From: Acidobacteriaceae bacterium
Lineage (GTDB): Bacteria; Acidobacteriota; Terriglobia; Terriglobales; Acidobacteriaceae
Assembly: GCA_027452125.1 (NCBI GenBank)
Contig: DAIDGZ010000035.1
Coordinates: 1-37,813 of the forward strand
Direction: 5' to 3'
Length of the DNA: 37,813 bases
Shown: piece by piece, positions 1 through 37,813 of the stretch
Numbering within the stretch: the first letter of the stretch is position 1
Layout of the letters: the number at the start of each line of letters is the position of its first letter
Program-made: the position numbers and the translations under genes
Notes under the pieces: generated by a model
Told to the model about the DNA's origin: nothing
The model's database searches: none
What the model saw: only the letters and a program-made list of their open reading frames with translations

Positions 1-1242
1 TGGGACTGGGAACTGGAAGTAGCGCAGCCGGCCGTACTCGGTCTGCCCAACCACGCTGTCTCTTCCGTACCCGCACAGGGACAGCTTGGCCTGGGCGCCA
101 CCTACTACGCCGCAAGCAAGAACAACACCGAGCCCGTTGCCGCCTTTTTCAAGCAGGGATTTGTACGCTATGACGGCGAGAAAGCCTCTCTCCGCCTGGG
201 CCGCTTCGAGTTCAACGATGGCCAGGAGACGCAACCGAAAAATCCCACGATCGCCGCGCTGCAGGCAAGCCGGATCGCGCAGCGTCTCATCGGCAACTTC
301 GGCTTCTCCAACGCACAGCGCAGCTTTGACGGCCTGGATGCGCACGTCACTGCCGGCAGCTATAACCTCACCGGATTTGCCGCGCGTTCGGACCAGGGCG
401 TCTTTAACATGAACGGCAATCCCGAACTCAATGTCGATCTGCAATACCTGGCGCTCACGCACGCAACCTGGAAGCAGCGCATCCTGTGGCGTGCCTTTGC
501 CATCGGCTTTCACGATGGCCGCACCGGCCTCACCAAGACCGACAACCGTGCACTTACCATCCGCGCCGCCGATCACCGGAACATCCGCATCGGCACCTAC
601 GGTGGCAACCTGCTTGCTGTAACTCCTGCCGGTCCCGGCCAGTTCGACTTCCTCTTCTGGGGAGCCGTGCAAAACGGCAGTTGGGGCCCTCAGGATCACA
701 GCGCCAATGCCGCCGCCGTCGAGGGCGGCTACCACTTCACCAAGCTGCCAACCGCTCCGTGGCTGCGGGGCGGTTGGTTCCGCTCCAGCGGCGACGACAA
801 CCCAAGCGACGGCTCGCACCACACCTTCTTTCAGGTGCTGCCGACGCCCCGCGTCTACGCCCGTATCCCCTTCTATAACCTGATGAACAACACCGACGAG
901 TTTGTACAGATCCTGGACAAGCCCGTCAAGCCCCTTGCACTCCGCGCTGATCTCCACTGGCTGCAACTTACCTCCGCACACGATCTCTGGTACCAGGGTG
1001 GCGGCGCCTTCGACAACAAGGTATTCGGTTACGTGGGCCGCCCCTCCGGCGGAGCCACATCCTTCGCATCCGTGGGTGACCTCAGCGCCGACTGGCAGGC
1101 TACCAAACAGATTGCACTCAACTTCTACTACGGCTACGCTCAGGGCAAAACCGTGGTTGCCTCCATCTACCCCACCGATCGCAACACCCAGTACGGCTAT
1201 GTGGAATTTGTCTACAACTGGACTGGAGCGCTCAGGAAATAG
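1..1242 (+). CDS. Alginate-export-family-like outer-membrane porin (5' end truncated by window edge)
   Basis: Frame 1 is open from base 1 (WDWELEVAQPAVLGLPNHAV...) and continues into ORF 409..1242; aromatic, beta-barrel-like pattern ending ...QYGYVEFVYNWTGALRK*. Confidence 0.75.
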   Translation, partial: WDWELEVAQPAVLGLPNHAVSSVPAQGQLGLGATYYAASKNNTEPVAAFFKQGFVRYDGEKASLRLGRFEFNDGQETQPKNPTIAALQASRIAQRLIGNFGFSNAQRSFDGLDAHVTAGSYNLTGFAARSDQGVFNMNGNPELNVDLQYLALTHATWKQRILWRAFAIGFHDGRTGLTKTDNRALTIRAADHRNIRIGTYGGNLLAVTPAGPGQFDFLFWGAVQNGSWGPQDHSANAAAVEGGYHFTKLPTAPWLRGGWFRSSGDDNPSDGSHHTFFQVLPTPRVYARIPFYNLMNNTDEFVQILDKPVKPLALRADLHWLQLTSAHDLWYQGGGAFDNKVFGYVGRPSGGATSFASVGDLSADWQATKQIALNFYYGYAQGKTVVASIYPTDRNTQYGYVEFVYNWTGALRK

Positions 1243-1451
1243 TCAGGATACAAGCGAGCAGCGCGGCTCCCGCATAAGAAAAATCTGCGCCGGAGCCGCG
1301 CAGTATATGGGAATTCTTTATACGCTCTCTGGTATCTTGTGTGAAAGAAAACGCCGCGGCAAGTGCTTCCCCGATTTCTGCACTCATTGCCGCGCCCCCT
1401 ACCCCCGGGCCCCATCGTCCATTGTGCGGGCCGCCCGGCCTTTGGAGAAAT

Positions 1452-3071
1452 ATGGCAACTGGAAGCTTTCAAGGATTGCGTGTCCTGGCACTCGAAAGCC
1501 GCCGCGCTACCGAGATTGCCAAGCTCATCCGCACCTATGGCGGAGAGCCCTCCGTTGCCCCCGCGCTGCGCGAGCTTCCCGTCGAGTCCAATACCGAAGC
1601 ACTGGAGTTCGCCGGCCGCCTCATCGCGGGTGACTACGATCTGGTCATCTTCCTCACCGGAGTGGGTGTGCGCCGCCTGACAGACGTAGCCGCATCCCGC
1701 TACGATCGCGATGCATTCCTCAGTGCGCTGCGCCGCGTCAAGATCGCCTCACGTGGTCCCAAGGTCAGCACTGTACTGCGCGAAATGGGCCTGTCCAGCG
1801 CCGTTACCGCACCCGAGCCCTGCACCTGGCGCGAGCTGATTCGTGCTCTTGACGCCGCCTTCGGACCTTCGCTTGAAGGTCTACGCGCTGCCGTGCAGGA
1901 GTATGGCGCTCCCAATCCAGATCTGCTCGACGCTCTGACCCAGCATCATGTCGAGTGGACGCGCGTCCCCGTCTATCAGTGGGCGCTGCCTGAAGACCTC
2001 GAACCGTTGAAGAATGCGATTCGTGCCATCGTTGCCGGGCAGGTCGATGTGATCGTATTCCTCACCGGCGCACAAATCAACCATCTCTTCCAGGTGGCGG
2101 AACAGATGGGCGCCATCGATGCTCTCTGTGCCGGCATGGAACGCGCTGTGCTGCTCTCTATTGGCCCCAGCACCACGGAAGAGCTCAAGCGCCACGGCAT
2201 CCACCCCGACTTTGAGCCCTCGCATCCCAAGATGGGCTTCCTCATGAATGAAGCCTCAGCCTGCGCCGGGCAGTTGCTCGCCGCCAAGCGCAGCCGGGCC
2301 ACCGCGCTTACACCGGCTGCTCGTTCCACCACCGTCATCGAGGCACAGCAAACGCCCAACGCGCGCCAGTCCAGCGCCATTGAGCTGATGCATGTCATCA
2401 GCCGCCGCATGGCTTCGTCCGATGCGCTGCACTCCGTGCTCGGCCAGATCGTCAGCTTTATTGAAGGTCTGCTGCACTGCGACTCCTGCTTTGTCTATGT
2501 GCTCGAAGGCAATCAGCTTGTCCTCCGCGCCTCGAAGAATCCGCATCCCGAAGTCATCGATCATCTCGGAATGAAAATCGGCGAAGGCATCACGGGCTGG
2601 GTCGCTGAGCACCGCGAGCCCGTCTGCATCGACTCCGGCGCCCTGCGCGATCCGCGCTTCCAGTCCTTCAAGGATCTCCCCGAGGACTCCTTCGAAGCCT
2701 TCCTCTCCGTGCCCATCCTCGCGCGCGGCCGTCTCGTCGGCGTCATCAACGTGCAGCATCGCCAGCCTCACCACTACACGCCGTGGGAGGTGCAGACCAT
2801 CTCTACCATCGGATTCCTGGTTGGCGCAGAAATTGAGATGGCCCGTCTGGAAAGTGAGAACAATACGCTCTCCAGCCAGCTTGAAACGCGCAAGCTCGTC
2901 GAACGCGCCAAAGGCCTCCTGCAACGCGAACTCGGCATCGATGAGGAGCAAGCTTACCGCATGATGCAGAAGGAAAGCCGCCAGCGCCGCAAGAACATGC
3001 GCGAGATCTCAGAGGCGATCCTGCTCAGCGAAGAACTGCGCAAGGCCGCTGCCGCCAGAGAAAACGCCTGA
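1452..3071 (+). CDS. Uroporphyrinogen-III synthase-like (HEM4) domain fused to GAF and ANTAR domains; putative RNA-binding antiterminator
   Basis: Start ATG 1452 with upstream GGAG; N-term LRVLALESRRATEIAKLIRTYGGEP...DLVIFLTGVGVRRL (HEM4-like), then GAF (GEGITGWVAEHREPVCIDSG...FLSVPILARGRLVGVINVQHR), C-term ANTAR (ETRKLVERAKGLLQRELGIDEEQAYRMMQKESRQRRKNMREISEAIL). Confidence 0.88.
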   Translation: MATGSFQGLRVLALESRRATEIAKLIRTYGGEPSVAPALRELPVESNTEALEFAGRLIAGDYDLVIFLTGVGVRRLTDVAASRYDRDAFLSALRRVKIASRGPKVSTVLREMGLSSAVTAPEPCTWRELIRALDAAFGPSLEGLRAAVQEYGAPNPDLLDALTQHHVEWTRVPVYQWALPEDLEPLKNAIRAIVAGQVDVIVFLTGAQINHLFQVAEQMGAIDALCAGMERAVLLSIGPSTTEELKRHGIHPDFEPSHPKMGFLMNEASACAGQLLAAKRSRATALTPAARSTTVIEAQQTPNARQSSAIELMHVISRRMASSDALHSVLGQIVSFIEGLLHCDSCFVYVLEGNQLVLRASKNPHPEVIDHLGMKIGEGITGWVAEHREPVCIDSGALRDPRFQSFKDLPEDSFEAFLSVPILARGRLVGVINVQHRQPHHYTPWEVQTISTIGFLVGAEIEMARLESENNTLSSQLETRKLVERAKGLLQRELGIDEEQAYRMMQKESRQRRKNMREISEAILLSEELRKAAAARENA

Positions 3072-3083
3072 CCTCAGCGCCGC

Positions 3084-5276
3084 CTATCCGGCGCTGGTCG
3101 GCGACTTCTCCACTCGCACCGCACATTGCTTATAGTTCGGCTCTCGTGAAATGGGATCGAAGATGTCCTGCGTCACCTGGTTGATGTTCCACTCCGCAAA
3201 GTGGAAGGGCACAAACACCTGTCCCGGCGCCACAATCTCCGTCACTCGCAACTCCACTCGCCTCACCCGCCCGCGCGCTGACACCACATCTACCAGTTCA
3301 TGCGGCCGCAGCATCAGATGTTTCGCGTCCTGCGGGTTCATCTCCAACCAGGCGCGCGGCGAAATCTGCTGCAGAATCGCCACCGCACCCGTCTTCGTCC
3401 GCGTGTGCCAGTGCTCCACTGTTCGCCCCGTGTTCAGCACCAGCGGAAAATCCTTCGTCGGCTGCTCCGGAAACGGCTCCCAGTCCACGCAATGAAACTG
3501 CGCTTTGCCGTCCTCCGTCTTGAACTTGCCATCCGCATACAATCGCCGCGCCGCACCCGCAGGCTCCGCGCATCCCTCCGGATACGGCCACTGGATGCCG
3601 CCATTCTCCTCCAGCGCCGCATAAGTCATGCCGGAGTAGTCGCACAACCGTCCAGCAGACACACGCTTCCACTCCGCAAACGCATCCGCAGGCGTCTCCC
3701 ATCCTGCGAACAACTCTTCGTAACAGCCCATCTCGCGCGCCAGCCGCAGAAAAATCTCAAAGTCGCTCAGCGCCTCGCCCGGCGGCTGCACCGCTGCATT
3801 CACCTTGCTTACCCGGCGCTCGGAGTTGGTGTATGTGCCCTCTTTTTCACCCCAGATGGCCGCAGGCAGCACCAGGTGAGCCAGCTCGGTCGTCGGCGTG
3901 GGATGAAATCCATCCTGCACTACCAGAAACTCCAGTTCGCCCAGCGCCTGTTTCAGTACATCGATATTGGGAAAGGACACCAGCGGATTCGTGGCAATAA
4001 TCCACAGTGCGCGAATCTGCTTCTTCAACACCGCGCTGATGATGTCTGGATACGCCAGCCCACGCTGCGCAGGTATCCGCTCCACAGGAATATCCCACAA
4101 CCGCGCCAGAGCCGCGCGATCCTCCGCGCTCTCAAATTTGCGATATCCCGGCAAACTTGAGGAGAATCCTGCCTCGCGTGTGCCCATCGCATTGCACTGC
4201 CCGGTGATGGAGAACGGCGATCCGCCCACGCGCCCCACGTTACCCGTCAGCAGCGCCAGGTTATTGATCGCATTTACCGTCTCTGTCCCCTTGGAGCTGT
4301 GATTCACACCCATTGTCCAGCCGATGAATGCAGCCCGTGCTGTGCCGTAAAGGTGCGCCACACGCTCCAGCTTCTCCACGCTCAGGCCGGTGATTCGGCT
4401 CACGTGCACCGGCGTGTACCGTTCGAGAAACGCGCTCAGCTTCTCGAATCCTTTGGTATGCGCCTCGACATAGCTGCGATCGACCAGGCCATCGCGGATG
4501 AGAATATGCGCAATGCCATTCAACAGCGCTAGATCGGAGCGCGGCCTCACCGGCAGATACAGGTCTGCCATCATCGCTGTCTTGGTCACGCGCGGATCGG
4601 CCACAATCAGCGTCTTGCCAGGATTCACATCCAGATGCTGGCACAGGATAGGATGATTCTCCGCAATATTCGCGCCAATCAGCAGCACCACGTCCGCCGT
4701 GCGCAGATCCTCGTATGCGCCCGGCGGTCCATCACTGCCAAACGAGCGCTTGTAGCCCGCCACAGCAGTGGACATGCAAAGTGTCGTGTTGCCGTCATAG
4801 TTGGAAGTACCCAGCCCGAGTTGTACCAGCTTGCCCAACGTATAAAACTCTTCGGTCACCAGTTGTCCCGTACTAATGACGCCAACTGCCTGCGGCCCAT
4901 ACTTCCGCGCCACGCGCTGAAACTCACCGGCCATCCGGCGCAATGCCTCATCCCAGCTCACACGATGCATCCCGCCCGCCGCGCGCATCATTGGATAGTG
5001 CGCACGATGCTCCGCTTCAATCACGTGATGCTCCGCGAGTCCCTTAGGGCACAACTTGCCAAGGTTCACTGGATGCTCAGGATTCCCGCGCGCCGTGACT
5101 GCGCGCCCCTCACGGACGCCCACCAGCATCCCGCAACCCACTGAGCAGTAGCCACAGGTAGTCTTCACCCAGCGGTCAGCCACCTTGCCCGCGGAGATGT
5201 GCCCAACCATCGCGTCGCGTGCATACGCATATTTGCGCCGCGCAATATCCAGTCCCAGCCATCGCCGCAGATTCAT
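3084..5276 (-). CDS. nasA: Molybdopterin oxidoreductase, NasA/NapA-type nitrate reductase catalytic subunit
   Basis: N-terminal [4Fe-4S] motif CGYCSVGCGMLV...LCPKG; Mo-ligand region NTTLCMSTAVAGYKRSFGSDGPPGAYEDL typical of NasA/NapA; no obvious Tat signal. Confidence 0.85.
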   Translation of the reverse strand: MNLRRWLGLDIARRKYAYARDAMVGHISAGKVADRWVKTTCGYCSVGCGMLVGVREGRAVTARGNPEHPVNLGKLCPKGLAEHHVIEAEHRAHYPMMRAAGGMHRVSWDEALRRMAGEFQRVARKYGPQAVGVISTGQLVTEEFYTLGKLVQLGLGTSNYDGNTTLCMSTAVAGYKRSFGSDGPPGAYEDLRTADVVLLIGANIAENHPILCQHLDVNPGKTLIVADPRVTKTAMMADLYLPVRPRSDLALLNGIAHILIRDGLVDRSYVEAHTKGFEKLSAFLERYTPVHVSRITGLSVEKLERVAHLYGTARAAFIGWTMGVNHSSKGTETVNAINNLALLTGNVGRVGGSPFSITGQCNAMGTREAGFSSSLPGYRKFESAEDRAALARLWDIPVERIPAQRGLAYPDIISAVLKKQIRALWIIATNPLVSFPNIDVLKQALGELEFLVVQDGFHPTPTTELAHLVLPAAIWGEKEGTYTNSERRVSKVNAAVQPPGEALSDFEIFLRLAREMGCYEELFAGWETPADAFAEWKRVSAGRLCDYSGMTYAALEENGGIQWPYPEGCAEPAGAARRLYADGKFKTEDGKAQFHCVDWEPFPEQPTKDFPLVLNTGRTVEHWHTRTKTGAVAILQQISPRAWLEMNPQDAKHLMLRPHELVDVVSARGRVRRVELRVTEIVAPGQVFVPFHFAEWNINQVTQDIFDPISREPNYKQCAVRVEKSPTSAG

Positions 5277-6805
5277 GCCGCACGCTCCTGCCGCAGGTAC
5301 GGTGCTGCCATGTTTTTCGGCACTACGCTCACAAAAAACAGATAGCGTCCGAGTATCTCAGCACCTGCGGCAACTACCAGGCACACCGCCGGCGTCCACG
5401 CCGCATCGCGCGCAAAAACCAGCGCCAGCACCACTGCCAGTACGCAGCCAAGCCGCATCGCCAGCAGAGGAAACAAGGGATAAAACAACAGCTCTCCCGC
5501 GGCGCGCAGCTCGAACACCGGCGATCGCAAAAGCCACGCAACCTTACCCGCCTGCTGCGCAAGCAGCAGTACGCCTGCGCCACACGCTGCGAGCAACAGC
5601 GCCATCCGGGTTCCCCCCATGAAGCATGCAGCCAGCAGTGTGCCCGTGAATGCCGCGCTGCCAAAGAACTCAAAGAACGTGTGCGCATTGTTCCATGCCG
5701 GCCGAGCCGCAACCTTGTAGAGCCGCGCGCTGGCATACACCGCCACTGCACCAGTGAAAGCGGCAATAAGTCCGCTCGCCGCACTCCAGGTGGACCCCAG
5801 CCACAGTAGCCCGGCATAACCCGAGGCTGCTCCTGCAAACAAGGAAAAGAAGAGAACCTCGCGGCTTAACCATGAACGCCGCCACATGCTCAACGCGCGG
5901 AAGGCGTAGATCGGGCGTCCCAGATGCAGTGTGGATGCACCCAGTGCACACATCGCAATCAACACCACACCCACTGCCGGCACGCGCGCCACGCTTGTAC
6001 GCGCAATGGCCTGCGAGGCGGCCATCGAGGTAATTGCGCCGACTGCCATCTGCGTCAGCACCGTCATCCACACCAGCGGCCAGTGCGGATGCTCCAGATG
6101 CACCTGGGCCGTATCCACGCGCCCGGTATTCGCTGGTGTATCGTGCCGCAACGTCACCCGTGTTGTGGAAATGCTGTCGTCTGCCGAAGGTAGTCCCGGC
6201 GCGTTGGCCTGCTCGCCATACTCCTTGCGCCACTCTGCCACATTCACAATCTCGATGCGGATTGCTTCCTCCGGGCATGCCGCCACACACGCCGGCTCGC
6301 GGCCATCCGTCAGCCGCCCATAGCACATATCGCACTTGCCCACTACGCCGCGCTCCGGATTGTACTGCGGCACGCCATACGAGCAGTTCCACGTGCAATA
6401 CTGGCAGCCGATGCAGCGCTCGGCATTGTGCAGCACAATCCCCGTCAACGAATCCTTGGTGTACGCATTCACCGGACAGCCGCTCATGCATGTCGGCTCC
6501 ACGCAGTGATTGCAACCCATCGAAAGATACAGCCGCAGTGTATCCGGGTACGTGCCGCCTTCAACCTCACCCACCCGCCGCCACTGAATATGCTCGGGAT
6601 TGCCGTTCTGCTCATTGCATGCCACCACGCAGCATTTGCAGCCAATGCACTGGCTCATATCCAGATGAAAGCGGTATTGTTCGCCCGGCCCAGGCGTTCT
6701 GTCTGGCGTCAGAGCCGTGCGTGAGGGCGCAGCGCAGGCACTCGCCGGTGTCAGCGCAAACAACTCGCCGTGTTCAGTGGCCCGTTCAAGAAGGGGAAGT
6801 TGCAT
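5273..6805 (-). CDS. DmsB-like four-cluster ferredoxin fused to DmsC-like membrane anchor
   Basis: Start ATG 6805 (MQLPLLERATEHGEL) with GGAG upstream on minus strand; CIGCKCCVVAC, CNHCVEPTCMSGCP, CIGCQYCTWNC, CDMCYGRLTDGREPACVAACP; C-terminal multi-TM region; 4-bp overlap with nasA. Confidence 0.88.
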   Translation of the reverse strand: MQLPLLERATEHGELFALTPASACAAPSRTALTPDRTPGPGEQYRFHLDMSQCIGCKCCVVACNEQNGNPEHIQWRRVGEVEGGTYPDTLRLYLSMGCNHCVEPTCMSGCPVNAYTKDSLTGIVLHNAERCIGCQYCTWNCSYGVPQYNPERGVVGKCDMCYGRLTDGREPACVAACPEEAIRIEIVNVAEWRKEYGEQANAPGLPSADDSISTTRVTLRHDTPANTGRVDTAQVHLEHPHWPLVWMTVLTQMAVGAITSMAASQAIARTSVARVPAVGVVLIAMCALGASTLHLGRPIYAFRALSMWRRSWLSREVLFFSLFAGAASGYAGLLWLGSTWSAASGLIAAFTGAVAVYASARLYKVAARPAWNNAHTFFEFFGSAAFTGTLLAACFMGGTRMALLLAACGAGVLLLAQQAGKVAWLLRSPVFELRAAGELLFYPLFPLLAMRLGCVLAVVLALVFARDAAWTPAVCLVVAAGAEILGRYLFFVSVVPKNMAAPYLRQERAA

Positions 6806-6836
6806 AGTCTCTCCACGAAAACATGCAGCACGCGCC

Positions 6837-6948
6837 CGCGCACCTTGTTGCGCGTGTGCGGCAAATGAATTAGCCGTCTCCGGAAAGTCCATGCTTCCGG
6901 GTTCAAGGCTCGTCGTGGAGAAATTGCGATCGGCACAGGCGGGGTGCC
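6837..6948 (-). promoter_or_regulatory. Structured leader of dmsBC-nasA: three consecutive hairpins
   Basis: GGCAC/GTGCC (6932-6948), CCGGAA/TTCCGG (6880-6900), CGCGCA[ACAAGG]TGCGCG (6837-6854), all upstream of ATG 6805. Confidence 0.4.
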
Positions 6949-6967
6949 GTATGAGGTAAGTACAGTC

Positions 6968-6996
6968 AGAATAATCAAACCCGCCTCCAGATACAA
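6968..6996 (-). promoter_or_regulatory. Weak putative promoter for dmsBC-nasA operon
   Basis: Minus-strand TTGTAT, 17-nt spacer, TATTCT. Confidence 0.25.
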
Positions 6997-7025
6997 GCGC
7001 GGTAGTCCGGCATCCGCACTGCTTT

Positions 7026-7053
7026 TTGACGCTTTGCGGCAATTCTTTATAAA
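7026..7053 (+). promoter_or_regulatory. Putative sigma70-type promoter for narK-like gene
   Basis: TTGACG (7026-7031), 16-nt spacer, TATAAA (7048-7053). Confidence 0.5.
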
Positions 7054-7344
7054 TTCCCGCTTGAACCTTATGCAGGACCACGTTAGACTGCGTCTGTAGC
7101 TTCCCTGTTGGCTGGCGCCTCGAAGCGCCGCTCGCCGCACCAATCTGGTTCGCGGCCCGCAAGCATCCATACAACTCCGCGCCCTGACCGCGCGGCCGCA
7201 GCGTCTCATCTGGTCTTCGCACCCGGTGGGCTCTTCGTGCGTTCCGCTTCTCTTCTCGGCGCCTCTCGTCCTCTCTTGCGCCGCACAGGCAGCGTGTACG
7301 CGCGGCCCCATGCACGCTTCAACCCAATGGAGAAGAGAAAAGCT

Positions 7345-8652
7345 ATGGCTACGCACAAGGTGGAACAGCTCATCATCGCAACCGTGGGCTTCTTCTGGTG
7401 TTTCCTCATGTGGTTTTCTACCGCCGCCTTCAGCCCCAGTATCGCGGCCCACTACCATCTCGGCATCAAGGCTCTGGGGCTGCTCGCCAGCTCCGCCATC
7501 TGGATGGCGCCAATTGGCCGCATCCTTGCCGGCTGGGCCGCGGACCGCTTCGGCGCTCCTCGTACCTTTGCCTGCATCCTGGCCGGCTGCGGTCTGATGT
7601 CCATCGCCTCGGCCTTTACCACTGACTACAATCTGCTCTTTGCCGAGCGCGTGCTGGTTGCGGTTGCCGGCGTCTCCTTCGTCGTGGGCATCCAGCATGT
7701 AGCGCAATGGTTTGACGCCTTCGAAATCGGCACCGCCGAGGGCCTCTATGCTGGCACAGGCAACGCCGGCGCGGGCGTCGGCGCGCTGCTGCTGCCGCGC
7801 CTCTTCGCCACCGACTACCACACGGCATTCCTCTGGCTCGGCGTTGTGGCTCTGGTCATCGCCGCCTGGTATCTGCTGCGCGGTCGCGCTGCTCAGTCTG
7901 AAGGTCAGCGCGTACTCGTGCGCCGCCAGGCGAACCTGCGCACCACGCTTTTCGTCTGGAGCCGCTATATCGCCATTGCCCTCATGCTCGCCTACGCCAT
8001 GTCCTTCGGCCTGGAAATTGCGCTCAATGCATGGCTGCCCGGCTACTTCACGCGTGGCTTCCACGAGGCGATTCTCGCTCTCGGCTTCCACGGCGTCGCC
8101 GGTCTGCAGATCGCCGCGGGCACCTTCGCTGCTGTCTGTTCCTTTAACGCCTCGCTCTTCCGGCCCTTCTCCGGATTCATGTCCGACCTCTTCCAGCGCA
8201 ATAACTGGACTCCGCTGCCCTTCATCGCGCGCCGCCTGCCCTATGCACCGCGTCTCCACTGGCTCGGCCTCTCGCTCATGCTCATCGTCCTTGCCATGGG
8301 CGGGCTCACTGTCGCCGGACTCGCTGGCTCGCTCAGCCTCTCTGTTACCGCGCTGATGGGCCTGGGGATCTTCGTCTCCTTCGGCACCGGCGGCACCTTC
8401 GCGCTGGTCCCATTGCTCTTCCCTGACCGTCCCGGCACCGCCGCCGGCTTCATTGGGGGCGTCTCCACCATCGGCGGCATCATCTATCCACTCATCTTCG
8501 CGGGCGGAGCAGACATCCACACCGGCTATGCTCGCGTTGCACTCTTCATGTTCCTGCCCTTCGTTGCCTTCTACTTCTGGGCTGCACGCTACGAGCGCGC
8601 GCCGGAAGAGCATGGCTTTGCCGCAGCCGTCTTCGCCGCAGAAGAAGCCTGA
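7345..8652 (+). CDS. narK: NarK-like MFS nitrate/nitrite transporter
   Basis: MATHKVEQLIIATVGFFWCFLMWFSTAAFSPSIAAHY...; about 12 hydrophobic segments; adjacent to nitrate reductase genes. Start 7327 also possible. Confidence 0.8.
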   Translation: MATHKVEQLIIATVGFFWCFLMWFSTAAFSPSIAAHYHLGIKALGLLASSAIWMAPIGRILAGWAADRFGAPRTFACILAGCGLMSIASAFTTDYNLLFAERVLVAVAGVSFVVGIQHVAQWFDAFEIGTAEGLYAGTGNAGAGVGALLLPRLFATDYHTAFLWLGVVALVIAAWYLLRGRAAQSEGQRVLVRRQANLRTTLFVWSRYIAIALMLAYAMSFGLEIALNAWLPGYFTRGFHEAILALGFHGVAGLQIAAGTFAAVCSFNASLFRPFSGFMSDLFQRNNWTPLPFIARRLPYAPRLHWLGLSLMLIVLAMGGLTVAGLAGSLSLSVTALMGLGIFVSFGTGGTFALVPLLFPDRPGTAAGFIGGVSTIGGIIYPLIFAGGADIHTGYARVALFMFLPFVAFYFWAARYERAPEEHGFAAAVFAAEEA

Positions 8653-8699
8653 ACTCTTTCGTACTCGCCGCTTCCACCCACCTTCACAGGAGGTCGTTT

Positions 8700-8858
8700 A
8701 TGCACACAGCATCATCCGTGGAACAGACTGCTCCGCAGCCCTGGTACAAATACGGTGTCGGATTTCTCATTCTCGAGATGGCTGCTGCCATCACCGTCAG
8801 CATCTACTCGCTCTACATGACGTTTCATGGCATCGGCGGATTTCCCGGCAAGCACTAG
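8700..8858 (+). CDS. 52-aa single-TM small protein
   Basis: Strong SD AGGAGG 7 nt before ATG 8700; MHTASSVEQTAPQPWYKYGVGFLILEMAAAITVSIYSLYMTFHGIGGFPGKH*; below the ORF-track length cutoff. Confidence 0.7.
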   Translation: MHTASSVEQTAPQPWYKYGVGFLILEMAAAITVSIYSLYMTFHGIGGFPGKH

Positions 8859-9019
8859 CGAATTTGGAACACGCGGGGCCGGCTTCATAAGAGGCCGGCA
8901 TCGCGCTTCGTCCGTATACCTGCCTGCCTTGCCTGCATCTACCGTCTGCCATCGTATACTCATCAACGATGGTGATGCGCGTTCATGTGCCCGCATTACC
9001 GCCCAGGTGAGCCGCCACT

Positions 9020-9790
9020 ATGAATGGACAGCCTATCGTCAACTTCTTCCGTGTGGTCTCGCTGGTGCTGGTTCTGCTCGTTGTCGCGCTGCTCGCCGCC
9101 ATCGTGACCATGCGCTTCGCCATTCACGGTGCTGAGGTGCAAGTACCCGCCTTCAAGAGCATGACGGTGGCCGAGGCCCGCAGCCAGGCTGCCGGCCTCG
9201 GTCTCACGCTCGACGTTGACAATCGTTACTACTCCGCGGATGTGGCGGCCGGGCATATCCTCTCACAGTCACCGGCGCCCGGCACCGTGGTGCGTCGCGA
9301 GTGGCAGGTGCGCATCTCTGAGAGCCTGGGGCCGCAAAAGGTGGATGTGCCGAATATGGTTGGCCTCGATGCGCGCGCAGCCGAGTTGCAACTGCGTCGC
9401 GCCGGCCTGGAGGTCGGCGCCGTGGATAGCCTGCCTGGCACAACCGCCACCATGGGCACTGTATTGGCCCAGGATCCGCCCGCACATACACAAGGCATTG
9501 CCCAACCCAGCGTGAATCTGCTCATCGCCGCGCCATCGGACGATCCTCCCAATGGCTACGTTATGCCTGACATGACAGGCTGGCTGGCTTCCAGCGCGGT
9601 GGCTACACTGGCCAAAGTCGGTATCAAGACTGCGCCAATCCATTGGGTGGAGATAGGCGTAGCGCCCATCTCCACTGGCAGCCAGACACCCATACCACCC
9701 GTCAAGCCGGGCGCCATTCTCACGCAATCCCCACAGGCCGGCGCACACATCGATCAAAGCACCCGCGTCACGCTCACAGCGGCGCGCTAA
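9020..9790 (+). CDS. Membrane-anchored protein with three PASTA domains
   Basis: One N-terminal TM, then PASTA repeats (VPAFKSMTVAEARSQAAGLGL; VPNMVGLDARAAELQLRRAGLEV; MPDMTGWLASSAVATLAKVGI). Confidence 0.85.
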   Translation: MNGQPIVNFFRVVSLVLVLLVVALLAAIVTMRFAIHGAEVQVPAFKSMTVAEARSQAAGLGLTLDVDNRYYSADVAAGHILSQSPAPGTVVRREWQVRISESLGPQKVDVPNMVGLDARAAELQLRRAGLEVGAVDSLPGTTATMGTVLAQDPPAHTQGIAQPSVNLLIAAPSDDPPNGYVMPDMTGWLASSAVATLAKVGIKTAPIHWVEIGVAPISTGSQTPIPPVKPGAILTQSPQAGAHIDQSTRVTLTAAR

Positions 9791-9808
9791 GTTCACAAGG
9801 GAGACACC

Positions 9809-10309
9809 ATGGGAGTCCAACAGGATCTGGAACAGGTCACATTGCAGGAAACGGAACTGCGCTTGCCCCGGTTCGATGAACAAATCGCCTGGGAATTGGG
9901 CACACGCCTGCGCAGCATGGCCATCGAACGCGGCCTCGGTATCGTCATTGATGTGCGCCGCTTCGGCCAGCCGCTCTTTTATACGGCTCTCGCAGTCACC
10001 ACGCCAGACAACCCCGAGTGGGTGCGCCGCAAGAGTAACGTTGTAGCACGCTACCATCGCAGCTCCTATGGCATGGGCCTCACCTTACAGGTCAAAGGCC
10101 AGACGCTCGAGCAGCGTGGCCACGCCACCGCCGACTTCGCCGCACATGGAGGCGCATTTCCAGTGCATGTGGACGGCGCCGGCATCCTCGGTTGCATCAC
10201 CGTCAGCGGTCTGCCCCAGCGCGCCGATCACGAACTCGTTGTCGAGGCACTCTGCGCCCATCTCGGCAAGGACTACGCCGCTCTCAAACTGGGGCCCGAA
10301 GAAAACTGA
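9809..10309 (+). CDS. UPF0303 / heme-degrading-domain (GlcG-like) family protein
   Basis: GTRLRSMAIERGLGIVIDVRRFGQPLFYTALAVTTPDNPEWVRRKSNVVARYHRSSYGMGL; HGGAFPVHVDGAGILGCITVSGLPQRADHELVVEAL. Confidence 0.8.
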   Translation: MGVQQDLEQVTLQETELRLPRFDEQIAWELGTRLRSMAIERGLGIVIDVRRFGQPLFYTALAVTTPDNPEWVRRKSNVVARYHRSSYGMGLTLQVKGQTLEQRGHATADFAAHGGAFPVHVDGAGILGCITVSGLPQRADHELVVEALCAHLGKDYAALKLGPEEN

Positions 10310-10382
10310 ATTGGCCTCTGGCAAGTAACTTCGTTGAAACGAGAGGCAGATCACCGCACGCGGTGCATCATTCCATCCTGCG

Positions 10383-10416
10383 ACCGGCATCTCGTCACTT
10401 CCACGAGCTTGCCGGT
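10383..10416. terminator. Bidirectional terminator between convergent UPF0303 and sulfatase genes
   Basis: ACCGGCA-t-CTCGT-loop-ACGAG-ct-TGCCGGT followed by TTCTT. Confidence 0.6.
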
Positions 10417-10419
10417 TTC

Positions 10420-12054
10420 TTATGCACCCCCGTCTACAATGCTTTTCATCGCTTGCTCAACTGGAAAATCCGGCGTCTCATAAAACTGCGGAAAGCCGCG
10501 CTGGTCTTTGTCCATGGGAGCAATTCCACTCGTATTCAGATACCAGTGCATCAGCTTTTCTTGCAGGCTGTTCTGCAGTGTGGCCACACTGGCCTCGCCA
10601 AAGCGATTGTGCAGTTCCTGCGGATCGTCGGCATAGATGTAGAGCTCACTCTGCCCCTGCGGCCGCGCAATCAGCTTTGCCTCTGGCGTACGCACCATCG
10701 CCGCGCGTGTAATCGTTTCTGGATGTTCGATCTCTAGATTCTCCTTAGGGAAATACAGCGACGAAGGATCATGGTTGGTATCCTCGAAGCACTGCGGCTC
10801 ATACAGGTTGTATCCGCCCTCCGCATAAGCGCAGCGTTCGGCATCGCCGCGCGCACCGTGCAACTGCGGCACCAGGCTCCGGGCAAAGTGCGTATGATGT
10901 GCGCGCGTTCCCGCCAGTTCCAGGCAGGTTGCCATCACGTCATACAACTCCGTGATCTCGTGGCATACGCCGCCGGGCTTGCCCCCCGGCATGCGTCCGA
11001 TCACCGGCACATGCGTCAGCGGATCCTCCAGACCGCTGGGCCATTTCTCCACCAGCCCGTAGTCTCCCGCATAGTCTCCGTGGTCCGAAAGAAGAAACAG
11101 TGCAGTGTCGCTCACGCGCCCCGTCCGCTCCATCGCCTCCATCAGTTCACCCAGCAACCAATCGCTATAGCTCACCATGTCGTAATAGGATGCGCGCACC
11201 TGCCTGAATGTCGACTCGGGCAGACCATCGATCCCATAGGCTTTGCGAATCGCCTCTATGTAGTTCGGTTTGCGCGGCAGGTCTGTCGGCCGCAATCCGG
11301 TGATGTCCGCAGCCTTGTGTGTTCCGCGAAAGCCCTCAGGCGCGCCATAGGGGGGATGCGGCGACGTGAGCGGAAGAAAAATGCAATAGGGCCGCTCCGT
11401 TTCGCGCCGCTCCAGGATACGGATCGCAGCTTGCACCGAATGGTAGTCGTTGGTCTTGTCGCGTTCATGGCGGGCCTCGCTCAAGAACGTACGCGCATAT
11501 GACCGCTCCGCTCCTCCGCCACGCTCACCACCACTACCGGCCGGCCCCACCGGCTTGTGATCCAGATAATTCCATTGCGTCACGCTGTCATAAAACGACT
11601 GCGCCGCCAGGGCGTCATTCTTGCCAAACCAGAACACGTCATAGCCCGCCCTGCGCAGATAACGAAACAGGTTGGGCTCATCCGGGCGCAGAAAATACGC
11701 CAGGCTGCGATGCCCGCGCACGCTCGTCGGCCAACCCGTCAGCAAACTGCACCGCGAAGCGCCGCACACCGGATATTGCACATGGCAATTCGCGAATCGC
11801 GTTCCCTGCACCGCCAGCCGGTCCATGTTTGGCGTGTGGCAAACCTCGTTTCCAAAGCAGGACAGCGCATCCGCGCGCAGCTCATCCGGCATGAACAGGA
11901 TCAGGTTTGGTCGCGCTCCTCCAGATGCGTTCCCTCTCTCTTGCCCTACGCCGGGCTGCGCCTCGGCCCATCCCGGCGCTGCTGCAGAAATCCCCGCCAG
12001 CAAGCTTGCGCCTGATCCTCCCAGAAATCCCCGCCGCGTCCATTTGCTGTCCAT
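10420..12054 (-). CDS. S1-family sulfatase, Tat-exported
   Basis: MDSKWTRRGFLGGSGASLLAG twin-Arg signal; NLILFMPDELRADALSCFGN; formylglycine motif VCGASRCSLLTG. Confidence 0.85.
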   Translation of the reverse strand: MDSKWTRRGFLGGSGASLLAGISAAAPGWAEAQPGVGQERGNASGGARPNLILFMPDELRADALSCFGNEVCHTPNMDRLAVQGTRFANCHVQYPVCGASRCSLLTGWPTSVRGHRSLAYFLRPDEPNLFRYLRRAGYDVFWFGKNDALAAQSFYDSVTQWNYLDHKPVGPAGSGGERGGGAERSYARTFLSEARHERDKTNDYHSVQAAIRILERRETERPYCIFLPLTSPHPPYGAPEGFRGTHKAADITGLRPTDLPRKPNYIEAIRKAYGIDGLPESTFRQVRASYYDMVSYSDWLLGELMEAMERTGRVSDTALFLLSDHGDYAGDYGLVEKWPSGLEDPLTHVPVIGRMPGGKPGGVCHEITELYDVMATCLELAGTRAHHTHFARSLVPQLHGARGDAERCAYAEGGYNLYEPQCFEDTNHDPSSLYFPKENLEIEHPETITRAAMVRTPEAKLIARPQGQSELYIYADDPQELHNRFGEASVATLQNSLQEKLMHWYLNTSGIAPMDKDQRGFPQFYETPDFPVEQAMKSIVDGGA

Positions 12055-12329
12055 CAAAATTCACTGCTCCTTTTGCATGGAATCGAATGCAAGCTCCCAC
12101 TCTACCCGTATCACCGCATTGCGCGAAAGTCTGCGCGATCCTCGTCTGCGCATCGATTCGTGCGGCCAGCCTGATTGATATCCCGCTCCCTGCGCACGCC
12201 TCTGGCCTCAACCCGCCTGTTTGGTGACCTGCTCACTCGCTGTTACTCTTTGCCAGCCTTCACCCTTCGCTATGTATCATCCATATGGGACACCATTCCA
12301 CCGCGCCAACCAGCGCACAAGGATGAACC

Positions 12330-13442
12330 ATGCACAACTTTGCTCATGAAATGCTGCGCGAAATCTACGAGCAGCCAGAGGCCTTGCGCCGTACCCAGGC
12401 TCTTTACGTTGAAGGCGACCACTTGAAGCCTAAAGTGGCTACCCTGCTCTCCCGCTGGCCCAACCCTGAGGGCGAAGTCCTCATTGCCGCCAGTGGCTCA
12501 AGCCGCCACAGCGGGCTCTATGCGGAGATCCTGCTTGAAGATCTCTGCGGCCTGGCCGTGGACGTCGAGTATGCCAGCGAATACAGTTGCCGCGGCGGCG
12601 TGGACCTGCGCCACCCCAGCGTGCTCGTCCTCTCCCAGTCTGGCGAAACCAGCGATACTCTCGCCGCGCTCGATGAGGCGCGCCGCCGCGGACAAAAGAC
12701 GCTGGCCATCACGAATGTCCCCGCCTCCACCATGGCCACAGAGGCCCACGTCTCCATGCCCCTGGCCGCTGGCAAAGAAAAGGCCATCCCCGCCACCAAG
12801 AGCTTTATCTGCCAGCTTGCCGTGCTCTATCTGCTTGGCCTGTATGAGGCTATCCGCCTGGGCCGTATGGATGCCAGCTTGCTCGCTACGCACATCAGCC
12901 AACTACAGGCTGTCCCCGAGCATCTGCAGCAGCAACTCGACGGCTGGCGACAGCAGATGAGCGCCCTCGCCCACAAGTATCGCGACGCAGCCACCTTCCT
13001 CTTCCTCGGTCGTGGCATCCACTACGCCATCGCCCGTGAAGGTGCGCTCAAGCTCAAGGAGGCTTCGTACGTCCACGCCGAGGGCTACCCCGTCGGCGAA
13101 CTTAAGCATGGTCCCAACGCTCTGGTCAGCGAGCGCGTGCCTCTCGTCGTGCTGGCCACCGTGGACCACGCACTGGAGGCCTCGGTCCAGCGCTATCAGA
13201 AAACCCTGCAACTGCTCGCCGACATGAAAAAGCAGGGTGCGCGCGTCATCGCCATTGCCAATCACGGCGATGCGGAAGTGGCCTCTCTGGTCAGCGACCT
13301 CGTCGCCGTCCAGCCGGCATCGGAATACCTACTGCCGCTGCTTGAGGTCGTCCCGCTCCAGTTCTTCGCCTACTTCATGGCCCTGGAGCACGGCGTAGAC
13401 GTCGATCGTCCTCGCAATCTCTCGAAGGCTGTCGTCGAGTAG
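12330..13442 (+). CDS. SIS-domain sugar isomerase (GlmS isomerase-domain-like, no glutaminase domain)
   Basis: Two SIS motifs: VLIAASGSSRHSGLYAEILLEDL...VLVLSQSGETSDTLAALDEAR; REGALKLKEASYVHAEGYPVGELKHGPNALV. Confidence 0.87.
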   Translation: MHNFAHEMLREIYEQPEALRRTQALYVEGDHLKPKVATLLSRWPNPEGEVLIAASGSSRHSGLYAEILLEDLCGLAVDVEYASEYSCRGGVDLRHPSVLVLSQSGETSDTLAALDEARRRGQKTLAITNVPASTMATEAHVSMPLAAGKEKAIPATKSFICQLAVLYLLGLYEAIRLGRMDASLLATHISQLQAVPEHLQQQLDGWRQQMSALAHKYRDAATFLFLGRGIHYAIAREGALKLKEASYVHAEGYPVGELKHGPNALVSERVPLVVLATVDHALEASVQRYQKTLQLLADMKKQGARVIAIANHGDAEVASLVSDLVAVQPASEYLLPLLEVVPLQFFAYFMALEHGVDVDRPRNLSKAVVE

Positions 13443-13459
13443 CATCGCGCCCGTCATCG

Positions 13460-13493
13460 CCTTCCCGCCGCTCCATTCCCTCGCGCGGGAAGG
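13460..13493 (+). terminator. Hairpin terminator after SIS-domain gene
   Basis: CCTTCCCGC/GCGGGAAGG 9-bp stem followed by TCCTCCATTTTTCT. Confidence 0.5.
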
Positions 13494-13502
13494 TCCTCCA
13501 TT

Positions 13503-13535
13503 TTTCTGGCAACCGCTTCCTGCAACTGCCAGAAA
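13503..13535. terminator. Second hairpin directly after the first
   Basis: TTTCTGGCA/TGCCAGAAA 9-bp perfect stem, 15-nt loop, followed by CTTCTC. Confidence 0.35.
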
Positions 13536-13596
13536 CTTCTCCCGCACCTCCGCCAGTCCACCTGCAATAGCGCGATAATTGCGCCGGAGAACGGCC

Positions 13597-13761
13597 ATGT
13601 CCCAGTACGTCTTTCATTGTCAGGACTGCAACCGGGAGTTCACGCTGGCTCTACATATTGCAGAGGTGGAAAAGGGTGGCGTGGCCTGCCCGCATTGCGG
13701 CAGCAAGCAGGTGCAACAACTGGTTAGCTCTTTCTCTGCGGTTACTGCCAGAAAGAGCTGA
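13597..13761 (+). CDS. FmdB-like zinc-ribbon protein (54 aa)
   Basis: MSQYVFHCQDCNREFTLALHIAEVEKGGVACPHCGSKQVQQLVSSFSAVTARKS; GGAG upstream. Confidence 0.75.
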   Translation: MSQYVFHCQDCNREFTLALHIAEVEKGGVACPHCGSKQVQQLVSSFSAVTARKS

Positions 13762-13815
13762 CTCCAGAACCGTTACAGACCAACAGGCGTCTTGACCAAC
13801 TGGCGACAAGAGCTC

Positions 13816-15615
13816 CTAGCGTGCGCCCGCCCCTTCAAAGTGCGCCTCAATCTCCTCCAGTGTCTTGCCCTTGGTCTCCGGCAGCAGGAAGACCGCCACC
13901 AGGAAGTACAGCGTGGTGAAGCCGCCAAAGAGGAAGAAGATCGCCGAGTAGCCGTACTTGCTCACAAACGGCAGGAAGATGGCCGCCAGCGTGGTCGCGG
14001 CCAGTTGGTTCAGCACCAGCGCTACGCTCATGCCGTTGGAGCGGATGCGCGTGGGCATCAGTTCGCTCAAAGCCAGCCACACCACCACGCCCGGACCCAT
14101 GGCATAGAAGCCCATAAACAGATACAGCCCCAGCGCCACCAGCCAGCCATGCCCCACCTGCGGCACGCGCCCAATCATCGCCTTCTGGATGCGCAGCGGC
14201 GCCGTGCGCGCTGCCGCCAGATTAGCAAAGGGATTCTTGAAGAAGGCTTCCACGCTGTTGGCCGGCACGCAGCTGGCACGGTCAATATGAATCGGCGCCG
14301 CGCCCGGATCGTCGGAACGCACATAGCTGGTGGCCGCCGTAAAGTCCCCATAGGAATAGATGATGGCCAGCGATGCCCGTCCGCTGTCGATGCCGCCCTC
14401 TGCCGTGCCTAGCAGCTTCGCCGCCTCAGCCTGGTCAAAATGGAGCGTCAGCTCCTGCTGCGCATCAACCATCTGTTGCACCGTCGCGCCGCGATCCACC
14501 GTGTACCGCTCCGTCTGCAGAAACAGCAGTCCCACCACAATCGTCGACAGCACAACCCCGCCGGTGCCGATGGAGAGCAGAAACTTGCGCCCCTTGTGAT
14601 CCACCAGCGTCATGCCCACAATCGTCACCAGGAAGTTGACTACGGTAAAGATCACGTAGCCCCAGTGCGCCTGCAGATCGCTCAAACCACTTTGCAGAAG
14701 AATGTTGGCGTTGTAGCCGATCACCGAATTCACGCCGGTGGTCTGGTTAAAGAACAGCACGGCACAGGCCAGTAGAAATGGAATGACATACTTGCGCCGC
14801 AGCAGCGAATCCTTTGCGCCTCCACTCCGGACCTTGGCGCTCTCCTCGGCGCCGGCTTGCATGGTTGCCGCCATCTCTTCCAGTTCGGCGTTTGCCTGCT
14901 CCGCCGTGCGCGAGCGCAGCAGCGCCGTCCGTGCCTGGTCCGTCTGCCCCCGGCGAAAGAGCCAGCGCGGCGACTCGCTCACCAACAGGCTGCCCAGCAC
15001 AAACAGAACACCCGGCGGCAGTGATACCCAGAAGATGCTGCGCCACGCTCGATCCTTGAAGGCGAACAGCGCCGCGCTGTTCCCCGTCCCCGCCACCGTC
15101 TCGACGCGATAACTAAAGTAGATGCCCACCAGCGCGGCAGCCACAATGCCCAGCGTCAGCAGCCATTGGAAGACGCCCGTCCCCTTGCCTCGGTTTTTCG
15201 CGCCCAGGCACTCCGCCAGGTAGAGCGGCACCACCACGCCCACCAGCCCGGCGCTGATCCCCTGCAGCAGCCTTCCCAGAAACAGAGGACCGTAGCCATG
15301 CGAGAGGGCAATCACCGGAATGCTCACCACAAAGGCCAGTCCACTCAACACCATCAGCCGCTTGCGGCCCATCCAGTCTGCCAACAGTCCGGCAAAAAGG
15401 GTCGAAAAGACACTGCCCAGCAGGACCGCCGCCACAATCACAGACAATTCGCCCGGCGTCAGTCCCGAAGTCGCCTCCAGATAGGGCAGCGCGCCTCCAA
15501 TGATTCCCACGTCGATGCCATAAAGCAGCCCGCCCAACCCGGCGACCAGCACGAGAAAGGTGTTGTAGCGGCGGAGAGCGGAGGGAAGTCCCCCTGAGGA
15601 ATCGATTGCATTCAC
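13816..15615 (-). CDS. Sugar-porter-family MFS transporter with a ~120-aa inter-TM insertion
   Basis: GGLLYGIDVGIIGGALPYLEA; GRLLQGISAGLVGVVVPLYLAECLGAKNRGKG; QTTGVNSVIGYNANIL; PETKGKTLEEIEAHF. Confidence 0.88.
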   Translation of the reverse strand: MNAIDSSGGLPSALRRYNTFLVLVAGLGGLLYGIDVGIIGGALPYLEATSGLTPGELSVIVAAVLLGSVFSTLFAGLLADWMGRKRLMVLSGLAFVVSIPVIALSHGYGPLFLGRLLQGISAGLVGVVVPLYLAECLGAKNRGKGTGVFQWLLTLGIVAAALVGIYFSYRVETVAGTGNSAALFAFKDRAWRSIFWVSLPPGVLFVLGSLLVSESPRWLFRRGQTDQARTALLRSRTAEQANAELEEMAATMQAGAEESAKVRSGGAKDSLLRRKYVIPFLLACAVLFFNQTTGVNSVIGYNANILLQSGLSDLQAHWGYVIFTVVNFLVTIVGMTLVDHKGRKFLLSIGTGGVVLSTIVVGLLFLQTERYTVDRGATVQQMVDAQQELTLHFDQAEAAKLLGTAEGGIDSGRASLAIIYSYGDFTAATSYVRSDDPGAAPIHIDRASCVPANSVEAFFKNPFANLAAARTAPLRIQKAMIGRVPQVGHGWLVALGLYLFMGFYAMGPGVVVWLALSELMPTRIRSNGMSVALVLNQLAATTLAAIFLPFVSKYGYSAIFFLFGGFTTLYFLVAVFLLPETKGKTLEEIEAHFEGAGAR

Positions 15616-15822
15616 TGTAGCCTTTCCTTTCGATTACTTTGTTTTACTATCCTGCACGTCTAGGGTGCACGCATTTTTTTGTCGCTTGTCGCATGTCCAC
15701 ACAAAGCTAACAGGGCCTCTCCACCACGGGCAATCACGCGAACTACACGCTGCCCGTCCTGGAAGGCCATCAACATCGCCGATTTTCCTCGCAATCAAGC
15801 ACAGCAGTGGCACACTGAATAC

Positions 15823-16587
15823 ATGGCCGACCCGCATAAGGCACGTGAGCGCCCCGTCCTGCTGCTCATCGACGACGACCTCGTGAGCCGCGAGGTCACT
15901 GCGACCGTGCTGACCATGGGCGGCTACCTGGTACACACCGCCGAAGATGGCGCCGCCGCCCTGCGCCTGCTCGATGCCGGCGCATGTATCCCCGATGCCA
16001 TTCTGATGGATGCCCAGATGCCCGGCCTCAGCGGTGTTGAACTCATCACCGCGCTGCGCGCCCGCCGCAGGGTTCGCATCCTCGCCATCAGCGGCAGCGA
16101 TACCTCCGCCGACGTAATTGCCGCTGCGGACGGATTCCTCCTCAAGCCCTTTGACTCGGATGCTGTCGACCATGCCCTGCAGGCTGCATGGCAATTCACC
16201 GGCAGCGCTGCCCGCCAGGCCAGCCCCCCTGCCGAGTACCCGGTTCTAAGCCAGGCTGTGCTGGGACAGCTCCGCCAAATGATGCCCGAGCGTGGAGTGC
16301 GGCAGATCTTTGCCGCTCTCGTCGAGGACCTCGACAAACGCATCGCCGCGCTGGAAAACGCTATCGCCGGCGCCGACCTCCCGGAAATTCGCCGCATCGG
16401 CCACGCCATCAAGGGCGGCTGCTCCATGGGCGGAGCCATGCAGGCCTCCCACATCGGCAGCTTGCTTGAGGCATTACCAGAGTCAGGGGAGGGTAATCAG
16501 TTAGATAACAGCACTGCCCTGCTTGCCGATTTGCGCGCCGCCGCCGCCGCTCTCCGGCGTATGCTGGAAGCGGAGTTGCCTGCCTGA
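15823..16587 (+). CDS. Response-regulator receiver plus Hpt phosphotransfer protein
   Basis: PVLLLIDDDLVSREVTATVLTMGGY...AILMDAQMPGLSG receiver; C-terminal Hpt RRIGHAIKGGCSMGGAMQASHIGSLLEAL. Confidence 0.85.
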   Translation: MADPHKARERPVLLLIDDDLVSREVTATVLTMGGYLVHTAEDGAAALRLLDAGACIPDAILMDAQMPGLSGVELITALRARRRVRILAISGSDTSADVIAAADGFLLKPFDSDAVDHALQAAWQFTGSAARQASPPAEYPVLSQAVLGQLRQMMPERGVRQIFAALVEDLDKRIAALENAIAGADLPEIRRIGHAIKGGCSMGGAMQASHIGSLLEALPESGEGNQLDNSTALLADLRAAAAALRRMLEAELPA

Positions 16588-16618
16588 TGCACGCAGGCCC
16601 ACGGAGGCGCGCACTCAC

Positions 16619-17281
16619 ATGGAACGGTCCATTCGCATCGTAATCGCGGACGATCACCCCGTTGTCCGTATCGGCGTAAGCAATATGCTGAACGAACAGC
16701 AGGGCTTGGAAGTCGTCGGCGAGGCATCCGATGGCGATGAGGCCATCACCCAGACCCTCGAACTGACGCCCGATATCCTGCTCCTCGACTTGCAGATGCC
16801 CCGTCTGCCCGGCCTGGAGGCTATGCGCGCCATCATGAACGGCGCCGCTGCGGTCAAAATCCTGCTGCTCACCTCCACCATCACCACCCAGCAGATCATC
16901 GAGGCGCTGCACATCGGCGCACGCGGCATTGTGCTCAAAGACGCCCTCGCCGACCACCTGCAAACTGCCATCCGCACGGTAGCCGCCGGGGACTACTGGA
17001 TCGGCGGCAAGCGCGTCGTCAATCTCGTCTCTGCCTTGCACGACCTGATGCAGCAGGCCGCCACACCCCAGCGCAAGACCTACGGCCTCACCCCGCGCGA
17101 GCTGGAAGTCGTCGGCTGCATCGTCGAGGGCTGCAGCAACCGCGACATCGCCAAGCAGTTCTCGCTCAGCGAAGAAACCGTCAAGCGCCATCTTTCGAAT
17201 ATCTTTGATAAAACCGGCGTCTCCACGCGGCTTGAACTGGCCCTCTTCGCCATCGCGCACCATCTCGTTGAGCCGCAATAG
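16619..17281 (+). CDS. NarL/FixJ-family response regulator (REC plus LuxR HTH)
   Basis: IRIVIADDHPVVRIGVSNML...DILLLDLQMPRLPG; LTPRELEVVGCIVEGCSNRDIAKQFSLSEETVKRHLSNIFDKTGVSTRLELALFA; SD ACGGAGG. Confidence 0.92.
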   Translation: MERSIRIVIADDHPVVRIGVSNMLNEQQGLEVVGEASDGDEAITQTLELTPDILLLDLQMPRLPGLEAMRAIMNGAAAVKILLLTSTITTQQIIEALHIGARGIVLKDALADHLQTAIRTVAAGDYWIGGKRVVNLVSALHDLMQQAATPQRKTYGLTPRELEVVGCIVEGCSNRDIAKQFSLSEETVKRHLSNIFDKTGVSTRLELALFAIAHHLVEPQ

Positions 17282-17309
17282 GTTCGTCTTATCCCGAACC
17301 CCTTTTCTC

Positions 17310-17340
17310 ACAAAAGCCCGGCACTCCGCCGGGCTCTTGT
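17310..17340. terminator. Bidirectional intrinsic terminator
   Basis: ACAA-a-AGCCCGGC/GCCGGGCT-c-TTGT stem followed by CTTCTG. Confidence 0.6.
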
Positions 17341-17398
17341 CTTCTGCGATCCAACTTCCGATCTGCTTGTACGCAAGGATCATCCGTACGCACAGCGC

Positions 17399-17929
17399 TC
17401 ATCCACGTGTAAGACGATGCATCTCCGGTCGCCGTCCCGCCGTGATGCACTGCGTGCGTTCCCGCTCCCGTTGCCAGGCCTCTGCGCGCCAGTCCCGCGA
17501 GGCATAGCGCGGCTCTCCTGCCGGCAGAGACACCGGTTCCACACGCGGCCTGGCTGGCATGTTGACCAGTTGCGCCGTCACGCGTTGCGGCGCCAGTTCA
17601 GGCCTTTCAATCAATCGCGCTGATGACTCAAACTCCATATCCGTTGCGCTGTTGGTCAGGCTTGTGTCGGTTGTCGCCGGCGTCTCTTCCTGCGCCTCGT
17701 CCATAGTGGCGGTCTGCGGCCGCACGGCAATCGTCCGGGCCATGAAGTCGTCCACCAGCTTGTGCAGGCAGGTTTGCCCGCACAGGTGCTTCATGCCCGG
17801 ACGCTGCCGGTTGCACGTGCTCCAACCGCTCACGCGCAGTTCCGCACCCTGTTCGTAAGCCACAAACCAGTGATTGGTCTGCCGCTTCTCCGTCCCGCAG
17901 ATGTCGCACGAGATTGCTTGCCGGATCAC
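17399..17929 (-). CDS. Hypothetical protein with Cys-rich N-terminus
   Basis: Probable GTG start 17929 with GGGAG upstream (the track ORF runs to 18001); CDICGTEKRQTNHWFVAYEQGAELRVSGWSTCNRQRPGMKHLCGQTCLHKLVDDFM. Confidence 0.55.
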   Translation of the reverse strand: MIRQAISCDICGTEKRQTNHWFVAYEQGAELRVSGWSTCNRQRPGMKHLCGQTCLHKLVDDFMARTIAVRPQTATMDEAQEETPATTDTSLTNSATDMEFESSARLIERPELAPQRVTAQLVNMPARPRVEPVSLPAGEPRYASRDWRAEAWQRERERTQCITAGRRPEMHRLTRG

Positions 17930-18500
17930 CGTCTCTCTCTCCCGCCCGCCGCCACTCTGCGCGGCTCGCCCCCGCTCCGCACCACAGACCATCCGCTCCA
18001 CCCGGCATCCTCCGCCGCACCGGAACCTGGTCCTCTGTACGTCCGAAAGCTCTCACTCCATTCATCGAGCGCGCCGCAAAATAAGTGAGGACAGCCTGAG
18101 AGAAAACCTGAACTGTCTCGATTCAGTACACCCGCATACCTGCTCTGCCCAAAAACGGAGATCGTCTCACCGTTTGACTCCCATCGGAATGCGCGATGGC
18201 GGGTTAAGTTTACCTCCAGCGCATTCTCCCGGCGTAACTCCGCTTCCGTCCGATCAACAGAAACTGCAAAACTTATCGCATTTTTATCCGCTTTTCACAC
18301 GATCCAGACAGAGAGGCATCTATTTAAGCTATTAATAATATTGATCTTAATTGAGATAGAACCCCGCAAGAAGGCTCCTCATCCCCGGCGCGTACCGGAG
18401 AACGGCATTTTTCATGCCGCCCCATGCTAGCATGCAAACAGCACATCGCGATACAGCTTCATTCTCACCGTAAATACAACCCATTCAGGAGGCATGACCG

Positions 18501-21500
18501 ATGATTCGCAATGCGAACATACGCCGAAGCCTTGCCATGATATTTCTCATGGCAATCTTTGCTGCGTTCAGTGCCGTGCAGACGGCTGCGCAGACGGCCG
18601 GCGCCGGCACCATTACCGGAACCGTTACCGACATTAACAAGGCTGTGATTCCCGGTGCCAGCGTGACCGTCACCAACGTGGACACGGGCATCGCGCATGC
18701 CTACCCCAGCAACGCATCCGGCCTCTACACCGCACCGTTCCTGCGCCCCGGCCACTACGCTGTGCAGGTCGCAGCCAACGGCTTCGCGGCCGCCCGGCGC
18801 GAGAACATCGTTCTCAACGTCGGCCAGACCCTCGAAGTGGACATGGCCCTCCAGCCGGCCTCGGTCACCACCCAGGTCACCGTCAACGGCGAGACGCCCA
18901 TCCTGGACACCCAGAAGACCGAAGCCTCCCAGGTTATCGATCAGAAGATCATCTCCAACCTGCCCGTCAACGGCCGCCGCTGGGACGACTTTGTGCTCAT
19001 GACTCCGAACGTTGCCCCTGATGGCGACACCGGCCTCATCTCCTACCGCGGCGTCTCCGGCATCTACAACAGCAACGAAGTCGACGGCCTCAACAACAAC
19101 CAGGCCTTCTTCTCCGAGGCGCGTGGCCGTTCCATCGGCGCCCCCTACGTCTACAGCCAGGATTCGATCCAGGAGTTCCAGTCTGAAGCCGCTGCCTACA
19201 GCGCGGAGTTCGGCCAGGCCGCCGGTGGCCAGATCAATGCCATCACCCGCTCCGGCTCCAACACCCTGCACGGCGACCTCTTCTACTACCTCCGCTATCC
19301 CTCGCTGAACGCCCTCGATCCGCTGGCCAAGCGCAGCGGCATCTTTACCCAGCCCGTGCACCAGCAGCAGCAGTTCGGCGGCAGCGTCGGCGGTCCGTTC
19401 ATCCACGACAAGCTCTTCTACTTCCTCACTTACGACGGCTTCCGCAAGGTCAACCCCATCCTCTATACCTCCTCCATCAGCGCTCCCACGCTGGAGACCT
19501 ACGCCACGGCAGCCAACTGCCCCGCCGGCGTCTCGCTGACCCAGTGCCAGAACGCCGTCAACTACCTGTTGAGCCTGCAGGGCGCCTCTCCCCGCAATAT
19601 CAAGCAGGACATCTTCTTCCCCAAGCTTGACTACCAGCTCAACGAGAAGAACCACATCACCACCAGCTTCAACTGGCAGAACTTTAACGAGCCCAACGGC
19701 TACAACACTTCCATCTCCAGCAACAACGGCTCGGTCACGCAGAACGGTACAGCCAACTTCCATGAACGCTTCTTCACGCTGAACTGGACCACCGTGCTGA
19801 CGCCGTCGCTGGTCAATGAAGCTCGCTTCCAGTGGTCCCGCGACCTGGAAACGGCCTCCACCAACTCCCCCGGTCCGGGCGTCAGCATCATTGGCCTCTC
19901 CGGATACGGCGAGACCAGCGCTCTGCCGCGCGCCGCGTTTCCTGACGAACACCGTCTGGAGTTTGGAGACATCGTCTCCGTCAATTTTGGCCGCCACTCG
20001 CTGCGCACCGGCGCCGACCTCAACTTCATCCACGAAGTGCTGATCAACCTCTTCCAGGGCGACGGTGGCTACACCTATCGCGGTTCCACCGCGCTACAGG
20101 CCTTCCAGAACTGGGTGCAGGACGTCTACAGCCTTAACGGCGGCCAGCACTACGCCAACTTCACCCAGGTCAACGACCCCATCACCGGCGTTGGCAAGGA
20201 CGATTTCTGGAACCCCGACCTCTCCGGCTTTGTGCAGGACTCCTGGCGCCTTCGTCCGCACCTGCTGCTCACCGGCGGCCTGCGCTACGACATCCAGTTG
20301 GTGCCCCAGCCTCCCAAGCCCAACCAGACCAGCACGCTGGCCAGCTACTACACCAGCACCATCAACATCGATAAGCACGAGTTCCAGCCCCGTCTGGGCT
20401 TCTCCTGGCAGGCGACGCCTACCACTGTGCTGCACGGCGGCTACGGCCTCTTCTACGGCCTCACCTCCAACTCCACCTACTACACCATGCGCGTCGAAAA
20501 CGGCGTCTATCAGCAGCAGTACAACGCTGTCCCCGGCAAGCAGTCCTGGGCTCCCGTGGCGCCCAACGTGCTCTTCCTGCCGCCCGGCCCCGCGCTTGCT
20601 GCGCCCTTCGCCGGAGCCGCCATCCCCAAGGTCGTCAACACCGGCGCCACGCTCGTGCCGCTGGCCTTCCGCGGTCTCGACCCGCACTTCGTCAACCCCT
20701 ATTCGCACTCGGCTGACCTGACGCTGGAGCAGCAGATTCCCGGCGGTATGACAGGCTCCATCGCCTGGGTCGCCAACCGTGCCCTGCGCCTGCCTGTCTT
20801 TATTGATGTCAATGTCGCGCCGGCCACCACCACCAAGACCTACGCCATCATCAACAAGGCGGGCACCCAGACCGGCACCGTCACCCTGCCCTACTACACC
20901 TCGCGCCTCACCAACTCCGATGCCAGCATCCTCGCAGGCTTCAGTGACGTGAACTCGTGGTACAACTCGATGGTCGTCACCCTCAAGAAGCCCTTTGCCA
21001 ACGGCATCGAGCTCATCGCCAACTACACCTGGGCCCACGCCACCGATGGCGGTCAGGTCTCCGGTGTCAACGGCACCTTCAACGGTACCGACACACCGCT
21101 CGATCCCTTCCACCGCAAGGCAGAGTACGCTCGCTCCGATCTGGATATGCGCGGACGCTTCGTGGCCACCGTGGTCTACGCGCCCCAGCTCTCCTTCATC
21201 CAGCAGCCCACTCTGCGCTACCTGGCCAACGGCTGGCAGTTCTCCGGCACGGCCACGGAACAGACCGGCTTCCCCGTCACCGCCACCATGTCCAACTACC
21301 CCACCAGCCCCATCGGGGACGGCGGCCTGACGGGCGCTGAAGTCAGCCTCTTTAACTCCGGCACCTCTGGCCGCGCCCCGCAGGTCAGCCGCAATGCCTT
21401 CCCCGGCCCCGGCCTGCACGACATCGACTTCCGCGTGTCGCGCAACTTCAGCCTGGTACACGACATGAGCATGCAGGTCTTTGCTGAGGCCTTCAATCTG

Positions 21501-21707
21501 CTCAACCAGACCAACATCTTCTCCGTGAACTCCACCGCCTTCTCCTGGGTTGCCAGCAAGGCGGCAATCCCCGGCGGCGGCGCCTGCGGCCAGGGCGATG
21601 GCTGCATCATCCCCTACACCTCGCAGGCCTTCCAGGCGCCGACCTCCACCAGCAGTACCCTGTGGGGACCGCGTCAGTTGCAGGTCTCGGCCAAGCTGTT
21701 CTTCTAA
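18501..21707 (+). CDS. TonB-dependent receptor with N-terminal carboxypeptidase-regulatory-like domain (Oar-like)
   Basis: Signal peptide; GTITGTVTDINKAVIPGASVTVTNVDTG; plug PVNGRRWDDFVLMTPNV; SGSNTLHGDLFYYLR; SD AGGAGG. Confidence 0.88.
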   Translation: MIRNANIRRSLAMIFLMAIFAAFSAVQTAAQTAGAGTITGTVTDINKAVIPGASVTVTNVDTGIAHAYPSNASGLYTAPFLRPGHYAVQVAANGFAAARRENIVLNVGQTLEVDMALQPASVTTQVTVNGETPILDTQKTEASQVIDQKIISNLPVNGRRWDDFVLMTPNVAPDGDTGLISYRGVSGIYNSNEVDGLNNNQAFFSEARGRSIGAPYVYSQDSIQEFQSEAAAYSAEFGQAAGGQINAITRSGSNTLHGDLFYYLRYPSLNALDPLAKRSGIFTQPVHQQQQFGGSVGGPFIHDKLFYFLTYDGFRKVNPILYTSSISAPTLETYATAANCPAGVSLTQCQNAVNYLLSLQGASPRNIKQDIFFPKLDYQLNEKNHITTSFNWQNFNEPNGYNTSISSNNGSVTQNGTANFHERFFTLNWTTVLTPSLVNEARFQWSRDLETASTNSPGPGVSIIGLSGYGETSALPRAAFPDEHRLEFGDIVSVNFGRHSLRTGADLNFIHEVLINLFQGDGGYTYRGSTALQAFQNWVQDVYSLNGGQHYANFTQVNDPITGVGKDDFWNPDLSGFVQDSWRLRPHLLLTGGLRYDIQLVPQPPKPNQTSTLASYYTSTINIDKHEFQPRLGFSWQATPTTVLHGGYGLFYGLTSNSTYYTMRVENGVYQQQYNAVPGKQSWAPVAPNVLFLPPGPALAAPFAGAAIPKVVNTGATLVPLAFRGLDPHFVNPYSHSADLTLEQQIPGGMTGSIAWVANRALRLPVFIDVNVAPATTTKTYAIINKAGTQTGTVTLPYYTSRLTNSDASILAGFSDVNSWYNSMVVTLKKPFANGIELIANYTWAHATDGGQVSGVNGTFNGTDTPLDPFHRKAEYARSDLDMRGRFVATVVYAPQLSFIQQPTLRYLANGWQFSGTATEQTGFPVTATMSNYPTSPIGDGGLTGAEVSLFNSGTSGRAPQVSRNAFPGPGLHDIDFRVSRNFSLVHDMSMQVFAEAFNLLNQTNIFSVNSTAFSWVASKAAIPGGGACGQGDGCIIPYTSQAFQAPTSTSSTLWGPRQLQVSAKLFF

Positions 21708-21731
21708 ACCAGAGCAGCACAGGCAACACCC

Positions 21732-21761
21732 GCGCGGCGGCTTCGGCTGCCGCGCTTTTTT
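21732..21761 (+). terminator. Intrinsic terminator of TonB-dependent receptor gene
   Basis: GCGCGGC...GCCGCGC stem (21732-21755) followed by TTTTTT. Confidence 0.9.
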
Positions 21762-21852
21762 CATGCCCTAAGATGGAAGGGAATCAACTCTTCTGCATCT
21801 CCTCGCGAGCAGCGCTCCGCGGATGCGGCAGAAGATGGGAGCAGAATCATCC

Positions 21853-22857
21853 ATGTCCTCCGGGATTGACCAGTTGGTTTCCATTGACGTCATTCGCGCA
21901 GCCGCGCAACGCATCGCCCCGCTCGCCATCCGTACCCCGCTGCTCCGTGCACCCTTCCCCGGCCTGGCAGATCACGGCTCAGGGCGCGAAATCTGGCTCA
22001 AGGCCGAGAGCCTGCAACCCGTCGGCGCCTTCAAGCAGCGCGGCGCTTCCAATAAAATTCTCCAGCTCACCCCCGACGAGATTCGCCGCGGCGTCATCAC
22101 CTACTCCAGCGGCAACCACGCCCAGGCTGTGGCCTATGCTGCGCGCGCTGTGGGAGCAAAAGCCGTCATCGTCATGCCCGGCAACGCCCCGGCCATCAAG
22201 CGCGCGGCAACCCTGGCCCTCGGCGCGGAAGTTGTCGATGTAGGCGTCGCCTCCAGCGAGCGCCTGGCCAAGGCAGAAGAACTGGTACGAGCCCACGGCT
22301 ACGTCGTCATTCCGCCCTACGATGACGAGCAGATCATCGCCGGCCAGGCCACCTGTGGACTCGAAATTGTGCAGGACCTGCCTGATGTGGACCTGGTGCT
22401 CTCGCCCGTCTCCGGCGGCGGCCTGCTCAGCGGCGTAGCCGCAGCCGTCAAGCAGCTCCGTCCCCAGGCCAAAGTCATCGGCGTCGAGCCTGAACTGGCT
22501 GCGGACACCCGCGAGAGCTTCCGCAGCGGCAAGATCGTCACCTGGCCGGCCGAGATGACCAGCCGCACCATCGCCGACGGCCTGCGCACGCAAAACGTGG
22601 GAGAACGCAACTTCGCCCACATCCGCGCCTTCGTGGATGACATTGTCACCGTCTCTGAGGCGGAGATACGCGCCGCCATGCGCGCCATCGTCGCCACCAC
22701 CCGCCTGGTGCCCGAGCCCAGCGGAGCCGTCACCACCGCCGCGCTGCTCTTCCATGCCGCCGAGTTACCCGCATACCGCAAGGCCGCGGCCATCGTCAGC
22801 GGCGGCAACGTCGATCCCGTGCTGCTCGCCCAGGTGCTCACCGAAACTGCCAGCTAG
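21853..22857 (+). CDS. Threonine/serine dehydratase-like PLP enzyme
   Basis: EIWLKAESLQPVGAFKQRGASNKI; YSSGNHAQAVAYAARAVGAKAVIVMP; SPVSGGGLLSGVAAAVK. Confidence 0.85.
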   Translation: MSSGIDQLVSIDVIRAAAQRIAPLAIRTPLLRAPFPGLADHGSGREIWLKAESLQPVGAFKQRGASNKILQLTPDEIRRGVITYSSGNHAQAVAYAARAVGAKAVIVMPGNAPAIKRAATLALGAEVVDVGVASSERLAKAEELVRAHGYVVIPPYDDEQIIAGQATCGLEIVQDLPDVDLVLSPVSGGGLLSGVAAAVKQLRPQAKVIGVEPELAADTRESFRSGKIVTWPAEMTSRTIADGLRTQNVGERNFAHIRAFVDDIVTVSEAEIRAAMRAIVATTRLVPEPSGAVTTAALLFHAAELPAYRKAAAIVSGGNVDPVLLAQVLTETAS

Positions 22858-22874
22858 CGTCGTTCAGAGGTATC

Positions 22875-23924
22875 ATGCACACGGCCAGGAGACACGGGAT
22901 GAGACATGCTCGAAAGCTTTCACTGTGGGGGCTGACTCTGGGCCTCGCGCTTGCCTGCTGCGGTTTGACCGCCGCGGCCGAGAAAAAGCCGCAGCCGCCC
23001 GCTCCGCCCAAGGCTGGCCCGCGCGCCACGCCGCTGCGCATCACCTGGCTCTACATTCAGCCTGACACCGGCTCGCAAAAGGTCTCCAAGGTGCAGATCG
23101 GTCGCGAGATGGTCATCGTTCAGAAGAGCGGTCCCTGGCTTCAGGTCTACGCAAATACTGACATTCAGGAGTCGCCCGACAAGGATGCCCCGCTCATCGG
23201 GCAGGACGACACCCCCACGCCCATCTCCGGTTGGATGCAGGCCAGGGGCATCGTTACCGACAGCACGCCGAATGCGGATCAGATCCTGATGGGCGCCGCC
23301 GCCAATGAGGAGGCCCTGGCCGCTGACCCCCACGGCCCCGCCAACGCCGCGCAAAGCGCCCGCCTGCTCTATCAGCGGCTGGCCGACATGTTTCCCAACT
23401 CCCCGCTCGCGCCCCAGGCCGCGTGGCGCTCCGCCGATATCCGCTGGCAGTTGCAAAAGGCCGATCTCTCCACCCTCGGCTCCTCGCGCGAACGCGATCC
23501 CTTTCTCCGCGAGCAGATGGACGAAGACGCTCTGCGCAAAGTCGTCAAGCGCTATCCCGGCACGCGCTGGGCCGCGCTGGCCGCCTTTGACCTGATTGAC
23601 AACAAGCTCTGCGGCGACTGGCAGGGAAGCCCAAAATGCCCCGCCAAAGAGTCTGAATACTACGAGAAATACGCGGACCAGTACCCCGACGGCCCCCGCA
23701 CCGCACAGGCCCTTTACCTCGCCGCCTATCGTCAGGCAGTGCTTAAAGATATGTTCGCCGCCACTGGCGATAAGGGCAAAAGCGAGGATGCCCATAACCG
23801 CGCCCGCGCGCTTGCAGACAGGCTCAAAGCGCATTTTCCGGACACAGACTACGCCCTGCGCGCTCAGATGCTGGTCTTCAAGCTCGATCAGAACATTCCT
23901 GTCTACGGAATCGATCTGAACTGA
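22875..23924 (+). CDS. Exported protein with SH3-like and TPR/YfiO-like regions
   Basis: Signal peptide RKLSLWGLTLGLALACCGLTAAAEKK; WLYIQPDTGSQKVSKVQIGREMVIVQKSGPWLQVYANT; repeated helical ARLLYQRLADMFPNSPLAPQAAWRSADI. Confidence 0.6.
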   Translation: MHTARRHGMRHARKLSLWGLTLGLALACCGLTAAAEKKPQPPAPPKAGPRATPLRITWLYIQPDTGSQKVSKVQIGREMVIVQKSGPWLQVYANTDIQESPDKDAPLIGQDDTPTPISGWMQARGIVTDSTPNADQILMGAAANEEALAADPHGPANAAQSARLLYQRLADMFPNSPLAPQAAWRSADIRWQLQKADLSTLGSSRERDPFLREQMDEDALRKVVKRYPGTRWAALAAFDLIDNKLCGDWQGSPKCPAKESEYYEKYADQYPDGPRTAQALYLAAYRQAVLKDMFAATGDKGKSEDAHNRARALADRLKAHFPDTDYALRAQMLVFKLDQNIPVYGIDLN

Positions 23925-23991
23925 AGAATTGAGCCGCCGCCGTACACACATGTAGAGTTCTGAAGAGATTCCATCCTGGGCCGGAGGCTGC

Positions 23992-24900
23992 GTGAACGTA
24001 TATTTTCTGTCTGTCCTGCTGGGCATTGTGGAAGGGCTCACCGAGTTCCTGCCGGTCAGTTCCACCGCGCACCTGCGCATCGCAGAAGCCCTGATGAAGA
24101 TCCACCTTGACGGCGCGGCCTGCTCCACCAGCGGTGCGGCCTGCCTGCAGGACGTGGCTTACTGGAAGATGTACACCATCGTCATCCAGTTGGGCGCGAT
24201 CGTCGCCCTCTGCATGCTCTTCCTGGGCCGCATCGTGGACTTCCTGCGCACCTTCCCCCGCGGCGAGGGGGGTGACCGCACCTGGCTCACACATCCTCTC
24301 TCGCTCACCTTCATCGCCTTTGCCTGCACCTCTGGCCCCGCGCTGCTGCTGCGCAAGTGGAGTGACAAGAACCTGGGCAGCATCACCGCCATGGCATTGG
24401 CTCTGGTCATCGGCGGCATCGTTATGTGGGCCGTCGATGCCTGGGCCAGCCGCCAGGAGCCGGTCACCATCCATGTGGAAGAGATGAGCCTGCCCCAGGC
24501 CGTCTGGGTTGGCCTTTGCCAGACCCTTTCCGCTGTCTTCCCCGGCGTTTCGCGCTCCATGTCCACCATCGCGGCCGGGCAGTTGGCCGGGCTGGATCGC
24601 CCCTCTGCCCTCGAATTCAGTTTTCTCCTCTCCATTCCCACCATGATCGCCGCCACCTGTTGGGATCTGGCCAAAGAAGTCCTGCATCGCCACGCCGATG
24701 CCGCCGCGCAGGTCGTAATGACCCCGCAGCGCTGGGGCGTGCTGCTCGTCGGCGCCATCGTCTCCTTCATCGTGGCCTTTGGCGTGGTGGAGTGGTTCCT
24801 CTACTGGGTCCGCAAGCGCGGCTTCACCATCTTTGCCATCTACCGCATCCTCCTCGGTGGCGCTCTCCTGCTGTGGGGCGCCCGTATCCTGGGCTCCTGA
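23992..24900 (+). CDS. uppP: Undecaprenyl-diphosphatase
   Basis: GTG start with GGAGG; LLGIVEGLTEFLPVSSTAHLRIAEALM; VFPGVSRSMSTIAAGQLAGLDR. Confidence 0.92.
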   Translation: MNVYFLSVLLGIVEGLTEFLPVSSTAHLRIAEALMKIHLDGAACSTSGAACLQDVAYWKMYTIVIQLGAIVALCMLFLGRIVDFLRTFPRGEGGDRTWLTHPLSLTFIAFACTSGPALLLRKWSDKNLGSITAMALALVIGGIVMWAVDAWASRQEPVTIHVEEMSLPQAVWVGLCQTLSAVFPGVSRSMSTIAAGQLAGLDRPSALEFSFLLSIPTMIAATCWDLAKEVLHRHADAAAQVVMTPQRWGVLLVGAIVSFIVAFGVVEWFLYWVRKRGFTIFAIYRILLGGALLLWGARILGS

Positions 24901-25085
24901 GGACACACTGTTGTAGAAAAACGGCTTCGCGGCGGGGGTGGACAGCAAGGTTCCCCCCGCTTCGTTTTGCGCCGGATCGACTCCCCCGGGCGGGATAATA
25001 AAAGCTGCTCTGGAAGCAACCCGTCCGCCGCGCCGGCGTTTCCGCAGCCCCCGCGGCCGGCGGCAACGATCCGGGACGCCTTGCC

Positions 25086-27656
25086 ATGAAGCCAACACGC
25101 CTGGTCCTATCGCCGACGCGCAACAGCCACCTCAATGTCTTCCTCGGGCTGCTGCTCATGCTGGTAGCGCTGTTGCTGCTGCTGGCCCTGGCCACCTATC
25201 ACGCCGCTGACCCCTCGTTGAATACCGCCGTCGATCCCACCATGCCCCGCGTGGTGCACAACTGGTTCGGCATCTTTGGCTCTTACCTGAGCGATTTGCT
25301 GCTTCAGGTGCTGGGTATCGCCGCCTTCCTCATGCCCTTTTGGCTGGGCAGCATCGGCTGGACGTGGATGCGCTCGCGCCCCAGCGGCTCCCCGCTGGTG
25401 CGCTCTCTGGGCGCCATCCTCACCATCGTCTTCGTCCCCGCCGTGCTCGGGCTTCTGCCCTGGCACTGGAAGTGGCTCCAGGCTGTGCCCATCGAGGGCG
25501 TCATGGGCCGCCTTATCTCCGGCATGCTGGTCGGCTACTTCAACGTGCAGGGCGCCTGGGTCGTAGCCATCGCGCTGGCCTGCGCCGGCATCTACTTCGG
25601 CTTTGCACTCAGCTTCACGTCCATGTGGGAGTTCGCCGAGTACCGCTGGATCCACGCCCTCTCGCTCCGCGACCGCTGGCATAACTGGCGCGAAGAGCGC
25701 GCGGAACGCCGCGAACAGCGCGAGCTTGAACGGCGCATGCGCGACCGCGCGGCCGACGAACCGGATCTCGTGGGCCGTACCCCGGTGCTCGCCGTCGAAG
25801 AGCCCAACAGCCGCTGGGGCGGCCTGCTGAACCGCCGCCGCCGCGACCGCCAGCGCAGCCTCATGAATGAGATTCCCGCCTACAAGCGCATGGCTGCGCA
25901 ACCCGCCGGCGAGCGTGAGATCCCCGTCACCCAGGAGCGCCGCTCAAGCATCTGGGAGCGTACCGGCCCCGAGCCGGTCCCGTCCGCGGACTTCCCCGCG
26001 CCGTCTCCCATTGCCGCGGAACCCGCCGCGCCCGTGCAGCCCATCGCCATGCGTCCCTCCGAGCCGCGCGCCGTGCCCACCCGCGCCGCTGCCCCCGCTC
26101 CGCCTCCCGCGCCCGCAGACGACGATATCGCCATCCACGAGCGCGCCGATGCTGAGATTCGTACTGCCACCGTCGCGCCCAAGAGTGTCAGCGGCTTCAA
26201 GCTGCCCCCCAGCACCCTGCTGAATGAGGGCGAAGGCCCCCAGGCCGTTCGCGAAGAACAGCTCCGCGATGAGGCCAAGGTCCTCGTGGAAAAGTGCGCC
26301 GAGTTCGATGTCCGCGGCCAGGTCGTCCAGATCAATCCCGGCCCCATGGTCACCACCTACGAGTTCAAGCCCGAGGCCGGCGTCAAATACTCGCGTGTCA
26401 CCGGACTGGCCGATGACCTCTGCCTGGCCATGCGCGCCGAGAGCATCCTCATCGAGCGCATGGCCGGCAAGAGCACCGTCGGCATCCAGGTGCCCAATCA
26501 CGAACGCGAAACCATCCACCTGCGCGACATCATCGAGAGCGAGACCTTCGCCAAGGCCAAGTCCCGTCTCACCCTGGCCATGGGCAAAGACATCAATGGC
26601 CGCATCGTCACCGCCGATCTGGCCTCCATGCCCCACGTGCTCATCGCCGGCTCCACCGGCTCCGGCAAATCGGTGGCCATCAATGCCATGATCATGAGCC
26701 TGCTCTATCGCACCACCCCGGCGCAGGTGCGGCTCATCCTGGTCGATCCCAAACGCGTGGAGCTGGGCATGTACGAGGGCATCCCTCACCTCTTCACGCC
26801 CATCATCACCGAGCCCAAGGCCGCGGCTAACGCGCTGCGCAACGCCGTCCGCGAGATGGAGCGCCGCCTCAAGCTGCTGGCCAGCCGCAGCGTGCGCAAC
26901 ATTGACCAGTACAACAAACTGTTTGAGGGTTCCATGCCCTCGCTCTTTGCAGACGGCGATCCCGAGGAGCCGCTCCCCTACATCGTCATCATCATCGACG
27001 AGCTGGCCGATCTCATGATGCTCGACCGTGCCAACGTGGAAGAGTCCATCACCCGCCTGGCGCAGATGGCCCGCGCCGTCGGCATCCACCTCGTGCTCGC
27101 CACCCAGCGCCCCAGCGTCGACGTCATCACCGGCCTCATCAAGGCCAACGTGCCCACCCGCATCAGCTTCCGCCTGGCCACCAAGGTGGACTCGCGCACC
27201 ATCCTCGACACCAACGGCGCCGAAGCGCTCCTCGGCCGCGGCGATATGCTCTTCCTGCCGCCCGGTACCAGCCGCCTCATGCGCCTGCACGCACCCTACG
27301 TCAGTGAGAAGGAGACCGCCTCCGTGGTTGGTTTCTGGAAGGCACAGGGCACCGCCGAGTACGTCGAAGGCTTCCTCGAGTCCCCGCGCGACGAGCAGGG
27401 CAACCCCGAAGGCTCCTCGGCCGACTCCGACGACAACGATCCCCTCTTTGACGATGCGGTTCGCCTCGTCTTCGAGTTCGGCAAAGCCTCCACCTCGCTG
27501 CTGCAGCGCCGCCTGCGTGTCGGCTACGGCCGCGCCGCCCACCTCATTGACATGATGGAGCGCGACGGCCTGGTCGGCCCTGCCGACGGCTCACGCCCGC
27601 GCGAACTGCTCAAGTCCCCCGGCTGGCTCCACGAGGTTGCCGTCAGCGACGAATAG
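25086..27656 (+). CDS. ftsK: FtsK/SpoIIIE DNA translocase
   Basis: N-terminal TM helices; Walker A IAGSTGSGKSVAINAMIMS; IVIIIDELADLMM; ATQRPSVDVITGLIKANVPTRISFRLATKVDSRTILD; C-terminal winged-helix gamma region. Confidence 0.95.
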   Translation: MKPTRLVLSPTRNSHLNVFLGLLLMLVALLLLLALATYHAADPSLNTAVDPTMPRVVHNWFGIFGSYLSDLLLQVLGIAAFLMPFWLGSIGWTWMRSRPSGSPLVRSLGAILTIVFVPAVLGLLPWHWKWLQAVPIEGVMGRLISGMLVGYFNVQGAWVVAIALACAGIYFGFALSFTSMWEFAEYRWIHALSLRDRWHNWREERAERREQRELERRMRDRAADEPDLVGRTPVLAVEEPNSRWGGLLNRRRRDRQRSLMNEIPAYKRMAAQPAGEREIPVTQERRSSIWERTGPEPVPSADFPAPSPIAAEPAAPVQPIAMRPSEPRAVPTRAAAPAPPPAPADDDIAIHERADAEIRTATVAPKSVSGFKLPPSTLLNEGEGPQAVREEQLRDEAKVLVEKCAEFDVRGQVVQINPGPMVTTYEFKPEAGVKYSRVTGLADDLCLAMRAESILIERMAGKSTVGIQVPNHERETIHLRDIIESETFAKAKSRLTLAMGKDINGRIVTADLASMPHVLIAGSTGSGKSVAINAMIMSLLYRTTPAQVRLILVDPKRVELGMYEGIPHLFTPIITEPKAAANALRNAVREMERRLKLLASRSVRNIDQYNKLFEGSMPSLFADGDPEEPLPYIVIIIDELADLMMLDRANVEESITRLAQMARAVGIHLVLATQRPSVDVITGLIKANVPTRISFRLATKVDSRTILDTNGAEALLGRGDMLFLPPGTSRLMRLHAPYVSEKETASVVGFWKAQGTAEYVEGFLESPRDEQGNPEGSSADSDDNDPLFDDAVRLVFEFGKASTSLLQRRLRVGYGRAAHLIDMMERDGLVGPADGSRPRELLKSPGWLHEVAVSDE

Positions 27657-27677
27657 ATCGATTCCGGAGAGTCTGGC

Positions 27678-29081
27678 CTACGCCTGCTGCCCGGCAAGTC
27701 GCCAGGAGTCCAGCCGGACCAGCTCTCCTCCATCGCCGCGCAATACAAACGCCAGATCAAGCTCCGCAGCCGTTGATCTCAGGGGCACCTCAAGCTCGGC
27801 ATAGTGGTTCCAGTCTCCTGTGGATGGAATCGCAGCATGACCCAGCAGCTTCCCGCTGGCGTTCGTTTCGCGAATCTCCACTTTTCCCTTCCCCCCTCCA
27901 CCATTCGAGTAGCGCACAAGAAGCTTCGCGCGCACGGGCACATTCCGCACCTTCGGATAGACCAGAAGGCTCCGGTCCGTCAGGCCGCGCACTTCAAACC
28001 CGCCGCCCCTGCGCTCCTTCACCTCCCCGCCCTCGATCCGGAAAAAATCCTCTGCCTGGATAGGGCCGGCTGCCGCATCGTACTGTCCCACACCCAGGCT
28101 GCTGATCAGGATCGGCGCCATCTCCCCGTTGTCGCGATAGTGCAGATAAGACAGGATGGAGTTCCGGAAGTAGGGCGTGCTCCCCTTCTGGCTTCGATCG
28201 TTGCAGGCAAAATACCACTGCCCGTGCAACTGAAAGAAAGAACCATGCCGGTCGCGATAGATGTTTGTGGTCTGAAAATCGGCGGCGGTCGTCTCCGGCG
28301 TCACAATCGATCCCTTGTACGTGTACGGACCGTATGGGTTGTCGGCCATCGCGTAGAAGCAGCCCCAGGACAGGTAGTAGATGCCATTCCGCTTGTGCAG
28401 AAATGGCTTGTCGTCCGTCTTGCCCTCGCCATAGGGGCCGGCCTTGTGATCCAGCTTGATCAGGCGCGGTGCTTCCGCCAGTGAGATCATGTCGTCGTTC
28501 AGACGGGCAATGTAGTAGTCCCATGTGCCGAAGACAATGTAGTTTGAGCCGTCATCGTCCATCAGAATGCCGGGATCCCGTTCCTCTACCGGCGTGAGTC
28601 CCTCGGCGATCAGCGGCTTGCCCAGAGGATCATGCCACGGACCGGCAGGTGTAGGCCCTTCGACAACCCCTATCTGCTTCGGGCCGGCGGAAAAATAAAA
28701 ATAGTACTTCCCCGCGCGCGTGGCTGCGTCCGTCGCCCAGCATTCGGTGAAGGGGCTGCGCAGAAACGTCTGTTGCGGCTCAAGGATGCTTACCTGTTCC
28801 CAATGCACCAGGTCATCACTGTGCCATACCCACCAGTTGTCCATGCGAAAGTGGGTGCTCTGCGGCGAATAATCGTGCGTCGCATACAGATAGACGCGAC
28901 CATCAAACACTCGCACCTGAGGATCGCAAAGGCCACGGCCGGGCACAAACGGATTGCCCCTGACCGCTCGCTGGCGATCCGTCTCTTGCGGCAGCGCTGA
29001 CCACCCCTGCCGCTGTGCACATACGCCAAGGGCAGTTGCCAGCCCGCCCTTCACAAAGTCTCTGCGTGGAAATGCGCTCAT
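27678..29081 (-). CDS. GH43-like glycosidase with C-terminal CBM-like domain, Tat signal
   Basis: MSAFPRRDFVKGGLATALGV; CDPQVRVFDGRVYLYATHDYS; ERDPGILMDDDGSNYIVFGTWDYYIARLNDD; C-terminal IQAEDFFRIEGGEVKERRGGGFEVRGLTD. Confidence 0.78.
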   Translation of the reverse strand: MSAFPRRDFVKGGLATALGVCAQRQGWSALPQETDRQRAVRGNPFVPGRGLCDPQVRVFDGRVYLYATHDYSPQSTHFRMDNWWVWHSDDLVHWEQVSILEPQQTFLRSPFTECWATDAATRAGKYYFYFSAGPKQIGVVEGPTPAGPWHDPLGKPLIAEGLTPVEERDPGILMDDDGSNYIVFGTWDYYIARLNDDMISLAEAPRLIKLDHKAGPYGEGKTDDKPFLHKRNGIYYLSWGCFYAMADNPYGPYTYKGSIVTPETTAADFQTTNIYRDRHGSFFQLHGQWYFACNDRSQKGSTPYFRNSILSYLHYRDNGEMAPILISSLGVGQYDAAAGPIQAEDFFRIEGGEVKERRGGGFEVRGLTDRSLLVYPKVRNVPVRAKLLVRYSNGGGGKGKVEIRETNASGKLLGHAAIPSTGDWNHYAELEVPLRSTAAELDLAFVLRGDGGELVRLDSWRLAGQQA

Positions 29082-29315
29082 CGATGCGGACCTCGTCGTC
29101 ATCGTCCATCTTAAGCACACTGCGCACTTGTTCCAACCAGAAAAATTCACTGGAGAAACATATTCTCGGACGGAAACAAGCTCCAGCGAGGCTCACGATC
29201 CAACCTGCACTACGGCTCTGCTATGATGTTGCGGCGAAAAAGCCTGCGACAGATTGTGCCGCGATTTGCAAACGGCATGGAATGCAGCATGAGCTGACCT
29301 TATTTTGGAGGAATC

Positions 29316-31481
29316 ATGATATCGATAGCGCGTCTCTGCGCCGCCGCCGTACTACTGCTGGAAGCGGCATCCCCGTCCATGGCGCACAGCCAGCCCTCTA
29401 CGCCCCCCCAGCAGCTTACGCAGGCCGTCATCTCCCAGCATGAAGCCAATGTTCTCAACGCGCTCGATCTCAGCCGTCCCAGCCTGGCCGCCGTAGCCAC
29501 CGCCTGGCGTCAGCACGACACCGCCTCTGCCGTTCACGCCCTCGCCAGCTACCTGCGCACCCGCGGTTCCGTTCAATGGGGACCGGCCACCGATCCCAGC
29601 GCTCCCCTTGTCTTCACGGAGCACGAGCGCTCCCTGGCCAACCAGGCCCTTGAAGGCCGCTTGCAGGGCGGCCAGACGCCCTACTTCTACACCTTCCCCA
29701 ACGCCAACATCGACTGGCACTACAACGCCACCCTCCACATGCCCGGCGTCGCTCCGGACAACGAGTGGCAATGGCAGTTGAACCGGATGGGCATCTGGAA
29801 CGACCTCGGCCTCGCCTACAAGGTCACGCACGATGAGCGCTACGCCCGCGCCTTTGACCACGAGATGATCTCCTGGATCGCCCAGTGTCCCGTGCCCGAG
29901 CACGCCGACAATGATCCCGGCTCCGCCTGGCGCACCATCGAGGCGGGCATCCGCATGGGCGGCTCCTGGCCCCAGGCCTTCTACGCCTTCCGCGCCTCGC
30001 CCAGCGTCAGCGATACCGATCTTGTGCTGTTCGTCGGCGCCTTCCTCGATCATGGCCGCTACCTGATGCGCAATCACACGCACCTCAACTGGCTCACCAT
30101 GGAGATGAGCGGCCTCTACGCCGTCGGCGCGCTCTTCCCCGAGTTCAAGCAGGCCGCATCCTGGCGCAATCTCGGCGCCAATACTCTCGCCGAACAGGCT
30201 CGCGAACAATTCCTGCCCGACGGAGCGCAGGTCGAGCTCTCCACCGAATACATCAACGTCGCCCTCGGCAACATCCTCAAGATTCCCGAAATCGCGCGCT
30301 GGACCGGCCGCACGGCAGAGTTGCCCGCCGGCTACACCATCCCTCTGGAAAAGGGCTACCAGTACCAGCTCAGCATCATGGCCCCTGACCGCTACAACCC
30401 CAAGTACAACAATGGCCTGCCCCAGTACCTGCCCCGCGTCTTCCAGATGGCCGTTGAAAACTTCCCCAATCGCGAAGACTTCGAGTGGGTCGTCAGCGAC
30501 GGCGCGCAGGGCCATCCCCCCGCCTTCACCTCGGCCTATCTCAACCGCGCCGGCGAGGCCGCCATGCGCACCGGCTGGGGCCGCGATGCCAACTACGTCG
30601 GCTTCCGCCTCGGCCCGCTGGGCATGGGCCATCAGCACCAGTCCAAGCTCGATGTGGTGATGTGGGCCTACGGCCGCCCCATCGTCTTCAACACCGGCGG
30701 CGGCAGCTACGAGCACAGCAAGTGGCGCGACTACGCCACCTCATCGTTTGGCGCAAGCTGCATGAGCATCGACGGCCTGGGACAGAATCGCCCTACGCGC
30801 TCCAGCGATCCCTGGCACGATCCTGACCTCATCAGTCAGGGCCCCATCGACGCCCACTGGCAAACCAGCAGCGTCTTCGACTTTGCCTCTGGCGAGTACA
30901 ACGAGGGCTACGGACCACAGCGCCTGCGCCCCGCCTCGCTCCAGCGCGACGTCCTCTTCCTCAAACCCAATATCGTGGTCATTGCCGACCGCGTGCACCC
31001 CAGCGACACTCAGCCGCACACCTACGAGGATCGCTGGCAGCTCCAGACGACGCACTGGCAAATTGATGCGGCCACACACGCGCTGGAGACCGACGACGAA
31101 GGTCTGCCCAACATGATCGTCGTGCCGCTGCTGAGCAAAGATCTGAACGTCCGCGCCGTCACCGCCCAGCAGACGCCGGAACTGCTCGGCTGGGATGTAC
31201 GCAAGGACATGGACCCGCAGAACGTCCCCTCCACCACGCTGCTCCATACCCTCAAGGCATCGGGACCGCAGCTCATGCTCACCCTTTTCCTGCCGCTCAA
31301 GCCCGGTGAGTTTAGCCCCGTCACCCGCGTTACGCCCGGCGCAGATGGTCGCTCGGCCACTGTCACCTTCAGCGATGGGCGCACCTTCCTCATCGCCGCT
31401 CCAGGTGAACGCGGCGTCACCGTCAAGGAGACTTTGGCAAGCGGCAAGCCGGGCCGCTCCGTCCAGGCCGGGCTCGAGTAA
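29316..31481 (+). CDS. Heparinase II/III-like polysaccharide lyase (copy 1)
   Basis: SAWRTIEAGIRMGGSWPQAFYAF; LNWLTMEMSGLYAVGALFPEF; LSTEYINVALGNILKIPEIARWTGR; LGPLGMGHQHQSKLDVVMWAYGRPIVFNTGGGSYEHSKWRDYA. Confidence 0.78.
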   Translation: MISIARLCAAAVLLLEAASPSMAHSQPSTPPQQLTQAVISQHEANVLNALDLSRPSLAAVATAWRQHDTASAVHALASYLRTRGSVQWGPATDPSAPLVFTEHERSLANQALEGRLQGGQTPYFYTFPNANIDWHYNATLHMPGVAPDNEWQWQLNRMGIWNDLGLAYKVTHDERYARAFDHEMISWIAQCPVPEHADNDPGSAWRTIEAGIRMGGSWPQAFYAFRASPSVSDTDLVLFVGAFLDHGRYLMRNHTHLNWLTMEMSGLYAVGALFPEFKQAASWRNLGANTLAEQAREQFLPDGAQVELSTEYINVALGNILKIPEIARWTGRTAELPAGYTIPLEKGYQYQLSIMAPDRYNPKYNNGLPQYLPRVFQMAVENFPNREDFEWVVSDGAQGHPPAFTSAYLNRAGEAAMRTGWGRDANYVGFRLGPLGMGHQHQSKLDVVMWAYGRPIVFNTGGGSYEHSKWRDYATSSFGASCMSIDGLGQNRPTRSSDPWHDPDLISQGPIDAHWQTSSVFDFASGEYNEGYGPQRLRPASLQRDVLFLKPNIVVIADRVHPSDTQPHTYEDRWQLQTTHWQIDAATHALETDDEGLPNMIVVPLLSKDLNVRAVTAQQTPELLGWDVRKDMDPQNVPSTTLLHTLKASGPQLMLTLFLPLKPGEFSPVTRVTPGADGRSATVTFSDGRTFLIAAPGERGVTVKETLASGKPGRSVQAGLE

Positions 31482-31508
31482 ACAGCAGCACCGGTCAATC
31501 ATCGAACG

Positions 31509-31546
31509 CGAGGCTGCTTCGTTTGATGGAGCAGCCTCGCTCTTTT
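31509..31546 (+). terminator. Intrinsic terminator between lyase paralogs
   Basis: CGAGGCTGCT/AGCAGCCTCG perfect 10-bp stem (31509-31539) followed by CTCTTTT. Confidence 0.75.
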
Positions 31547-31596
31547 CCGGCGCATGCTGATGCTGTTCAAAACCAGAACCACATGCAGGAGGAAAG

Positions 31597-33768
31597 ATGA
31601 TGTCGATTGCATTCAGATGCGCGGTTGCGGGAATCTTCCTGGGAGCAGTTAGTCCGCTGATGGCGCAAAGCCCGCAAAGCGCTGTGCCGCCGCAGCAACT
31701 GACGCCGGCGCAGATCCGCCAGCATGAAGCCGATGTTCTCGATGCGCTTGATCTGAGCCGTCCTGCTCTGGCCCAGGTGGCTGTGGCATGGAAGCGCAAG
31801 GATGAGGTCGCAGCCGTCAAGGCGCTGGCTGCCTATCTGCGCGCGCGCCAGTCGGTGCAGTGGGGCCCGGCCACCGATTCCAGCCAGTCTCTGACGTTGT
31901 CGCCGCGCGAAAAACAGGTTGCCGATGAAGCGGTGGAAGGCAGGCTCGCTGGAGGAGGAAATCCCTACACACATCAATTCCCCAGGGGCGCAATGGACTG
32001 GCACTATAACGCCACCTATCACACCCCGGGAATGGCGCCGGACGATGAGTGGCAATGGCAGATGAATCGCATGTCGTTTTGGTACGACCTGGGCAATGTC
32101 TACCGCGCAACGGGCAACGAGCGCTACGCCGATGCGTTTGTACACGAAATGCGCTCCTGGGTGGCGCAATGCCCCGTGCCTGACCATGCAGCCAATACGC
32201 CTGACTCGGCATGGCGCACCATCGAGGCGGGCATCCGCATGGGCGGTGCCTGGCCTGATGCCTTCTTTGCCTTCCGGCGTTCGCCCACGATGACCGATGA
32301 CGACCTTCTCGTCTTCATGGATGCGTTTCTGGATCACGCGCGCTATCTGCGCACCTTCCACACCCGCTTGAACTGGTTCACGATGGAGATGAGCGGCCTG
32401 TATGCGGTGGGCGCCCTCTTCCCCGAGTTCAAGGAAGCCTCCAACTGGAGAAACGATGCGGCAAACGCGCTGGCCGAGGAGGCTCGCAAACAGATCCTCA
32501 GCGACGGCGCGCAGGCCGAGCTTTCAACCGGCTATCAGAACGTCGCTCTCGGCAACATCCTCAAGATCGCCGAGATCGCGCGATGGACAGGCCGCACAGC
32601 GGAACTGCCGGCCACCTACTCGGCGCCGCTGGAAAAAGGCTACGAGTGGCAGATGAACATCATGACGCCGGACCGCACTACTCCCCGCATCAACGACTCC
32701 GGCCGCACCTACCTGCCCACGCTCTTCACGCAGATGGCAGTCGTCAACTTCCCCAGGCGTTGGGACTTCAAGTGGGTCGCAAGCGATGGAGCCGCGGGAA
32801 GCAAACCCGACTACACCTCGATCTTTCTTAACCGCTCGGGTCTGGCTATCATGCGTTCCGGCTGGAGCCGTTCAGACAACTACCTCATGTTTCGCCTGGG
32901 ACCGCTGGGCATGGGCCACATGCACCAGGACAAACTCGGCGTGATCGTCTATCCCTACGGGCGCGACATGATCTTCGACAGCGGCGGCGGCAGCTACGAG
33001 CACAGCAAGTGGAGACAGTGGGCCGTTTCAACCTATTCGCATAACTGTGTGATCGTCGACGGCATGGCGCAAAACCGAGCCACCACCTCACCCGACGCCT
33101 GGCACGACTCTGATCTCGTCAGTCAGGGGCCAATCGACGGCCATTGGCAAACAAACAATGTCTTCGACTTCGCATCGGGCGACTACAACGAAGGCTACGG
33201 CCCGCAGCGCCTTCGCCCCGCAGCGCAACAGCGTGACGTGCTCTTTCTTAAACCCGATATCTACGTCATCGCCGACCGCATGCGCCCCAACGATGACAAG
33301 CCTCACGCCTATCAGGCGCGGTGGCAACTGTTGACAACCAACACGAGACTCGACAAGACCAGCCATGCGCTGACGACTGCCGACCCTGGCCAGGCCAATG
33401 CAGCCATCGTTCCGCTGTTGAGCAAGGGGCTCGATGTGCAGGCCGTGTCAGCGCAGGAGTCGCCTGAGATCCTGGGCTGGAACATCCGTGTCTATGACAA
33501 TCCGCGCCGTGTTCCCGCCACCACACTGCTGCACACGCAAACAGGCACGGGGCCCAAGCTCCTGCTTACTATGATCGTCCCGCTCAAGCCAGGGCAGGCC
33601 AGCCCCGTGGCATCCGTGACACCCGGGGTAGACGGCCGTTCGGCAACCGTGACGTACACAGACGGGTGCCGCTTCTTCATCTCCGCGCCGGGCGAGCGCG
33701 GCATCACGGTCAAGGAGACACTGGCCAACGGCAAGCCGGGGCGCACCGCCGTAGCCGGTGTTGATTAA
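31597..33768 (+). CDS. Heparinase II/III-like polysaccharide lyase (copy 2, tandem paralog)
   Basis: Collinear with copy 1 throughout; SAWRTIEAGIRMGGAWPDAFFAFRR; LNWFTMEMSGLYAVGALFPEF; LGPLGMGHMHQDKLGVIVYPYGRDMIFDSGGGSYEHSKWRQWA. Confidence 0.78.
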   Translation: MMSIAFRCAVAGIFLGAVSPLMAQSPQSAVPPQQLTPAQIRQHEADVLDALDLSRPALAQVAVAWKRKDEVAAVKALAAYLRARQSVQWGPATDSSQSLTLSPREKQVADEAVEGRLAGGGNPYTHQFPRGAMDWHYNATYHTPGMAPDDEWQWQMNRMSFWYDLGNVYRATGNERYADAFVHEMRSWVAQCPVPDHAANTPDSAWRTIEAGIRMGGAWPDAFFAFRRSPTMTDDDLLVFMDAFLDHARYLRTFHTRLNWFTMEMSGLYAVGALFPEFKEASNWRNDAANALAEEARKQILSDGAQAELSTGYQNVALGNILKIAEIARWTGRTAELPATYSAPLEKGYEWQMNIMTPDRTTPRINDSGRTYLPTLFTQMAVVNFPRRWDFKWVASDGAAGSKPDYTSIFLNRSGLAIMRSGWSRSDNYLMFRLGPLGMGHMHQDKLGVIVYPYGRDMIFDSGGGSYEHSKWRQWAVSTYSHNCVIVDGMAQNRATTSPDAWHDSDLVSQGPIDGHWQTNNVFDFASGDYNEGYGPQRLRPAAQQRDVLFLKPDIYVIADRMRPNDDKPHAYQARWQLLTTNTRLDKTSHALTTADPGQANAAIVPLLSKGLDVQAVSAQESPEILGWNIRVYDNPRRVPATTLLHTQTGTGPKLLLTMIVPLKPGQASPVASVTPGVDGRSATVTYTDGCRFFISAPGERGITVKETLANGKPGRTAVAGVD

Positions 33769-33783
33769 GCAGCCCCAGGCACA

Positions 33784-34614
33784 TCAGCAAGCAGGAGCGG
33801 CCGCATCCCCTGTCGCTGTGGCCGCTCCCGCTTGCAGGCAGCGCCACAGCGCGGCAAAGCTCTCCAGCGGCAGCGTCTCTGCACGCGCCTGCGCGTCAAT
33901 CTGCGCATGTGCCAGCGCCGCGGTCACCGTAGCCGGCGAATATCCTGCCGCGCGCAGATTATTGGCCAGCGTCTTGCGCTTTTGTGCAAAGGCCTGCCGC
34001 GCCAGCCGCAAAAAGCTCGCCTCCTCCACGTCCAGTTCCGCAAACCGCGGTGCAAATCGCCACCGGAACACGGTGGAGTGTACCTCCGGCGGCGGCGAAA
34101 ATGCTCCCGGTGGCAGAGTCATCAGCTTCTCCACCGGCCCATACATTTGCACGGTAACTGAGAGCAAACCATAATCGCGCGAGCCCGGCTCCGCGCACAC
34201 CCGGTCCGCCACCTCGCGCTGCACCATCAGTACCGCCAATTCCAAGGCCGCATGGTGTTCCGCCAGGTGCAACAGAATCGGCGAAGTGATGTAGTAGGGC
34301 AGGTTGCCGGCCACACGCAACCGTTCGCCCGTCGCGGCGGCTGCAGCCGTAAAGTCAAACTGCAACACATCCTGTTCCACCACCGTCAGCTTCTCTGCGG
34401 CAAACCGCACGCGCAGCAGCGTGGCCAGTTCGTGATCCACTTCGACAGCCGTCACATGCGCCGCCCGCGCCGTCAACGCATCTGTAATCGCGCCGTGCCC
34501 GGGACCAATCTCCAGCACAGTACGGCCGCTCAGGTCGCCCAGGGCCGCGGCAATGCGCGCAATCGCCTGCGCATCGCGCAGAAAGTTCTGTCCGAGTTTT
34601 GATTTCGCCGGCAT
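33784..34614 (-). CDS. rsmA: 16S rRNA dimethyladenosine transferase
   Basis: MPAKSKLGQNFLRDAQAIARIAAALGDLSGRTVLEIGPGHGAITDAL; VAGNLPYYITSPILLHLAEH. Confidence 0.95.
   Translation of the reverse strand: MPAKSKLGQNFLRDAQAIARIAAALGDLSGRTVLEIGPGHGAITDALTARAAHVTAVEVDHELATLLRVRFAAEKLTVVEQDVLQFDFTAAAAATGERLRVAGNLPYYITSPILLHLAEHHAALELAVLMVQREVADRVCAEPGSRDYGLLSVTVQMYGPVEKLMTLPPGAFSPPPEVHSTVFRWRFAPRFAELDVEEASFLRLARQAFAQKRKTLANNLRAAGYSPATVTAALAHAQIDAQARAETLPLESFAALWRCLQAGAATATGDAAAPAC
33787..33835. terminator. Long hairpin, likely bidirectional terminator, inside the 3' coding end of rsmA
   Basis: GCAAGC-a-GGAGCGGCC ... GGCCGCTCC-c-GCTTGC (15 paired bases). Confidence 0.45.
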
Positions 34615-34774
34615 TTGTCTCTTCGATGGTAGAGGAAGAAGCGTGCCGCAGCCTATCTTCAACCTGGTTCGGCACAATCGAACCCGACAGGACAAGACCA
34701 AATGATAAGGATTACAATTGCTTCGCTAGCCTGAATCCTGCCTGCCGCACTTTGAAGATTCTCGGAGGAGTTGT

Positions 34775-36307
34775 ATGAGTTTACCGTCAAGACGATCGTT
34801 CCTGAAGACCGGCGCTGCCGCCTGCGCCACTGCCGCTCTACACAACCAGATGGTCATGCGCGCTCTTGCCGAGTCCGGCTCTGCAAGCAAGCCCAACATT
34901 GTCTTTATCCTCTCTGACGATGTGGGCTATGGCGACATCGGCTGCTACGGCGCCAAACTTCCCCGCACGCCTCATATCGATGGACTCGCCGCCCGCGGCC
35001 GCCGCTTTACCGATGCGCACGCCGTAGCCTCGGTCTGCACGCCCTCGCGCTACTCCGTTCTCTCCGGCATGTATGCCTGGCGGCGCCCCGACACCGGCAT
35101 CCTCCCCGGCGATGCGGATCTGCTCTTCGCCGACAACCAGGTAACCCTGCCCCGGCTGCTGCAACAGGCCGGCTACAAAACCGGCTGCGTCGGCAAATGG
35201 CACATGGGCCTGGGACGCGGCGAGATCGACTGGAATAAAAAGATCGTTCCCGGCGCCAACGAGGTCGGCTTCGACTACTCCTTCATCATCCCTGCCACTG
35301 CAGATCGCGTGCCCTGCGTCTACGTTGAAAATGGCATGGTGGTCGGTTTCGACCCGAAAGACCCGATCCAGATCTCCTACAAGAAGCTCGTCGGCGACGA
35401 CCCCACCGGTCGCGACGAGCCGTACCTGCTCAAGATGAAACCCAGCCACGGCCACGACGACACCATCGTCGATGGCGTCAGCCGCATCGGCTACATGACC
35501 GGCGGCAACAGCGCGCGCTGGGTCGATGAGGAGATGGCGCCCACCCTCGCCAAAAAGGCTACCGACTTCATTGAAGCCAACAGCAGCCATCCCTTCTTCC
35601 TCTACTTCACACCCAGTGACATCCACGTGCCGCGCATGCCCAACGAGCGCTTCGCTCACCACAGCCTGTGCGGGGTGCGTTGTGACGCGCTTGAGCAGCT
35701 CGACTGGACCGTGGGGCAGGTTCTTGCCGCGCTGCAAAAACACAAGCTCATGGACAACACCCTCATCATCTTTACCAGCGACAACGGCCCCGTGGTAGAC
35801 GATGGCTACGCCGACGGCTCCGTTGAGCAATTGAACGGCCACACACCCGCAGGCCAGTTGCGCGGCGGCAAATACACGCTCTACGAGGGCGGAACCCGCG
35901 TCCCCTTCATCACCTATTGGCGCGGCCACGTGCAGCAGGGCGTCTCCAATGCGCTCATCAGCCATGTGGATATGCTGGCCTCACTCACCAGCCTCGCCGG
36001 TGTTGCCGTCCCGCATCCGGACTCCTTTGACAGCGAAAATGTCCTGCCGGCGATGCTCGGTGCCGCAGATCATGCGCGCACAACCGTCGTCGAATCGGAC
36101 GGGGTTCAGCGCACCGCTCTGCGGGATGGCCGCTGGAAGCTGATCGACATGACGCGGCCCGGCGCAGAAAAGCGCGGCAAACAGCCTCAACTCGAGCTCT
36201 ATGATCTCGTCACCGATCCAGGCGAGACCACAGATGTCGCCTCACAACATGCTGAGGTGGTGAAGCAGCTCATGACCAAACTCACCGCGATCCGCAACAA
36301 AAGCTGA
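34775..36307 (+). CDS. S1-family arylsulfatase, Tat-exported
   Basis: MSLPSRRSFLKTGAAACATAAL; NIVFILSDDVGYGDIGCYGAKLPRTPHIDGLAARG; formylglycine motif VCTPSRYSVLSG. Confidence 0.93.
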   Translation: MSLPSRRSFLKTGAAACATAALHNQMVMRALAESGSASKPNIVFILSDDVGYGDIGCYGAKLPRTPHIDGLAARGRRFTDAHAVASVCTPSRYSVLSGMYAWRRPDTGILPGDADLLFADNQVTLPRLLQQAGYKTGCVGKWHMGLGRGEIDWNKKIVPGANEVGFDYSFIIPATADRVPCVYVENGMVVGFDPKDPIQISYKKLVGDDPTGRDEPYLLKMKPSHGHDDTIVDGVSRIGYMTGGNSARWVDEEMAPTLAKKATDFIEANSSHPFFLYFTPSDIHVPRMPNERFAHHSLCGVRCDALEQLDWTVGQVLAALQKHKLMDNTLIIFTSDNGPVVDDGYADGSVEQLNGHTPAGQLRGGKYTLYEGGTRVPFITYWRGHVQQGVSNALISHVDMLASLTSLAGVAVPHPDSFDSENVLPAMLGAADHARTTVVESDGVQRTALRDGRWKLIDMTRPGAEKRGKQPQLELYDLVTDPGETTDVASQHAEVVKQLMTKLTAIRNKS

Positions 36308-36333
36308 TACTTGCTGAGCATCGGTTACCAAAC

Positions 36334-36370
36334 AGGAGCCGTGCGGACCGCCCTGGTTCGCACGGCTCCT
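36334..36370 (+). terminator. Hairpin terminator after sulfatase
   Basis: AGGAGCCGTGCG...CGCACGGCTCCT 12-bp perfect stem followed by TGCTTC. Confidence 0.65.
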
Positions 36371-36507
36371 TGCTTCATCCCGCGCACTTTGTTATCCTTC
36401 AATTGAAGCATGGTACGCGTTTCCCCAATGCGCTCTTGTTGTTGCCTGTCGAACATCTTCGACGGGTGTACCTGCTAGTCTCTGATCCCCTGCAAAATCG
36501 ATCAAGA

Positions 36508-36556
36508 AGACGCACCCGTAGCTGAACAAGCCGGGTCTGTCTGCACGCGCCGGCTT
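36508..36556 (+). promoter_or_regulatory. Structured leader upstream of cysD with two mutually exclusive hairpins
   Basis: AGAC-gc-ACCCG-ta-GCT-gaaca-AGC-CGGGT-ct-GTCT (36508-36542) overlaps AAGCCGG...CCGGCTT (36528-36556). Confidence 0.35.
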
Positions 36557-36588
36557 CAGCATCCCCACCCGAACACAGTGAGGTTTGT

Positions 36589-37545
36589 ATGCCGGTCGCC
36601 ACAAGCGAAACCAACTCATCATCGTCCCCCGCCATTGATCGCAGCCCGCAGCGCCTGAGCCATCTGCGCCTGCTGGAGGCGGAAAGCATTCATATCCTGC
36701 GCGAGGTTGCCTCCGAGTTCGAGCGCCCCGTCATGCTCTACTCCATCGGCAAGGACTCCGCTGTGATGCTGCGCCTGGCGCAGAAGGCCTTCTATCCCGG
36801 CCCCCTCCCCTTTCCGCTCCTGCACATCGACACCGGTTTCAAGTTTCGCGAGATGATTGAGTTCCGCGACAACATGGCCAAGTCCATCGGCGCCGAACTG
36901 CTGGTCTGGCGCAATGAGCAAGCCATCGCCGCCGGCACCAATCCCATCGCTCTTGACACCAAGCGCTGCTGCGGACTGCTCAAAACCCAGGCCCTGCTCG
37001 ACGGCCTGCGCTACTACAACTTCGACGCAGCCTTCGGCGGCGCCCGCCGCGACGAAGAGAAGTCGCGCGCCAAGGAGCGCATCTACTCCTTCCGCGACAA
37101 CGCCGGCCAGTGGGATCCTAAAAACCAGCGCCCCGAGCTGTGGAACCTCTACAACGCCCGCATCCATCCCGGTGAGAGCATCCGCGTCTTCCCGCTCTCC
37201 AACTGGACCGAGATGGACGTCTGGCAGTACATCCACGAGGAAAAGATTCCTGTCGTCGATCTCTACTTCGCCAAGGAGCGCCCCATGTACGTGCGCGGCG
37301 ATGTGCTGCTGCCTATCGAACAGAGCTTCGTGGCCCTGCCCGGCGAACAGCCGCAGATGGTCAAGTGCCGCGTGCGTTCGCTGGGTTGCAGCCCCTGCAC
37401 CGGAGCCATCCGCTCCGATGCCTCCACCATTCCCGACATCATCGCGGAGCTGATTTCATTCCGCTCCTCCGAGCGCGCCAATCGCGTCATCGACCACGAC
37501 CAGGAAGGCTCCATGGAGATCAAGAAGAGGGAGGGCTACTTCTAA
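36589..37545 (+). CDS. cysD: Sulfate adenylyltransferase subunit 2
   Basis: [87 protein letters not shown]. Confidence 0.96.
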
Positions 37546-37546
37546 A

Positions 37547-37813
37547 ATGGCAGCCACAGCTTCCCCGTTTTTTTCAATTGAAGAGTTTCTCGGTCGCGAG
37601 CGCCAGAAAGATCTGCTGCGCTTCTCCACCGCGGGCAGCGTAGACGACGGCAAGTCCACGCTCATCGGCCGGCTGCTCTATGACACGCAGTCGGTCTACG
37701 AAGATCAGGTGCGCGCCATTGAAGGCAAGGGCACCACGGCGCCCGGCCAGATCGACTTCGCGCTGCTCACCGATGGCCTCCGCGCCGAGCGCGAGCAGGG
37801 CATCACCATCGAC
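37547..37813 (+). CDS. cysN: Sulfate adenylyltransferase subunit 1 (truncated by window edge; CysN or CysNC)
   Basis: [54 protein letters not shown]...[16 protein letters not shown]. Confidence 0.93.

Follow-up and report, generated by a model that had tools for sequence, protein, structure and literature searches.

The DNA analysed here (the window), a stretch of 37,813 nt from the genome of a soil bacterium of the Acidobacteriaceae, encodes a protein in which a uroporphyrinogen-III synthase-like (HEM4) domain, a GAF domain and an ANTAR domain are joined, and we consider it likely that this fusion is a one-component RNA-binding ANTAR activator of nitrate and nitrite assimilation that acts through leader hairpins with C at loop position 1 and G at loop position 4 (C1/G4). 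Matching paired hairpins stand in the leaders of nitrate genes, so that control at the RNA level probably turns nitrate use on. Actinobacterial nitrate regulators of the HEM4 type are known as DNA-binding proteins, and no signal has been assigned to their HEM4 domain. Here a related HEM4 domain appears to be wired to an RNA output, with candidate target RNAs identified, and the fusion offers a compact, testable system for the signal sensed by a spare HemD domain. Among the papers searched, none names both ANTAR and HemD.

A HEM4-GAF-ANTAR regulator conserved in the Acidobacteriaceae

The fusion is a single open reading frame with GGAG 5′ of its ATG start (Table 1). The three domains that the earlier note had read in this one frame are borne out by a Pfam search, each far over its cut-off: HEM4 at residues 21–262 (118.8 bits against 27.5), GAF at residues 326–461 (66.1 bits) and ANTAR (PF03861) at residues 473–524 (61.6 bits against 27.3). 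Pfam and NCBIfam scans found no NIT domain in the fusion. Among 297 Acidobacteriota genomes, full-length fusions occur in the window's family only, in the window's own genome (G000) and in 16 others, two of which carry two copies each. Because the full-length architecture is conserved across relatives, at 48–85% identity in these 16 Acidobacteriaceae genomes and in six named Acidobacteriaceae records, the fusion is neither a product of chance nor an assembly chimera. The domains themselves are conserved and the HEM4-GAF linker is variable. An AlphaFold model of the fusion (seven sequences) was poor, with a mean pLDDT of 47.9 and a pTM of 0.28.

Aligned to EutV (6wsh) and across the fusion family, the ANTAR domain keeps the residues that match EutV Arg142, Lys143, Lys149, Glu160, Tyr164 and Arg175. 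In EutV, Arg142, Lys149, Glu160 and Tyr164 contact the flipped loop base G4 (PMC8934654). The positions equivalent to EutV Arg168, Met172, Asn173 and Arg177 are substituted in the fusion family. Stand-alone GAF-ANTAR proteins that match the C-terminal half of the fusion at about 47–61% identity are encoded at other loci (L058–L063, L077), away from nitrate genes and, for example, adjoining a glycine cleavage P-protein gene.

Table 1. Features of the window discussed in the text, in order of position.
Feature	Position	Strand	Basis or detail
Outer-membrane porin (Alginate_exp), FNT-porin-regulator group, upstream gene	1..1242	+	Pfam; 5′ end on contig C88
HEM4-GAF-ANTAR regulator gene	1452..3071	+	539 aa
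HEM4 (uroporphyrinogen-III synthase-like) domain, putative sensor	1512..2237	+	Pfam PF02602, 118.8 bits; NnaR-like tree branch
GAF domain, putative second sensor or transmission domain	2427..2834	+	Pfam PF01590, 66.1 bits
ANTAR RNA-binding domain	2868..3023	+	Pfam; EutV-matching residues kept
NasC-type assimilatory nitrate reductase catalytic subunit	3084..5276	-	Pfam Molybdopterin/Molydop_binding/Fe4S4
Fused Fe-S (DmsB-like) and DmsC-like membrane protein, first gene of nasC operon	5273..6806	-	
Shine-Dalgarno region UCGUGGAGAGA, Fe-S/nasC operon	6809..6819	-	11-nt complement of SL2 strand
Third leader hairpin (SL3), nasC operon	6880..6900	-	CCGGAAG[CATGGAC]TTTCCGG; no clear U-tract in window
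nasC operon leader hairpin SL2	6909..6920	-	CTC[CACGAC]GAG; C1/G4 hexaloop, 3-bp stem
Anti-Shine-Dalgarno strand UUUCUCCACGA, overlapping SL2	6913..6923	-	
nasC operon leader hairpin SL1	6932..6948	-	GGCAC[CCCGCCT]GTGCC
narK leader hairpin 1	7113..7130	+	TGGCGC[CTCGAA]GCGCCG; weak model match, 13.3 bits, E = 1
narK leader hairpin 2	7177..7195	+	CCGCGC[CCTGACC]GCGCGG
NarK-type nitrate/nitrite transporter	7345..8652	+	TIGR00886, 141.9 bits, under its cut-off

An extra HEM4 copy related to NnaR

Does the HEM4 domain still act as an enzyme? A still active uroporphyrinogen-III synthase could supply siroheme for NirA, with the GAF-ANTAR part only tuning the operon, a reading that we judge improbable. 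Three points would suit an active synthase: NirA is a member of a siroheme enzyme family, the HEM4 domain has an intact fold akin to that of the solved Thermus enzyme, and another Acidobacteriota family has, among its clustered heme genes, a sister HEM4 domain fused to uroporphyrinogen decarboxylase (UROD). However, every fusion genome has a canonical HemD of its own. The earlier note had allowed that the fusion might be the only hemD of its genome; a count of copies disposes of this, with a separate canonical HemD (207 bits) on contig C28 in the window's genome and one per genome besides the fusion in 16/16 of the other fusion genomes. The fusion itself falls under the cut-offs of both the NCBIfam HemD equivalog (best 138.5 bits, cut-off 233) and the NnaR-type model PRK07239 (125.4 bits, cut-off 273).

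In a tree built from 72 HEM4 domains, all fusions fall into one clade (100/98) that is split from canonical HemD with support of 100/100. Its neighbours are stand-alone Acidobacteriota HEM4 proteins, the HEM4-UROD fusion, a Deinococcus HEM4 protein whose gene lies 3′ of nirBD, and NnaR-like proteins, among them a Tsukamurella HEM4-winged-helix protein of the PRK07239 type that is encoded beside narK, a sirohydrochlorin chelatase gene and nirBD. The HEM4 domain of the fusion is a non-housekeeping paralogue of this NnaR-like branch, distinct from canonical HemD, and the kinship to HemD-winged-helix nitrate regulators that the earlier note had raised holds. Its place in the branch argues further against an active synthase, since Streptomyces NnaR is reported to lack HemD activity; in mycobacteria, NnaR is required for the use of nitrate and nitrite (PMC6277429). 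The sister HEM4-UROD fusions (L072, L075, L076; gene L076:9060-11087) come from one other Acidobacteriota family; the gene clusters with ferrochelatase and an amine-oxidase-type flavoprotein, and the genome also holds a canonical HemD.

Linkage to nitrate assimilation genes

The N-terminus of the porin is encoded at the end of contig C88, from the same genome, where the contig overlaps the start of the window; the gene order can therefore be joined across the two. The flavoprotein gene and nirA lie on one strand and the FNT transporter, porin and regulator genes on the other, followed by nasC and the Fe-S/DmsC gene, which are opposed to the regulator, and by narK as the last gene. Likewise, in relatives nirA, a CysJ-like flavoprotein gene, the Fe-S/DmsC gene, nasC and narK are clustered adjoining the fusion, and nasC is at most 20 kb from it in most loci. 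Of the 17 fusion genomes, 15 hold a close nasC (identity of 64% or more), the exceptions being G061 and G130; among the 14 genomes of the family without the fusion, none does. A tie of the fusion to nitrate assimilation, which had been proposed from its neighbourhood, is supported by this adjacency and co-occurrence. Five fusion loci (L035, L040, L043, L048, L049) have no nearby nasC and no leader motif. The fusion copies at L040, L043 and L048 adjoin cell-envelope genes and a conserved protein of about 500 residues; the latter has no significant Pfam match, and no regulon-type hexaloop motif was observed at these loci.

The NasC-type protein matches both the NasC and the NasA models of NCBIfam, each under its cut-off. 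The first gene of its operon encodes one protein with both an Fe-S part like DmsB and a membrane anchor like DmsC, which is unusual for a partner of an assimilatory nitrate reductase. A small membrane-like protein of 52 residues, matched at about 64% in two relatives, is encoded 3′ of narK (8700–8858).

Paired hairpins in the leaders of nitrate genes

Which RNAs might the ANTAR domain recognize? Four kinds of leader, those of nirA, Fe-S/nasC, narK and the FNT-porin-regulator operon, carry hairpins with a CNNGNN hexaloop closed by a C:G pair, usually two together. The window's own genome has the motif in all four, which are not orthologous to one another. In nirA leaders the first hairpin (SL1) reads GGCAC[CNNGNN]GTGYC and the second (SL2) GCTC[CNNGNN]GAGC, while one genus group has the SL1 stem GGCCC/GCGYC instead. 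SL1 loops of at least seven bases occur in some leaders, mostly in the window's lineage, the SL2 loop of the FNT leader begins with T, and the narK pair, detected by pattern, has a weak model score. In 43 upstream regions of the regulon there are 37 C1/G4 hairpins, and in 96 further regions from these loci there are 4; the Fisher value of 5e-14 overstates the certainty of this difference because the regions of related genomes are not independent. C:G-closed A1/G4 hexaloops show no enrichment (5 in 43 against 8 in 96). Canonical A1/G4 hexaloops in the nirA leaders were set aside as candidates, being scattered and unenriched.

A covariance model built from ten leaders, none of them from the window's genome, has its best site in that genome at the nasC leader of the window (E about 0.005) and its second at the leader of nirA on C88 (E about 0.07). 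All matches with E < 0.01 in the 33 genomes searched belong to fusion genomes and fall at their nitrate loci. Similarly, an exact double-hairpin pattern matches 6 of 297 genomes, five of them fusion genomes with the match at nitrate leaders, and its reversed control gave 0 matches. The sixth, G097, is a non-fusion genome whose match was taken as chance after a brief look at the surroundings. Weak motif matches at L134, L135, L137, L138 and L140, which fall within open frames or show a degenerate SL2, were also taken as chance, and the match at L136 was rejected as it lacks SL2 pairing. Covariation support for the stems is minimal because they hardly vary; they are nearly invariant, with one compensatory pair.

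ANTAR proteins are known to bind hexaloops that come in pairs, with A1, G4 and a closing C:G pair (PMC3369931, PMC7496416, PMC8164766). Judged by sequence, the leader RNA is a variant of this target class, with C in place of A at position 1 and with G4, the closing C:G pair and the pairing of hairpins present, while the ANTAR membership of the protein rests on its domain. The SL1-SL2 linkers reach 45 nt, against 2–25 nt in known targets (PMC8164766). C at loop position 1 is plausible because G4 alone is read base-specifically in the EutV-RNA structure (PMC8934654); the finding that an A1 mutation weakened the binding of EutV to RNA (PMC3369931) counts against C1 loops. The leaders would widen the target rule from A1/G4 to C1/G4, and searches limited to A1/G4 would therefore miss such regulons.

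It is very unlikely, in our view, that some other RNA-binding protein reads the hairpins or that these structures have nothing to do with the fusion. The departure of the loop from canonical A1/G4 and the absence of the hairpins at some fusion loci would fit such a reading. However, the loops share G4 and the closing C:G pair with ANTAR targets, the strong motif matches are confined to fusion genomes, and no ANTAR protein other than the fusion was found in most of these genomes, namely in 11 of the others and in G000, where this is not conclusive because the assembly is 67% complete. We propose that the fusion is the protein that recognizes these hairpins.

A possible route from hairpin binding to translation

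The anti-Shine-Dalgarno strand UUUCUCCACGA is complementary over 11 nt to UCGUGGAGAGA, which lies directly 5′ of the Fe-S/nasC start codon. In a relative (L036) the pair is altered in step, to CTCCATG/CATGGAG, and the nirA leader of the window's own genome holds a CTCCAGG/CCTGGAG pair. With start codons assigned by eye, own pairs of SL2 and Shine-Dalgarno region outdo swapped pairs (p about 0.0007 for run length and 0.00002 for energy), an effect that stems from the window's lineage and L056/L057 and is absent in most other genera. In the window's lineage, the folding of SL2 would compete with the Shine-Dalgarno pairing, and the complementarity suggests that ANTAR binding frees the ribosome site. 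In the narK leader (7241–7262 / 7325–7340), a pyrimidine run, TTCTCTTCTC, could pair with the Shine-Dalgarno region GAGAAGAGAA, which may be chance.

Classical antitermination in all leaders, with ANTAR bound to SL1-SL2 preventing an SL3 terminator and the Shine-Dalgarno complementarity incidental, is a real possibility, though not the reading that we favour. Antitermination is the known mode of ANTAR proteins (PMC3369931, PMC8934654), and some leaders have a stable hairpin 3′ of SL2 followed by a modest T-rich stretch. Yet U-tracts are poor or absent, and the window shows none 3′ of SL3; nor is there a clear overlap between SL2 and the SL3 stem, and SL2-Shine-Dalgarno pairing is better in own than in swapped combinations. 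No convincing intrinsic terminator was found after SL2 in the leaders, where SL3 folds modestly better than shuffles. We favour release of the ribosome site in the window's lineage; in other genera, the third hairpin may be a transcription terminator.

We propose the following route, in which we infer RNA binding by the fusion, the direction of control, the output step and the ligand. First, the HEM4 domain would have been recruited from the NnaR-like branch of the uroporphyrinogen-III synthase family. Second, HEM4 and GAF would sense a nitrogen-oxide or tetrapyrrole-related signal and control the C-terminal ANTAR domain; tetrapyrrole sensing is a plausible guess. Third, the active ANTAR domain would bind the C:G-closed CNNGNN hexaloops of the four kinds of leader. 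In the window's lineage, SL2 held folded would be withdrawn from the Shine-Dalgarno region and the ribosome site freed, whereas in other genera the hairpin 3′ of SL2 might serve as a terminator instead. A more far-reaching version, speculative and on balance unlikely, is a natural ANTAR-controlled anti-Shine-Dalgarno switch that answers a tetrapyrrole-linked or nitrogen-oxide signal and couples cofactor supply to reductase translation. If true, the switch would fold a C1/G4 hairpin whose strand otherwise masks the ribosome sites of nitrate and nitrite reductase.

Comparison with known systems

One close counterpart is NasR of Klebsiella oxytoca (NIT-ANTAR, nasF leader), which is likewise a one-component ANTAR protein of nitrate assimilation with paired hexaloops in a nas leader. 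In NasR, however, the sensor is NIT rather than HEM4-GAF, loop position 1 is A rather than C, and antitermination is proven, whereas release of the ribosome site is the likely step in the window's lineage. NnaR (HEM4 plus winged helix; MSMEG_0432 type, PRK07239) shares the use of a HEM4 paralogue as a nitrate/nitrite regulator, with the Tsukamurella example encoded beside narK and nirBD; its output is a DNA-binding winged helix, whereas that of the fusion would be an RNA-binding ANTAR domain, with a GAF domain added. The related HEM4 protein of the Deinococcus nirBD cluster is encoded directly 3′ of nirD, stands alone and has no output domain. EutV of Enterococcus faecalis resembles the fusion in the ANTAR residues that contact loop base G4 and in a dual hexaloop target, but it is a two-component response regulator with a receiver domain, and its canonical A1/G4 loops overlap terminators. 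Finally, in the NmPAL riboptoregulator (PMC11381354), a cis-repressing RNA masks the Shine-Dalgarno sequence until the PAL receptor, activated by light, binds a hairpin and unmasks that sequence. That working circuit is engineered and has a light sensor, whereas the arrangement described here would be natural.
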